DNA from: an uncultured Ruminococcus sp.
GTDB taxonomy: Bacteria; Bacillota; Clostridia; Oscillospirales; Acutalibacteraceae
Assembly: GCA_902766885.1 (NCBI GenBank)
Contig: CACXFS010000014.1
Span: 1 to 54,784 of the forward strand
DNA length: 54,784 nt
Direction of reading: 5' to 3'
The notes beneath the pieces were generated by a model. It was not told the DNA's origin and did no database searches. It saw only the letters and a program-made list of their open reading frames with translations. The translations under genes and the position numbers were made by a program. Shown piece by piece: positions 1-54,784 of the stretch. Numbering within the stretch: the first letter of the stretch is position 1; every line of letters begins with the position of its first letter.

Positions 1-75
1 CTGTTACACCTCTTTAGAGGTATGCTGGTAAAATGCCCTTCAGGGCTGTTATAAAACCACCGGCTTTGCCGGTGT
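1..75. repeat. three tandem short hairpins at window edge
   Basis: Three perfect inverted repeats follow one another: ACCTCT/AGAGGT at 8-21, GCCCT/AGGGC at 35-46 and CACCGGC/GCCGGTG at 58-74. None is followed by a long T run, so this is not a simple terminator. The tight series of GC-rich stems separated by AT-rich linkers looks like a dispersed palindromic (REP/MITE-like) element whose left part lies outside the window. It also lies just downstream of the minus-strand gene ending at 102 and could end its transcript. The repeat nature is inference. Confidence 0.5.
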
Positions 76-101
76 GATATTTATTGTAATCAGATTACTT
101 A

Positions 102-539
102 TTATTTTGACTTTGGATAAAGGCTGCCATCACCACCCATATATTCTGTCATCTCCTCAATTCTTTCTATCGGGAAAGGCGGTGTGCACAACGGTTTTAA
201 AGCAATCGACATCAGCTTCATCGGATTATCATCGGCAGCTACACGATTGGAGCTTAATTTTCCGCATCTTCTGCAACGATGAATTATTGCCCATTCACCG
301 TTTTTTCGAACCCATACGCCTATTGGATCCATAATTCCGCCGCAGTCAGACTCTCTGTCACCGGGCTCATTGTCGAGATGAAGACTGGTAAGACAGTTAG
401 GACAATGGTTACGGTGCGTACTTCCGGCATTTTCAGGCGTTACAAGTCTTGTGCATACCTTACAGGTAAAGCTGTCATTGCACGGATTCGTTTTATAATA
501 TCCCTTTTCAAATTTTCTTCTTTTATTTTCTCTGTTCAA
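102..539 (-). CDS. RNHCP domain zinc-ribbon protein
   Basis: A 145-residue protein with the RNHCP signature: the motif RNHCPNC lies at about residues 43-49 after a CKVC pair at 26-29, and further Cys residues occur in DCGG (about 66) and CRRCG (about 90). Four Cys pairs suggest one or two structural zinc sites. RNHCP proteins are small and of unknown function, possibly nucleic-acid binding. The start is TTG at 537-539, chosen because a perfect AGGAGG lies 7 bases upstream. Its upstream neighbour on the same strand is the FucO-type gene, with about 145 bp between, so it may be read through from it or have its own promoter. Function unknown. Confidence 0.85.
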   Translation of the reverse strand: MNRENKRRKFEKGYYKTNPCNDSFTCKVCTRLVTPENAGSTHRNHCPNCLTSLHLDNEPGDRESDCGGIMDPIGVWVRKNGEWAIIHRCRRCGKLSSNRVAADDNPMKLMSIALKPLCTPPFPIERIEEMTEYMGGDGSLYPKSK

Positions 540-685
540 GTGTTTTCCTCCTGTAATTCAGATATATCCGAATTTACGGGAGGATTGCTGAATTGTTTTG
601 CAAACCTCCCGTTTACAGAACAATCACCATCATATTAATATACTTCAAACACAACTCTCCTTTATTCATTATTCATATGTAAATT

Positions 686-1831
686 TTACATAAGGCTTTT
701 ATAAAGCTCAGTTATCTCCTCAACGCTTGTATCTCTGGGATTTCCGGGTCTGCAAGCGTCATCAAAGGCAGACTGAGCAAGGAACGGAATATCTTCTGCC
801 TTTACAATTTCTTTTAAGTCAGCAGGAATACCTACATCTTCTGAAAGCTGCTTAACAGCGTCAATTGCAGCCTTGCGGTATTCATCAACGCTCATATCTT
901 CTACGCCCTCAACGCCCATTGCTTTTGCAATATATTTATATTTTTCGCCTGTTGCAGGAGCATTGTACTCCATAACTGTAGGAAGAATAATTGCATTTGC
1001 AACTCCATGAGGTGTATCGTAAAGCGCACCGAGAGGATGAGCCATTGAATGAACAATTCCCAGACCGACATTTGAGAATCCCATTCCAGCGATATACTGA
1101 CCGAGAGCCATTCCCTCTCTGCCCTCTTTTGTGTTATCTACGGCGTCACGCAGTGAACGAGAAATAACTTCGATCGCCTTTAAGTGGAACATATCGGAAA
1201 GTTCCCAAGCTCCCTTTGTTATGTAGCCTTCAATTGCGTGTGTAAGAGCATCCATACCTGTTGCTGCTGTAAGTCCTTTTGGCATAGTTGACATCATATC
1301 CGGGTCAACAACGGCAACAACAGGAATATCGTGGACGTCGACGCAAACCATCTTGCGGTTTTTTTCTGAATCTGTAATAACATAGTTAATTGTTACCTCA
1401 GCTGCCGTACCGGCTGTTGTGGGAACGGCAATAATCGGCACGCTCTTGCACTTTGTCGGAGCAACTCCCTCAAGTGAACGAACATCTGCGAACTCGGGAT
1501 TATTAACAATAATTCCGATGGCTTTAGCAGTATCCATAGATGAGCCACCGCCGATTGCGATGATTCCGTCAGCGCCGTATTCCTTATAAAATTCCACGCC
1601 AGACTGAACATTTTCAATCGTTGGATTAGGTTTAATATCACTATAAAGCTTATATTCAATGCCGGCCTCATCGAGAATGTCGGTAACCTTCTGAGTTACG
1701 CCGAATTTTACAAGGTCAGGGTCAGAAGCTACAAGTATTTTAGTAAGTCCTCTTCCCTTGATTTCATCAGGAATTGCTTTGACTGCGCCTGAACCGTGAT
1801 ATGAGGTTTCATTTAATACAAATCTGTTCAT
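686..1831 (-). CDS. fucO: lactaldehyde reductase / 1,2-propanediol oxidoreductase (FucO-type iron alcohol dehydrogenase)
   Basis: Iron-dependent group III alcohol dehydrogenase of the FucO subfamily, which reduces L-lactaldehyde from fucose or rhamnose breakdown to 1,2-propanediol with NADH in the cytoplasm. The nucleotide-binding GGGSSMDTAKAIG, the stretch PTTAGTAAEVTINYVITD, the metal-site motif GMDALTHAIEGYITKGAW, and HSMAHPLGALYDTPHG supply the expected Asp and His ligands, and the resemblance to E. coli FucO runs end to end. A longer reading frame begins at 1891, but the start at 1831 gives 381 residues (family length about 382) and has AAAGGA upstream. No fucose or rhamnose genes are nearby, so its substrate may be lactaldehyde from another route or another short alcohol/aldehyde. 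Confidence 0.88.
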   Translation of the reverse strand: MNRFVLNETSYHGSGAVKAIPDEIKGRGLTKILVASDPDLVKFGVTQKVTDILDEAGIEYKLYSDIKPNPTIENVQSGVEFYKEYGADGIIAIGGGSSMDTAKAIGIIVNNPEFADVRSLEGVAPTKCKSVPIIAVPTTAGTAAEVTINYVITDSEKNRKMVCVDVHDIPVVAVVDPDMMSTMPKGLTAATGMDALTHAIEGYITKGAWELSDMFHLKAIEVISRSLRDAVDNTKEGREGMALGQYIAGMGFSNVGLGIVHSMAHPLGALYDTPHGVANAIILPTVMEYNAPATGEKYKYIAKAMGVEGVEDMSVDEYRKAAIDAVKQLSEDVGIPADLKEIVKAEDIPFLAQSAFDDACRPGNPRDTSVEEITELYKSLM

Positions 1832-1995
1832 AAATATCATCCTTTCAAATTTATCTTGTACCTCACGAGATGTGAGTTTAATTTCTAACATTTTATATTA
1901 TACTATATATATTTAATAATTTCAATCTTTATTTTTTGATATTTTTGTATTTTATTATTAGTGTTCTTTATTCACCCCAAAAAACGCTAAAAGTA

Positions 1996-2022
1996 AAAGA
2001 GAGCCGATAAACGACTCTCTTT
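1996..2022 (-). terminator. terminator of the XRE gene
   Basis: Inverted repeat AAAGAGAG/CTCTCTTT with an 11-base loop. On the minus strand it is followed by a T-rich stretch. It lies 44 bp past the stop codon of the XRE regulator. Confidence 0.65.
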
Positions 2023-2065
2023 ATGAAATAAAAGCATTATGAAGGTTTATAAAATAAACTTGTTA

Positions 2066-2320
2066 TTAATTTTTAGTTTCTCTTCCGAGAAGATAATCAA
2101 CGGAAACCTCAAGGATATCAGCCAAAGCTACAAGCTCTACATCAGTAACAAATCTTATCTGTCCCTCAAGCTTTGAAAGTCCTGAAGCATTCATATCGAC
2201 ACCGTTTACCTGCAATTGTGCAAGCAATTCTTTTTGTTTCATACCCTTTTGCTTTCTGACAAGCTCTACACGATTACCTACCAGATTTCTGTCTCCAAGT
2301 TCCTGCTTACGAAGTCTCAT
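2066..2320 (-). CDS. small XRE-family transcriptional regulator
   Basis: An 84-residue protein that is essentially one Cro/C1-type helix-turn-helix domain. The conserved pattern runs from VELVRKQKGMKQKELLAQL through the recognition helix region SGLSKLEGQIRFV to ALADILEVSVDYLLGR, typical of phage-repressor-like regulators. There is no effector domain, so it probably acts as a dimeric DNA-binding switch. The frame opens at TTG 2335, but ATG at 2318-2320 is preferred because GGAGAG sits 8-9 bases before it. It has its own promoter (2383-2411) and a long upstream region with a direct repeat that might be its operator. The target genes cannot be told from the sequence. Confidence 0.85.
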   Translation of the reverse strand: MRLRKQELGDRNLVGNRVELVRKQKGMKQKELLAQLQVNGVDMNASGLSKLEGQIRFVTDVELVALADILEVSVDYLLGRETKN

Positions 2321-2382
2321 TTTTTCTCTCTCCAAATCATTTATAATTCTTTTTTAAAATTCTTTAAAAACATTGTGATGTT

Positions 2383-2411
2383 ATTATAATACTTTATTAG
2401 AAAAAAAACAA
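2383..2411 (-). promoter_or_regulatory. promoter of the XRE gene
   Basis: On the minus strand a -35-like TTGTTT (2406-2411) and a perfect -10 TATAAT (2383-2388) are 17 bases apart, about 63 bp upstream of the start codon of the XRE gene. Confidence 0.55.
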
Positions 2412-2550
2412 GCCTTTTTTGTAAATAAATTTAAAAAAATGAAATTTTTTATCGTAATTAGTTACAAAAGAATAATTATTTGTGCATTATGTAAATAATA
2501 TTGATATTATTTTATAAATATTACATAGTTTTCACGAATTATTTTTCTTG

Positions 2551-2614
2551 TGTGGAAAGTTGTTAGTTATGTGGAAACAATCATTTTACGTTTGTGGAAA
2601 AATGTTAGTTATGT
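2551..2614. repeat. 22-bp direct repeat in a 400-bp gene-free region
   Basis: The stretch 2321-2736 holds no gene. It is very AT-rich and contains two copies of a 22-bp unit at 2551-2572 and 2593-2614, identical except for two bases. Each begins TGTGGAAA and ends TGTTAGTTATGT. A third TGTGGAAA lies between them at 2570-2577. The two units start exactly 42 bp apart, that is four helical turns, as expected for sites bound by a protein on one face of the DNA. Probable regulatory sites; the binding protein is unknown. Confidence 0.6.
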
Positions 2615-2682
2615 TAAAAGTCGGATTTAGCAATAATTATTACTAAATATTACAAAAATATTACATCGTAAAAAGATAAAAT

Positions 2683-2708
2683 AAAAGACGTTCAAACGAA
2701 CGCCTTTT
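2683..2708 (-). terminator. terminator of the fhs-tsaE-tsaB-rpiB operon
   Basis: Stem AAAAG-A-CGTTC / GAACG-C-CTTTT with a 4-base loop and a single A.C mismatch, 28 bp past the rpiB stop codon. On the minus strand it is followed by an AT-rich tract. Confidence 0.75.
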
Positions 2709-2736
2709 AATCAAATATTTCTACATCGGAAATTAA

Positions 2737-3189
2737 TTATTCAACCTTAAATGTACCGTTTTCAATTTTATCAAGCATAGCAAGTCTGTTATCGTGTCTG
2801 CCACCTTCTTCGGGTGTGTTGAGGAAAATGTCTGTATACTTTACGGCATCTTCTTCACTTGTCACTCTGCCGCCCATACAAAGAATATTTGCGTGGTTGT
2901 GACGTCGGGTCATTTCAGCGCCAAACTCATTATTAACAACGGCTGCACGTATTCCCTTAACCTTGTTAGCGGCTATGGAAATTCCTATTCCTGTTCCGCA
3001 ACAGAGAATACCAAATTCAAATTCTCCGTTTGCAACAGCTGTTGCAACTTTGTATGCGTAAACAGGATAATCTACACTTTCAGTACTGTATGTACCAAAA
3101 TCCTTGTATTCTATTCTCTTTTCATCAAGATACTTTTTTACGGCGCAAATTAAGTTATATCCGCCGTGATCACATCCAAGTGCTATCAT
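2737..3189 (-). CDS. rpiB: ribose-5-phosphate isomerase B
   Basis: A 150-residue RpiB/LacAB-family sugar-phosphate isomerase that interconverts ribose 5-phosphate and ribulose 5-phosphate in the pentose phosphate pathway. Characteristic features are the N-terminal ALGCDHGGY, the catalytic Cys region GILCCGTGIGISIAANK, and the phosphate-binding segment MTRRHNHANILCMGGR. The length matches the family (about 145-150). The start codon overlaps the tsaB stop by one base (TAATG), so it is translationally coupled as the last gene of the operon. Allose-6-phosphate isomerase activity is possible in this family but there is no allose gene nearby. Confidence 0.95.
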   Translation of the reverse strand: MIALGCDHGGYNLICAVKKYLDEKRIEYKDFGTYSTESVDYPVYAYKVATAVANGEFEFGILCCGTGIGISIAANKVKGIRAAVVNNEFGAEMTRRHNHANILCMGGRVTSEEDAVKYTDIFLNTPEEGGRHDNRLAMLDKIENGTFKVE

Positions 3190-3893
3190 TATTTAACCCC
3201 CAACTTTTTATTAAGTTCTCTTTGAGCCTGCGGTAGTCTTAAATAAACAGGCATAAGCTCATCTGCTGTTACTGTTTCGCCGTTTTTAATCTTTTCAAAT
3301 GCTGCATACGCAACAGATGACGCAGTCTGAATTCGGTTATTAAACGGTGAAAGCAAAACGTTTTCAATCTCAGAATCTAAAAATTTACTGAACAAAACTG
3401 CTCCATCACCTACAAGAATAACCTTTTCGCTTATTTTCTGTAGTTCAAGCTTTAAGTCTGTAAGCGAAAGCGCTCTGTCCTCCGTGATACGTGTAACGGT
3501 ACAACCGTTTACTCTGAACAATGCGTTGTAAACCTGTGAACAACGAGCGTCCATAACAGAACAGACAACACAATCGTTACCCAGCATATTATACGCCATA
3601 CTCTCAAGCGTTGAAACTGAAACACAAGGTAAATTTTTTGGAAAAGCTATACCCTTTGCGGCTGCAACGCCTATTCTTACTCCCGTAAATGAGCCCGGAC
3701 CTGCATTAACTGCTACAACATCAATGTCGTTGACAGACAAACCAGTATTTTTAAGCAGTTCATCCACCATAGGCATTAAAGTCTGACTGTGAGTAAGCGC
3801 AGTATTTATTGAAAACTCGCCGATAAGCTTGTTTTCTTCGGCAACGGCAACCGAAGCCGCTGTTGCCGAAGTGTCAACAGCAAGTATTTTCAC
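3189..3893 (-). CDS. tsaB: tRNA t6A biosynthesis protein TsaB
   Basis: TsaB (YeaZ) is the inactive ASKHA-fold partner of TsaD in making N6-threonylcarbamoyladenosine at position 37 of ANN-decoding tRNAs. The N-terminal ILAVDTSATAASVAV and the segment NAGPGSFTGVRIGVAAAKG are the family hallmarks. At 234 residues it has the usual length. It overlaps the upstream tsaE by 4 bases and the downstream rpiB by 1 base, so the three are co-translated. TsaD and TsaC are not in this window, as is common since tsaD is often elsewhere. Confidence 0.94.
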   Translation of the reverse strand: MKILAVDTSATAASVAVAEENKLIGEFSINTALTHSQTLMPMVDELLKNTGLSVNDIDVVAVNAGPGSFTGVRIGVAAAKGIAFPKNLPCVSVSTLESMAYNMLGNDCVVCSVMDARCSQVYNALFRVNGCTVTRITEDRALSLTDLKLELQKISEKVILVGDGAVLFSKFLDSEIENVLLSPFNNRIQTASSVAYAAFEKIKNGETVTADELMPVYLRLPQAQRELNKKLGVK

Positions 3894-4315
3894 AATATAT
3901 CAACACCTTCAATCTCAAAAGTTCTATCATCATCAGAATCACCCTTTGAGATATTTATTCTTATTGCATTTTCAGGCAGCGCACCCTCAATATTTTCGCT
4001 CCACTCAATAACAAGTATACCATTATCAAGATAGTCAAAAAATCCCGTAGAATACAAATCCTCCCACGAGGTTACTCTATACATATCAAAGTGATAGATA
4101 TTGTATTTTCCGTGATACTCATTAACAAGGGCAAAAGTCGGACTGGAAACACCGTCATTTACGCCGAGACCTCTGCAAAGTCCTCTTGTAAAAGCAGTCT
4201 TTCCCATTCCGAGCCCGCCAAAAAGGGCGATTACTTCACTGCCGCAAAGCTTTTTAGCAATCAATTCACCGATTTTTTCGGTATCTTCGGTTGACTTTGA
4301 AATTATTGTATTCAT
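3890..4315 (-). CDS. tsaE: tRNA t6A biosynthesis ATPase TsaE
   Basis: P-loop ATPase TsaE (YjeE) of the t6A-modifying complex with TsaB and TsaD. It shows a Walker A motif GGLGMGKTAFTRG, the downstream SPTFALVNEY segment and the acidic motif HFDMYR, followed by IEWSEN near the C-terminal part. The frame can be extended to 4354, but ATG at 4313-4315 is preferred: it is one base from the fhs stop (TGA-T-ATG), indicating translational coupling, and gives 141 residues, close to the family norm of about 150. Confidence 0.93.
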   Translation of the reverse strand: MNTIISKSTEDTEKIGELIAKKLCGSEVIALFGGLGMGKTAFTRGLCRGLGVNDGVSSPTFALVNEYHGKYNIYHFDMYRVTSWEDLYSTGFFDYLDNGILVIEWSENIEGALPENAIRINISKGDSDDDRTFEIEGVDIL

Positions 4316-4316
4316 A

Positions 4317-5984
4317 TCAGAAAAGACCGACAATTTTTCCGTCGCTGTCAACATCTATACTGTGAGCGGCAGGAACCTTAGGAAGTCCGGGCATCGTCAT
4401 TATATCGCCTGTGTAAGCAACGACAAAACCTGCTCCGTTTGAAAGAGTAACATTTCTTACGGTGATTTCAAAGTCTTTCGGTGCACCGAGTAAGGAAGGA
4501 TTATCAGACAATGAATACTGCGTCTTTGCAATACAAACGGGAAGCTTGTCTGCTCCGAGAGCCTCAACCTCTTTTATTGCCTTTTCTGCGGCTGTTGTGT
4601 AATTAACCTTGCTTGCACCGTAAATTGTTTTAGCAATTTTTTCAATCTTCTCCTTGACTGTAAGGTCAAGTGAATAAATCGGAGCAAAATCAGACGGCTT
4701 TTCGCAAGCCTCAACTACCTTTTTGGCAAGTTCTACTCCGCCTTCGCCGCCTTTTCCGAATACATCGGAAAGTGCAAAGTCAGCTCCGTTTTCACGACAG
4801 TAGCTTTCAATATATTCAAGCTCTTCCTTGCTGTCTGTGCCGAAACGGTTAATTGCGACAATTACCGGTACGTTATATTTACGCATATTTTCAATATGAA
4901 CGCCGAGGTTTACAATACCCTTTTTGAGAGCCTCAAGGTTCTCATTTGAAACCTCTGCTTTGGGCACGCCGCCGTTGTATTTAAGGGCACGGCAGGTAGC
5001 TACAATTACTATTGCAGACGGTGAAAGACCCGCATAGCGGCACTTAATATCAAGGAACTTTTCAGCACCGAGGTCAGAGCCGAAACCTGCCTCAGTAATG
5101 CAGTAATCGGCAAGCTTTAATGCAAGCTTTGTAGCTCTTACACTGTTACAGCCGTGTGCGATATTTGCAAAAGGTCCGCCATGCATAATTGCAGGTGTAC
5201 CCTCAAGAGTCTGAACAAGGTTAGGTTTGATTGCATCTTTCAAGAGCGCGGTCATTGCACCGTCAGCCTTTAAATCCTTTGCATAAACAGGCTCGCCCGA
5301 ATATGTGTATGCAACAAGAATTATTCCAAGGCGCTGCTTTAAATCGTCAATATCATTTGCAAGGCAGAGAATTGCCATTACTTCTGATGCAACTGTGATG
5401 ATAAAATGGTCCTCTCTGGGGATTCCGTTTACCTTTCCGCCAAGACCGACTACAATGTTTCTCAAAGCACGGTCGTTCATATCAAGGCAACGCTTAATCA
5501 GTATTCTTCTGGGGTCAATATTAAGAGTATTGCCCTGTTGCATATGATTGTCGAGCATTGCACAGCAAAGGTTATTTGCTGCAGTAATTGCGTGCATATC
5601 ACCTGTAAAATGAAGATTGATGTCCTCCATTGGAAGAACCTGTGCGTATCCGCCTCCTGCGGCACCACCCTTGATTCCGAAAACAGGACCGAGTGACGGC
5701 TCACGGAGAGCGATTATAGCGTTCTTTCCGATTTTAGCCATAGCCTGTCCGAGACCGGCTGTTGTGGTTGTTTTTCCTTCCCCTGCAGGTGTGGGATTAA
5801 TTGCAGTTACAAGTATGAGTTTTCCGTCAGGGTTATTTTCTACCCTGTTTGCAAGCTCATCAGAAAGCTTTGCTTTGTATTTACCGTAAAATTCAAGTTC
5901 ATCTTCCGAAATTCCGATTTTTGCGGCAACTTCTTTGATTGGCAGGAGTTTTGCCTGCTGAGCTATTTCAATATCCGATAACAT
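4317..5984 (-). CDS. fhs: formate-tetrahydrofolate ligase
   Basis: Monofunctional formyl-THF synthetase, which joins formate to tetrahydrofolate using ATP and feeds purine and one-carbon metabolism, as in clostridia. It has the family ATP-binding loop [17 protein letters not shown] near residue 65 and the segments [23 protein letters not shown] and [15 protein letters not shown]. The start at 5984 (555 residues, the normal length) is preferred over 6005 because GGAGG lies 10 bases before it. First gene of the operon leading into tsaE-tsaB-rpiB, divergent from rodA. No acetogenesis genes are next to it, so a biosynthetic role is more likely than Wood-Ljungdahl. Confidence 0.96.
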
Positions 5985-6061
5985 TTTGAGTGCACCTCCA
6001 CACATTAATAATTATATTATATCAAACAGCGCTGATTTATTATTCCAATTTGAAAATATAC

Positions 6062-6090
6062 TTGATATTGACATTATAATTTAATATAAT
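6062..6090 (+). promoter_or_regulatory. promoter of rodA
   Basis: TTGATA (6062-6067) and a perfect TATAAT (6085-6090) are separated by exactly 17 bases, 45 bp upstream of the rodA start, in the divergent region between fhs and rodA. Confidence 0.6.
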
Positions 6091-6135
6091 ATTTATAATC
6101 ATTATTAAATCATAATTTATATTGAGGCGTTTGGT

Positions 6136-7305
6136 TTGAATAAATTTGCAAATTCGGTTGGTGATTACCTTAGAAGAACAGATTTAGTTCTTTGGTTACT
6201 CACTTTTGCCGCAGTTATTTACAGTCTATTGTTAATTTCAAGTATGCAGCGTTCGGGAGAATACAATTATCTGAGAACTCAGCTTGCAGCAGTAATTGCA
6301 GGCATTATTTCTGCCGTTGTCATCTCGATAGCAGATTATAGATACTTAGTCCGAAAATGGTACTTCTCGGCAATAATAGCCGCTGTCCTTGCTGCACTTG
6401 TGTTTTTATTCGGAATACAGGTTGCAGGAACTGACGATACTGCTTGGATTGAGCTTCCGGGAGGATTTACAATTCAACCCTCGGAATTTATTAAAATATG
6501 TTTCATCATTACGTTTACTAAACATCTTTCTTACCTAAAAGAAAAAGGATTAATTGAAAATCCGCTCGGTGTTCTTACGCTGGTTCTGCATGCCGCACTG
6601 CCAATGGCTGTTATCCATATTCAGGGTGATGACGGAACAGTATTGATTTTCGGATTCATTTTTTTAATTATGTGCTTTACGGCAGGCGTTCAGCTCAGAT
6701 ATTTTGCAATACTCGGCGGACTGCTCTTGATTGGAATACCGCTTATCTGGAACTTTTTTATGAATGATGAACACAGAAACAGGATTCTTGCCTTGTTTGA
6801 CATTGACGGAAACGCTATGACAAATTACGGTTGGCAGCAATATCAAGGCAAGGTATCTATTGCAAGCGGAGAAATTACGGGCAGTGGACTTTATAACGGA
6901 TCAAGAGTAGAATACGGAATCGTGCCAGAGCAGGAAAACGACTTTATCTTTACCGTAGCAGGTGAAGAACTCGGTTTTATCGGTTGTATGCTGTTACTTT
7001 TGATACTTTTCGGAATAATTATTAAGGTGATTTTAAACGCAAAGATTTCAAATGACCTGCAAGGAAGATATATTTGCTCCGGTGTCTTTGCTACAATTTG
7101 TGCTCAGAGCATAATCAACATTGGAATGACTCTTGGATTTTTCCCGGTTGTAGGTATTACTTTGCCGTTGTTCAGTTCCGGCGGTTCTTCTGCGTTGAGT
7201 ACGCTTATTTGTCTTGGTCTTGTCCAAAGCGTAAGAAATCATAACTTTGATGATATGGATACCGCAAGTGTTCGCAGAGGCAGTCAAAGCAGAATTAAAA
7301 TATAA
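6136..7305 (+). CDS. rodA: SEDS-family peptidoglycan glycosyltransferase, RodA type
   Basis: A 389-residue multi-pass membrane protein of the SEDS family (RodA/FtsW/SpoVE), which polymerises lipid II into glycan strands with a partner class B PBP. About ten hydrophobic segments are visible. Diagnostic stretches are the WIELPGGFTIQPSEFIKI motif near residue 115, the extracellular PEQENDFIFTVAGEELGFIG containing the conserved Glu/Asp, and the late LFSSGGSSALST. RodA is preferred over FtsW because of the linked GGFTIQPSE region and overall form, but paralogue assignment from sequence alone is uncertain. The TTG start at 6136 has GAGG 8 bases upstream. It stands alone between its own promoter and terminator. 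Confidence 0.85.
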   Translation: MNKFANSVGDYLRRTDLVLWLLTFAAVIYSLLLISSMQRSGEYNYLRTQLAAVIAGIISAVVISIADYRYLVRKWYFSAIIAAVLAALVFLFGIQVAGTDDTAWIELPGGFTIQPSEFIKICFIITFTKHLSYLKEKGLIENPLGVLTLVLHAALPMAVIHIQGDDGTVLIFGFIFLIMCFTAGVQLRYFAILGGLLLIGIPLIWNFFMNDEHRNRILALFDIDGNAMTNYGWQQYQGKVSIASGEITGSGLYNGSRVEYGIVPEQENDFIFTVAGEELGFIGCMLLLLILFGIIIKVILNAKISNDLQGRYICSGVFATICAQSIINIGMTLGFFPVVGITLPLFSSGGSSALSTLICLGLVQSVRNHNFDDMDTASVRRGSQSRIKI

Positions 7306-7327
7306 ACAAATACAATAAAAAAACAAA

Positions 7328-7372
7328 ATAGCTGTCAGGCAACAAATTAATGCTTTATTGCCCGACAGCTAT
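7328..7372. terminator. bidirectional terminator between rodA and the dockerin gene
   Basis: Long inverted repeat: ATAGCTGTC-A-GGCAA pairs with TTGCC-C-GACAGCTAT around a 15-base loop, one mismatch in 15. A-rich and T-rich tracts flank it on both sides, fitting termination of the convergent rodA and dockerin-protein transcripts. Confidence 0.85.
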
Positions 7373-7408
7373 CATTTATTTAGTTTTTAAATTCAAAGAA
7401 AATATAAA

Positions 7409-9604
7409 TTAACCTACAGCAAAACGCTGAATTTCAGTAGCGTCCGAAATTGTAACTGAGCCGTCTTTATTAAAGTCAGCGAGGCTGAGCTGCAACGCAT
7501 TAAAGGATACGAGCTCTACACCGTACTTCTGAATTTCGGTAGCGTCATTAACATTGACTACGCCGTCAAGATTTACGTCACCGATTTCGTAAGTTTCCTG
7601 AGCAGCGCCTATTGTATAACTTACGTTTTCAGTAACGCTCTTTCCGTCAGAATCTGTAGCAGTTACAGAAAGCTGATATGTGCCTGTCTCTGAAGGAGTC
7701 CAAACATAAGAAGCTGCTGATGACTTCTGGACAGACTTTCCGTTAATTGCAAATTCATATTCAACACTGCCTGTTGAATTGTATGCTTCTGCTTTAAGAT
7801 TGATTGTTGTGCCTGCTGACTGACCGGAGTTGAGATCAGCACCAAAATTCACTTCAAGCGGAGCATAATTGATAACCGTATCATCAAGAAGTGCGCCTAC
7901 TCTTGCGAGAGGAACAGTGATGTTATCAACATCTTCTTTTTCGTGTGAAGTTGAAGGGTCGTAGCTGTACTCAACATCTGCGTTATCAAGCATTGACGGG
8001 TCGTGAGGAAGTGTATCCATACCTGATGTGCCGTATGTGAGAATCTGCATTGCACCGATACCGTTTGTTTCAATATACTCCTTGTCAATTCCGAGAGTTG
8101 AAAGCGGAATTGCAACCTCATAAATAAAGCCATAGCTTTCTTTATATCCAAGGTCAAAGAAATCTTGCCAATTAGAATTCAAATCTGTATTGTCACCAAG
8201 AACACGTGAGCCTTTGGGACTGTTAATACCGTAAAGTGTATCACTTGCAGTGCCGTTTGCATACTTGATTTTAAATCCGTTCTGGTTATCCTGTGCCTGG
8301 AAATTTTTTACACCAATAGGAACTCTTGAATCATAATTAAACATATATGTTCCGTCTGAATCAAGTGTATCTGCCTTGAATATCGCTGCACCACCGTTTG
8401 AATTGTTGGAATCCATTGCGATTAGTGTATCAACGTGAGTCGTAAAGCTTGTACCGCCGTCCTTTGCTACTCCGTTGGTGCAACCCCATACAAAGGGATT
8501 GGTATATGTAGAACCGTCTTTGTTTGTTCCCACAGCCTTGCCTGTCGACTGTTTAGAGGGGTCAATAGAAAGTGCAAGGTACATAGGAATACTGTTTCTC
8601 CATGGACGTGCCTCGTTGGATGCCGCAAAGTTGTCTTCGGGAGAAATGATATATGTTGTATTAGCCATTTCCCACATAAAGTATAGATTATCGTTATCCC
8701 AAGCAGCATAGAGTGCATATGCGTCCCAAGGCTGCTCGTGCATTGCAGAGGGCATATAAACTCTCGGATCATCATTAGCAACGCCCTGTGCAATAATCAT
8801 CGAGCTGTCCCAGTCACTTACGTCGCCGTCAACAGTAATAGTTTTATTCTTACCAAGCTGCAAATCGGGGTTTGTTGCGTAGTAACCTGTTTCAGCCTCT
8901 GTTGTGTGTCCGTCTGAATCCGATGAAAAAGTTGTCTTTGTCTGAGTAAAGGTCTTTTTAAAAGTATATGACTGTTCGGTTTCAACTCCGTCTGAGCCTG
9001 TAGCATAAAGAGTAAGAGTTACTGTTGAATTACCTATCTTACCCTCGCCTACGGTGATAACTTCGTTGTTTGAAAATTCAGTCTTTTCAGAGCCGTCAAT
9101 TGAATAGTAACCTATAAAAGCATTTTTAAGACCGAGTTTTACCTGCATACTGTCAGTTGAGAAACCTGTTCCGGAAGCAGTGTAGCAGAAACCATAGCCG
9201 TGGTCGTCTGGCTTACCGTAATCTACCCAGTTTAAATCAGCTGTCAGAAGCTTGCACTCACCTGTTTTGAGAGAAAGTCCGGCACCCGTAGGATACTGCT
9301 CCTTACCCTCACCCTTTTCAAGTCCATTGGTAAAAATAATACTCTCAGACTTGTAGGTTGACGGAAAACTTTTTGTGTAAAGACCGTCATCAGTCTTTTC
9401 CATGAGTTCTCCGGGCCATTCAGCATTGTTCTTTGTACCGTAAGCGTATACATAGACATTCTCCCAATTGTATTTGGAGTTGTCAAAATACACACTTGAG
9501 CCGGTTGTTGTTGCAGCAGTTGCAGTAAAAGCAGTGGCGGCAAATGCAGTAACCACCATAGCTAAAACCAGCAAAAGGCTCGTAATTTTGCGATGTCTTT
9601 TCAT
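7409..9604 (-). CDS. secreted dockerin protein with CBM26-like starch-binding and CBM9-like modules
   Basis: A 731-residue exported protein with no recognisable catalytic domain. Order: signal peptide (1-31, hydrophobic then TATAA), a CBM26-like starch-binding module (about 36-130: NWENVYVYAYG, AWPGELM, SIIFTNG), a CHB_HEX-type Ig-like segment (about 140-235: YYSIDGS), a CBM9/DOMON-like region (about 250-560: ITVDGDVSDWDSS, LYFMWEM), an Ig/PKD-like domain (about 590-665) and a type I dockerin (about 671-731). The dockerin has two calcium loops, DVNLDGVVNVNDATEIQ and DFNKDGSVTISDATEIQ. It would dock onto a cohesin scaffold and bind starch or a related glucan, as in the amylosome of Ruminococcus bromii. 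RBS AAGGAG precedes the ATG. The exact ligand of the middle region is unknown. Confidence 0.85.
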   Translation of the reverse strand: MKRHRKITSLLLVLAMVVTAFAATAFTATAATTTGSSVYFDNSKYNWENVYVYAYGTKNNAEWPGELMEKTDDGLYTKSFPSTYKSESIIFTNGLEKGEGKEQYPTGAGLSLKTGECKLLTADLNWVDYGKPDDHGYGFCYTASGTGFSTDSMQVKLGLKNAFIGYYSIDGSEKTEFSNNEVITVGEGKIGNSTVTLTLYATGSDGVETEQSYTFKKTFTQTKTTFSSDSDGHTTEAETGYYATNPDLQLGKNKTITVDGDVSDWDSSMIIAQGVANDDPRVYMPSAMHEQPWDAYALYAAWDNDNLYFMWEMANTTYIISPEDNFAASNEARPWRNSIPMYLALSIDPSKQSTGKAVGTNKDGSTYTNPFVWGCTNGVAKDGGTSFTTHVDTLIAMDSNNSNGGAAIFKADTLDSDGTYMFNYDSRVPIGVKNFQAQDNQNGFKIKYANGTASDTLYGINSPKGSRVLGDNTDLNSNWQDFFDLGYKESYGFIYEVAIPLSTLGIDKEYIETNGIGAMQILTYGTSGMDTLPHDPSMLDNADVEYSYDPSTSHEKEDVDNITVPLARVGALLDDTVINYAPLEVNFGADLNSGQSAGTTINLKAEAYNSTGSVEYEFAINGKSVQKSSAASYVWTPSETGTYQLSVTATDSDGKSVTENVSYTIGAAQETYEIGDVNLDGVVNVNDATEIQKYGVELVSFNALQLSLADFNKDGSVTISDATEIQRFAVG

Positions 9605-9640
9605 AGTTGTTCTCCTTTTTATGTATTTTTAGACAATAAA

Positions 9641-9669
9641 ATTATAGCACAATAAGCAGTATTGAACAA
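9641..9669 (-). promoter_or_regulatory. promoter of the dockerin gene
   Basis: On the minus strand TTGTTC (9664-9669) and a perfect TATAAT (9641-9646) are 17 bases apart, about 36 bp upstream of the start codon. Confidence 0.6.
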
Positions 9670-9778
9670 CATTGTATCAATATTTTGTATGTTTAGACAA
9701 TTATTAAGTTCCATATTTATGCAAAAGCAATACAGTAAATATATTAATATACAAATTATAAAAGTGTTTGTTGGTAAA

Positions 9779-9806
9779 AAAGAGCAGACATAAAAGTCTG
9801 CTCTTT
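9779..9806 (-). terminator. terminator of cdaA-cdaR
   Basis: Perfect 11-bp stem AAAGAGCAGAC/GTCTGCTCTTT with a 6-base loop. On the minus strand the stem runs into a T run. It lies 11 bp past the cdaR stop codon. Confidence 0.9.
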
Positions 9807-9816
9807 AAATAAAGAA

Positions 9817-11079
9817 TTATTTTTCAGTAATTGTGAGATTTGCTTTATAATCTCCATATGCCCAACAGCTCTTGACTCCGTCAAATTTGAATGTTACGGG
9901 CATCTGCACAGAACCTGTTATTCCCTTTGAATTTGAAGTATCAATAACTGCCGATATATCAGAAGCAGAAAGGCTTTCAATCTCATCCTTAGGGCCTACA
10001 ATTGTTACGGAAATGTTCTTTTGGGTAACTTCCGCCTTGTATTCGCTTGAAAGACCGTCTACTGAGAATTTATCAACCGTAAAGGACTTTGTGGACAATC
10101 CGCTTAAATCAAGCGTTACATTTGCTGAAGTGGAATTGCTAAGATTCTTACAGTCGGTAGGAATATCAATTCCGAGTGACGGGAATGTCTTTTTCTCAGC
10201 TTTAAGAGTTGAGAAATCTATAGCCTCAAGGTTAACATAAGATGTTTTATCAAGCACTTCAGCAGGTCCTGCAAGGAGAATAGTTGAAGGCTCAATAGAA
10301 ATCATATCTTCCGTTATTTCAAGTCCATCAGGTTTATTGACAAACGTAGGCTTGACTTCGACAGTCTTTTCAGGCATAACGGTTACGGTTGCCTTGACTG
10401 TTTTTACATCCATAGTAAAAAGGTCGGTAGAGAGCTTATTGTTATTTTTATCATATAAAACTAGCTCTGCATCAGTTTCAACAGACTCGGTAAGCGTTCC
10501 GTTGATTTCTGCAACGGCATACACCTTATCAATCTTTGAAATTTCTGTCTGCGGTCCCGAAATTACAACAGACTTTGACGAAAGAGAGGTAACACCGTAA
10601 TATCCGTCGGCTACTTTATAAACAATATGATTATCCTGTATCTGATAGGTGCTTTCACGGAAATAATCTACAACAACGCTGATTGTTGAAGGAGCTACAG
10701 CAGAAGTAATCTGGAAGTTAGCCGAAGGGTTGGTTTTTGTAGCAGAAACAGGCAGGTTGTAATTACCCGAAGAATTGATTGAATTTGCCGCAGCAGTTAC
10801 AGTAACATCGGATTCGTTTACAGAGCCGAGAACGGCTCTGTTGCCTGTAACGGTAACAGAGGCAGTCTGCTCACTGCCTGAAAAAATCTGAAGTCCGTTA
10901 TCCCTTGCTTCATCAGAAAGCTCAATCTGAATAGGAATATTGCTTAACGTAACATTGGTATCGTTAGTTGCGCCGAGACCGGAATAAATCCAGATTGAAA
11001 AAGAAATAACAATGGCAAGAATAAAAATAAACTTATTGTTTTGCATAAGCTTATTCAGGGAGAAATTGTCTTTTTTCAA
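9817..11079 (-). CDS. cdaR: YbbR-domain protein, CdaA regulator CdaR
   Basis: A 420-residue membrane-anchored protein with one N-terminal transmembrane helix (about residues 17-35, FIFILAIVISFSIWIYSG) followed by several extracytoplasmic YbbR repeats, each with the pattern of short beta strands and a VTVTG or ISGP-type turn. CdaR binds and modulates the diadenylate cyclase CdaA, which is encoded immediately upstream with a 4-base overlap. The usual third gene, glmM, is not downstream here; a terminator follows at 9779-9806. Confidence 0.9.
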   Translation of the reverse strand: MKKDNFSLNKLMQNNKFIFILAIVISFSIWIYSGLGATNDTNVTLSNIPIQIELSDEARDNGLQIFSGSEQTASVTVTGNRAVLGSVNESDVTVTAAANSINSSGNYNLPVSATKTNPSANFQITSAVAPSTISVVVDYFRESTYQIQDNHIVYKVADGYYGVTSLSSKSVVISGPQTEISKIDKVYAVAEINGTLTESVETDAELVLYDKNNNKLSTDLFTMDVKTVKATVTVMPEKTVEVKPTFVNKPDGLEITEDMISIEPSTILLAGPAEVLDKTSYVNLEAIDFSTLKAEKKTFPSLGIDIPTDCKNLSNSTSANVTLDLSGLSTKSFTVDKFSVDGLSSEYKAEVTQKNISVTIVGPKDEIESLSASDISAVIDTSNSKGITGSVQMPVTFKFDGVKSCWAYGDYKANLTITEK

Positions 11080-11939
11080 CTCTTAACCCTCCCCTTTTTC
11101 TTATCTTTTTTCTTCTCGTCATCATCAAGATAATCTTCAAGTAAAAACTCTTCAAGTTTATCAATGAGAGAATCTCTTGTAAAGTCACGAAGCAATACCC
11201 CGTTAATCGCAAGAGAGATAATACCAGTTTCTTCACTGACTACAAGGACAACAGCGTCGCTTTGCTCGCTGATGCCGAGAGCTGCTCTGTGTCTTGTTCC
11301 GAGATTTATATCTACATTTTTATTATCAGTCAAAGGAAGAATACAGCCTGCTGCATAAAGCTTTCCGTCACGGATTATGCTTGCCCCGTCGTGCAGGGGC
11401 GCTTTATTGAAAAATATATTACCAAAAAGAGCAACAGAAGTTTCAGCATCAATCACGGTACCTGTTGAAGCAATATCGGAAAGCATAATTTCACGTTCAA
11501 ACACTAACAATGCACCTGTTTTGGAGCGTGAAAACAAAAGCGAGGTATCAGCTGCGTCAACAATTGACTTTTTAACAGCCTTTTTCCACTCATCGCTTTT
11601 TCTGTGTTTGGAAAAAATCTTGATATATTTTTTATATGTATTATTTCTGCCCATCTGCTCAAGAAGCTTGCGCAATTCAGGCTGGAAAATAATAACAATA
11701 ATTACTACTGACGCTTCAAAGAAAGTCTGAAGAAGCGAAGACAGCATTGTAAGTCCAAACAATGAAGCTATAAAATATACAATTAAAAGAAGTAAAATGC
11801 CCTTCAAAAGCTGTACGGCTCTTGTTTCCCTGATTAACTTGAAAAGTCCGAAAATCAAAATCGCAATCGCCAAAATATCAACAATATCCCTGATCTGAAT
11901 TGTTCTGAAAATCGAAAAAATGTTGTTGATTACTTCCAT
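11076..11939 (-). CDS. cdaA: membrane diadenylate cyclase CdaA
   Basis: Makes c-di-AMP from two ATP, controlling potassium and osmolyte balance and cell-wall homeostasis. Three N-terminal membrane helices (about 15-95) precede a DisA_N cyclase domain with both catalytic motifs: LHDGA for metal and ATP and GTRHRAA for substrate. An acidic/basic Lys-rich tail ends the protein. The frame opens at 11999, but ATG at 11937-11939 is chosen because GAGGAGG lies 8 bases upstream and the resulting 287 residues match the family (about 275-285). It overlaps cdaR by 4 bases. Confidence 0.94.
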   Translation of the reverse strand: MEVINNIFSIFRTIQIRDIVDILAIAILIFGLFKLIRETRAVQLLKGILLLLIVYFIASLFGLTMLSSLLQTFFEASVVIIVIIFQPELRKLLEQMGRNNTYKKYIKIFSKHRKSDEWKKAVKKSIVDAADTSLLFSRSKTGALLVFEREIMLSDIASTGTVIDAETSVALFGNIFFNKAPLHDGASIIRDGKLYAAGCILPLTDNKNVDINLGTRHRAALGISEQSDAVVLVVSEETGIISLAINGVLLRDFTRDSLIDKLEEFLLEDYLDDDEKKKDKKKGRVKS

Positions 11940-11975
11940 TGCGTTTCCTCCTCTCAAGACTTTGCCGCACAAAAC

Positions 11976-12013
11976 AGGCGTTTTAATTTTGATAGACAAG
12001 AAATAAAACGCCT
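11976..12013 (-). terminator. hairpin between the desulfurase gene and cdaA
   Basis: Perfect 10-bp inverted repeat AGGCGTTTTA/TAAAACGCCT with an 18-base loop, followed on the minus strand by TGTTTTGTG. It may end the DUF3343-desulfurase transcript. A TTGATA (12055-12060)/TAATAA (12032-12037) promoter-like pair upstream would place the same hairpin in the cdaA leader, so attenuation is also possible. Confidence 0.55.
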
Positions 12014-12049
12014 TAATCTTTGTACGCTGTATTATTATTTTAACACATA

Positions 12050-13225
12050 TTAAATATCAATTGCAACCTTTTTTAATTCTTTTTTGAATTTATTTATTGT
12101 TCTTATTGATGACGCAAAATAATCTACCTGCTCACAATTTGAAAACACCGATAAAACCGCCCTTACAGTTCCGCTTTCCTGCGTACCGAAAAATTCATGT
12201 GCAAGAGGAGCACAATGAAGTCCTGCTCTGACTGCAATATTAAAACGTTTGTCGAGTATTTCTGCTGTTTCCTCGCTGTCAAGGCCTTCTATATTAAAAG
12301 ATATTACGGGAACACACCGATGCGTTTCGGGTGAATCAGTGTAGAGAACAACACCCGATATATTTTTTAATTTATGATATAAACGGACAGCAAGGTCACT
12401 CTCGTATCTTTCAATACCTCGTTCGGTCCTTTTCATAACAAACTTAATCCCCTCGTTTAGTCCTGCTATTCCCGGAAGATTAGGAGTTCCGCTTTCGTAT
12501 CTATCGGGCAGTATTGCGGGTTGTTTTCTGTCAGACGAAAAACTGCCTGTACCGCCTTGAATCAGACTTTCGGGCAATGTTTCTGAATTAATTGCAAGTA
12601 TACCCGTTCCCATAGGTCCGTATAATCCTTTATGCCCTGCCGTGCAAAGAAAATCAATACAACTGTCTTTCAGCGAAATCGGCACTACGCCTGCTGTCTG
12701 TGCGGCATCAACACAAAACAGGATGCCGTGTATTCTGCATAAAGCCGCTATTCTTTCAACAGGAAGTCTTACACCGAAAACATTTGATGCGTGAGTACAA
12801 ATCACAAGCCTTGTGTTAGGTCTTATTGAATTTCTGAAATTATTTATAGTTTCTTCATCGTCCGGTGAATAATCGGCAATAGAGTACTCTACCCCGTTTT
12901 CTTTCATATTTTCAAGAGGGCGTAAGACGGCGTTATGCTCAAGCGAAGAAATAACAGCGTGGTCGCCCTCTTTTAATATACCTTTTATCACATAATTAAG
13001 CGCAGCCGTACAATTGTAGGTAAATATTATCTTTTCGGGAGAATCTGCATTAAAAAGATTTGCCGCATTTTTACGGCAATCGTACATAATTTCGGACGCT
13101 TTAAGCGACATATTATGACCGCTTCTGCCGGGATTTGCTCCGTAATATCGCATAGTTCTGTCAACAGCGTTGACTACGGCACGAGGTTTCGGAAAGGTTG
13201 TAGCTCCGTTATCAAAGTAAATCAT
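12050..13225 (-). CDS. cysteine desulfurase family protein (class V aminotransferase fold)
   Basis: A 391-residue PLP enzyme of the SufS/NifS-like group, closest in character to the desulfurase family typified by E. faecalis EF2568. The PLP lysine is in CTAGHKGLYGPMGTG, the cofactor Asp in FCVDAAQTAGV, and the mobile catalytic Cys appears in RAGLHCAPLAHEFFGT near residue 340. Such enzymes take sulfur (or selenium) from cysteine (or selenocysteine) and pass it to a carrier. The partner is most likely the DUF3343 protein encoded just upstream with a 4-base overlap. No SUF or ISC scaffold genes are beside it, so a specialised sulfur/selenium role is more likely than bulk iron-sulfur assembly. 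That role is inference. Confidence 0.87.
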   Translation of the reverse strand: MIYFDNGATTFPKPRAVVNAVDRTMRYYGANPGRSGHNMSLKASEIMYDCRKNAANLFNADSPEKIIFTYNCTAALNYVIKGILKEGDHAVISSLEHNAVLRPLENMKENGVEYSIADYSPDDEETINNFRNSIRPNTRLVICTHASNVFGVRLPVERIAALCRIHGILFCVDAAQTAGVVPISLKDSCIDFLCTAGHKGLYGPMGTGILAINSETLPESLIQGGTGSFSSDRKQPAILPDRYESGTPNLPGIAGLNEGIKFVMKRTERGIERYESDLAVRLYHKLKNISGVVLYTDSPETHRCVPVISFNIEGLDSEETAEILDKRFNIAVRAGLHCAPLAHEFFGTQESGTVRAVLSVFSNCEQVDYFASSIRTINKFKKELKKVAIDI

Positions 13226-13449
13226 TCTGCATCAACGGCAGCAGTTCCTATATAGGCTATACCGTTCCTTGAAAGAATTTCTATTGCTTTTTCAAAATCA
13301 CTTTTTACAAAAAGGCTGTACCCGCAGGACCTGTTCTTTAGATTCAAAGGAGTTCTGATAAGTCTGCTGAATACATTGTTTTTTCCTAAAATTTCTCTTG
13401 CTCTCATTGCAAGTGTTACCGAATTAAACATTATTAAGTTATTTTCCAT
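13222..13449 (-). CDS. DUF3343 putative sulfur/selenium carrier-like protein
   Basis: A 75-residue protein matching the DUF3343 family: an N-terminal beta strand and helix (MFNSVTLAMRAREILG), the conserved RTPLNLKNRSCGYSL segment holding the only Cys (about residue 43), and a C-terminal FEKAIEILSRNGI helix. The family is regarded as a small Se/S carrier-like fold. It overlaps the desulfurase start by 4 bases (ATGA), a strong sign that the two work together, with the Cys as a likely acceptor. AAGGTG precedes the start. Confidence 0.82.
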   Translation of the reverse strand: MENNLIMFNSVTLAMRAREILGKNNVFSRLIRTPLNLKNRSCGYSLFVKSDFEKAIEILSRNGIAYIGTAAVDAE

Positions 13450-13537
13450 TATTTTTCACCTTTATTATATGCATAGAATAATATGCTTTTTATTATATAC
13501 TATGAAAAATAACATCATAATGGTACAAACAAAAATA

Positions 13538-13559
13538 AGCGGCACGAAACCGTGCCGCT
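13538..13559 (-). terminator. terminator of asd-dapA-dapB
   Basis: Perfect 9-bp GC-rich stem AGCGGCACG/CGTGCCGCT with a 4-base loop, 3 bp past the dapB stop; on the minus strand it is followed by TTATTTTTG. Confidence 0.9.
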
Positions 13560-13562
13560 AAA

Positions 13563-14327
13563 TTAACCCATTTTGTCACTTAAAAGATTTCCCATATTAT
13601 ATATTCCCGGTTTTTGTGAGGCAAGAAATACAGCAGCATTTACTGCGCCGACAGCAAAAACTTCTTTTGACTGCGCCTGATGAGAAACGGTAATTACCTC
13701 GTCGTGACCTGCAAAAATAACCTCGTGTTCTCCGACGATAGTGCCGCCCCTGACTGAATGAATTCCGATTTCATTCTTTGAACGCTTTTTTCTGTAGGAA
13801 TGTCTGTCATAAACATACTGTGGTTCTTCATCAAGGACATCCGAGATTCCGTCGGCTATCATAAGCGCTGTACCGCTAGGAGCGTCAAGCTTAAGATTAT
13901 GATGTTTTTCTACAATTTCAATATCAAAGCTGTTACCGAGCACCTTTGCGGCTTCTTTGGTAAGCTCTATAAGAAGATTGATACCGAGCGACATATTTCC
14001 CGAATAGAATATTGCAATTTTTTCTGAAGCTGATTTTATTTTATTAACCTGCTCCGTTGAATATCCTGTAGTACAGATTACGCAGGGTACAGAATTTTCA
14101 AGAGCATATTCGAGCATATCGTCAAGAACAGCAGGATTTGAAAAGTCGATTATTGCATCCGGCTTTTCCTTAATCTCAGTGAAAGTTTTGAAAACAGGAA
14201 AATCATAATTGCTTTCTCCGAAAGCGTCAATACCCAAAAATGCTTTTGTTTCGGGATTTTGTGATACTGCGTCTGCTACAAAGTGTCCCATTTTGCCGTT
14301 ACATCCGACAATTCCAATATTTACCAT
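13563..14327 (-). CDS. dapB: 4-hydroxy-tetrahydrodipicolinate reductase
   Basis: DapB reduces HTPA to tetrahydrodipicolinate with NAD(P)H in the lysine/diaminopimelate pathway. The dinucleotide-binding GIVGCNGKMGHFVAD is at the N-terminus, with the family signature EKHHNLKLDAPSGTAL in the catalytic domain and RGGTIVGEHEVIFAGHDE further on. The frame opens at 14381; ATG at 14325-14327 is preferred (AAAGGGGAAG upstream, 254 residues, normal for the family). Last gene of asd-dapA-dapB. Confidence 0.95.
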   Translation of the reverse strand: MVNIGIVGCNGKMGHFVADAVSQNPETKAFLGIDAFGESNYDFPVFKTFTEIKEKPDAIIDFSNPAVLDDMLEYALENSVPCVICTTGYSTEQVNKIKSASEKIAIFYSGNMSLGINLLIELTKEAAKVLGNSFDIEIVEKHHNLKLDAPSGTALMIADGISDVLDEEPQYVYDRHSYRKKRSKNEIGIHSVRGGTIVGEHEVIFAGHDEVITVSHQAQSKEVFAVGAVNAAVFLASQKPGIYNMGNLLSDKMG

Positions 14328-14400
14328 TTTATACTTCCCCTTTAAGTAAAGGAATACCGCACAGAGTGTGTGCAGTATCACAATATCAAAAAATTATTAC

Positions 14401-15303
14401 TTATTTAGCGTGCTTTCCAAGTAAATCATACTTTGCAAGACAATCCTTAAGGTCATGATAACCCGAAACGCTCATAGGAACGAGCGGCAGTCTGCACTCG
14501 CCTGCATCATATCCGAATAGATTCATAGCTGTCTTAATCGGAATCGGGTTAACATCACTGAACAAAACGTTCATAAGCTCAAGATAGTGGAAATGAAGCT
14601 TCTGAGCCTCTGCAAAATTATTTTCAAGGCAAAGCTGACAGATTTTGTGCATCTCAGACGGACAGATGTTTGCAAAAACAGAAATAACGCCGAGTGCTCC
14701 GAGTGACATAAACGGTACAGTCTGGTCATCGTTACCTGAATAGATGTCAAGCTTATCTCCGCAGAGTGAACGAATTAATGCAACCTGTGAAATGTTACCG
14801 CTTGCTTCTTTTGCAGCAACAATTCTCTCGTGCTTGCAAAGCTCCTGATAAGTCTTAGGCTGAATGTTGCAGCCTGTTCTTGACGGAACATTGTAAAGGA
14901 TAATCGGCAAATCTACAGAATCTGCAATTACGTTAAAGTGCTTTACAAGACCTGCCTGTGATGTCTTGTTATAGTATGGAGTTACGCAAAGAAGTGCGTC
15001 TGCTCCTGTCTTTTGTGCTGACTTTGAAAGCATAACTGCTGTTGATGTGTCGTTGCTGCCTGTACCTGCAATAACGGGAATTCTTCCGTTAATCTTTTCA
15101 GCTACAAACGAAAGCACCTCGCAGTGTTCCTTCTCTGAAAGAGTAGCTGCTTCACCCGTAGTACCGCAGGCGATAATAGCATCAGTACCGTTTTCAACAT
15201 GAAACTCAAGAAGCTGTCCGAGAACATCATAGTTTACGCTTCCGTCAGACTTCATAGGCGTAATAATAGCAACGCCTGAACCGGTGAAAATGTGGTTAGC
15301 CAT
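14401..15303 (-). CDS. dapA: 4-hydroxy-tetrahydrodipicolinate synthase
   Basis: DapA condenses pyruvate with aspartate semialdehyde, the first committed step to lysine and diaminopimelate. The TIM-barrel signatures are present: CGTTGEAATLSEKEH near residue 46, YYNKTSQAGL, the tyrosine-containing LYNVPSRTGCNI, and the Schiff-base lysine in IVAAKEASGN at about residue 165. It has 300 residues, the family length. It sits between asd (15 bp upstream) and dapB, so the three pathway steps are in order. Confidence 0.96.
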   Translation of the reverse strand: MANHIFTGSGVAIITPMKSDGSVNYDVLGQLLEFHVENGTDAIIACGTTGEAATLSEKEHCEVLSFVAEKINGRIPVIAGTGSNDTSTAVMLSKSAQKTGADALLCVTPYYNKTSQAGLVKHFNVIADSVDLPIILYNVPSRTGCNIQPKTYQELCKHERIVAAKEASGNISQVALIRSLCGDKLDIYSGNDDQTVPFMSLGALGVISVFANICPSEMHKICQLCLENNFAEAQKLHFHYLELMNVLFSDVNPIPIKTAMNLFGYDAGECRLPLVPMSVSGYHDLKDCLAKYDLLGKHAK

Positions 15304-15318
15304 AGTTTACCTCCGTAT

Positions 15319-16404
15319 TTAATCCATATAGCCTTCAGCGCAGAGAAGCTCGGCAAGAAGAACTGCACCGCCTGCTGCGCCTCTTAATGTGTTGTGTGAC
15401 ATACATACAAATTTATAATCGTACTGAGTATCTTCTCTGAGTCTGCCCACAGATACAGCCATACCGTTTTCGAGGTTTCTCTCAGACTTAATCTGAGGAC
15501 GGTCGGGCTCAGTGAAGTAATGTAAGAACTGTTTGGGAGCGCTTGGAAGCTCAAGTTCCTGTGCTCTGCCCTTATAATTTTCCCAGATGTTGATAATCTC
15601 GTCAACCGAGGGTTTCTTTACGCCGTCTTTGAAGGACATAAATACAGCGGCAGTGTGACCGTCGGAAACGGGTACACGGATACACTGAGATGTGATTGCG
15701 ATATCATCCGTGTTGACAATTTTGTCGCCTTCGATATGTCCCCAGATTTTGAGCGGCTCTTTTTCTGATTTTTCTTCCTCGCCGCCGATGTACGGGATTA
15801 CGTTATCTATCATTTCAGGCCATGTCTTGAATGTTTTTCCTGCACCTGAAATTGCCTGATATGTGCAGGCAAGCACCTTGTTAACGCCAAGCTCCTTTAA
15901 GGGGTTTATTGCAGGAACATAGCTCTGAAGTGAGCAGTTTGACTTAACTGCAACAAAGCCTCTTTTTGTTCCGAGACGTTTTCTCTGAGCTTCAATGATT
16001 TTAATATGATCTGCGTTGATTTCGGGAATTACCATAGGTACGTCCTCTGTGAAACGGTGAGCAGAGTTATTTGAAACAATCGGGCACTCAGCCTTTGCAT
16101 ATTTTTCCTCAAGAGCTCTGATTTCGTCTTTTTTCATATTAACAGCGCAGAAACAGAAGTCAACCTTTGAAGCAACCTCCTCAACATTTTCTGCATTGAG
16201 AATAACCATATCTTTATATTTTTCAGGGAGCTCTGCAGTCATATGCCATCTGCCCTCAACAGTTTCGCCATATGTTTTGCCTGCGCTTCTTGCGCTTGCT
16301 GCAAGTGCAGTAACCTCAAACCAAGGGTGATTTTCAAGCAACAGCGCAAAACGCTGACCTACCATACCCGTAGCTCCGATAATACCAACTTTGTACTTTT
16401 TCAC
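15319..16404 (-). CDS. asd: aspartate-semialdehyde dehydrogenase (archaeal/fungal-type subfamily)
   Basis: Reduces aspartyl phosphate to aspartate semialdehyde with NADPH. Evidence is the N-terminal GIIGATGMVGQRFALLL, the active-site Cys in VKSNCSLQSYVPA (about residue 156) and the catalytic His/Arg-bearing segments CIRVPVSDGHTAAVF and SGAGKTFKTWPEM. The length of 361 and the Cys context SNCSLQSYVPAINPL resemble the archaeal/fungal (asd_EA) subfamily rather than the roughly 330-residue enzymes of most bacteria. First gene of asd-dapA-dapB, with a strong promoter at 16534-16562 and a leader of about 120 nt. The start has a GGAGGAATTATT-type RBS and appears to be ATG or GTG at 16404. Confidence 0.92.
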   Translation of the reverse strand: MKKYKVGIIGATGMVGQRFALLLENHPWFEVTALAASARSAGKTYGETVEGRWHMTAELPEKYKDMVILNAENVEEVASKVDFCFCAVNMKKDEIRALEEKYAKAECPIVSNNSAHRFTEDVPMVIPEINADHIKIIEAQRKRLGTKRGFVAVKSNCSLQSYVPAINPLKELGVNKVLACTYQAISGAGKTFKTWPEMIDNVIPYIGGEEEKSEKEPLKIWGHIEGDKIVNTDDIAITSQCIRVPVSDGHTAAVFMSFKDGVKKPSVDEIINIWENYKGRAQELELPSAPKQFLHYFTEPDRPQIKSERNLENGMAVSVGRLREDTQYDYKFVCMSHNTLRGAAGGAVLLAELLCAEGYMD

Positions 16405-16533
16405 AATAATTCCTCCGAATTAAACAAATTTTAAAAAAGCAGTTGCCTTATTCGATTAAATATTATATTATAGAAACAGTGTGTTAAAAACACCGAGTCT
16501 AACGAACAGCCACACTACCCATTATTAAATTAT

Positions 16534-16562
16534 AATATACCATTTTACGCAGTCATTGTCAA
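16534..16562 (-). promoter_or_regulatory. promoter of asd-dapA-dapB
   Basis: On the minus strand a consensus TTGACA (16557-16562) and TATATT (16534-16539) are exactly 17 bases apart. Transcription would start near 16527, leaving a leader of about 120 nt before asd that can fold at AGTGTG/CACACT. Confidence 0.75.
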
Positions 16563-16613
16563 TTATTTTACTGCTAGAATAAAATAAATTTTATTGTATG
16601 AAGTGAGGATATA

Positions 16614-17639
16614 ATGAAAACATGTGACTTTTACTATGATTTACCGAAGGAGCTTATTGCCCAGACTCCCATTGAACCGAGGGACAGTTCAAGACTTCTT
16701 GTTCTTGGAAAAGAAAGCGGAAACATTGAACACAAACATTTTTTCGATATAATTGATTATCTGAATCCCGGAGATTTGCTTGTATGTAACGATTCAAGAG
16801 TTCTGCCTGCAAGAATTTACGGAATCAAGGACGAAACAGGCGCAAGAGTTGAGTTTTTGCTGTTAAAGCAAGTAAGCGGCAACAAGTGGGAAACACTTTG
16901 CAAACCCGGCAAAAAAGCACGAGAAGGTGCAAAATTCAGCTTTGGTGAAGGAATAATGACCGGAACTGTTGTTGAAGTCAAGGACGACGGCAACAGAATT
17001 GTTGACTTTGAGTTCGAGAATAATTTCTTTGCCGCTCTTGACAGAATAGGTCAGATGCCACTACCGCCGTATATTACCGAGGAACTTAAAGATAAGGAAA
17101 GGTATCAGACGGTTTACAGTCACGAGTTAGGCTCTGCGGCCGCCCCGACGGCAGGCTTACATTTTACAAACGAGCTAATGGAAAAAATTAAAGCTAAGGG
17201 GGTTAATATTGCTTATGTAACACTTCACGTAGGTCTGGGAACATTCAGACCGGTTAAGGTTGACGATGTTACCAAGCACAAAATGCACAGCGAACATTAT
17301 GAAATCCCCGAAGAAACTGCAAAACTTATTAATGAAACAAAGAAAAACGGCAAAAGAGTAATTGCCGTCGGAACAACATCATGCCGTACTCTTGAAAGCG
17401 TTGCAAGCTTTTACGGTGAAATCAAGCCCTGCGACGGATTTACAGATATTTTTATTTATCCGGGATATAAATTCAAGGTTCTTGACGGACTAATCACTAA
17501 CTTTCACCTGCCAGAAAGCACACTTATTATGCTTGTTTCTGCCTTTGCAGGCTACGACAACATTATGAACGCATACAAGGTTGCCGTTGAAGAAAAGTAC
17601 AGATTCTTCTCGTTCGGCGACGCAATGTTCATTTCATAG
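16614..17639 (+). CDS. queA: S-adenosylmethionine:tRNA ribosyltransferase-isomerase
   Basis: QueA transfers and isomerises the ribosyl part of SAM onto preQ1 in tRNA, giving epoxyqueuosine. Recognisable are [15 protein letters not shown] with [10 protein letters not shown] at the N-terminus, [14 protein letters not shown], the strongly conserved [13 protein letters not shown] near residue 175, [14 protein letters not shown], and [19 protein letters not shown] near the end. It has the normal length of 341 residues. The start follows a GTGAGGATATA RBS. It is followed after 8 bp by tgt, the enzyme that acts before it in the pathway. Confidence 0.96.
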
Positions 17640-17647
17640 GAGGATAT

Positions 17648-18778
17648 ATGTTTAAGCTTTTAAAAAAAGAAGGAAATGCTCGCAGAGGTGAATTTGTTAC
17701 GCCTCACGGCATAATTCAGACTCCTGCGTTTATGAATGTTGCAACCTGCGGAGCAATTAAGGGTGCAGTTTCTGCACTTGATTTAAAAAATATAAAATGT
17801 CAGGTTCAGCTTTGCAACACCTATCACCTGCATTTAAGACCGGGTGATGGCAAGGTTAAGCAGCTCGGAGGACTTCATAAATTTACACGCTGGGACGGTC
17901 CTATTCTTACCGACAGCGGCGGTTTTCAGGTTTTTTCGCTTGCAAAATTGCGCAATATCAAAGAAGAAGGCGTATACTTTAACTCTCACATTGACGGCAG
18001 AAAGATTTTTATGGGTCCCGAGGAGAGTATGAGAATACAGTCAAATATCGGCTCAACAATTGCTATGGCATTTGACGAATGTGTTGAGAATCCTTCTCCT
18101 TATGATTACACAAAAGGCAGTGTCGCCCGTACTACAAGGTGGCTTAAAAGATGCATTGCCGAAATGGACAGGCTTAACAGCCTTGACGATACGATTAATA
18201 AACAACAGATGCTTTTTGCAATTAATCAGGGCGGTATTTTCAAAGACTTACGAGTTGAGCATATGAAAGAAATTGCCGAGCTGAATCTTGACGGCTACGC
18301 AATCGGAGGACTCGCCGTCGGTGAGCCTGCTGAAACAATGTATGAAATTATTGAAACTGTTGAACCCTTTGCGCCAACTGACAAAATCCGTTACCTCATG
18401 GGTGTCGGTACTCCTGTAAATATTCTTGAAAGCATTGCAAGAGGAATTGATTTGTTTGACTGCGTTATGCCCAGCAGAAACGCAAGGCACGGTCAGCTTT
18501 TTACCTGGCAGGGCGTCAGAAACATTAACAATGCAAAATATGAAACCGATGAAAGTCCGATTGATGAAAGCTGCGACTGTCCGGTTTGTCAGAACTTCTC
18601 AAGAGCATATATAAGGCATCTTCTAAAAAGCGGTGAAATGCTCGGTATGCGTCTAGCTGTACTTCACAACCTTTATTTTTACAACAATTTAATGGAAGTT
18701 ATCAGAGAACAGCTTGACAACGGTACATTTACTCAATTTTATGAAAAATACAGGAATATTTTCGGAGTCAGAATTTAA
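17648..18778 (+). CDS. tgt: tRNA-guanine transglycosylase
   Basis: Bacterial Tgt exchanges guanine-34 of GUN-anticodon tRNAs for preQ1. The signatures are complete: TPAFMNVATCGAIKG, NTYHLHLRPG, the catalytic TDSGGFQVFSL with the active-site Asp, and the zinc-binding Cys cluster ESCDCPVCQNFSRAYIRHL plus a later His. It has 376 residues. It is preceded by AGGAGG (17638-17643), so it is cotranscribed with queA. No terminator is obvious before yajC, which has its own promoter. Confidence 0.97.
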   Translation: MFKLLKKEGNARRGEFVTPHGIIQTPAFMNVATCGAIKGAVSALDLKNIKCQVQLCNTYHLHLRPGDGKVKQLGGLHKFTRWDGPILTDSGGFQVFSLAKLRNIKEEGVYFNSHIDGRKIFMGPEESMRIQSNIGSTIAMAFDECVENPSPYDYTKGSVARTTRWLKRCIAEMDRLNSLDDTINKQQMLFAINQGGIFKDLRVEHMKEIAELNLDGYAIGGLAVGEPAETMYEIIETVEPFAPTDKIRYLMGVGTPVNILESIARGIDLFDCVMPSRNARHGQLFTWQGVRNINNAKYETDESPIDESCDCPVCQNFSRAYIRHLLKSGEMLGMRLAVLHNLYFYNNLMEVIREQLDNGTFTQFYEKYRNIFGVRI

Positions 18779-18811
18779 TAGAAATTTAATGTGAAAATTT
18801 CTTGAAAAAAC

Positions 18812-18840
18812 TTGCAACCGATATTCAAAACTGATATAAT
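18812..18840 (+). promoter_or_regulatory. promoter of yajC
   Basis: TTGCAA (18812-18817) and a perfect TATAAT (18835-18840) with a 17-base spacer, 29 bp upstream of the yajC start codon. Confidence 0.65.
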
Positions 18841-18869
18841 CAATATATTGTATGAAAGGAATGAAGAAT

Positions 18870-19283
18870 ATGACAAACTTTTTACCCAACCTTGCAGAGC
18901 AATCTACAGGCAACAACAGTATGAGTATGATTTTGATGATTGTTATTTATGCTGCTATTTTTGCTGCCCTCTATTTCTTCTTAATCAGACCTAATTCAAA
19001 AAGAAAAAAAGAAGAAGCCCAGATGAGAAATTCTCTTGAAATCGGCGATGAAATCACTACAATCGGCGGCATTATGGGCAGAGTTGTTGCAATTAAAGAC
19101 GACGAGGACGCTATCATCATTGAAACAGGCTCAGACAGAGTAAAAATGAAGTTTAAGAAATGGTGTATCTCAACCGTTGATACTGTTAAAGAAACAACTC
19201 CTGAGCAGAAGCCTGAAAAGAAAAGCTTTTTCGGCAAGAAGAAATCAAATGATGTTGAGCCAAAAACTGATACAAAAGAATAA
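18870..19283 (+). CDS. yajC: preprotein translocase subunit YajC
   Basis: YajC is a small membrane accessory protein of the SecDF-YajC complex. There is one transmembrane helix (about residues 18-40, ending YFFLIRPNSKRKKE, the diagnostic YFxxIRPxxKR motif) followed by a small cytoplasmic SH3-like domain with SLEIGDEITTIGGIMGRV. A charged Lys/Glu/Asp-rich tail ends the 137-residue protein. The frame opens at 18852, but ATG 18870 is preferred because AAAGGA lies 9 bases before it. It follows tgt, the usual neighbour. Confidence 0.93.
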   Translation: MTNFLPNLAEQSTGNNSMSMILMIVIYAAIFAALYFFLIRPNSKRKKEEAQMRNSLEIGDEITTIGGIMGRVVAIKDDEDAIIIETGSDRVKMKFKKWCISTVDTVKETTPEQKPEKKSFFGKKKSNDVEPKTDTKE

Positions 19284-19299
19284 TTTTTGAATTTATACT

Positions 19300-19347
19300 C
19301 ACTTCCCCGAATATAATTTAACAGATTATTTTCGGGGGTGTTTTTTT
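19300..19347 (+). terminator. terminator hairpin overlapping the next ribosome binding site
   Basis: CCCCGAA (19305-19311) pairs with TTCGGGG (19331-19337), extended by CAC (19300-19302) with GTG (19338-19340), and is followed by seven T (19341-19347). This has the form of an intrinsic terminator after yajC. The 3' arm contains the GGGGGTG that must serve as Shine-Dalgarno for the TTG start at 19346. Confidence 0.8.
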
Positions 19348-19738
19348 GTCCGACAAAAAATTACTGATTAAGGCAGTGCTTTTCGGAACTGTCTGCGGAC
19401 TGCTTGTAACCGTAATACTTATCTGTATTTTGTCTGCTATTGTAATTACAAGCGGATTGTTACCTACAGAGCTGACAAACTATATTACTCTTGCGTTGCT
19501 TTCACTCGGTGCTTTTTCGGGAGGCTTTATTACAAGCAGAATTACAAAGTCAGCCGGTCTTGTAGTCGGTTTGATAACAGGCTTTGCAATTTTTATACTG
19601 ATTACTGTTACAGGGCTTACAAAAAGTGATGATCCTGTTACATTACTTACACTGATAAGATTAGCTGCACTTCTTATTGCAGGTGGAATGGGAGGAATTG
19701 TGGGGCTTAAAAGAAAAGAAAGAATACATATAAAATAG
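19346..19738 (+). CDS. TIGR04086-type small membrane protein
   Basis: A 130-residue protein with four hydrophobic segments (about 8-32, 42-62, 70-90, 102-120) and a short Lys/Arg-rich C-terminus. Glycine-rich helices such as LSLGAFSGGFITSRI and the closing LIAGGMGGIVGLKRKE resemble the TIGR04086/YrzE-like membrane family often found beside yajC in clostridia. Function unknown. The start is TTG at 19346, right at the end of the T run of the upstream terminator; no other in-frame start leaves the first helix intact, so the unusual placement is accepted. Confidence 0.8.
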   Translation: MSDKKLLIKAVLFGTVCGLLVTVILICILSAIVITSGLLPTELTNYITLALLSLGAFSGGFITSRITKSAGLVVGLITGFAIFILITVTGLTKSDDPVTLLTLIRLAALLIAGGMGGIVGLKRKERIHIK

Positions 19739-19749
19739 AAGTTGTTGTT

Positions 19750-19778
19750 CGGGCGGAAGAATCCGCCCGTTTTGTTTT
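19750..19778 (+). terminator. terminator of the TIGR04086 gene
   Basis: Perfect 8-bp GC-rich stem CGGGCGGA/TCCGCCCG with a 4-base loop, followed by TTTTGTTTT. It is 11 bp past the stop codon. Confidence 0.92.
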
Positions 19779-19937
19779 GCATAATATATGTGAAACTATT
19801 TTCCATAAAATACAGTATTAATTATTTAAACAAAATTTTTAAAAATATGGAAATATCATCAATATTATGTTATAATAAACCAGATAGTATGTTATTAGCA
19901 AGAAAGAATACGTTAATTATAGAAGGAGATGTTTATA

Positions 19938-22172
19938 ATGTCCGCACATATTAAATTACCAGACAGCCTTAAATACTGGAAAATCATCTCTCGCCTGCCT
20001 GACGACAACGGCAACGAGATTTATAAAGTAAGCAAAAAAGATTTTGACGGAACAGTAATATCTGCACTGCTCCGATATGTAGTAATTAAAAACGACGACT
20101 ATAATATTGAGAATACTGATTTTATCAATGATGAAGCATCTTTTTTGAAAACTATTTCTCAGTCGGGTGATTGTTTTAACTATCTTGATATTTTTGTAAA
20201 CAATAACCCTGCAAAAAAGAAAATAGAGTTTTTCATAGTAACTGAGGATTTAAAGAGCTTGTCGGATGTTTTGAAATCAAAAGACTTCAGCGAAAGTGAT
20301 GTTGTTGATTTTGGTATCCAGATGAGCGCTATTCTCGAAAAGCTCGAGTCAAGGAATATATTCCACGGTAATATCAATCCCGATAATATTTACGTCACCT
20401 TTGACGGTAAATATAAGCTTGGCGGGTTTTCTGATTTTGAGAGCAAAATTGATGATATGTCATTTATTGCCCCGGAAATATTCAGAAAAGAAAATGCAGA
20501 CTTTACAACCGATATTTATTCACTCGGCTTGATTATGTACTCAATGAGCAACTCAGGCATTATTCCGTTTGAAAGTGATGAAGTAAGTCGTGATGACGCA
20601 GTTAAAATGCGTTTTGAAGGAAAGGCCGTTACTGCTCCGAAAAACGGCAGTGAAAAGCTCAAAAGCGTTATTGTAATTGCCTGCCAGCCGAATAATGACA
20701 ACAGATGGAAAAATGCCGGAAATATAAAGAATGCATTGACTTCCATAAAAGGCGAAACTGCTGACGCTGTTACTAACGAATCTTTGATTGTACCGGAATC
20801 AACCGATTTTGACGGTAATGTTTTTGAAGAATACGATTATAACGGATTTGATGAAACAGCAAAATCTGCCGCAGAGGTTCTTCCTGTTATGAGTGCAATT
20901 GCCGATATGCCAAATAATTCGGAAATAGCTGATGAAGTTAGAGAAAACACAAGCACAGAATCTGAAAATACAGTTAAAGATGAGAACTCATCGAAAGAAG
21001 ATGACGATGAGTTTGTTCAGATTGAAGAAGTTACCGAAGTAAATGATGACATAAATAATAATTCGGAAACTGATGATGAAAAATCTGAAGAGCCGAAAAA
21101 TGATGAACAGCACGAAGAAATCAATACTGATTCAAAGAGCGCTGAAACAAACAATGCTGATGATTTTGAAATTGACAACAGAGTTTTTGAAACCTATGAA
21201 GTTCAGAAAAAAGCAAAGAGCTTTCAGGAGCAGGCAAAGGAAAAAGATTATGGTGACTTTTTTGAAGATTCCGAGCCTATTGCAAGCAAAGAGTCTGAAA
21301 AAGATTCATCGGAATTTGATGTTGAAAATGACAAAGAACTCAACATTTTTGAAAATGATGATTACAACGAAGATGACTCACCTAATTCATCAAAAAGCAA
21401 GAAAAATGCAGTAATAATTACAATCTGCGTTATAGTTACTCTTGCAGCTATTGGATTTATTGCTTACTGCATAATCGGCGGTTTTGGCAAAAACAGCGAT
21501 AACAAAGCTACAACTGCACCCACGGAAGCAGAAACAACTGTCCAGAGTACAACCGAAAAGGCAACTACTGTTCCGCCTACAACGGTTGCTCCGACAACTG
21601 TCGCTGTTGATAAAACTGTTACTCCTGTTGTTGGTTACGGCTATAGCTATGCTAAAAAGCTTCTTGAGCAGGAAGGCTTTACAGTTGAAATCGGTGAGTA
21701 TGAATACAGCGAGGACTGGCCCGAGGGATATGTTATTGCTCAGTCACCGTCGGGAGATACTTCAGCTAAGAGCGGTACTGTTGTAACACTTGATATTTCA
21801 CTTGGTTTAATCGAGCCTGAAACTACTGTTACTCCGACAGAAGCGCCTGTTCAGGCAACAAAGGCACAGCAAAGCCAATCAAGCGGTACTGACAGCAGCT
21901 ATATATTCGCAAACAGCTCATCTGCATATTTAAGCAAATCTGACGTTTCAGAACTCAGCGACAATAATCTTAATCTTGCATTGAATGAAATTTATGCAAG
22001 GAGAGGCAGAATTTTCAAAGATTCTGCGCTTTCAAGCTACTTTGGCTCAAAATCATGGTATACACCAAAGTACACTTCTGAGGAGTTTTCTAAAAACGTA
22101 ACCTTCAATAATTATGAGCAGGCTAATCTTCAGCTTATGATTGATGAACAGAAAAGCAGAGGTTTGAGATAA
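19938..22172 (+). CDS. membrane pseudokinase with PASTA and YARHG domains
   Basis: A 744-residue protein. Residues 1-270 keep the Ser/Thr kinase fold (FIAPEIF, TTDIYSLGLIMYSM), but the key residues are lost: the HRD motif is HGN (143-145), the DFG motif is GFS (163-165) and the VAIK lysine is absent (SALLRY near 42-47). The Asn of the KPxxN motif survives (PDN, 148-150). A very acidic linker (270-485) precedes one transmembrane helix (about 490-513), a Thr/Pro-rich stalk, one PASTA domain (about 556-622, VVGYGYSYAKKLLEQEGF) and a C-terminal YARHG domain (about 668-742, NEIYARRGRIF). PASTA and YARHG lie outside the cell and probably bind cell-wall fragments. ATG 19938 follows AAGGAG. It likely signals by scaffolding rather than phosphorylation; this is inference. 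Confidence 0.85.
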   Translation: MSAHIKLPDSLKYWKIISRLPDDNGNEIYKVSKKDFDGTVISALLRYVVIKNDDYNIENTDFINDEASFLKTISQSGDCFNYLDIFVNNNPAKKKIEFFIVTEDLKSLSDVLKSKDFSESDVVDFGIQMSAILEKLESRNIFHGNINPDNIYVTFDGKYKLGGFSDFESKIDDMSFIAPEIFRKENADFTTDIYSLGLIMYSMSNSGIIPFESDEVSRDDAVKMRFEGKAVTAPKNGSEKLKSVIVIACQPNNDNRWKNAGNIKNALTSIKGETADAVTNESLIVPESTDFDGNVFEEYDYNGFDETAKSAAEVLPVMSAIADMPNNSEIADEVRENTSTESENTVKDENSSKEDDDEFVQIEEVTEVNDDINNNSETDDEKSEEPKNDEQHEEINTDSKSAETNNADDFEIDNRVFETYEVQKKAKSFQEQAKEKDYGDFFEDSEPIASKESEKDSSEFDVENDKELNIFENDDYNEDDSPNSSKSKKNAVIITICVIVTLAAIGFIAYCIIGGFGKNSDNKATTAPTEAETTVQSTTEKATTVPPTTVAPTTVAVDKTVTPVVGYGYSYAKKLLEQEGFTVEIGEYEYSEDWPEGYVIAQSPSGDTSAKSGTVVTLDISLGLIEPETTVTPTEAPVQATKAQQSQSSGTDSSYIFANSSSAYLSKSDVSELSDNNLNLALNEIYARRGRIFKDSALSSYFGSKSWYTPKYTSEEFSKNVTFNNYEQANLQLMIDEQKSRGLR

Positions 22173-22218
22173 ATTATATTGATTATGAAGCAAATTCACA
22201 CACGGGAGTAAGTAATTT

Positions 22219-23937
22219 ATGAAAGAGAAAATTCTGAATATACTGAAAAGTAATTTGTTTTTTGCTGTTGTAGTAAATGTTATTATTATGTTATTCTGCA
22301 TCGAAGTAACAACATTTTCTTATGACAGCAGCAAAGACTTTTACCATTCACTGTATATTTGTAATCAGCATTTTTATTACAGCAGTTCAATAAATTACAT
22401 ACTTTCTACTTTAATCGGCTCAATTCAGTATGTTTTTGACGGATTTAACTGCTTTGTGCTTGCACAAATTCTTCTGTCTTTCAGTGCATTTGTTTCAATT
22501 ACTTTTGTTTTTGCCGATAAGTACAGCAAAAGGAAATCAGCTATCATTACTTTTTTGATTAATATTCTTTTTGCCTTAAATCACTATGCCGACATTCACA
22601 GCAGTAAAACAGCGGCTTTGCTGATTACGGCAGGATTTTTGCTTTTACTAAATTCTATTAATAACAAGCGCTACAATCTTCCCTGTTGGGTTGGTGCGGC
22701 AGAAGTTGCGTTTGGTTCATTCTTTGATTATAAATATTTCTTCATAGGACTTGCATTTGCCTTTGCGTTTTTTATAGGAGATATGATTTCTAAGAGAAAA
22801 TATAAAATTGCATTTCGCAAGTTTTTCTGGTATTTCAGACCTTTTTTAATTGTTTTTGCACTTGTTACACTACTTGTTTCAGGGCTGAATCAATACTCCT
22901 ATTCAGTTAATCACGCTACAGAAGAAGCTGCAAGCTACTATGAATATGAGCAGGTTACAGACTCGATATCCACCCTGCCCTATCCCAATTATTCAGATCA
23001 CAAAGCAGAACTCAAAAGCGTTGGAATTACAACAGAAAACGAATATGAGCTTTTGAAGAGCGGATATTTTGACGAGGACAATTCGCTAAGCACAGCAACT
23101 CTAAAGCTTATTTCGGACATTCAGCATAAAGAAAACAGCAAGACAGTATTTTTTGTAACAGGCAATATTTTTACTGATATTTCTTATCACCTTGCTTCTT
23201 TCGACTGTTACGCAATAATTTATATTGTATTTTTTGCTATATCTGTCATTTTTATTGTTTTCCACAAACGACGCTTTGCATTTTTCCCATTTCTTTTTGT
23301 TGCAACAGGTCTTGTTGCAAGCGTATTACTGCGTTATTTCTTCTCGGGTGAAACTTACCTGATTTACGGAATATGGCTGATGATGTATGTGTTCTTAATG
23401 TACTCGTTTAATTTCGAACAAGCAAGGCCTCATAAAAATCCTCCTGTTCTTAGAATGAAAAACAGCTATATCTTTATTTCGGGAATAAGTGTTATTTGCC
23501 TTTTCCTTTGTTACAGCATAGTATTTCAAAGCACGGCAAACCCTATTAAAGAAAGTGAAAGTCCTCAAAGTCTGTTTGCAGAGATTGACAGACACCCAGA
23601 CAGATATTATGTTCTTGACCCTAATACGGGCAACGAATATATGAAATATACCGAAAACTATATTCATCCGCTCTGGGGATTCCGCCAAGGATTTCTTGAC
23701 AATGTTGATGGTTTCGGATATTTTCATAACACCGAGGAGCTGCGCAAACGCAATATGTCCGAGAATATTTATGAGGCTGTTCTGACATACAATAAAGTTT
23801 ATGTTATTGACAAGAATATTACCTTTAGGAAAGAACGTTACTTCACTTTGAAATACGCAGAAGAAGGCAAAGCTGTAAGCTATAATCAGATATCTGAAAT
23901 TGACGGTTATAAGCTTTATACTGTTACTCAAAAATAG
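22219..23937 (+). CDS. large multi-pass membrane protein, unknown function
   Basis: Not recognised. 572 residues with about ten hydrophobic segments: one at 13-33, several between about 60 and 225, a soluble stretch of about 75 residues (230-310) rich in Tyr and Glu, then helices near 335-355, 365-385, 390-410 and 430-450, and a C-terminal soluble domain of about 120 residues outside the membrane. The layout (helices with a C-terminal extracytoplasmic domain containing RYYVLDPNTGNEY) recalls GT-C type membrane glycosyltransferases, but no defining DxD or similar motif was found, so no function is assigned. It starts 46 bp after the pseudokinase gene with a GGGAG RBS and no terminator between, so they are likely cotranscribed. 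Confidence 0.75.
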   Translation: MKEKILNILKSNLFFAVVVNVIIMLFCIEVTTFSYDSSKDFYHSLYICNQHFYYSSSINYILSTLIGSIQYVFDGFNCFVLAQILLSFSAFVSITFVFADKYSKRKSAIITFLINILFALNHYADIHSSKTAALLITAGFLLLLNSINNKRYNLPCWVGAAEVAFGSFFDYKYFFIGLAFAFAFFIGDMISKRKYKIAFRKFFWYFRPFLIVFALVTLLVSGLNQYSYSVNHATEEAASYYEYEQVTDSISTLPYPNYSDHKAELKSVGITTENEYELLKSGYFDEDNSLSTATLKLISDIQHKENSKTVFFVTGNIFTDISYHLASFDCYAIIYIVFFAISVIFIVFHKRRFAFFPFLFVATGLVASVLLRYFFSGETYLIYGIWLMMYVFLMYSFNFEQARPHKNPPVLRMKNSYIFISGISVICLFLCYSIVFQSTANPIKESESPQSLFAEIDRHPDRYYVLDPNTGNEYMKYTENYIHPLWGFRQGFLDNVDGFGYFHNTEELRKRNMSENIYEAVLTYNKVYVIDKNITFRKERYFTLKYAEEGKAVSYNQISEIDGYKLYTVTQK

Positions 23938-24004
23938 TCGAGCGCCTTGGAAGTATATACCAACTACCACTACGAAAAAAGCTAAGGAAAATAAATATAA
24001 AAAT

Positions 24005-24037
24005 GCCGCTGAGAATGAAGCTTATCATTTCAGCGGC
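24005..24037. terminator. bidirectional terminator between convergent genes
   Basis: GCCGCTGA pairs with TCAGCGGC, and the inner AATGA with TCATT, with one bulged G. A-rich and T-rich tracts flank it. It separates the plus-strand membrane protein from the minus-strand adhesin gene. Confidence 0.88.
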
Positions 24038-24046
24038 TTAATTATT

Positions 24047-26227
24047 TTATCCTTGTGTTTCAGATTGTACTGATTCTTTTATTATTTCAGTTTCATCTTC
24101 TATAATCATCGGCGATGATTCGACTTGTACATCATCTTCCGGAATGTCAACTTTTGTAGTATTTACATAAACAGTGCACGTTGATACGTTTCCGTTATAG
24201 GTTGTTAGCTTTATTACTACAACGCCTGTTCCCTTTGCGGTTATTTTTGCTTTGTTTGCATCAAGCTTAGTAACGGTTGCAACACTTGAATCTGAGCTTT
24301 CCCATTTAAGGTTAGCTGAATTTGCATATGATCCGCTGTTTGTTGACTCGGAAATAACAAATTCATCGCCGGTATTGAGTGTAAGCTCAGTTGTGCTCAG
24401 CTTAACGTTTGTCGGCGCAGGCTTTACAGTCACCTTGCATTGTGCGGTTTTTCCGTTGTAAAGTGTAATCTTAACATACGCCGTACCGACGCCCTTTGCA
24501 ACAATCTGAGCCTTATTACCGCTTCCCTTTATCACTGTTGCAACAGATGTGTCTGTACTGCTCCACTTAAGATTTTCTGCATTGGCATAAGATCCGCTGT
24601 TGGTGCTTTCCGAAACTGTATATGTTTCACCGACTCCGAGTGTTACACTTGCAGGATTTGTCTTTACGCTTGACGGAGCGTTTTTAACTGTTACCTTGCA
24701 GGTCGCAGTTTTTCCGTTATAGGTTTTAATTGTGATTGTTGCCGTTCCGTTTGATTTAGCGGTTATTTTTGCTTTGTTGGCGCTTGTTTTTTCAATTGTA
24801 GCTACGTTTGAATTACTGCTTGACCACGTAAAGTTTCTCGCATAAGAGCCACTGTTTGAGTTCTGAGAAATTATAAATGTTTCACCTTTACCAAGCGTCA
24901 AGTTTGATGTACTAAGAGTAACACTTGTAGGAGCTGATTTTACGGTTACCTTGCAGGTAGCAGTTTTACCGTTATAGGTTTTTACGGTAATGTCGGCAGT
25001 ACCTGTTCCTTTGGCTACGATTTTTGCCTTATTTCCGCTTGTTTTTGCAACTGTAGCAACCTTTGTATTTGAACTGCTCCAATTAAACTTCCATGCATAT
25101 GAGCCGGAATTTGTGCTTTCGGAAATTATAAACTCCTCGCCAACACCTAAAGTAAGGTTAGTTGTGCTGACCTTAATGCTTGACGGTGCGGCTTTTACAG
25201 TTACCTTGCAGTTTGCAGTAATACCGTTTTGTGATTTTAAGGAAATTGTTGCTGTACCGGATTTTTTAGCAGTAACCTTACCGTCATTGTTTACAGTAGC
25301 TACAGCTGTATTAGAACTGCTCCACTTACAAGCACCGTATGCAACAGACGGTGTAACAGTATTGAGCAACCCATAGCTTTCACCCACGCCAAGTGTTAGT
25401 TCTGAGCGGTTAAGCTTTACTGATGAAGCATTACCACCGTCAACAAACTGTAAATCATATGCATCTGCGTATTCCTCTGCAATAGAGCCTCTTATTCCTT
25501 TAATCTTAAAATTATTCACCTTAACGACATCTGAGCCATCGTTGTTCATCTTATATCCAAAGGCTAAACCTCCGATAAATTCAACAGATTTTGGTATTGT
25601 AATGCTGGGCATTTTTGGGCAACCAAAGGCAGCGTAATATCCTATGTACTTAACACCGTTTGGAATCGTAAATGCTGTCAAATCCGAACAAAATGCCGCC
25701 ATTTCACAAGCAATTCCGATAGTATCACTTTTAAGAGAAATTCCTTTGGCGTAATTTCTTGCTTTGATTGCATATTTTCCTACATACAAAACTCCGTTGC
25801 TCCAGTTATTGCTGTTGTTGTAATACGATGTATCTGCAAAAGCATCTCCGCCTATCATAAAGATATTGTCAGACACATTTATGGTGTGCAGTTTTCTGCA
25901 TGATTTAAAAGCTTCGTAGCCGATACACTCAACGCTTTCGGGAATATCGATAACATTAATATGGATATCACCTTCAAATGCATTTGCCGCAATTCCTATT
26001 ACAGTATGGCCGTTAATCTTTTCGGGAATTTCTACATTAGTCTTGTACCAGTTTGTGCCTGTAATCCAGGCATAGCCATCATCGTCTACCATATATGTAA
26101 AAAATCCCTCTTCTTCAGATGATGCCGCATTTACTGTAAAAGGTACGCAGGCAAATACCGAAAAAATCATTATTACTGCAAGAAATACAGAAGACAGTTT
26201 TAATAATTTACATTTTTTATTTTTCAT
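24047..26227 (-). CDS. secreted BspA-type LRR and bacterial Ig-like repeat protein (putative adhesin)
   Basis: About 726 residues. A signal peptide (residues 1-34, ending PFTVNAA) is followed by BspA-type leucine-rich repeats (about 60-240: AFEGDIHINVIDIPESVECIGYEAF, IPNGVKYIGYYAAFGC, IPKSVEFIGGLAFG) and five group-2 bacterial Ig domains of about 84-86 residues each (about 270-690), each with the pattern LTLGVGE, KWSSS, VATV, ITAKGTG, YNGKTATCKVTV. A short acidic tail ends the protein; no LPXTG anchor or dockerin is seen. It probably acts at the cell surface in adhesion. ATG 26227 has AAAGGAG 8 bases upstream and is preferred to 26251. It follows blaR1-like by 28 bp, apparently in the same operon. 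Confidence 0.86.
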   Translation of the reverse strand: MKNKKCKLLKLSSVFLAVIMIFSVFACVPFTVNAASSEEEGFFTYMVDDDGYAWITGTNWYKTNVEIPEKINGHTVIGIAANAFEGDIHINVIDIPESVECIGYEAFKSCRKLHTINVSDNIFMIGGDAFADTSYYNNSNNWSNGVLYVGKYAIKARNYAKGISLKSDTIGIACEMAAFCSDLTAFTIPNGVKYIGYYAAFGCPKMPSITIPKSVEFIGGLAFGYKMNNDGSDVVKVNNFKIKGIRGSIAEEYADAYDLQFVDGGNASSVKLNRSELTLGVGESYGLLNTVTPSVAYGACKWSSSNTAVATVNNDGKVTAKKSGTATISLKSQNGITANCKVTVKAAPSSIKVSTTNLTLGVGEEFIISESTNSGSYAWKFNWSSSNTKVATVAKTSGNKAKIVAKGTGTADITVKTYNGKTATCKVTVKSAPTSVTLSTSNLTLGKGETFIISQNSNSGSYARNFTWSSSNSNVATIEKTSANKAKITAKSNGTATITIKTYNGKTATCKVTVKNAPSSVKTNPASVTLGVGETYTVSESTNSGSYANAENLKWSSTDTSVATVIKGSGNKAQIVAKGVGTAYVKITLYNGKTAQCKVTVKPAPTNVKLSTTELTLNTGDEFVISESTNSGSYANSANLKWESSDSSVATVTKLDANKAKITAKGTGVVVIKLTTYNGNVSTCTVYVNTTKVDIPEDDVQVESSPMIIEDETEIIKESVQSETQG
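24155..25425 (-). repeat. tandem repeats of about 255 bp encoding five Ig domains
   Basis: Five direct, imperfect repeats inside the adhesin gene. Recurrent DNA strings such as CCGTTATAGGTT and CTTGCAGGT(C/A) recur at the ends of units. The second and third units are most alike, suggesting recent duplication. Confidence 0.75.
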
Positions 26228-26255
26228 AAAATTTTCTCCTTTCAAATTCATAAAT

Positions 26256-27635
26256 TTAATCCCACTTCAAATCAGGTAAAGATTGAAAAGGTTTTTCTTC
26301 AGCAGACGGTTCTGGCTGATAGTTTACACGTTCGTAATATTCTATCTGTTCATTAACTTCTCTGTAAGCATCGCTTACTTGATCATTGTATTTCTGTGTT
26401 GACTCATTATCAAACGGCGTAATAGGAACTAAATTTTCTGCTACAGGGTCATAAGAATTACTGTCATTTGAATAGCTTTCATCAGAATAATAAGAATCGT
26501 AATTATCTGCTGTTTCACTATCATCAACAATATCTTCCGACGGCTCGTTCTCGGCAACAGTGTCTTGTGGTTTGCTTTCTTCCCTTTCTTCGGCCTTTTG
26601 TGGCTCTGTCGGTTTTGTCGGCGGCTCGGTAACGGGAGCTGTTGTCGTCGGCTCGGCAAAATCAAAAGATACTTTTTTAATATTATCAATTGCTGATTCA
26701 CTATTATCGGAATGAATTTCCAATGCAGATGTAATCGGGTTAGTCATAAATGACATTGCAGTTAACAGACAGACTGCAAATGACAGAATAACTATTCTTA
26801 CTGTTGGCTTTTTATAGCCGAGAACGCTTTTTATTCTCTGCTTTAAACCGCTTTCGCCAAATGAAAACGGACAGGCTGAAAGAATATTACGTTCAATGCT
26901 ACAGGAAAGCAGTGCAGTAGAATATCCCTTTTTATCTTGAATATCGTAATTTTTAATTACCCTTTCATCACAGGCAAGCTCGATATCATTTGTAAATAGC
27001 TTAAAGGCTATCCAGCACAATGGATTAAAAAAGTGAACACTCAGAATCAGATATCCGAGCGGTTTCCATAAATAATCGTGATGCTTGATATGCGCCTGCT
27101 CGTGCGCAATTACATATGACTTTTCTGTTTCGCTCAATTTTGACGGAAGATAAATTCGAGGTCTGATAATTCCGAAAACAAAAGGACTTGAAATTCGGTC
27201 ACAAATCAGTATATTTCCCTTAATTACAATACTTTCTCTTACCTTTAAATGCAAATGCAGATAACTGAAAAGCATATAAATAAGCATAGCTCCAACGCCG
27301 ACAATCCATATATAAGATAAAATTGTGATTATTTTTATTTCATTGTTAGAAGAAACAGCGTTTTGCATTGTCTGAAAACTGTCGGAATTAACAAGCGAAG
27401 ATACATATGAAGTCGATGATTGAGTTGTTGAATTCATTGCTTGTGCATTTGGAATAAGGCTCAATGGTGATTCAAATGATAACGGAATTACAAGCCTTAA
27501 TGCAACAAGCAGCCACAAAACACACCTAATCCATTTCGGTGAGCTCTTTAAAATAAGCCGCAGTAAAATAACAGCAAGTATAAGCATTGACGCTGCAACG
27601 CTCATATTAAATACCTTGGTAAAAATAATCTCCAT
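26256..27635 (-). CDS. BlaR1/MecR1-like M56 family metallopeptidase regulator
   Basis: A 459-residue membrane protease of the M56 family. The first 320 residues hold four membrane helices and the cytoplasmic zinc-protease motif AHEQAH (HExxH) followed by IKHHDYLWK and the conserved downstream NPLCWIAFKLFTNDIELACDE. In classic BlaR1 an extracellular penicillin-binding sensor follows the last helix (here VRIVILSFAVCLLTAM, about 280-300). Here the remaining 150 residues are a Pro/Thr/Glu/Ser/Asp/Tyr-rich disordered tail without the SxxK motif, so beta-lactam sensing is not supported. It starts 2 bp after the blaI-like gene and would cleave or control that repressor. Confidence 0.88.
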   Translation of the reverse strand: MEIIFTKVFNMSVAASMLILAVILLRLILKSSPKWIRCVLWLLVALRLVIPLSFESPLSLIPNAQAMNSTTQSSTSYVSSLVNSDSFQTMQNAVSSNNEIKIITILSYIWIVGVGAMLIYMLFSYLHLHLKVRESIVIKGNILICDRISSPFVFGIIRPRIYLPSKLSETEKSYVIAHEQAHIKHHDYLWKPLGYLILSVHFFNPLCWIAFKLFTNDIELACDERVIKNYDIQDKKGYSTALLSCSIERNILSACPFSFGESGLKQRIKSVLGYKKPTVRIVILSFAVCLLTAMSFMTNPITSALEIHSDNSESAIDNIKKVSFDFAEPTTTAPVTEPPTKPTEPQKAEEREESKPQDTVAENEPSEDIVDDSETADNYDSYYSDESYSNDSNSYDPVAENLVPITPFDNESTQKYNDQVSDAYREVNEQIEYYERVNYQPEPSAEEKPFQSLPDLKWD

Positions 27636-27637
27636 TG

Positions 27638-28000
27638 TTATTCCCCTTCGTAGGAATCAATAAGCTTTTTTATCTCTGATACTTCTTCTTTCGATAACTT
27701 TTTCTTTGAAGTAAAGGCTGTCAGAAATGCAGGCAAAGAGCCGTTAAATGCTTCGTCAACAAAATTTTTGCTTTGCATAGAATAAAAATCATCACGTGAT
27801 ATTTTTGCGGAAACTACACCGTCGACATACTGAAAAAGTCCCCTGTCAGAAAGTCTTTTTAAAACAGTATAGGTAGTGGTGCGTTTCCAGTTCAATTCTT
27901 TTTCGCAGATTTTAATAAGTTCTGATGTAGTAAGCGGTTCATTTTCCCAGACTAAATCTGCAAAATGTGACTCTACCGTACCGAGTTTTGTATTTTTCAT
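27638..28000 (-). CDS. BlaI/MecI/CopY-family repressor
   Basis: A 120-residue winged-helix repressor. The N-terminal part KLGTVESHFADLVWENEPLTTSELIKICEKELNWKRTT includes the family helix-turn-helix with the strongly conserved WKRTTTYTVLKRLSDRGL, and a short C-terminal dimerisation helix follows. Members bind dyads with TACA/TGTA-like half-sites and are inactivated by cleavage by their partner M56 protease. A matching dyad lies upstream at 28035-28055. It begins the operon with the BlaR1-like protease and the secreted adhesin; no beta-lactamase or penicillin-binding protein gene is nearby. Confidence 0.92.
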   Translation of the reverse strand: MKNTKLGTVESHFADLVWENEPLTTSELIKICEKELNWKRTTTYTVLKRLSDRGLFQYVDGVVSAKISRDDFYSMQSKNFVDEAFNGSLPAFLTAFTSKKKLSKEEVSEIKKLIDSYEGE

Positions 28001-28034
28001 TTTTAATCACCTGATTTCTTATATTTTACAATTA

Positions 28035-28055
28035 TAGACTACCATTTGTAGACTA
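28035..28055 (-). promoter_or_regulatory. probable BlaI-type operator and promoter region
   Basis: TAGACTAC (28035-28042) and GTAGACTA (28048-28055) form a near-perfect dyad centred on CATTT, of the kind bound by BlaI/MecI repressors. A perfect minus-strand -35 TTGACA (28059-28064) and a TATAAT (28031-28036) flank it, although the spacing of 22 is longer than normal. Bound repressor would block the promoter, giving autoregulation of the blaI operon. Confidence 0.7.
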
Positions 28056-28120
28056 TTTTGTCAAGCGTTTTTTGCATAATTTTCACCTTTTAAATCAATT
28101 TTTTATAATATATAAACAAA

Positions 28121-28154
28121 AGAGGACTGACAAAATCTGAATTGTCAATCCTCT
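28121..28154 (-). terminator. terminator of DUF1294-rluA
   Basis: AGAGGA-C-TGACAA pairs with TTGTCA-A-TCCTCT around an 8-base loop, 5 bp past the rluA-type stop. On the minus strand it is followed by a T-rich tract. Confidence 0.85.
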
Positions 28155-28158
28155 AAAT

Positions 28159-29034
28159 TTATTTTTTGATTGTGTAGAGAATTTTTTGCATATCCTCGGG
28201 TAATTTGCAACTTACGGAAATTTCTTTCCTGTTCACAGGATGAACAAAAGTCATTTCTCCGCAATGAAGCGTCTGGCGTGAAATAAGCTCTAAACTTCCA
28301 CCGTACAAATCATCGCCGAGCAAAGGATGTCCGATTGACGACATATGGCAGCGAATCTGATGAGTTTTTCCTGTTTCAAGCCAAAGTTTAAGAAAGGATA
28401 TATTATCATCAGAACATATCACTTCATAATGCGTTATTGCAACAGTTCCGCTGTCAAGCACGTTACGGACAATCTTGGAGTCTTCCTTTAAGCCGATTGG
28501 TGCACTTATTGTTCCGCCGCACTCTAACTTGCCGTGACAAAGAGCAAAATAATTTTTGCTGACTTTATTTTTAAGAGCATTTGCGCAAAATTTATTTTTA
28601 GCAATAAGCACAAGCCCCGAAGTATCTTTATCAAGTCGGTTAACGGCTCTGAAGACATAATTTTCTCCCCTGCTTTTCATATAGTAAGTGACTATATTTG
28701 CAAGGGTGTTAGTCTGGTGTTGTTTTACAGGGTGAACGGGCATTGAATAAGGCTTGTTTACAACTAAAATATGCTCGTCCTCAAAAACAATATCAAGATT
28801 TCCTTCTACCGGAACAATTTCCGATTCTTCATCGGGCAGATTTATCTCTACCTTGTTCCCTGCCTGCGTAAGATCAACAGTTCGTAAAATTTTTCCGTTC
28901 ATCAAAATACCGTCTTTTTTTCGTTTGAGTTGTGTTATCATTCTTGCAGACAAGTTACAGTATTTCCTTAAAAAAGCAATCGCCTTTTTACCGTCGTATT
29001 CTTCGGGAACTATAAATTCGAGTTTTTCAGACAT
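28159..29034 (-). CDS. RluA-family RNA pseudouridine synthase
   Basis: A 291-residue pseudouridine synthase with an N-terminal S4 RNA-binding domain (about 15-75, AIAFLRKYCNLSARMITQLKR) and the RluA catalytic domain. The catalytic Asp is in FRAVNRLDKDTSGLVLIAKN, with the conserved LETGKTHQIRCHMSSIGHPLLGDDLYGG and a C-terminal LHCGEMTFVHPV. It probably modifies rRNA or tRNA uridines; paralogue identity (RluC, RluD or YjbO/YlyB-like) cannot be fixed from the sequence. ATG 29034 has GGAG 8 bases before it, so the longer start at 29061 is rejected. It overlaps the upstream DUF1294 gene by 8 bases. Confidence 0.9.
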   Translation of the reverse strand: MSEKLEFIVPEEYDGKKAIAFLRKYCNLSARMITQLKRKKDGILMNGKILRTVDLTQAGNKVEINLPDEESEIVPVEGNLDIVFEDEHILVVNKPYSMPVHPVKQHQTNTLANIVTYYMKSRGENYVFRAVNRLDKDTSGLVLIAKNKFCANALKNKVSKNYFALCHGKLECGGTISAPIGLKEDSKIVRNVLDSGTVAITHYEVICSDDNISFLKLWLETGKTHQIRCHMSSIGHPLLGDDLYGGSLELISRQTLHCGEMTFVHPVNRKEISVSCKLPEDMQKILYTIKK

Positions 29035-29311
29035 ACAAATATCTCCAAATAGTAAATGCAATTACAAGCTGAAGGATTAATATCATCGGTATTCCAAGCA
29101 TAAACTTTAAGTGCCTTGTCTTATGCCTGATTAACAGCATTGTTATATACATACCGACACTTCCGCCTGATACTGATAAAATCAAGAGAGTGCTTTCCTT
29201 AACACGCCAGCGTCTTTTTACTGCACAATGCTTATCGTAAATCGTAATGATTACGGATATTAGATTTATCAATATAAGATATATTGCAAGAATAAATAAA
29301 AAAGTGTTCAT
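29027..29311 (-). CDS. DUF1294 small membrane protein
   Basis: A 94-residue protein with three hydrophobic segments, and the DUF1294 signature YDKHCAVKRRWRVKESTLLILSVSGGSVGMYITMLLIRHKTRH, with the conserved YDK and RHKT motifs. Function unknown. A longer frame exists upstream to 29614, but it is antisense to a clear coding sequence on the other strand, so ATG at 29309-29311 is chosen, with GGAG 5 bases upstream. It is cotranslated with the RluA-type gene (8-base overlap) and starts only 22 bp from the divergent GHL10 gene. Confidence 0.88.
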   Translation of the reverse strand: MNTFLFILAIYLILINLISVIITIYDKHCAVKRRWRVKESTLLILSVSGGSVGMYITMLLIRHKTRHLKFMLGIPMILILQLVIAFTIWRYLYV

Positions 29312-29316
29312 AAAAA

Positions 29317-29325
29317 CTCCGGAGG
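29317..29325. promoter_or_regulatory. palindromic Shine-Dalgarno shared by two divergent genes
   Basis: CTCCGGAG (29317-29324) is a perfect palindrome. Read on the minus strand, GGAG serves the DUF1294 start (29311); read on the plus strand, GGAGG serves the TTG start of the GHL10 gene (29334). There is no room for promoters between the genes. Confidence 0.8.
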
Positions 29326-29333
29326 ATGATATT

Positions 29334-30566
29334 TTGAAAATAAAAAAACTGATACCGCTGATACTTTCTGTCGCTATATTAATAGGTGTAACAGCCGTAA
29401 GCTCAGGTAAAAAAGTGAGCTCTCCCTCTGTTTCGAAAACAGTAAGCACTACTGACGAAACAGAATGCGCATCCAAAGATGAGATAAAAGAAACTGACTT
29501 TGATGAAATGAGAGGTATATGGATTTCATACATAGAGCTTAGTATGGAAAATGAAAACGATAAGAGCGAACAAGCATTCAGAAATAAATTTGAGAAGATT
29601 GCCGAAAACTGCAAGGGTTACGGTCTTAATACGCTGATTGTTCAGGTGCGCCCTTACGGAGACGCTTTGTATAAATCTGAATATTACCCCTGGTCGCATA
29701 TTCTTACAGGAACGCAGGGTAAAAATCCGGGATATGACCCGCTTAAAATTATGTGCGAAATAAGCAGAAAATACAATCTGCAAATTCATGCATGGATAAA
29801 TCCCTATAGAGTAACTCTCAATGAAACTCCAAATAAGCTTTCAAACGATAACCCGTATGTCAAAAATAAAAATCTAGGTCTGACCACAGAAAGCGGAATA
29901 ATTCTTGACCCGTCCAACGAAGAAGCAAGAAAACTGATAATAAACGGTGTTATTGAAATAGTAAAAAACTACGACATTGACGGTATTCAGTTTGACGACT
30001 ATTTTTATCCCGAAGATATCGGCGACTGCGACAGCAAAAGCTATGAAAGCTATGTGTCTGAAATCGGCGAAAAAAACAGTATGAATATTGACAACTGGAG
30101 GCTTGCAAACGTAAATATGCTTATTTGCGAAACCTACAGAGCAATTCACTCTGAAAGTAACAATGTTGTATTTGGTATTTCTCCGCAAGGAAATATTGAT
30201 AATAACAAAAAGCTTTACGCCGACGTAAAATCGTGGTGTAATTGCAGAGGATTTGTTGATTACATATGTCCGCAGATTTATTTCAGCACTGAAAATCCTG
30301 CCCTGACATTCGAAGACGCTCTTGAAAGCTGGAGCACGCTTAACTATGATGATAACGTCAAACTTTATGTCGGACTTGCAGGCTACAAGGCAGGAACAGA
30401 CGATGACGAAGGCACGTGGGCAGAATCAAGCAGTATTCTTGCTGATGAATACAAAATTTTAAAAAACAACGAAAAACCAGAGGGATTTATGATTTACAGC
30501 TACAACAGCCTAATTTCTGACGAAAGCCGTGAAGAAATGCAGAATTTAAGAAATCTATTACACTAA
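29334..30566 (+). CDS. GHL10/DUF187 family glycosyl hydrolase-like protein, secreted
   Basis: A 411-residue protein with an N-terminal membrane anchor or signal (residues 1-25), a low-complexity Ser/Thr/Lys stretch, and a TIM-barrel-like GHL10 (DUF187) domain: EMRGIWISYIEL, NTLIVQVRPYGDALYKSEYYPWSHI, IHAWINPYR, and DGIQFDDYFYP (with acidic residues typical of a glycoside hydrolase active site), then FGISPQGN and VDYICPQIYFS. Related proteins are thought to cleave denuded peptidoglycan glycan strands, as in the sporulation/division-linked enzyme class, but the substrate is not established here. TTG at 29334 is chosen because GGAGG lies 8 bases upstream. Its 3' end overlaps mtaB on the opposite strand by 9 bp. 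Confidence 0.85.
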   Translation: MKIKKLIPLILSVAILIGVTAVSSGKKVSSPSVSKTVSTTDETECASKDEIKETDFDEMRGIWISYIELSMENENDKSEQAFRNKFEKIAENCKGYGLNTLIVQVRPYGDALYKSEYYPWSHILTGTQGKNPGYDPLKIMCEISRKYNLQIHAWINPYRVTLNETPNKLSNDNPYVKNKNLGLTTESGIILDPSNEEARKLIINGVIEIVKNYDIDGIQFDDYFYPEDIGDCDSKSYESYVSEIGEKNSMNIDNWRLANVNMLICETYRAIHSESNNVVFGISPQGNIDNNKKLYADVKSWCNCRGFVDYICPQIYFSTENPALTFEDALESWSTLNYDDNVKLYVGLAGYKAGTDDDEGTWAESSSILADEYKILKNNEKPEGFMIYSYNSLISDESREEMQNLRNLLH

Positions 30567-31850
30567 TTCACCCACACAATAGTCCTTTTCAGCGGAAACA
30601 AGCTTTACATCGGCAATCATTCCGCAAAGTGAATTATCATTTGAAATTACGTGAACGGGAGTGTAATTCTTTGTGTAGCCTTCAAGGTAACCGTGGCGCA
30701 TACGCTCAAAAAGTACGCTTTCAACTCTGCCTACCTGTGAAGTCAGAAACTCAAAGCGAGATTTTTCAACAAGCTCTCCCATAAGAGATGCACGTCTGTC
30801 CTTTTCGGCAGGACTAACCTGATTCGGAGCATCAGCCGCCTTTGTTCCTTTTCGCTGAGAATATGGAAAAACGTGAACCTTTGCAAAGCCAATACTTTTT
30901 ACGAACTCCATTGAAGAAGCAAAATCTTCCTCACTTTCACCTGCAAAGCCTACCATTACGTCGGTTGTCATTGAAGAATTATCAAATGCTTTACGAAGGT
31001 TGCTGACAATTTGTGCATATTCAGCACTGTCATAGTGACGGTTCATATCTTTCAGTGTTTTATCACAGCCGCTTTGCAGTGACAAATGGAACTGAGGGCA
31101 AAACTTTTTCTGAGCTGCAAGACGTGAAATAAGCTTATCATCCATCTGCTCGGGTTCAATTGAACCGAGTCTTACTCTTTCAATTCCGTCTACTGCACAG
31201 GCAGTTTCTACTGCGTCAGCAAGGTCAAAATCTTCACCCAGTCCGTAAGCGGAAAGGTTTATTCCGACAAGAACTACCTCTTTGTAACCGTTAAGAGCAA
31301 TATTTTCAATCTCGGTTTTCAGGTCTGCAAGCGGTTTTGAACGCACTCTGCCTCTTGCATACGGAATAATGCAATAGGAACAGAAACGATTGCAACCGTC
31401 TTCAATCTTAATAAACGCCCTTGTGTGCTCGCCGAGCGAAGAAACCGAAAGATTTTCAAAGATTTCGTTCTTTGCAGGGTGCTGTGAAATATTAACAAAT
31501 CCGTGTTTTTCGGATAAATACTTTTCAAGTGCAGGAATAAGTTCTGCTCGTTTTGCATTTCCAAGCACTATATCGCAATCTTTGAAATTCTTGCTGTCAT
31601 CGGGAAATGCCTGCGGCATACAGCCTGTAAGCACTATTATACCGTCGGGATTTGCCCGACGAACTCTGCTGATTATCTTGCGGTTTTTAGCATCACTTAC
31701 CGAAGTTACAGTACAGCTGTTTATTATGGTGATGTCTGCCTTTTCTTTATCCTGTGACAATGTGTAGCCGTGCTTTAGCATTGTTTCACGCATTGCCTGT
31801 GATTCGTACTGATTGACTTTACAGCCGAGTGTAACTATATTAAAATTCAT
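30558..31850 (-). CDS. mtaB: tRNA (N6-threonylcarbamoyladenosine(37)-C2)-methylthiotransferase MtaB
   Basis: A 430-residue radical SAM methylthiotransferase that adds a methylthio group to t6A37 of tRNA-Lys and related tRNAs. The N-terminal UPF0004 domain has NIVTLGCKVNQYESQ with Cys, a second Cys in NSCTVTSVSD and a third in LTGCMPQ (first 4Fe-4S cluster); the radical SAM cluster CNRFCSYC lies about residue 150; the C-terminal TRAM domain follows. MtaB is favoured over MiaB by the GCKVNQYE opening. It acts on the product of the TsaB/TsaE pathway also encoded in this window. It overlaps the convergent GHL10 gene by 9 bp and starts divergently from the HPr-like gene. Confidence 0.94.
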   Translation of the reverse strand: MNFNIVTLGCKVNQYESQAMRETMLKHGYTLSQDKEKADITIINSCTVTSVSDAKNRKIISRVRRANPDGIIVLTGCMPQAFPDDSKNFKDCDIVLGNAKRAELIPALEKYLSEKHGFVNISQHPAKNEIFENLSVSSLGEHTRAFIKIEDGCNRFCSYCIIPYARGRVRSKPLADLKTEIENIALNGYKEVVLVGINLSAYGLGEDFDLADAVETACAVDGIERVRLGSIEPEQMDDKLISRLAAQKKFCPQFHLSLQSGCDKTLKDMNRHYDSAEYAQIVSNLRKAFDNSSMTTDVMVGFAGESEEDFASSMEFVKSIGFAKVHVFPYSQRKGTKAADAPNQVSPAEKDRRASLMGELVEKSRFEFLTSQVGRVESVLFERMRHGYLEGYTKNYTPVHVISNDNSLCGMIADVKLVSAEKDYCVGELV

Positions 31851-31901
31851 TAATGTTTCATCCTTTTTTATACAAATAGTTGAAATTGCAAAAAATCATA
31901 A

Positions 31902-31935
31902 ATTATCATTGATTATCATAAAAATTAATGATAAT
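31902..31935. promoter_or_regulatory. dyad in the mtaB/HPr-like divergent promoter region
   Basis: ATTATCATT (31902-31910) is perfectly inverted as AATGATAAT (31927-31935), with another TATCAT at 31914-31919 in between. GATAAT-type half-sites repeated like this resemble Fur/PerR-family or similar operators, here placed 36 bp before the HPr-like start and about 60 bp before the mtaB start. Confidence 0.5.
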
Positions 31936-31970
31936 ATATATCAAGAAGAAAATATTTTGAGGTGATTTCT

Positions 31971-32210
31971 ATGTTCTCTATGCCCATATGCGCAAAAAAC
32001 AAAAACGGATTAATTGAAATCTTTGAAACCCTTGCTCACTTTCCAAACCAGCTTATGATGATAAAAAGCGGAGAATACACCGTAGATGCTCACTCTCTTA
32101 TCGGAGTTTTTTCTATTGATGTTTCACAGCCTATGGAATTGCTCCTTGAAAATGAACCTGATGACAGCTTTAAAGAGGCTGTTTCAAAATTCATTCCTGC
32201 GCATGCATAA
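31971..32210 (+). CDS. HPr-like (Crh-like) protein without the phosphorylatable His-15
   Basis: A 79-residue protein with the HPr fold pattern. The C-terminal two-thirds align well: GEYTVDAHSLIGVFSIDVSQPMELLLE matches the HPr segment around Ser-46 (canonical NAKSIMGVMSLGV) and ends with a helix FKEAVSKF. The N-terminal part, however, lacks the HARPA motif with the PEP-dependent phosphorylation His. Loss of His-15 with Ser-46 retained is the hallmark of Crh, the regulatory HPr paralogue of Gram-positive catabolite control. The start is ATG 31971 (GAGG 8 bases before) rather than GTG 31962. It is monocistronic with a strong terminator. The Crh-like role is inference. Confidence 0.75.
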   Translation: MFSMPICAKNKNGLIEIFETLAHFPNQLMMIKSGEYTVDAHSLIGVFSIDVSQPMELLLENEPDDSFKEAVSKFIPAHA

Positions 32211-32229
32211 TTTACATAGTTTTATTTAA

Positions 32230-32255
32230 AGCCCTATGACTTTCGTCATAGGGCT
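32230..32255. terminator. bidirectional terminator between HPr-like gene and his operon
   Basis: Perfect 11-bp stem AGCCCTATGAC/GTCATAGGGCT with a 4-base loop, flanked by A- and T-rich tracts on both sides. It serves both the HPr-like gene and the end of the his operon at hisE. Confidence 0.93.
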
Positions 32256-32262
32256 ATTTTTA

Positions 32263-32595
32263 TCAGGAATTTTTATCTACAACATGGAATGTCTTTAAAT
32301 TTCCCGTTTTTTCACTTCTCTTGTCAAGCTCTTTCAAGACGTCGTCAAGCGGTATACCCTGAGAAACCATCATTACCATAAGATGATAGATTAAATCGGC
32401 AATTTCATAAACAGTTTCGCCGTTATCGCCGTTTTTTGCAGCAATTATTGTTTCACTGCATTCCTCGCCGACTTTCTTGAGGATTTTATCAATGCCTTTA
32501 TCTAAAAGATAGCAGGTGTATGAGCCCTCTTTGGGATTATCACGTCTGTTTTCTACTGTTGCATACAATGCTGAAAGAATTTCCTTATCGTTCAT
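32263..32595 (-). CDS. hisE: phosphoribosyl-ATP pyrophosphatase HisE
   Basis: A 110-residue all-helical pyrophosphatase, second step of histidine synthesis (PR-ATP to PR-AMP). The MazG-like signature KILKKVGEECSETIIAAKN supplies the metal-binding Glu cluster, and YEIADLIYHLMVMM supplies the second acidic helix. Separate from hisI (13 bp upstream) rather than fused to it as in enterobacteria. Last gene of the operon; a terminator follows at 32230-32255. Confidence 0.95.
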   Translation of the reverse strand: MNDKEILSALYATVENRRDNPKEGSYTCYLLDKGIDKILKKVGEECSETIIAAKNGDNGETVYEIADLIYHLMVMMVSQGIPLDDVLKELDKRSEKTGNLKTFHVVDKNS

Positions 32596-32607
32596 AAATA
32601 ATACCTC

Positions 32608-32922
32608 TTATTTTAATTTTTTGAAAAAGCACGAATGACTGCCTGTGTGACAAGCTGCTCCTGTTTGTTCTACTGTTATGAGCAGAGTATCATCGTCGCA
32701 GTCTGCAAAAATATCAACAACCTTTTGCAGATGTCCGGAAGTTGCACCCTTGTTCCAAAGTTCCTGTCTGCTTCTTGACCAGAACCATGTGTAGCCTGTT
32801 TCAAAGGTTTTCTGCATACTTTCTCTGTTCATATATGCAAGCATCAGAACTTCTCCTGTTGACTTTTCCTGAATAACGGCAGGAATAAGCTCTGACTTTA
32901 CAAAATACTTATCAAAATCCAT
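32608..32922 (-). CDS. hisI: phosphoribosyl-AMP cyclohydrolase HisI
   Basis: A 104-residue enzyme opening the adenine ring of PR-AMP, third step of histidine synthesis. The core motif [18 protein letters not shown] is complete, the acidic DCDDD metal site follows, and zinc-binding Cys/His occur in [13 protein letters not shown]. Stand-alone, not fused to HisE. It lies 48 bp after hisA, the place where hisF is found in many Firmicutes his operons but is absent here. Confidence 0.95.
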
Positions 32923-32970
32923 AATTCACCCTGTATATCAGATTAATACTATTATGTGTAATAATTTATA

Positions 32971-33690
32971 TTATATCTTTCTTGTCATTTCAAGCGCAAG
33001 CTTTAAGTCGAGATTTCCCGAATAAATAGCCTTGCCGCAGATTGCGCCGTAAACATCAAGCTCTGCAAGATTAATAATATCCTTTAAAACAGCAACACCG
33101 CCGCTTGCTATGATGTTACAGTCTACCTGATGAACTAAATCATCAAGCTGTTTAAGGTTAGGTCCTGCAAGAGTACCGTCCTGATCAATATCGGTAAATA
33201 CAATTGTCTTAACGCCGACATCTTCCATACGCTTTGCAAGTTCAATGTAATTTATATCGGAACTGTCAATCCAGCCCTCTGCCCTTACCATTCCATCCTT
33301 GGCGTCAATTCCGACTACGATTTTATCTCCGTAATTCTTTACTGCATCTACTACGAATTGTGGGTCCTTAACGGCAGCCGAGCCGAGAATCACTCTGTTT
33401 ATACCTCTTGAAAGGTAATATTCAACAGCTTTCATATCTCTTATACCGCCGCCGACTTCAACGGAAAGTCCCGAAGATTTTGCAACGTCGGCGATTAAAT
33501 CGGCATTTACAAGCTTTGCGTCCTTTGCACCGTCAAGGTCTACCATATGCATCCATGTTGCGCCTGCATCTGCAAAACGCTGTGCGGCGATATATGGGGA
33601 CTCGGCAACCTTCTGCACTGTTGAATAATCGCCTTTGAACAGACGGACACAGTTGCCGTCTTTAATATCTATAGCAGGTAAAATAATCAT
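32971..33690 (-). CDS. hisA: ProFAR isomerase HisA
   Basis: A (beta/alpha)8 barrel of 239 residues that isomerises ProFAR to PRFAR. Catalytic Asp in the opening ILPAIDIKDGNCVRLF, the phosphate-binding GGGIRDM, and the second catalytic Asp in TDIDQDGTLAGPN, plus the IASGGV loop, are all present. The opening of HisA, not HisF, is seen. It starts one base past the hisB stop, so the pair is translationally coupled. Confidence 0.95.
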   Translation of the reverse strand: MIILPAIDIKDGNCVRLFKGDYSTVQKVAESPYIAAQRFADAGATWMHMVDLDGAKDAKLVNADLIADVAKSSGLSVEVGGGIRDMKAVEYYLSRGINRVILGSAAVKDPQFVVDAVKNYGDKIVVGIDAKDGMVRAEGWIDSSDINYIELAKRMEDVGVKTIVFTDIDQDGTLAGPNLKQLDDLVHQVDCNIIASGGVAVLKDIINLAELDVYGAICGKAIYSGNLDLKLALEMTRKI

Positions 33691-34269
33691 TTATAACACT
33701 CCTTTAGTAGAAAGAGGTTTGTTTGAAGTGTTCTGCTTTACTGCAAGTCTTAATGAATGAGCAAGTGCCTTATACAGCGCTTCGGTAATGTGGTGGGAGT
33801 TATCTCCGTATAAAGATTTAAGATGGAGAGTAATTCCTGCGTTGAAAGCAAAGGCACGCATAAATTCAACAGTCATTGCACAATCGTAATCACCGCATCT
33901 GCTCTGAGGAAAATCAGCGTCAAACACAAGAAACGGTCTTCCGCTTATGTCAACAGAAGAAAATGCAAGAGCCTCGTCCATAGGAATATAAAAACTGCCG
34001 AATCTGTCGATTGAACTTTTGTCACCGAGAGCATTTGCAAAAGCCTTGCCGAGTACGATTCCGGTATCCTCGACAGTGTGATGCTCGTCCACATTGAGAT
34101 CTCCTGTTACGGAAAGTTCAAGTCCGAAACCACCGTGAGTTGCAAATGAATTTAACATATGGTCAAAGAAGCCAACACCGGTATCAATAGAAATATTACC
34201 GCCGTCAAGATTTAAAATAAGCTTTATCTGAGTTTCTTTTGTGTTTCTTTCCTCAATAGCACAGCGCAT
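33691..34269 (-). CDS. hisB: imidazoleglycerol-phosphate dehydratase HisB
   Basis: The monofunctional dehydratase (193 residues; no N-terminal phosphatase domain). Metal-binding His clusters are visible in GVGFFDHMLNSFATHG, DEHHTVEDTGIVLGKAF and SHHITEALYKALAHSL. ATG at 34267-34269 is preferred over 34317, because it clears hisC by 4 bp and has GGGGTG upstream. Next gene hisA follows with no gap. Here the histidinol-phosphatase step must be provided elsewhere. Confidence 0.95.
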   Translation of the reverse strand: MRCAIEERNTKETQIKLILNLDGGNISIDTGVGFFDHMLNSFATHGGFGLELSVTGDLNVDEHHTVEDTGIVLGKAFANALGDKSSIDRFGSFYIPMDEALAFSSVDISGRPFLVFDADFPQSRCGDYDCAMTVEFMRAFAFNAGITLHLKSLYGDNSHHITEALYKALAHSLRLAVKQNTSNKPLSTKGVL

Positions 34270-34273
34270 CGGC

Positions 34274-35326
34274 TCACCCCATAAAATACTTTTCAATACA
34301 GCAGAGAGTTTCATCAACCTCTTGTTCGGTTCCTGCCGAAATTCTTATGTAATCTCCCATATATCTTATGACAATGGAGTTACTCTTTAAATACTCCCAG
34401 ATAGCCTTGCCCTCGGGAGTTTTTACGAATACAAAGTTTGCACAGCTGTTATAAACCGTCAAAGATTTGTATTTTTCGGCAATCTCTACCAAACCATTAT
34501 ACAACTTTTCTCTGTTGCTGACAATCGCTTTTTGTCGATTTAATAAATATTCTTTATTTTTGTATATTACAGTGCCGATTGCCTGAGAAATACTGTTTAC
34601 ATTATACGGAGATTTTACTGCTTTAAGAGCTTTTGAAATAGTCTTATTTGCTACTGCAAAGCCAAGGCGGAGTGCTGCAGAGCCTACAGACTTTGAGGCA
34701 GTCCTGAAAACAATCAGGTTTGAATATTTTTCCGTTTCAGCAATAAGGCTCTGATTCCAGAAGTCCATATATGCCTCGTCAAGAATAACGAGCGCATTTA
34801 CGGAAGTAACAAGTCTGCGAGCCTGCTCTGCTGTTATTCCCTGTCCCGTAGGGTTGCAGGGATTTGAAAAGATAACAAGCTTTATATTGTCGCCGTTAAT
34901 TTTTTCAATTAAGGCATCGACGTCAAAATTAAGACTTTCGTCCTTGATAAAGGAATCACATTCCACCTCGCAGATTGAGGAGTAAAAATTATACATTGAA
35001 AAGTCGGGTGCGACAACAAGCATTTTTTCGCCCTTTTCAAGAAAAGCAGATTCCGTAAGGAAGATAAGCTCGTCTGAGCCGTTGCCTGCCGTTACACAAT
35101 CGGGATTAATTCCGTAATATTCCGAAAAGGAATTAACAACCTCTGTTGCAAGCGGATCAGGATAACGGTTGAAGTCTATTTTTTCAATCGCCTCTCTTAC
35201 CTGTTTCATAATCTCCTCAGGGTAGCTTACGGGACATTCGTTAGCATCAAGACGGATTTTATATGTACCGCTTATCGGTTCGTAAGGCTCAAGCTCACGT
35301 ATTTTCTTATTAAGTTCATAGCTCAT
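34274..35326 (-). CDS. hisC: histidinol-phosphate aminotransferase HisC
   Basis: A PLP-dependent class I/II aminotransferase (about 350 residues). Seen are the N-terminal KIRLDANECPVSYP, the SNPCNPTG loop, the cofactor Asp and Tyr in VILDEAYMDFW, the PLP lysine in FRTASKSVGSAALRLGFAV, and the C-terminal Arg in YIRISAGT. The start is uncertain: ATG 35326 has a weak GGA 10 bases before it and removes five residues from the longer frame at 35341, which has no visible RBS. It follows hisD and precedes hisB by 4 bp. Confidence 0.93.
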   Translation of the reverse strand: MSYELNKKIRELEPYEPISGTYKIRLDANECPVSYPEEIMKQVREAIEKIDFNRYPDPLATEVVNSFSEYYGINPDCVTAGNGSDELIFLTESAFLEKGEKMLVVAPDFSMYNFYSSICEVECDSFIKDESLNFDVDALIEKINGDNIKLVIFSNPCNPTGQGITAEQARRLVTSVNALVILDEAYMDFWNQSLIAETEKYSNLIVFRTASKSVGSAALRLGFAVANKTISKALKAVKSPYNVNSISQAIGTVIYKNKEYLLNRQKAIVSNREKLYNGLVEIAEKYKSLTVYNSCANFVFVKTPEGKAIWEYLKSNSIVIRYMGDYIRISAGTEQEVDETLCCIEKYFMG

Positions 35327-35359
35327 AAAAACACGTTCCATTCATTCGGGAATAAAAGA

Positions 35360-36652
35360 TTATTTAATATCAAAGCGGACTTTAATTGAATTTGCGTGTG
35401 CAGTAAGACCCTCGGTGTCAGCAAAACGTATTACATCTTCTGCATCATTCTTTAAAGCGTCCTCTGTATAATAGATAAAGCTCGACTTCTTGACAAAGCT
35501 GTCAACAGAAAGCGGAGAGAAGAAACGAGCAGTACCGCTTGTTGGGAGAACATGATTGGGACCTGCAAAATAATCTCCGAGCGGTTCTGGACTGTAGTTA
35601 CCTAGGAATACGGAGCCTGCATTATCAAGCTTGCCTATATACTCCATAGGGTTGTTACAGCAAACTTCAAGGTGCTCGGGAGCAAGCTCGTTTGCAAACT
35701 CAATTGCCTGTGACATATCACTGCAAACTATGATAGCTCCGAAGTTATCGAGTGACGATTCGATAATATCCTTCCTTGAAAGATTCTCCATCTGTAAAGC
35801 AAGTTCTTGCTTCGTTTTTTCGGCAATTTCTGCAGAATCGGTAAGCAGAATTGAAGAAGCTAATTTATCGTGTTCAGCCTGACTCATAAGGTCTGCGGCA
35901 AGAAACTTCGGATTTGCGCTGCTGTCGGCAATAATAAGAATCTCGCTCGGACCTGCAATCATATCGATATCTACTGTACCGTAGAGAAGCTTTTTAGCAG
36001 TTGCCACGAAGATATTGCCGGGGCCTACAATTTTATCAACCTTAGGTACACTCTCTGTTCCGTATGCAAGAGCCGCAACAGCCTGTGCACCGCCCATAAG
36101 AAAGATTCTGTCAACGCCTGCAATTTTTGCGGCGGCAATAATATTCGGGTTAGGCGTGCCGTCCTTCTGCGGAGGAGTGCACATTATAATCTCCTCAACA
36201 CCTGCAATCTTTGCAGGAATAGCGTTCATAAGAACTGACGAAGGATAAGCGGCAGTACCGCCGGGAACGTAAATTCCGACACGCTTTAAGCCTCTTATTC
36301 TCTGCCCCATTATTACTCCGTTATTTTTTGTTGTAAGCCAGCTCTGTTGAAGCTGTCTTTTATGGAAATCGGTAATATTTTCAGCCGCTTTTTTAACGGT
36401 GGAAATATAATCCTTGTCGCACTTTTCAATTAAAGCGTCAATTTCATCGGATGAAATTTCAGTTTTTTCGGGAGCTTTTCCGTCAAACTTAATTGTATAT
36501 TCCCTTACAGCCTTATCACCGTTTTCACGTACGTTTTCGATAATCTCGGATACTGTAGGAATTACGTTTTTATCGGAATTCTGCGCTCTTTTTTTGAGCG
36601 TTTCTATAAATTCATATTCTCTTTTTCCGTCTGCTGTTACTGTTGTTATCAT
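35360..36652 (-). CDS. hisD: histidinol dehydrogenase HisD
   Basis: A 430-residue zinc enzyme catalysing the last two steps of histidine synthesis with NAD. Signature segments are GIYVPGGTAAYPSSVLMNAIPAK, VDKIVGPGNIFVATAKKL, IAGPSEILIIAD, the zinc ligands in SQAEHDKLASS, and the catalytic ELAPEHLEV with NHVLPTSGTARF. It overlaps hisG by 4 bases upstream. Length is standard for the family. Confidence 0.96.
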   Translation of the reverse strand: MITTVTADGKREYEFIETLKKRAQNSDKNVIPTVSEIIENVRENGDKAVREYTIKFDGKAPEKTEISSDEIDALIEKCDKDYISTVKKAAENITDFHKRQLQQSWLTTKNNGVIMGQRIRGLKRVGIYVPGGTAAYPSSVLMNAIPAKIAGVEEIIMCTPPQKDGTPNPNIIAAAKIAGVDRIFLMGGAQAVAALAYGTESVPKVDKIVGPGNIFVATAKKLLYGTVDIDMIAGPSEILIIADSSANPKFLAADLMSQAEHDKLASSILLTDSAEIAEKTKQELALQMENLSRKDIIESSLDNFGAIIVCSDMSQAIEFANELAPEHLEVCCNNPMEYIGKLDNAGSVFLGNYSPEPLGDYFAGPNHVLPTSGTARFFSPLSVDSFVKKSSFIYYTEDALKNDAEDVIRFADTEGLTAHANSIKVRFDIK

Positions 36653-37278
36653 TGCGTTACAGCCTCCAATTTCTTCTGAAGTTGCTCTATCTCATTTTTC
36701 CTCAATTTAAGACTTGCGGTATTAGCAATTAGTCTTGCTGAAATATCGGTTACCCACTCGATTACTTCAAGGCCGTTTGCTTTAAGAGTAGAGCCTGTTT
36801 CAACTATATCCACAATTCCGTCGGCAAGTCCGACCAATGGAGCAAGCTCAACAGAGCCTTCAATTTTGATTATTCTTACGTCCATATTTTTGTCATCAAA
36901 AAACGAACGTGTTACTTTAGGATACTTTGTAGCGATTGTTTTCGTGTTATAACCGCTGTAAAAATCAAAGTCTTTTTTTGTTGCAAGGGCAAATCTGCAT
37001 TTGCCGAAGCCTAAATCAAGCAATTCATAAAAAGAAGTTCCGTTTTCAAGGATTGTGTCTTTTCCGACAACGCCCAAGTCACAAACACCGTGTTCAACAT
37101 ATGTAATGACGTCAGCCGCCTTTGCAAGCACAACCTCAAATTCGTTGTCACCAACGGGTAAAATAAGACGTCTGCCCTTGTTTTTAACTTCGTCGCAGTT
37201 ATATCCGATTTTTTCAAATAGTTCTATTGTAGTTTTTTCAAGTCTGCCCTTTGTAAGAGCAATTCTGATTGGTTTCAT
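36649..37278 (-). CDS. hisG: ATP phosphoribosyltransferase catalytic subunit HisG (short form)
   Basis: First enzyme of histidine synthesis, joining ATP and PRPP. At 209 residues it is the short form, which lacks the C-terminal regulatory domain and needs HisZ. Typical motifs are IALTKGRLEKTTIELFEKIGY, the PRPP-binding ETGSTLKANGLEV, and GICDLG-like VCDLGVVGKD. ATG 37278 has AAGGA 9 bases before it and is preferred to the TTG at 37296. HisZ lies immediately upstream, with 24 bp between. Confidence 0.95.
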   Translation of the reverse strand: MKPIRIALTKGRLEKTTIELFEKIGYNCDEVKNKGRRLILPVGDNEFEVVLAKAADVITYVEHGVCDLGVVGKDTILENGTSFYELLDLGFGKCRFALATKKDFDFYSGYNTKTIATKYPKVTRSFFDDKNMDVRIIKIEGSVELAPLVGLADGIVDIVETGSTLKANGLEVIEWVTDISARLIANTASLKLRKNEIEQLQKKLEAVTQ

Positions 37279-37302
37279 ATGTGAAAGTCCTTTCAAGCTG
37301 TT

Positions 37303-38472
37303 TTATCCGATAACCTTAACTTCGGCAATTCCTCTGCTTTTTGCAAACGCTTGCGTTTCTTCAAGTGTCGGCAGAACACAGAACTGTGCCTTTTTGCCCT
37401 CTGCGTTAAGCTTTGCAACAAGATTAATTCCCTCAATCTCGTGACCGTCATTTGCAAAAACAAGCACGTCGGGGTTATCAGAATAGCTTACCTCGTCATC
37501 GGTAAGGCGTTTAATTGTAATTGCATCGGTATCAACTGCAAAGCCTGCCGCACCCATAGGAGCGTCAAATTCAGAAAGGAGTTCATCGTATCTGCCGCCT
37601 GAAATTACTGCATCACCGATTCCGTTAATGTAGCCTGTAAAGACAATGCCTGTATAATAGTCATTTCTCTGAACAAATCCGAGGTCAATTATAAGCTTAC
37701 TGCCGAGATTGAGCGGACTTAAGTTGTTGTAGATTTTATGCAGATATTCAAGTGCAGATTCAGCATTAGTACCCTTGCAGATTTCATAAGCCTTTTCAAA
37801 GACTTCCTCACCGCCGAAAAGCGAAGGCAGACTGCGGATTGCATTTACTGCCTTGCAAGGCTCAAGCTTGTCAAGAAGATTGTTAAGAGCAGAATAATTT
37901 TTGCCTTCAATTGAAACTCTGATTTTTTCCTTATAGTCCTCGTCAATGTCAAGTTCATTTGAAAGAGCGTCAAATACGCCTGCGTGACCAAGCTCAATTC
38001 TGAAATCATCGGCAACAGAAGAAATACAGCTTACGGCAGTCGTGAGGACTTCAAGGTCGGCTCTTATTCCTTTTACTCCGATAAGCTCAATTCCCATCTG
38101 CATAAATTCGTTTCTTCTGCCTGTAAGTGTGGGATTGTTGCGATAAACAGCCTGTTTATAATAAAGACGAACCGGAAGAATACTGTTTTTAAGACGTGAA
38201 GAAACCATTCTTGCAATCGGCAAGGTTGAGTCGGGTCGCACAACAAGAAGTCTGCCCTTATTATCGGTTGTTTTGAACATTGACTCCTGTGTAATTCCGC
38301 TGCACGGAAGTGAAAAAACGTCATAAAATTCTATTCCGGGTGTAATTACTCTTTTAAATCCCCTCATTACAAAGACGTTTTCAATTTTTCCGCAGATATC
38401 GTCCATAGCCGAACATTCTGCAAAAAGAAAATCCTTTGTACCCTCGGGAGTAATTTTTAAATATTTTTTCAT
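37303..38472 (-). CDS. hisZ: ATP phosphoribosyltransferase regulatory subunit HisZ
   Basis: A histidyl-tRNA synthetase-like protein of 389 residues, the partner of the short HisG, giving histidine feedback control. The class II motif 2 region VRLYYKQAVYRNNPTLTGRRNEFMQMGIELIG and motif 3 remnant SGGRYDELLSEFDAPMGAAGFAVD are visible, but it lacks the anticodon-binding domain and some catalytic residues of true HisS; the opening ITPEGTKDFLF is typical of HisZ. ATG 38472 has AGAGG upstream, so the frame start at 38523 is not used. First gene of the his operon with a strong promoter at 38553-38581. Confidence 0.93.
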   Translation of the reverse strand: MKKYLKITPEGTKDFLFAECSAMDDICGKIENVFVMRGFKRVITPGIEFYDVFSLPCSGITQESMFKTTDNKGRLLVVRPDSTLPIARMVSSRLKNSILPVRLYYKQAVYRNNPTLTGRRNEFMQMGIELIGVKGIRADLEVLTTAVSCISSVADDFRIELGHAGVFDALSNELDIDEDYKEKIRVSIEGKNYSALNNLLDKLEPCKAVNAIRSLPSLFGGEEVFEKAYEICKGTNAESALEYLHKIYNNLSPLNLGSKLIIDLGFVQRNDYYTGIVFTGYINGIGDAVISGGRYDELLSEFDAPMGAAGFAVDTDAITIKRLTDDEVSYSDNPDVLVFANDGHEIEGINLVAKLNAEGKKAQFCVLPTLEETQAFAKSRGIAEVKVIG

Positions 38473-38487
38473 AATAACCTCTCTGTT

Positions 38488-38516
38488 ATTTTTGTTTTTG
38501 AAAAGAAAACAAAAAT
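38488..38516 (-). promoter_or_regulatory. inverted repeat in the his operon leader
   Basis: ATTTTTGTTTT (38488-38498) and AAAACAAAAAT (38506-38516) are a perfect 11-bp inverted repeat with a 7-base loop, just before the hisZ RBS and within the transcript leader. AT-only stem, so weak as an RNA hairpin but possibly a site for translational or transcriptional control. A pair of TTAGCA repeats lies between it and the -10 box. Confidence 0.45.
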
Positions 38517-38552
38517 CATTCAAAAAACGCTTTACTATGCTAATGTGCTAAT

Positions 38553-38581
38553 ATACTACCACATTAAATCAGCTTTGTCAA
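38553..38581 (-). promoter_or_regulatory. promoter of the his operon
   Basis: On the minus strand, a consensus TTGACA (38576-38581) and TAGTAT (38553-38558) with exactly 17 bases between; start near 38545 gives a leader of about 75 nt, too short for a T-box. The -35 box ends at the last base before the stop codon of the AI-2E gene. Confidence 0.75.
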
Positions 38582-39940
38582 TTACTTTTCTTCTTTATTA
38601 TCTTTATTTTCATTATTATCGGAATTTTCGGAGTCTGAATCTTCCTTTTTATCAGAGTCAGATTTATTTAATCCGATGAGCTTTTTAATCTTTTCTCTTT
38701 GCTGATTTTCCTTTTCTTCTCTTATGCGCTTTTGTTCTTCAGCGATTTTCTGGTAATTCAGCACCTCAAAATCAAGTGCCTCCTGCGCAATCTTGCCCTT
38801 ATCGTTAATAGAATTTTTAGCTTTTTTACCGACAAGAGAATAGATGACTGCAAATATTGGAGTACCGAGAATAAAGCCGGGTAAGCCGAACAATGCACCG
38901 CCTACAACTACGCTGAATAGTACCCAGAAGCTTGAAAGTCCAACCTGATTGCCGATAATCTTCGGCTTGAAAAGGTTACCGTCAAGCTGCTGAATTACGA
39001 CTACAATTAATATGAACTTTATCATATCCCAGGGATTTATTATGAAAAGTAAAAACGCACTTGGAATTGCACCGATAAACGGACCAAAAAACGGAATGAT
39101 GTTAGTGACTCCTATGAGTACAGCAATTAACGGAGCATAAGGCACATTTAAAATAACCATTGCAACGAAGGTCAGCAAGCCGACAAAGCCTGCGTCGATT
39201 ATATCACCTACAAGAAAACGACCGCATTTTGTATCGGTTATGTCTACGATTTCATAAATCTTCGGTAAATATTTTATCGGGATAAAAGCAACAGCAAGGC
39301 GCTTTACTATGCGGCAGAGCTGTTCTTTTGCAGCAAGGAAATATACTGAGATTACAATACCCATAACAAAGTTATACACACCCGAAGCAGTACCTAATAC
39401 CATACCGAAAATTGCTTCGCCTGTTTTTCCTGCAAACTGAGTGATATTTTGCATTGAGAAGAATTTTGAAATTTCTGTCAAAAGATTATTGAGAATATTA
39501 TCCTTTTCAATTCCTGCATTAAATACGGAATTAATCCAGTCAATAAACTCGTTTACATGCTGCATAACTGCTTCATAGTAAGTTGGCATAGTTTCCACAA
39601 GACTTGCAATATTTTCGATAATCTGAGGAACAACTATCCATATTATTGCAATAAATATTGCTGCAACTAAAGTATAGGTGCAGACTAATGCAAGAGGTTT
39701 TTTTATTTTAGCAAAGGCTTTGTGTTTTGTTCCCATTTTTCCGAAAGCCTTAGTGTAAAAGAACTTGTATGGAAAATTGAGCAAATATGCAAATAAGAAT
39801 CCGACTACAAACGGTGTAAGAATTTCTGCGATCTTACATATAACATCCCATACAACGTCAACATTGTCTTTTACAAACAGCAAAAGCACTGCAAATGCAA
39901 TTGCTATAAGTACGTTTCTGATTGAAGCAAATCTTTTCAA
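38582..39940 (-). CDS. AI-2E family (YtvI/TqsA-like) transporter
   Basis: A 452-residue membrane protein with eight or so transmembrane helices and a long central loop (about 110-210). The AI-2E family signatures LIAVLIGVTNIIPFFGPFIGAIPSAFLLF and QQLDGNLFKPKIIGNQVGLSSFWVLFSVVVGGALFGLPGFILGTPIFAV are complete. Family members export various small solutes; substrate here unknown. A Lys/Glu/Asp-rich tail of about 80 residues ends the protein. The start is TTG at 39940 because AGGAG sits 8 bases upstream; a GTG at 39949 overlaps that RBS. It follows polC by 12 bp and is the tail of its operon. Confidence 0.88.
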   Translation of the reverse strand: MKRFASIRNVLIAIAFAVLLLFVKDNVDVVWDVICKIAEILTPFVVGFLFAYLLNFPYKFFYTKAFGKMGTKHKAFAKIKKPLALVCTYTLVAAIFIAIIWIVVPQIIENIASLVETMPTYYEAVMQHVNEFIDWINSVFNAGIEKDNILNNLLTEISKFFSMQNITQFAGKTGEAIFGMVLGTASGVYNFVMGIVISVYFLAAKEQLCRIVKRLAVAFIPIKYLPKIYEIVDITDTKCGRFLVGDIIDAGFVGLLTFVAMVILNVPYAPLIAVLIGVTNIIPFFGPFIGAIPSAFLLFIINPWDMIKFILIVVVIQQLDGNLFKPKIIGNQVGLSSFWVLFSVVVGGALFGLPGFILGTPIFAVIYSLVGKKAKNSINDKGKIAQEALDFEVLNYQKIAEEQKRIREEKENQQREKIKKLIGLNKSDSDKKEDSDSENSDNNENKDNKEEK

Positions 39941-39952
39941 ATGTATCACTCC

Positions 39953-42900
39953 TTAAAATAACGACATCTGCGAACTGTCGGGCAAGTCTTTAAGTACACC
40001 GACATCTTTAAGCGTTTCTATAACCGCTTTTGTTACCTTGGTTTTCACCTGCATATCTTCAATAGACAGGTACTCATATTGTTTACCTGCCTCAGCAAGT
40101 GAAATTGCAGCCGCTTCACCGACTCCGGGGAGAGATGAAAACGGGAGTCTGATTTTTCCGTCCTCTACCATAAACATTTTGGCTTCGGACTTATAGACGT
40201 CAACGGGAAGAACATCTATTCCCCTTGCCATCATCTCATTTACAATCAGCAAAGTCTGATACTCTGCATCATCTTTTGCAGTTGCTTCGTGAACGCTTTG
40301 TTTTTGCTTAATCTGATTCATCTTATCTCTTACTGCTTTGTGACCTTTCATAACAACAGCGCCGTCAAGGTTTTCACTTCGAACAGTAAAGTAAGCCGCA
40401 TAATATTCAGCAGGCTTATGAACCTTGTACCAGCCAAGGCGAAGTGTGGCAATCATATATGCCGCAGCGTGAGCTTTGGGGAACATATATTTAATCTTCA
40501 TACAGGAATCAATGTACCATTCAGGAACGTTGTGCTCACGCATAGCCTTGAAATGTTCTTCGGTAAGGAGCTTTGTAGCGTTACCTTTACGGACAATCTC
40601 CATAATTTTAAATGCCATACCGGGTTCAAGTCCTTTGTGCATCAGGTAAGTCATAATGGAGTCACGAGTACCGATTACTTCTGAAATTGTGCACGTTCCG
40701 TTATGGATAAGCTCCTGCGCATTGCCAAGCCATACGTCTGTGCCGTGTGAAAGTCCCGCAATCTGGAGCAAGTCGGAAAAGGTTTTTGGCTGTGCTTCAA
40801 TCAACATTCCCCTTACAAAGCTTGTACCACATTCGGGAAGACTGAAAGTACCTGTTTTTGAGTCGATTTCTTCTTCCGTAACACCGAGTGCCTTTGGTGA
40901 AGTAAACAGCGACATAACATCGGGGTCACTCATTGAAACATCCATTACAGGGATTCCCGTGAACTTTTCAAGGTAGTGATAAATTGTCGGGACATCGTGT
41001 CCGAGCTCGTCAAGCTTGGTGATAGTATCGTGAATTGAATGGAAATCGAAGTGAGTAGTTATATTGTCGGAATTTACATCGTTTGCAGGGTGCTGAACGG
41101 GACAGAAGTCGTAGACATCATTCGTCCTCGGAACAACAACCATTCCTCCGGGGTGCTGACCTGTTGTACGCTTAACTCCCGTACAACCTATTGCAAGGCG
41201 TTTTTCTTCTGCCTTGTGCATTGTAAGTCCACGTTCCTGTGCGTACTTTTTAACGAATCCGATTGCTGTTTTTTCGGCAACTGTTGCGATTGTTCCTGCT
41301 TTGAACACGTTGTTTTTTCCGAACAGTTCTTCTGTGTAGCGGTGAGATTTTGACTGGTATTCACCGCTGAAGTTAAGGTCGATATCAGGGACCTTGTCGC
41401 CCTTGAATCCGAGGAAGGTTTCAAACGGGATTTCATGACCGTCCTGATCCATTCTTGTACCGCACTCGGGACAATCCTTTGGCGGTAAGTCAAATCCGGA
41501 GCCGTAGCTTCCGTCAGTAATAAACTCACTGTGCTTGCACTTGGGACAGATATAGTGCGGACAAAGAGGATTAACCTCTGAAATACCCGACATTGTTGCT
41601 ACAAACGATGAACCTACCGAACCTCGTGAGCCAACAAGATAGCCGTGAGCTTCGCTGTCGGCTACAAGCTTCTGTGCGGTCATATAAAGCACAGAGAAAC
41701 CGTAGGTTGTGATGGAATTAAGCTCTTTGTCAAGTCGGGCTTTTACTATTTCAGGAAGCGGGTCACCGTATTTTTCCTTTGCTCTTTTCCACGTAATATC
41801 TATTAGTTGTTCTTCTGCACCGTCGATATTCGGAGGGAATGTTCCCTTTGGAATAGGACGGACGCTTTCACACATATCGGCAATTTTATTAGGATTTTCA
41901 ACTACATACTCGTAAGCCTTATCCTTGCCGAGCCATTCAAACTCCTTTAGCATTTCGGCAGTTGTTCTGAAATAAAGAGGAGCCTGTTCTTCTGCGTCCT
42001 TAAAGCCCTGTCCTGCCATAAGAATTTTTCTGAAATCTGAATCTGTCGGGTCCATAAAATGAACATCGCAGGTTGCACAAACAGGCTTTCCAAGTTCTTT
42101 TGCAAGCTTAATTATTGTACGGTCAATCTCGTGCAGTTCTTCTTCTGTTTCAAATCTGCCCTCTCTTATAAGAAAAGCATTGTTGCCTGTAGGCTGAATT
42201 TCAAGATAGTCATAGAAAGAGGCTATCTGCTTTAGCTCTGCCCAAGGTTTGCCTGCTAAAATACTCTCATATAGCTGTCCGGCACAGCAGGCTGAACCGA
42301 TTATGAGTCCTTCCCGGTACTTTACAAGCTCGCTTTTGGGTATTCTCGGCTTTTTGTAAAAATAGTCGAGATGTGCGTATGAAATTAATCTGTATAAATT
42401 TTTAAGCCCGATTTTATTCTTTACAAGAATTATCTGGTGATACGTCGGTAATTTCTTAAAATCACCGCCCGCTATTTTTGTATTGATTTCATCGGTCTTT
42501 GTTATGTTATAATCATCTCTTAAGCGAGTGCAAAGACTGATAAAGATTTTTGCAAGGATTTCCGCATCGTCGGTTGCCCTGTGGTGGTTAAAATCGCCAA
42601 GTCTAAGATATTTTGCAACCGTATCAAGCTTGCAGTTTTTGATGTCGGGCAGAATTGCACGGGAAATTGCAACCGTATCAATTGAGGTGTAATTATACTC
42701 TCTGCCCATATTCTCGCAGGCGTTGCGAATAAATGAAGTATCGAATGGTGCGTTATGTGCAACAAGCACGTTATCACCTGCAAATTCAAGGAACGCTGAA
42801 ACCGCATCACTCTGAGAAGGAGCGTCCTTTACCATATCGTCGGTTATACCCGTAAGCTGAGTAATCTTTTGCGGTATCGGCATTTCGGGGTTAGCAAAGG

Positions 42901-44317
42901 TTGAAAAAGTATCGGTAATTTCACCGTTAACAACCTTGACAGCACCGATTTCAGTGATTTTGTCACGAGTAGCCGAGAGTCCCGTTGTTTCGATATCAAA
43001 GCAGATGAATGTTCCGTCAAGCGGAGTATCTGCTTCACCTCTTACCGACTCAACAAGGTCGTCCATAAAATAGGCTTCCATTCCGTAGATAACCTTGATT
43101 TTTTCTTCGTCTTTATTAATTTTATCAGCCGCTTTCATTGCATCGGGAAACGCCTGTGCAACGCCGTGGTCTGTAATGGCAATTGCCTTGTGTCCCCACT
43201 GATATGCACGGTTGACCAAATCGCCTGCCGAGGTTACTGCGTCCATCTGTGACATATTTGTATGAAGATGAAGCTCAACACGCTTTTTCTCTGCTTTGTC
43301 GACAACCTTGACCTTTTGTGCCGTACCGATTGAACGAGCATTTACTACAAGCTCGCCTGCATACTTATCGTATTCCACGTCGCCCATAACGGCAATAGTG
43401 TCGCCCTTGCGGATTGAATCGACAGAGGCAGATTCCTGAATTGTGTTAAATACTTTTACGGTTGTAGAGCCTGTGTAGTCGGTTATATCAATCGTAAAAA
43501 TATTTTTGTCGCCTGATTTAGTGACACGCTTTTCAAGGTCGAAAACATCACCCCATATTACAACACGTCCGGAATCGCCGGCAATAGCGCTTATAGGTAT
43601 CATTTTTCCTCTGATGCTTCTGCCGTAAAGAGGACGGATTGAGGACTGAATAATCTGCGGAGTTGCAAATTTGCCCTCACGGATTTCTATTTCACTTGTT
43701 GTATTTTCAAATTTTTTCTCTTTAATTTCTGAGGAGTTTTCAGCTTCTTCACGGTAAAAATCAGCGGCTTTAGCGAGATTTTCACGCTGAACCTGCTCCT
43801 CGGCGCTTTTTATTGCGTCACGATATTCAGAACTGTCAGCTTCGATTTCCAAAGTGCCCGAATAAGCAACATTTACATGCAAATCAAATTCTTCTGCAAT
43901 TTTATTTTTTAGAGCCTTATCAAAGCCTTTTGCATCAAGCAGACTTTTGCCGCCGTTTAACAGATTTATTGTTAGAGTGTTATCTTCAAACTTTACTTCT
44001 GCATTATTTAAAGTTCCGTTAATACTTGGAATTTCACGCTTAATTGCTATGTAAAGCTGAGAAAAATAATCTACTGTAAAAAGTTCTGACGGAAAATGAG
44101 GCATAATTATTGCTGTTGAAATTTGCAGAATTTTTGCAATTTTGTTTTCCGCTTCAAAAAGCACATTACGCTCAACAAGCCCGTCGAAATTTACCCCAAG
44201 GGTAACCGAACGGGCTTCAGCTGCTATATTTAATTTTTTAATTACACCGTTTGATACTGACTGAGGAAAATCAGCAGTACCAAACAGCGAACTGAATACT
44301 TCGCCAATAGTTTTCAT
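39953..44317 (-). CDS. polC: DNA polymerase III subunit alpha, PolC type
   Basis: The Gram-positive replicative polymerase with built-in proofreading, 1454 residues. Order: N-terminal domains I/II (1-220), an OB-fold (about 230-330, GRVVIWGDVFD), the PHP domain (about 345 onward, VELHLHTNMSQMDA), an inserted DEDD exonuclease (about 430-600, FICFDIETTGLSATRDKITE and VAHNAPFDTSFI), the rest of PHP (CDVHFMDP), the catalytic palm with VGSRGSVGSSFVATM and the metal site KVPDIDLNFSGEYQ, and the C-terminal region with KAHAAAYM and RPLPFSSLPGVG-like helix-hairpin-helix. A zinc-type Cys motif YICPKCKHSEF is present. Its presence is firm evidence for Firmicutes. Confidence 0.98.
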   Translation of the reverse strand: MKTIGEVFSSLFGTADFPQSVSNGVIKKLNIAAEARSVTLGVNFDGLVERNVLFEAENKIAKILQISTAIIMPHFPSELFTVDYFSQLYIAIKREIPSINGTLNNAEVKFEDNTLTINLLNGGKSLLDAKGFDKALKNKIAEEFDLHVNVAYSGTLEIEADSSEYRDAIKSAEEQVQRENLAKAADFYREEAENSSEIKEKKFENTTSEIEIREGKFATPQIIQSSIRPLYGRSIRGKMIPISAIAGDSGRVVIWGDVFDLEKRVTKSGDKNIFTIDITDYTGSTTVKVFNTIQESASVDSIRKGDTIAVMGDVEYDKYAGELVVNARSIGTAQKVKVVDKAEKKRVELHLHTNMSQMDAVTSAGDLVNRAYQWGHKAIAITDHGVAQAFPDAMKAADKINKDEEKIKVIYGMEAYFMDDLVESVRGEADTPLDGTFICFDIETTGLSATRDKITEIGAVKVVNGEITDTFSTFANPEMPIPQKITQLTGITDDMVKDAPSQSDAVSAFLEFAGDNVLVAHNAPFDTSFIRNACENMGREYNYTSIDTVAISRAILPDIKNCKLDTVAKYLRLGDFNHHRATDDAEILAKIFISLCTRLRDDYNITKTDEINTKIAGGDFKKLPTYHQIILVKNKIGLKNLYRLISYAHLDYFYKKPRIPKSELVKYREGLIIGSACCAGQLYESILAGKPWAELKQIASFYDYLEIQPTGNNAFLIREGRFETEEELHEIDRTIIKLAKELGKPVCATCDVHFMDPTDSDFRKILMAGQGFKDAEEQAPLYFRTTAEMLKEFEWLGKDKAYEYVVENPNKIADMCESVRPIPKGTFPPNIDGAEEQLIDITWKRAKEKYGDPLPEIVKARLDKELNSITTYGFSVLYMTAQKLVADSEAHGYLVGSRGSVGSSFVATMSGISEVNPLCPHYICPKCKHSEFITDGSYGSGFDLPPKDCPECGTRMDQDGHEIPFETFLGFKGDKVPDIDLNFSGEYQSKSHRYTEELFGKNNVFKAGTIATVAEKTAIGFVKKYAQERGLTMHKAEEKRLAIGCTGVKRTTGQHPGGMVVVPRTNDVYDFCPVQHPANDVNSDNITTHFDFHSIHDTITKLDELGHDVPTIYHYLEKFTGIPVMDVSMSDPDVMSLFTSPKALGVTEEEIDSKTGTFSLPECGTSFVRGMLIEAQPKTFSDLLQIAGLSHGTDVWLGNAQELIHNGTCTISEVIGTRDSIMTYLMHKGLEPGMAFKIMEIVRKGNATKLLTEEHFKAMREHNVPEWYIDSCMKIKYMFPKAHAAAYMIATLRLGWYKVHKPAEYYAAYFTVRSENLDGAVVMKGHKAVRDKMNQIKQKQSVHEATAKDDAEYQTLLIVNEMMARGIDVLPVDVYKSEAKMFMVEDGKIRLPFSSLPGVGEAAAISLAEAGKQYEYLSIEDMQVKTKVTKAVIETLKDVGVLKDLPDSSQMSLF

Positions 44318-44350
44318 ACAATTCCTTCTGCAACGATAATATACTGAATT

Positions 44351-45397
44351 TTAAGGCAATTTTTCAATTTCTTCAACAAGAGCGTCAACGAGTTTATCTT
44401 CGGGCACTTTGCAGATTATTTCGCCTTTTTTGAAAACAAGACCGCAGCCGTCGCCGCCTGCTATACCTATATCGGCTTCTCTTGCTTCTCCCGGACCGTT
44501 AACTACGCATCCCATAACTGCTACCTTTATATTCTTTTTGCAGTCCTTCAGTCTGTCCTCCACCTCACCGGCAATCTTTACAAGGTCAATTCTTGTACGT
44601 CCGCAGGTCGGGCAGGATACAAACTGAACTCCGCTTTTTTGAATATCAAGCGCCTTTAAAATATCAAAAGCAGCATAAACTTCCTTTACAGGGTCTGCTG
44701 TGAGTGATACTCTGATTGTATCGCCGATACTGTGCAGTAAAAGCGAGCCTATACCTGCCGAGGATTTAATGATACCCATACGTTCTGTACCTGCCTCGGT
44801 AACACCGAGGTGGAGCGGATAATCGCACTGCTGAGATGCAAGTTCATAAGCCTTTACCATTGTAGATACGGTAGAGCTTTTCATTGAAAGCACTATATCG
44901 TTAAAATCAAATTTTTCGAGCAGTGAAGCGTGGTAAAGTGCACTGTCACAAAGAGCCTGCGGTGTGGGGTGTCCGTATTTTGCAAGAATTTCCTTTTCAA
45001 GAGAACCAGAATTTACTCCTATTCTTATAGGAATATTTCTCGCTTTGCAGGCATTTGCTACTGCTTTTACCCTGTCGTCCGAGCCGATATTTCCGGGATT
45101 GATTCTTATTTTATCAACGCCAGCCGCACACGCTTCAAGCGCAAGCTTATAGTCAAAGTGAATATCTGCAACAATAGGAACACTTACTGCTTCTTTTAAG
45201 GCAGGAATAAGCTTAACTGCGTCCATATTTGGAATAGCCGCACGGATTATCTGACATCCTGCTTTTTCAAGCTCAACTGCCTGCTTTACAGAGCCCTCAA
45301 TGTCTGTTGAGGGAACATTAAGCATTGATTGAACGGAAATTTCAGCGTCTCCGCCTATTTTGACATTTCCTGCTTTTACCTGAATTTTACTGCCCAT
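44351..45397 (-). CDS. ispG: 4-hydroxy-3-methylbut-2-en-1-yl diphosphate synthase (flavodoxin) IspG
   Basis: IspG (GcpE) of the MEP isoprenoid pathway, converting MEcPP to HMBPP with a 4Fe-4S cluster. At 348 residues it is the bacterial short form. The N-terminal barrel has GGDAEISVQSMLNVPSTDIEG; the cluster Cys residues lie in SCPTCGRTRIDL and AVMGCVVNGPGEA. It starts with GGAGGATGAA RBS, sits between rseP and polC, and together with dxr and uppS in this block links isoprenoid synthesis to lipid carrier production. Confidence 0.97.
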   Translation of the reverse strand: MGSKIQVKAGNVKIGGDAEISVQSMLNVPSTDIEGSVKQAVELEKAGCQIIRAAIPNMDAVKLIPALKEAVSVPIVADIHFDYKLALEACAAGVDKIRINPGNIGSDDRVKAVANACKARNIPIRIGVNSGSLEKEILAKYGHPTPQALCDSALYHASLLEKFDFNDIVLSMKSSTVSTMVKAYELASQQCDYPLHLGVTEAGTERMGIIKSSAGIGSLLLHSIGDTIRVSLTADPVKEVYAAFDILKALDIQKSGVQFVSCPTCGRTRIDLVKIAGEVEDRLKDCKKNIKVAVMGCVVNGPGEAREADIGIAGGDGCGLVFKKGEIICKVPEDKLVDALVEEIEKLP

Positions 45398-45413
45398 TTC
45401 ATCCTCCGTTTTG

Positions 45414-46790
45414 CTACATTCCGGGGAGCGTGCCCGTGATTAGCTGCCATACGTCTTTTAGTGAAACCACTACCATAAATATCATCAATAATACAAGTCC
45501 TGCTGCATTAACAACCTGCTCTGCTTTTCTCGGAATCGGTTTTCTGAAAATCCATTCAATAAGCAGGAAAAGGAAACGTCCGCCGTCAAGAGCCGGAAAC
45601 GGCAGCATATTTACTATTCCGAGGTTGACGGTAATAAGTATCATTACAAAAAGAATATTGTTTACTGCCGAGCCAAAGCTGCTTTCAAGTCCCTGAGACG
45701 CAACCTGTGTTACGGCACTTGCTATACCTACAGGACCGGAAAGGTCGGTAAACGAAAACTTACCCTGAACAAGCCAGACAAGTGAAGTCCAGACAGTTTT
45801 TGCCATTGAACAGGTTTCGGAAAATGTCTGACTTAATACCGTACCGACATTTTTTTCGATTTCATCTACATAAAAGTCAAACGAAACAGACGGTTTATCA
45901 GCCTCTTTATCTTCTTCACTTGCATAATAAGTAAAGAACTGCACATCATTTAGGGTTATTTCTTCCCCGTCACGGATTACCTTTAAGTCGGCTACAAAAC
46001 GTCTGCGTGTATCTTTTTCGGTGATTGTCGGAAGGTCGTAGTCCTTGACATCAAAATAATCATACAATGAGGTGCAGACAATATCGAGATATTTTTTTGC
46101 ATCTTCTTTACTCTTGGTCGCATTGATTTTTGCACAACCGTCGCAGAGTAAATCATAAAATTCCTGAGCCTTTTCGCCCTCGAGCTTATTCTTTACAGCA
46201 AGGTCTGCATAAACGTCATAAGCAGAATTTGTGCAGTCCTCTTTGTATACCTCAAGTGATTTGCCGTCAACTTCCTGACATTGCAAAGTAGCAATACCGA
46301 ACTGTAAATCACGCATATTCCAGACGGAATAGCCGTTTATTTCAACAATTTTGTCACCCGCCTGCAAGCCGCAGTTTGCACTGTAGGAACTTGGAGCGAA
46401 CTGACTTACCGTAGTAGATGCGTAACTGTCGGACTGAACGATGTAGGCAAACATAAGTATAAATCCGAGAAGAATATTCATAACTGCTCCTGCAATTATG
46501 ATAATCATTCGTTTCCAGACCTTTGCATTATTAAAGGCACGAGGCTCGTCGCTGTCTTCGTCCTCACCCTCCATTGCGCAATATCCGCCTATCGGAAAAA
46601 GTCGGAATGTATATTCGGTTTCACCCTTTTTGAATCCAAAAAGCCTTGGTCCCATTCCGATTGCAAACTCATTTACCTTCACACCCGAGAGCTTTGCGGT
46701 TATAAAATGTCCGAATTCGTGAGAAAAGATAATCAGCATAAAGAAAAGCACGCCGATTATTATTAAAGCTATTGTGGTTAAAACCTGCAT
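45414..46790 (-). CDS. rseP: RseP/RasP family site-2 intramembrane protease
   Basis: A 458-residue zinc metalloprotease that cuts membrane proteins in regulated intramembrane proteolysis, such as anti-sigma factors. The first helix carries HEFGHF (the HExxH motif), and the last third has the second metal motif MLPFPALDGGRFLFLLIEW. A PDZ domain begins near residue 134 (NCGLQAGDKIVEINGYSV). It is interrupted by about 75 extra residues (about 180-255, Lys/Asp-rich and helical) before the fold resumes at DTRRRFVADLKVIRDGEEI. RasP is typically about 420 residues. It follows dxr in the standard order. Confidence 0.92.
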   Translation of the reverse strand: MQVLTTIALIIIGVLFFMLIIFSHEFGHFITAKLSGVKVNEFAIGMGPRLFGFKKGETEYTFRLFPIGGYCAMEGEDEDSDEPRAFNNAKVWKRMIIIIAGAVMNILLGFILMFAYIVQSDSYASTTVSQFAPSSYSANCGLQAGDKIVEINGYSVWNMRDLQFGIATLQCQEVDGKSLEVYKEDCTNSAYDVYADLAVKNKLEGEKAQEFYDLLCDGCAKINATKSKEDAKKYLDIVCTSLYDYFDVKDYDLPTITEKDTRRRFVADLKVIRDGEEITLNDVQFFTYYASEEDKEADKPSVSFDFYVDEIEKNVGTVLSQTFSETCSMAKTVWTSLVWLVQGKFSFTDLSGPVGIASAVTQVASQGLESSFGSAVNNILFVMILITVNLGIVNMLPFPALDGGRFLFLLIEWIFRKPIPRKAEQVVNAAGLVLLMIFMVVVSLKDVWQLITGTLPGM

Positions 46791-46876
46791 TAAGAAACTT
46801 CAACTCCATACATTAAATTACCGCAATCAGAATAACTATTTGTGTACTATAAATTAGGGTACAACAAAAAAATAAA

Positions 46877-48025
46877 TTATTTTACATTCTCCAAAACGTA
46901 CTGCCTTGCAAGCCTGTCAGCTGAAAGAACATCATCAACTGTTTTCGGCTCGAAATTTTTGATATTATCGACTGCACCGCTCACAAGCTCACTTATATCA
47001 AGAAAAGAAATTTTGCCCTGTCTGAAAAGCATATTCGCTTCTTCGTTGGCACCGTTTGCAATTGCAGTAGCGGCACCGCCCATTGAAAGCGCCTCTTTGC
47101 AAGCCTTAATGCACTTAAATGTATCATAGTCAGGCTCAAAAAATGTTAGCTTTCCGATTTGTGAGAGATTAAGCTCACCGACAGGTGAAGGAAATCTTTC
47201 AGGATATGTTACAGCATATTGAATAGGGATTCTCATATCGGGAAGACCAAGCTGTGCGATAACAGAATTGTCGCTGTATTCAATCATTGAATGTATTATA
47301 CTTTCACGGTGAACAACAACGTCAATATCATCTCCCGAAACGTCAAAAAGTCTGCTTGCTTCAATAATTTCAAGTCCCTTGTTCATCATTGTTGCAGAGT
47401 CAACGGTGATTTTTGCACCCATACTCCAGTTTGGGTGATTGAGCGCCTGTTCTATAGTCACGCTTTTGAGTTCATCTGCTGTTTTACCGAAGAAAGGACC
47501 ACCTGATGCGGTAAGAATAAGCTTTTTAAGACACTTTGAATTTGGCATTCCCTGCAAGCACTGGAAAATCGCAGAGTGCTCGCTGTCAACAGGCAAAAGC
47601 TTTACTCCGTTGCTTTTTACGGCATCTGTAACAAGCTTGCCTCCGGCAACAAGTGTTTCTTTATTAGCAAGTGCAATGTCCTTTTTGGCATTTGCCGCAG
47701 CAATTGTAGGCTTTAAGCCAACCATTCCTACCACGGAATTGAGCACAAGCTCTGCACTTTCAACTGTTGCGGCAGCAATCAGTCCGTCCATTCCCGATAA
47801 AACAAGGGTTTCAGTATCTTTTATGTTATCTTTTAAAATTTTCGCCTTTGTTTCGTCAAACACAACAGCAAGCTGAGGTTTGTATTTTCTTACCTGTTCT
47901 TCAAGCAATTTAATATTTGTTGAAGCAGTCAAGGCAACGACATTCAATCCAAGCTTATCGACAACATCGAGCGTCTGAGTTCCGATAGAGCCGGTTGAAC
48001 CTAAAATAGAAATATTCTTAATCAT
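46877..48025 (-). CDS. dxr: 1-deoxy-D-xylulose-5-phosphate reductoisomerase
   Basis: DXR, second step of the MEP pathway, 382 residues. NADPH-binding opening NISILGSTGSIGTQTLDVV; metal and substrate motifs LLPVDSEHSAIFQCLQG, ILTASGGPFFG, WSMGAKITVDSATMMNKGLEIIEA, and VVHRESIIHSMIEYSDNSVIAQLG. The start lies 2 bp past the cdsA stop, so the genes are co-translated. Confidence 0.97.
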   Translation of the reverse strand: MIKNISILGSTGSIGTQTLDVVDKLGLNVVALTASTNIKLLEEQVRKYKPQLAVVFDETKAKILKDNIKDTETLVLSGMDGLIAAATVESAELVLNSVVGMVGLKPTIAAANAKKDIALANKETLVAGGKLVTDAVKSNGVKLLPVDSEHSAIFQCLQGMPNSKCLKKLILTASGGPFFGKTADELKSVTIEQALNHPNWSMGAKITVDSATMMNKGLEIIEASRLFDVSGDDIDVVVHRESIIHSMIEYSDNSVIAQLGLPDMRIPIQYAVTYPERFPSPVGELNLSQIGKLTFFEPDYDTFKCIKACKEALSMGGAATAIANGANEEANMLFRQGKISFLDISELVSGAVDNIKNFEPKTVDDVLSADRLARQYVLENVK

Positions 48026-48026
48026 T

Positions 48027-48857
48027 TTACACCAAAGTTATGAAAGGAATGAAATAGTTTACCACAACCAAAACCGGTGCAGTAAATATTATGCTGTCAA
48101 ATCTGTCGAGCATTCCGCCGTGTCCCGGAAAAATTGAACCGTAGTCCTTGATTTTCAGACTTCTTTTGATAAGTGAAAAGCTTAAATCACCGAGGATTGA
48201 AACAGGTGCGTCAATTATTCCGAGCAGAGCAAGCGCCCAGAAATTAATTTTTACATCAGGCATAATTATAAACTGAAAAATCAATCCGATTAACATTGCA
48301 GATGCAAAGCAGAAAACCACGCCGCCAACTGCACCTTCAACAGTTTTTTTAGGGCTTATATTGGGGCAAAGCTTGTGTTTTCCCATAGTAGCGCCTATAA
48401 AGAATCCTCCTGCGTCTGCCATCCACGGGAGTGTAAACGTGGTGCAGAAGAAGAAAGTAACGCCTACTCCGCTGCTGCAAATAAGCGGTAATGCACTCAT
48501 TCCGAAAGAAATAAGCATCGTTCCGAAAACTGCATATGAAAGGTCGATATACGACAATACACTGTGATTTATTATCAGCACTGCAAAGCTGAAAATCATA
48601 AATGCAGTAAGCAATATATATACATATTGCGTTGAAATAAGAATCGGCTGCAAAACTGCAAACAGCATACACGGTATTGAAATCCAAAAATTCTTCAGCA
48701 GATTCTTTGCGTGAAGATATTCACCTACCATAAAAGCACAAGCTGCTCCAACGAGTATTCCGATTATCGGATTCCAAAATTCGCCCGCAATTAATATACC
48801 CACGAGCAGGGCTATTCCGACAACTGCGGTAAGCAATCTCGGCTTTAATGATTTCAT
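48027..48857 (-). CDS. cdsA: phosphatidate cytidylyltransferase CdsA
   Basis: A 276-residue membrane enzyme making CDP-diacylglycerol from phosphatidate and CTP, the entry to phospholipid head-group synthesis. Eight or so hydrophobic segments; the C-terminal signature SLIKRSLKIKDYGSIFPGHGGMLDRFDSIIFTAPV is the family motif, preceded by ISPKKTVEGAVGG. ATG 48857 is chosen over the TTG at 48866, because GAGAG lies 9 bases before it. It follows uppS by about 60 bp. Confidence 0.95.
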   Translation of the reverse strand: MKSLKPRLLTAVVGIALLVGILIAGEFWNPIIGILVGAACAFMVGEYLHAKNLLKNFWISIPCMLFAVLQPILISTQYVYILLTAFMIFSFAVLIINHSVLSYIDLSYAVFGTMLISFGMSALPLICSSGVGVTFFFCTTFTLPWMADAGGFFIGATMGKHKLCPNISPKKTVEGAVGGVVFCFASAMLIGLIFQFIIMPDVKINFWALALLGIIDAPVSILGDLSFSLIKRSLKIKDYGSIFPGHGGMLDRFDSIIFTAPVLVVVNYFIPFITLV

Positions 48858-48920
48858 CCTTATCAACTCTCTTTATGCCAATAGCAATAAAAACTATAGT
48901 TGTTTTTTTGAATATCAGTA

Positions 48921-49664
48921 TTATACTCCGCCGTAACGTCTGTTCCTTTGAGAATATATTTCAAGTGCCTCGTCCAGATCTGATGTTTCAAAATCAGGCC
49001 AAAGCTTGTTCATTATTACAAATTCCGTATAAGCAGACTGCCAGAGCAAAAAATTAGATATTCTATGTTCTCCGCTCGGTCTGATAATCAAGTCAGGGTC
49101 GGGCTGTCCGCTTGTATACAAATAATCGGATATAAGCTGTTCGTCAATATTTTCAGGCAAAACAGAACCGTTTTGCACATCACTGCAAATATTTTTTACG
49201 GCACGGACAATCTCATCACGACTGCCGTAATTCATTGCAATATTAAGCACCATACCGTCACGGTCTTTTGAGCTTTCCTCATTTTCAATCATAAGGTTTC
49301 GCAAAGCCTCGTCAAAAGGTGCTTTATCGCCGATAAACTTTACAACAATACTGTCGTCCTTGAAGTCAGCAAGCGCTTCCTCAAGGTAGGACTTGAAAAG
49401 CTTCATAAGTGAGCTTACTTCATCCTCTGGGCGTTTCCAGTTCTCGGTTGAAAATGCATAGACGGTAAGGTATTTTATTCCGATATCAGAACAGTAACGT
49501 GTGATTTTACGGAAGGTTTTAGCACCGGCGGAGTGACCTGCTTTGCGGGGAAGTCCTCGTTTTTTTGCCCACCTTCCGTTGCCGTCCATAATTATTCCGA
49601 TATGAACGGGAAGTGCTGATTCACTCAACACTTCTGTTTTCTTCTTTTTACCGAAAAGAGCCAT
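48921..49664 (-). CDS. uppS: undecaprenyl diphosphate synthase (isoprenyl transferase)
   Basis: A 247-residue cis-prenyltransferase that makes undecaprenyl diphosphate for the cell-wall lipid carrier. Opening motif HIGIIMDGNGRWAKKRGLPRKAGHSAG carries the catalytic Asp and Arg; TVYAFSTENWKRPEDEV and RPSGEHRISNFLLWQSAYTEF complete the signature. It starts 1 bp past the frr stop with its GGAG inside the frr end, so it is coupled to frr. Confidence 0.97.
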   Translation of the reverse strand: MALFGKKKKTEVLSESALPVHIGIIMDGNGRWAKKRGLPRKAGHSAGAKTFRKITRYCSDIGIKYLTVYAFSTENWKRPEDEVSSLMKLFKSYLEEALADFKDDSIVVKFIGDKAPFDEALRNLMIENEESSKDRDGMVLNIAMNYGSRDEIVRAVKNICSDVQNGSVLPENIDEQLISDYLYTSGQPDPDLIIRPSGEHRISNFLLWQSAYTEFVIMNKLWPDFETSDLDEALEIYSQRNRRYGGV

Positions 49665-49665
49665 T

Positions 49666-50220
49666 TTAAATCTCCAGAATTTCTTTCTGCTTGTCAGCGG
49701 AAAGCTTATCGATATTTTTAATGTATTTATCGGTTAAGTCCTGAGTTTTCTTCTCGCCCTGCTTTAAATCGTCTTCTGTAAGCTCGCCTGCTTTTTTCAT
49801 GGCTTTTAGCTTTTCTATTGTGTCACGGCGAGCGTTTCTGATTTGAATTTTTGTTTCTTCTGCAATCTTCTGAACGTCTTTTACGATTTCCTTACGTCTG
49901 TCCTCTGTAAGCGGCGGGAAAATAAGTCTGATGATTTTACCGTCGTTCTGCGGATTAATTCCGATTTCAGAAGTCTGGATTGCCTTTTCAATCTGCTTTA
50001 ATACCGAAACATCCCATGGCTGAATCGTAAGTGTACGAGCTTCTGTTACAGAAACTGCTGCAAGCTGATTTACAGGAGTAGGTGCACCGTAATAATCAAC
50101 CTTTACCTTATCGAGAACAGCAGGGTTTGCTCTGCCTGCTCTTATTTCAGAAAATTCCTTGCACATATGGTCAATTCTTCTGCCCATAGTTTCGTCTGCT
50201 TTTTTTAACTGCGCCTGCAT
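49666..50220 (-). CDS. frr: ribosome recycling factor
   Basis: RRF, 184 residues, which splits the post-termination ribosome with EF-G. The coiled-coil pattern and conserved segments RAGRANPAVLDKVKVDYYGAPTPVNQLA, PWDVSVLKQIEKAIQTSEIGINPQNDG and IRLIFPPLTEDRRKEIVK are complete. RBS AGGAGG precedes the ATG. It lies 47 bp after pyrH, the usual neighbour. Confidence 0.98.
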   Translation of the reverse strand: MQAQLKKADETMGRRIDHMCKEFSEIRAGRANPAVLDKVKVDYYGAPTPVNQLAAVSVTEARTLTIQPWDVSVLKQIEKAIQTSEIGINPQNDGKIIRLIFPPLTEDRRKEIVKDVQKIAEETKIQIRNARRDTIEKLKAMKKAGELTEDDLKQGEKKTQDLTDKYIKNIDKLSADKQKEILEI

Positions 50221-50267
50221 ATTTCAATGCCTCCTAAATAAATTATTGTATTTTACGGTAAATTTAA

Positions 50268-50981
50268 TCAATCTCTGCTGTTAACAAGTGTACCGATATT
50301 TTCGCCGCAGACTGCTTTGAAAATATTGTCGGGATTTTCAATGCTGAAAACAAGAATAGGAATATTGTTGTCCTTGCAAAGCGATGCTGCTGTACTGTCC
50401 ATAACGGCGAGGTCCTTATTCAAAACCTCATGGAAAGATACTGTATCATACTTCACAGCATTGGGATTTGTCTTGGGGTCACAGTCATAAACACCGTCAA
50501 CCATTGTAGCCTTCATAATTACATCTGCTTCAATTTCTGCTGCACGAAGTGCTGCGGCTGTGTCTGTACTGAAGAACGGGTTGCCCGTTCCGCAACCGAA
50601 AATTACTACTCTGCCCTTTTCAAGATGGCGGATAGCCTTGTTTCTGATGTAGGGCTCTGCTACCTGACGCATATTGATTGCTGTCTGCACTCTGACATCT
50701 ACGCCAAGCTGCTCAAGAGCGTCGCAAACTCCGAGAGCATTTATTGCAGTTGCAAGCATTCCCATATGGTCTGCTCTTGTTCTGTCCATTTCGCCTGAGC
50801 TTCTGCCACGCCAGAAGTTACCGCCGCCCACTACGATTGCCACTTCTACGCCTGCTTCAACACATTTTTTGATTGGCTCACAGAATTTGAGCACTGTATC
50901 AAAATCAATTCCGCTTTTTAATTCACCGGCAAGCGATTCACCCGAAAGCTTTAATAAAATTCTCTTATATTTTGGTTGCAT
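50268..50981 (-). CDS. pyrH: UMP kinase
   Basis: A 237-residue bacterial UMP kinase of the amino-acid-kinase fold, making UDP from UMP. N-terminal [14 protein letters not shown], the middle [25 protein letters not shown], the phosphoryl loop [22 protein letters not shown] and the C-terminal D(S)[16 protein letters not shown] are present. ATG 50981 is preferred to the GTG at 50990, since GGGGTG sits upstream. First gene of the pyrH-polC block; tsf and rpsB are not immediately upstream, as they often are. Confidence 0.97.
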
Positions 50982-51027
50982 TATTAACACCCCATTGTAA
51001 TTTATAGTTACTAATATAATACAATAA

Positions 51028-51059
51028 AATGCCTGTTTTGTAAAGGAAAAACAGGCATT
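51028..51059 (-). terminator. terminator of the amino-acid ABC operon
   Basis: Perfect 12-bp stem AATGCCTGTTTT/AAAACAGGCATT with a 9-base loop, followed on the minus strand by TTATTG. It lies about 109 bp past the ABC ATPase stop and ends its transcript before pyrH. Confidence 0.8.
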
Positions 51060-51167
51060 AATTTATTGAATGATTAAATTGTCAGTAAACATCAAGGATT
51101 TGTTGATATTTACACCAATACAGAATTATTTTCATATTTCTGAATTTAGTTTCATATTAGAGCCAAA

Positions 51168-51908
51168 TTACAAAACCTTCGATAAAAAGTCTTTTAATCG
51201 CTGATTTCTGGGATTTTCGAAGAACTCCTTCGGCTCACCCTGCTCAACAATTACGCCGTCATCAACAAATACTACATTTGTGCCGACTTCACGTGCAAAG
51301 CCCATTTCGTGGGTAACAACAACCATTGTCATTCCCTCTTTTGCAAGCTGTTTCATAACCTCAAGCACCTCGCCTACCATTTCGGGGTCGAGCGCACTTG
51401 TCGGTTCGTCAAAAAGCATAACGTCAGGGTCCATACACAAAGCACGAACAATTGCAATTCTTTGCTTCTGACCGCCCGAAAGCTGTGAAGGATATGCAGT
51501 GGCTCTGTCGGCAAGACCTACTCTTTCGAGCAGTTCCATTGCTCTTTTTTCAGCATCTGCTTTGCTCTTTTTGAGCAGTTTTATCGGTCCTAAAGTGAGG
51601 TTTTTCATAACAGTCATATGAGGAAAAAGATTAAACTGCTGAAATACCATACCCATTTTCTGTCTGTGAATATTTATGTTTACAGACGGGTCTGTTATAT
51701 CTGTTCCCTCAAAATAAATTTTTCCTCCGGTCGGCTCTTCAAGTCTGTTAAGGCAACGAAGAAAAGTAGATTTACCCGAGCCTGACGCACCGATTACAAC
51801 CATTACGTCGCCCTTATGAATTTCAGCGTTGATACCTTTGAGAACATCTACATTGTCAAATGACTTACAGAGGTTGTCAACCTTTATCAGAACATTATCA
51901 GTGGTCAC
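51168..51908 (-). CDS. polar amino-acid ABC transporter ATP-binding protein (GlnQ type)
   Basis: A 246-residue ATPase of the PAAT family. Walker [25 protein letters not shown] loop [14 protein letters not shown], signature [15 protein letters not shown], Walker [20 protein letters not shown] and the H-loop [12 protein letters not shown] are complete; this family-specific HEMGFAREV confirms the polar amino acid type. The start is GTG at 51908 with GGAGG 10 bases upstream, overlapping the permease gene by 11 bases. The amino acid carried cannot be told. Confidence 0.94.
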
Positions 51909-52629
51909 TGCTGCGCAACCTCCTCTCGAGCTTTTTGAGCAGGAATGTCAGAATAAGAACAATTACAAGATAAATCAGTGCAACTGCAATAAGCGGGAAA
52001 AATGCCTCATAAGTACGAGAACGAATGAGGTTACCGACATATGTCAAATCCTGAATTGCAACATAGCCTGCTACGGAAGTTTCCTTGACAAGAACGATAA
52101 ATTCGTTGCCGAGAGCAGGAAGTATGTTTTTGAACGCCTGCGGAATAATAACGTGTACCATAGTACTTTTATAGTCAAAACCGAGTGAACGGCTAGCCTC
52201 AAACTGACCTTTGTCAATTGACATAATGCCCGAACGTACAATCTCGGCAACGTATGCGCCTGAATTGATACCAAACGAGATTATAGCTGCAATTATGCCG
52301 TCACGAGAAGACGCAAAAACTATAAAATACATAATCATAAGCTGAATAACTACAGGAGTTCCTCTGATTACGGTTATGTAGATATTACAGATAAAATTAA
52401 CTACCTTTAAAATATAATCGCCGAAACTTCTGCACTTTCTGCCCGACAAATTCATATCATAGGTTGAACGGACTATAGCAATTAAAAATCCGATTACAAC
52501 GCCGATTACTGCCGCAAAAAGCGTGATTTCAACGGTAACAAGAAGTCCGTTGAGAAGCTGAAGCCAGCGGTCGTCAGTAATAAAGGTCTTTACAAAGCTT
52601 TGATAAAGACCGTTAAAAAAATCCTGCAT
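51898..52629 (-). CDS. polar amino-acid ABC transporter permease
   Basis: A 243-residue His/Glu/Gln/Arg/opine-type membrane permease. About five hydrophobic helices, opening [31 protein letters not shown], the [19 protein letters not shown] motif and the EAA-loop region [45 protein letters not shown]. Encoded between the binding protein (with a hairpin at 52652-52681 between) and the ATPase. A single permease gene implies a homodimer. Confidence 0.93.
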
Positions 52630-52651
52630 AACAAAAATCCTTTAAATAATC

Positions 52652-52681
52652 ACAGCCGACAACAAAATCGTCATCGGCTGT
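52652..52681 (-). terminator. intercistronic hairpin between the binding protein and the permease
   Basis: ACAGCCGA (52652-52659) pairs with TCGGCTGT (52674-52681) with a 14-base loop. There is no long T run on the minus strand, so it is more likely a partial terminator or a 3' stabiliser that lets the upstream solute-binding protein gene be expressed above the permease. Confidence 0.65.
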
Positions 52682-52692
52682 AAAGTTAAATT

Positions 52693-53526
52693 TTATTCCT
52701 TAACAATAATAACCTGCTTAGCCGTTGTGTAAGAATCAGTAAAGTTGATAGCTTCCTTTCTTTCGTCGGTAACTGTCATACCTGCCATACCGAAATCAGC
52801 CTTACCTGACTGAACTGCAGTGATGATGGAATCAAAGTCCATATCATCAATTACGAGCTTATAGCCAAGCTTATCGCAGATAGCCTGAGCAATCATTGCG
52901 TCAATGCCAACAACCTTGTCGCCCTCATAGTACTCATAGGGCTCAAAGAATGCGTTTGTAGCCATATGAAGCTCACCGTTCTTGTACTCTGTACCGTCGG
53001 GAGTTTCGTAAGGTGATTTGCCCTTTGTATCGTCACCGATGTAGTTCTTTATGATACTGTCAACTGTACCGTCTTCTTTGAGTTCAGCAAGAGCTGTGTT
53101 AAATTCTTTTGTAAGCTTGTCGTTATCCTTTGCAATACAGATAGCATAATCTTCTTCGGCAAAAGGCTCATCAAGAATCTTAAGGCCTTCGTTTGCTGCT
53201 ACAAAAGCCTTTGCAGGCTCATTGTCGATGATTACGCAGTCAACCTTGCCCTGTGTAAGAGCCAGAACTGCGTCTGCACCCTTGTTGTAACGCTCAATTG
53301 TCGAGCCTTCTTCTTCATAATCAGAAGCGTAGATGTCACCGGTCGTGCCGAGCTGAACACCGATTTTTGCACCCTTAAGGTCATCAATTGAAGCTACTGT
53401 CTTAGTGTCAGCAGAAGATGCCTGTGAGCTTGAGTTCGAACTTGATGAACCGCCACAGGCTGAAAGAGCCAGTGCAGTTGTGCAGAGCATTGCTGCTGTG
53501 AGAACGATTGATAAAATCTTTTTCAT
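52693..53526 (-). CDS. amino-acid ABC transporter solute-binding lipoprotein, apparently circularly permuted
   Basis: A 277-residue lipoprotein: signal peptide with lipobox LSAC and Cys-24, Ser-rich linker to 42, then family 3 solute-binding sequence in swapped order. Residues 46-172 match the second half of the usual fold (SIDDLKGAKIGVQLGTTGDI, GKVDCVIIDNEPAKAFV, LKILDEPFAEEDYAIC, ALAELKEDGTVDSI). After a linker rich in Gly/Pro/Thr, residues about 184-277 match the usual first half (MATNAFFEPYEYYEGDKVVGIDAMIAQAI, DMDFDSIITAVQSGKADFGMAGMTVTDERKEAINFTDSYTT). Both halves are intact, so it probably works. RBS AGAGG. First gene of the ABC operon; the ligand is probably a polar amino acid. Confidence 0.88.
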   Translation of the reverse strand: MKKILSIVLTAAMLCTTALALSACGGSSSSNSSSQASSADTKTVASIDDLKGAKIGVQLGTTGDIYASDYEEEGSTIERYNKGADAVLALTQGKVDCVIIDNEPAKAFVAANEGLKILDEPFAEEDYAICIAKDNDKLTKEFNTALAELKEDGTVDSIIKNYIGDDTKGKSPYETPDGTEYKNGELHMATNAFFEPYEYYEGDKVVGIDAMIAQAICDKLGYKLVIDDMDFDSIITAVQSGKADFGMAGMTVTDERKEAINFTDSYTTAKQVIIVKE

Positions 53527-53690
53527 AAAAATACCTCTCTTTTATTTTATTAATTTATATAAACAATATATATTATGATAATATAATATTCAAAAAAAAT
53601 CAAGTAATTATGCCAAAATTCAAAGAAAAACATTATAAAAATACGGAATTGGCGGAAATTTATAAATTTTTTATATAATTTTATTATTAT

Positions 53691-53719
53691 TTGACATAAC
53701 GTGGAAGTTAATATAAAAT
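53691..53719 (+). promoter_or_regulatory. promoter of corA
   Basis: Consensus TTGACA (53691-53696) and TAAAAT (53714-53719) with exactly 17 bases between, just upstream of the corA RBS. The remainder of the divergent region 53527-53690 is AT-rich and holds no gene. Confidence 0.75.
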
Positions 53720-53737
53720 ATATATGAGGTGTTCTTT

Positions 53738-54649
53738 ATGAAATACAGCATAATTGACGGCAGACTTGCTGAATTTGATGAAAATAAAAATGTTGATGCT
53801 ATTGTTGAAACGATAACGTATTCAAAAGGTGAGATTCCGCAGATTAACGATAAGAAAAAGCAGACTCTGCTTAACAACATCTTCACGGGAACGCACTCGA
53901 GATTTGAAAGCTATAATGACTGCGACGTTATCTGCCTAAATCTGATTGACATTGAAAAATATGTTACCGAGCATATTCCCGTTTATGTTATTCTTGAAAA
54001 GAACAAAATCTCGTTTTACACTACACAACCCGACTATGTTGAGGGAATGTTCAGAAAAATAATGCATGAACCCACGCAAAATATCACTACTGACTGCCTG
54101 CTGTATCACTTTATGAACAAGCTGATTTTCGGCGACCTTGTTCATCTGGAAGAAATTGAAAGAAAACTGTCTGCACTTGAAACTAACGCTTTTTCAGGGT
54201 GCACTGACAAAACATTTTCAAAGCAGATTCTTAATATTAAAAAACATCTTATGTGGATTGAGCTTTATTACGAGCAGCTTATCAACCTTATTGCGGACAT
54301 TATTCAGAACGAAAACGGATTTTTATGCGAAAGCACGATAAAGAGCTTTAATATGCTTGACAGCAAAATTGACAGGCTTGATGCAAAAACTGAAAATCTT
54401 TTAAATTACGCTTCTGAAATCAGAAGTGCTTATCAGGCTGAGGTTGATTTACAGCTTAATAAGTCAATGAAGGTGCTTACTGTGATTTCAGTTATTATTC
54501 TTCCGCTTACGCTTATTGTCGGATGGTTCGGTATGAACTTTCAGATGCCGGAGTACACTTATGCATACAGCTACCCTATTCTGATAGTAGTTTGCATCGC
54601 TATTGTAGTAGGACTGATAGCTTTTTTCAAAAAAAATAAATGGTTTTAA
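53738..54649 (+). CDS. corA: CorA-family divalent cation transporter
   Basis: A 303-residue CorA-type magnesium/cobalt channel. A long soluble domain (1-240, with alpha-helical Asn/Leu-rich stretches) precedes two C-terminal membrane helices (VLTVISVIILPLTLIVGWFGMNF and ILIVVCIAIVVGLIAFF), with the pore-entrance motif GMN in GWFGMNFQMPE between them and a positively charged end KKNKWF. ATG 53738 has GAGG 8 bases before it. Members carry Mg2+ and sometimes Co2+ or Zn2+; this one cannot be specified. Confidence 0.92.
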   Translation: MKYSIIDGRLAEFDENKNVDAIVETITYSKGEIPQINDKKKQTLLNNIFTGTHSRFESYNDCDVICLNLIDIEKYVTEHIPVYVILEKNKISFYTTQPDYVEGMFRKIMHEPTQNITTDCLLYHFMNKLIFGDLVHLEEIERKLSALETNAFSGCTDKTFSKQILNIKKHLMWIELYYEQLINLIADIIQNENGFLCESTIKSFNMLDSKIDRLDAKTENLLNYASEIRSAYQAEVDLQLNKSMKVLTVISVIILPLTLIVGWFGMNFQMPEYTYAYSYPILIVVCIAIVVGLIAFFKKNKWF

Positions 54650-54657
54650 TTTTGTAC

Positions 54658-54686
54658 TTGATTTTTTGAAATATATTTGTTATAAT
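54658..54686 (+). promoter_or_regulatory. promoter of tRNA-Ser
   Basis: TTGATT (54658-54663) and a perfect TATAAT (54681-54686) with a 17-base spacer, 14 bases before the tRNA, immediately after corA. Confidence 0.7.
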
Positions 54687-54700
54687 AGTCAGCGGTGTCT

Positions 54701-54784
54701 GGAGAGATGTCCGAGCTGGCCGAAGGAGCATGATTGGAAATCATGTGTACGGTAATCACCGTACCAGGGGTTCGAATCCCCTTC
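54701..54784 (+). tRNA. tRNA-Ser (anticodon GGA), cut at the window end
   Basis: Acceptor stem 5' strand GGAGAGA (54701-54707), a D-arm with the usual Ser pattern GCTGGCCGAAGG, anticodon stem CATGA/TCATG (54729-54733 and 54741-54745) with loop TTGGAAA and anticodon GGA at 54736-54738. A long variable arm (about 54746-54765) follows, as in class II serine tRNAs, and then the T-arm GGGGTTCGAATCCCC. The last bases, including the 3' acceptor strand, lie outside the window. GGA decodes UCC and UCU serine codons. Confidence 0.95.

What the first reader, a model, noticed from the sequence alone, without database searches (positions are those of the whole stretch)
52693..53526. Circularly permuted family 3 solute-binding lipoprotein
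The binding protein has the two halves of the usual polar-amino-acid binding fold in reversed order: the segment normally in the C-terminal half (SIDDLKGAKIGVQLGTTGDI to the ALAELKEDGT helix) comes first, and the normal N-terminal half (ATNAFFEPYEYYEGDKVVGID to MTVTDERKEAINF) comes last, after a Gly/Pro/Thr-rich linker near 173-184. Both halves are complete, and the protein is in a normal operon with permease and ATPase, so it is probably functional. Lineage-wide relatives may exist in clostridia; the permutation itself is uncommon for this superfamily and moves the membrane tether from the usual start to a different place in the fold.
Basis: partly seen in the sequence, partly recalled or inferred. 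Interest (0 to 1): 0.75.

Follow-up and report, generated by a model that had tools for sequence, protein, structure and literature searches.

The report
Rearranged amino-acid-binding protein, recurrently permuted
This bacterium's amino-acid uptake protein has its two halves in swapped order, still looks functional, and the same kind of swap has happened repeatedly (and perhaps been undone once) in related bacteria, which makes it a natural experiment in how proteins can be rewired.

Summary
The 277-aa lipoprotein at 52693-53526 (-) matches SBP_bac_3 in two stretches in reverse order; rotated back it gives one collinear full-length hit. It is not an assembly accident: the own genome and 25 others of 250 in the family carry full-length collinear relatives, as do 73 of the 80 best loci of a named collection, isolates included. 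Both halves look constrained, permease and ATPase follow, and AlphaFold is confident.

Permutation recurs in family 3 binding proteins of these bacteria, at four cut places, all seen in lobe 2 or at hinge 1, in at least two subfamilies and several families of the phylum. Eight canonical-order relatives fall inside the permuted clade, which suggests reversal. That is favoured, not proven: the binding-protein AU tests give p 0.137 and 0.084, and the partner genes tell a conflicting history.

Permuted binding proteins of other families are published (Tp0684; glycine betaine binders), so this is a new variant of a known kind. Ligand, lobe packing and hinge mechanics are inferred.

The parts
52693..53526 (-). 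Circularly permuted family 3 solute-binding lipoprotein, 277 aa plus stop
53455..53526 (-). Residues 1-24: signal peptide ending in lipobox-like LSAC (lipid-anchored cysteine 24)
   Evidence: sequence reading; C24 in at least 90% of the 58 aligned sequences
53398..53454 (-). Residues 25-43: Ser-rich spacer between anchor and fold; pLDDT under 50 up to residue 37
53029..53397 (-). Residues 44-166: canonical C-terminal half, here first (lobe 2, hinge strand 2, then the C-terminal part of lobe 1)
53131..53160 (-). Residues 123-132: long strand taken as hinge strand 2, the only covalent crossover between lobes
   Evidence: secondary structure of the model; hinge assignment by homology
52978..53028 (-). 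Residues 167-183: linker joining the canonical C terminus to the canonical N terminus, recognisable through the clade
   Evidence: linkers listed for the type A proteins; pLDDT block means 86-95 for residues 161-180
52696..52977 (-). Residues 184-277: canonical N-terminal half, here last (N-terminal part of lobe 1 and hinge strand 1)
52699..52728 (-). Residues 267-276: long strand taken as hinge strand 1; the protein ends one residue later, so this hinge is cut on its lobe 2 side
   Evidence: hinge assignment by homology
51898..52629 (-). Permease of the same operon (BPD_transp_1), 243 aa, 63 bp downstream
51168..51908 (-). ATPase of the same operon (ABC_tran), 246 aa, overlapping the permease end by 11 bp

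Best explanation
The gene encodes the lipid-anchored substrate-binding protein of a polar-amino-acid ABC importer (permease and ATPase follow). Its family 3 fold is circularly permuted. Relative to canonical relatives the chain is cut directly after hinge strand 1, and the old C and N termini are joined by a linker of about 17 residues. Each lobe thereby becomes one continuous stretch (lobe 2 = residues 44 to about 122; lobe 1 = about 133 to 266). Only one covalent crossover remains (hinge 2, 123-132), and hinge strand 1 (267-276) becomes the free C terminus. The lipid anchor moves from lobe 1 to lobe 2. Cleft residues still come from both lobes, so it most likely binds an amino acid and closes like a normal Venus-flytrap binder. 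SHOWN: reversed order, completeness, conservation across genera, operon, low dN/dS. INFERRED: fold packing (AlphaFold), lobe and hinge limits (homology), amino-acid ligand, retained closing motion, donation to the adjacent permease. ORIGIN: the window's clade shares a recognisable linker and so probably one permutation. Related clades were permuted separately, at four cut places in lobe 2 or at hinge 1, most likely by duplication of the gene and loss of the outer halves (inferred). One subclade appears to have returned to canonical order.
For: Reversed profile hits, repaired by rotation. Full-length collinear matches in the own genome and 25 others of 250, all 26 confirmed by separate half profiles, and in 73 of the 80 best genome-contig loci, including Ruminococcus sp. 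FMBCY1 (complete genome), R. bromii YE282, Eisenbergiella tayi DSM 26961 and Faecalibacterium gallinarum JCM 17207. Linker recognisable through the clade. dN/dS 0.044, 0.10, 0.077 and 0.12 against four relatives; by part C-half 0.04-0.12, linker 0.06-0.33, N-half 0-0.13 (dS partly saturated, the linker has only 17 codons). In 58 aligned sequences D101, F194, F231, G249 and R256 are invariant and T251 at least 90%; that these match the glutamine binder's ligand residues is recalled. Of 98 type A rows (after removing 7 repeated loci), 93 have the permease next or fused, 83 also an ATPase within the fetched stretch. AlphaFold mean pLDDT 88.7, pTM 0.80, both long hinge-like strands predicted. Recurrence.
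Against: No solved structure or binding assay. Foldseek, which aligns in sequence order, gives query-normalised TM of only 0.28-0.47 in the 50 rows listed; the second aligner was not available. My canonical-order control model failed (pLDDT 47.8), so there is no structural control. AlphaFold gave no inter-domain error and I had no coordinates, so lobe packing is not measured. The ligand is unknown: no NCBIfam model among the 25 listed reaches its cut-off, and the only Rfam match in the window is a tRNA.
Confidence: 0.88

Rival explanations
1. Assembly or annotation artefact: a chimeric contig, or two partial genes read as one.
For: The window is one contig of an 83-contig draft genome, and many relatives come from metagenome assemblies.
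Against: The same order occurs in 73 of the 80 best loci, including a complete isolate genome and isolate drafts, with a recognisable shared linker. The ORF is intact with one signal peptide, at low dN/dS.
Confidence: 0.01
2. A decaying fragment of a tandem binding domain (N-C-N-C) that lost its outer halves and no longer works.
For: Tandem N-C-N-C proteins exist in the phylum (L183, L185), and loss of the outer halves would give C-N.
Against: Low dN/dS in both halves, invariant cleft residues in 58 sequences, permease next or fused in 93 of 98 type A rows, and spread across many genera. As an origin, rather than a decay state, this route remains likely.
Confidence: 0.03
3. The halves fold and bind only as a domain-swapped dimer, each cleft made from two chains, because hinge 1 is cut.
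For: Only one covalent crossover is left, and AlphaFold of a single chain cannot exclude it.
Against: The single-chain model is confident over nearly all of residues 41-277. 15 type A proteins are fused to the permease, which would need special dimer geometry.
Confidence: 0.06
4. Canonical order was not restored in the Ruminococcus-like subclade; the eight canonical proteins are a surviving original lineage that later exchanged sequence with permuted genes.
For: AU tests on the binding protein do not reject permuted rows as one clade (p 0.137 for 25 rows, 0.084 for 48). The permease and ATPase tree scatters the eight and rejects their unity (p 9.7e-5), which points to gene exchange between operons. 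In the half trees support is weak, and the N-half tree mixes two permuted rows, L082 and L143, among the eight.
Against: Both halves separately place the eight inside the permuted clade. The joint tree gives 99/92 with L082 and 100/99 for the enclosing clade (bootstrap not fully settled). Partner genes reject an all-permuted clade without them (p 5.8e-9; the groups had been seen in a quick tree).
Confidence: 0.35

Closest known systems
Tp0684 (TpMglB-2) of Treponema pallidum, proposed Type Ic / Cluster Bc binding proteins (PMC4990184; I saw 12 matching passages)
   Same: A natural circular permutation of a bilobed, tethered ABC binding protein with relatives in Gram-positive gut bacteria. Function shown there: it binds D-glucose and changes shape. 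The authors raise membrane tethering as a possible cause of the topology.
   Different: Type I (cluster B) sugar binder. Its permutation lies in the N lobe and adds a fourth hinge crossing. Here a family 3 fold is cut at hinge 1, leaving one covalent crossing, and the cuts recur at several places.
Glycine betaine binders, molybdate binders and CysB, a circular-permutation family (CPSARST, PMC2395249; 8 matching passages seen)
   Same: Circular permutation within a similar two-lobed fold; OpuAC structures appear among the Foldseek matches of the model.
   Different: A relation between distant proteins under 24% identity. Here it occurs between close relatives, and PF04069 OpuAC does not reach its cut-off in the window protein (15.5 against 21.2 bits).
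Canonical family 3 binders: AncQR (4zv1), E. coli GlnH (1ggg), TIGR01096 family
   Same: Homologous along both halves; conserved cleft residues (residue roles recalled).
   Different: Order of halves reversed; anchor on the other lobe.
GlnP-type tandem binding domains (6h30)
   Same: A C-half followed by an N-half occurs there between two domains, and 6h30 is the top Foldseek hit. Fusion to the permease also occurs among permuted relatives.
   Different: 6h30 is two whole canonical domains in a row; the window protein is one domain rearranged.

Membership tests
Family 3 solute-binding proteins (Pfam PF00497) | Profile match over the gathering score | tested here: met
   114.9 bits against 26.4
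Family 3 solute-binding proteins (Pfam PF00497) | Whole domain present | tested here: met
   The rotated sequence covers profile 1-131 of 132 in one stretch, 124.3 bits
Family 3 solute-binding proteins (Pfam PF00497) | Cleft residues for the amino-acid backbone (recalled from glutamine binder: Arg, Asp, Gly/Thr) | tested here: met
   R256, D101, G249 invariant and T251 at least 90% in 58 sequences; the roles and the residue matching are recalled or read by eye
Family 3 solute-binding proteins (Pfam PF00497) | Binds a polar amino acid | not testable with these tools
   no assay
Polar-amino-acid ABC importer (PAAT) operon | Lipoprotein binder with adjacent permease and ATPase | tested here: met
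Canonical-order (unpermuted) family 3 binders | N-half before C-half in the chain | tested here: not met
   reversed; so it is a permuted variant, not a canonical member
Circularly permuted proteins | Old termini joined, new termini elsewhere, all segments kept | tested here: met
Circularly permuted proteins | Same three-dimensional fold | tested here: inconclusive
   Confident model, but sequence-order alignment cannot show the match and the control model failed
Type Ic / Cluster Bc (Tp0684-like) permuted binders | Type I cluster B sugar-binder sequence | tested here: not met
   The strong Pfam and NCBIfam matches are family 3 and related models, none a cluster B sugar binder
OpuAC-type permuted binders (PF04069) | PF04069 over cut-off | tested here: not met
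   15.5 against 21.2 bits
Tandem binding domains (GlnP-like) | Two complete domains N-C-N-C | tested here: not met
   One N-half and one C-half in 277 aa

The most novel reading that the evidence does not exclude
Family 3 binding proteins of clostridia form a lineage in which circular permutation is an ordinary, repeated and reversible step. The chain has been cut independently at four places, always in lobe 2 or at hinge 1, so that the lipid anchor always ends up on lobe 2. At least once the canonical order was regained from a permuted ancestor. The anchor's position on the fold, rather than the fold itself, may be what selection acts on.
Probability: 0.45. Interest if true: 0.82.

Novelty: new variant of a known kind. 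Interest (0 to 1): 0.64.

Why it matters
Natural circular permutations are mostly known as single old events between distant proteins (general knowledge). Here close homologues in both orders, at several cut places, free or fused to the permease, coexist in one bacterial group. That allows direct tests of how much a two-lobed binder needs two covalent hinges, why the anchor lobe matters, and how permutation arises and perhaps reverts. It also matters for annotation: profile tools give these proteins split hits, and a structure search in sequence order gives them low TM scores.

Tried and rejected
Artefact, decay and tandem-fragment readings were tested and set aside (see rivals). Chimera of halves from unrelated sources: rejected, since both half trees put the window protein with largely the same permuted relatives, L073 nearest in both.

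Structural proof of lobe packing: the second structural aligner was not available. A control model of a canonical relative failed (pLDDT 47.8) and is not used. Substrate from a riboswitch: no such Rfam match in the window. A solved permuted family 3 structure: with the junction query, of the 60 of 69 PDB sequences listed, only tandem 6h30 has a best stretch that spans the junction; the table does not give the order of the other stretches. CIRPIN paper (PMC12667903): six terms searched in its text, no occurrences. Paper searches for permuted amino-acid binders: none for family 3 among the listed titles and abstract beginnings. Most of these listings were capped and the library holds open-licence papers only, so this is not proof of absence. 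One search was a side search on a phosphate binder.

Limits of counts: the match lists are cut off, so permuted counts are lower bounds; one search keeps the best 80 matches to a permuted query and so favours permuted genes. In one search the crude label rule called L177 and L178 'A' although one search shows another cut. Rows used in trees: 148 of 156 (same-gene copies and identical rows out). The bootstrap had not settled.

Full report
CHECK OF THE OBSERVATION. The gene at 52693-53526 on the minus strand is an intact 277-aa ORF. Pfam SBP_bac_3 matches it at 114.9 bits in two stretches, the profile's first part (1-91) lying at residues 186-276, near the C terminus. The genome scan shows profile 1-95 downstream of profile 97-131. 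NCBIfam and PDB matches are reversed in the same way. Rotating the sequence into canonical order gives one collinear stretch over profile 1-131 of 132 at 124.3 bits, and the best NCBIfam model changes from two stretches to one. Two canonical controls, the other family 3 gene of this genome and relative L150, give one collinear stretch each. Chance or the similarity of the two lobes does not explain this.

ANATOMY. Residues 1-24 look like a lipoprotein signal with LSAC at 21-24; 25-43 is a Ser-rich spacer. Residues 44-166 are the canonical C-half, 167-183 a linker, 184-277 the canonical N-half. AlphaFold with 58 sequences gives mean pLDDT 88.7 and pTM 0.80; ten-residue block means from residue 41 on are 86-98. 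Two long strands, 123-132 and 267-276, fit the two hinge strands. By homology the chain is therefore cut right after hinge strand 1, each lobe becomes continuous, hinge 2 is the only covalent crossover, and the anchor sits on lobe 2 instead of lobe 1. These last statements are inferred: no coordinates or inter-domain errors were available, Foldseek in sequence order gave query TM 0.28-0.47 in the 50 rows listed, and a canonical control model failed.

FUNCTION. Permease (51898-52629) and ATPase (51168-51908) follow on the same strand. Among 98 type A rows (7 repeated loci removed) the permease is next or fused in 93, and an ATPase lies within the fetched stretch in 83 of these; for type B 24 of 25 and 24, for canonical rows 24 of 25 and 23. 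dN/dS against four relatives is 0.044, 0.10, 0.077 and 0.12 (dS partly saturated). In 58 aligned sequences R256, D101, G249, F194 and F231 are invariant and T251 nearly so; that these match the glutamine binder's ligand residues is recalled knowledge. The likely role is capture of a polar amino acid and delivery to the permease. No listed NCBIfam model reaches its cut-off and no riboswitch was found, so the ligand is open.

DISTRIBUTION. In 250 genomes of the same family, 233 match the protein; 26, the own genome included, have a full-length collinear match, and all 26 are confirmed as C-half then N-half by separate half profiles. In the named collection 593 stretches matched a pattern (limit reached), 143 encoded relatives and the best 80 were kept; 73 are permuted and 7 canonical. 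The best 80 matches to a permuted query favour permuted genes, so this is not a frequency. The 73 include a complete isolate genome (Ruminococcus sp. FMBCY1) and isolates of R. bromii, Eisenbergiella tayi and Faecalibacterium gallinarum. Ten of the 73, and 5 of the 26, are fused to a permease, which follows hinge strand 1 after a short stretch. The linker is recognisable through this clade, so it probably stems from one event.

OTHER PERMUTATIONS. A second arrangement, type B, places the end of the C-half first, then the N-half, then the rest of the C-half; its cut lies in lobe 2 just before hinge 2. In one search, 38 listed genomes have rows of this shape; I fetched 25 and all 25 are type B. 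A small group, L020-L022, is cut about a dozen residues later than the window protein and keeps the start of the C-half at its end; two of its members in the careful tree nest among canonical proteins beside L061 (99/94), so it is a separate event. A different binding-protein subfamily, whose canonical member is the other family 3 gene of this genome, has 7 full-length permuted members in 250 genomes, all 7 checked for half order (L191-L197). Fourteen further fetched loci of it look like type B (L203-L214, L216, L217): 4 with both C-half pieces detected, 9 with only the front piece, 1 (L210) with none. Across 398 genomes of the phylum, 317 match the junction query. I fetched 18 regions: 10 are C-half then N-half (L173-L176, L181, L182, L187-L190; the last four and L181 fused to a permease), 1 is type B (L179), 2 have a further cut after about the first 25 positions of the C-half (L177, L178), 1 is C-N-C-N fused to a permease (L184), 1 is canonical (L180), 2 are tandem N-C-N-C (L183, L185) and 1 is cut by a contig end (L186). 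These regions were picked for their shape, not at random. On an all-in tree of 91 rows the arrangement changes 12 times by parsimony; starred branches force at least 6 changes for type A and 3 for the type B-like rows (quick tree, crude labels). I saw no cut inside lobe 1 in the listed rows; the lists are truncated and I did not test this systematically.

REVERSAL. Eight canonical-order proteins (L055, L146-L152), at least one (L055) from the window's own genus, are 79-89% identical to the window protein in the N-half and 66-76% in the C-half. Both half trees put them inside the permuted clade, with weak support; the N-half tree also mixes permuted L082 and L143 among them. The joint tree joins them to permuted L082 (99/92) within a 33-row clade (100/99) (bootstrap unsettled). 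Against this, AU tests that hold the permuted rows together are not significant (p 0.137 for 25 rows, 0.084 for 48). The adjacent permease and ATPase reject a permuted-only clade (p 5.8e-9) but also reject the eight as one clade (p 9.7e-5) (after a quick tree had been seen). So binding-protein genes and partner genes have partly different histories. I read this as one return to canonical order followed by exchange between operons, or more than one return; probability about 0.6.

ORIGIN. Tandem duplication with loss of the outer halves is the usual route to a permutation (general knowledge) and fits what is seen: tandem N-C-N-C and C-N-C-N proteins occur, and in L194 and L197/L215 a canonical-order gene of the same subfamily lies directly upstream of the permuted gene. 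This is inference; those upstream genes are distant from the permuted ones on the tree.

COMPARISON. Natural permutation of binding proteins is known: Tp0684 of Treponema pallidum (PMC4990184, passages seen), where glucose binding was shown and tethering raised as a possible cause, and the glycine betaine and molybdate binder family (PMC2395249, passages seen). Nine paper searches listed none for family 3; most listings were capped and the library is open-licence only. The window protein meets the sequence tests of a family 3 binder except the order, and works, as far as can be inferred, like one.

VERDICT. New variant of a known kind; interest 0.64.

Noticed in passing
L036 6020-6919; L191-L197: A different family 3 subfamily is also permuted at hinge 1 in 7 of 250 genomes, while the window's own genome keeps a canonical member (G000 C16).
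   Followed up: partly
L184 3029-5293: A 754-aa protein with order C-N-C-N followed by a permease: apparently two permuted binding domains in tandem.
   Followed up: partly
L215 3199-3996 and 4084-4818; L194 749-1396 and 1447-2283: A canonical-order binding-protein gene directly upstream of a permuted one on the same strand.
   Followed up: partly
L177 3293-4099; L178 3532-4350: A further cut place, after about the first 25 positions of the C-half, in another family of the phylum.
   Followed up: partly
L148-L150 against L055, L146, L151, L152: The binding-protein tree unites the eight canonical-order relatives, the permease and ATPase tree splits them: likely gene exchange between operons.
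   Followed up: partly
L033 1492-2301: Another canonical-order protein placed loosely inside the permuted clade: a second reversal or a long-branch effect.
   Followed up: no
54701-54784: tRNA gene at the window edge, cut off at its 3' end (Rfam).
   Followed up: no
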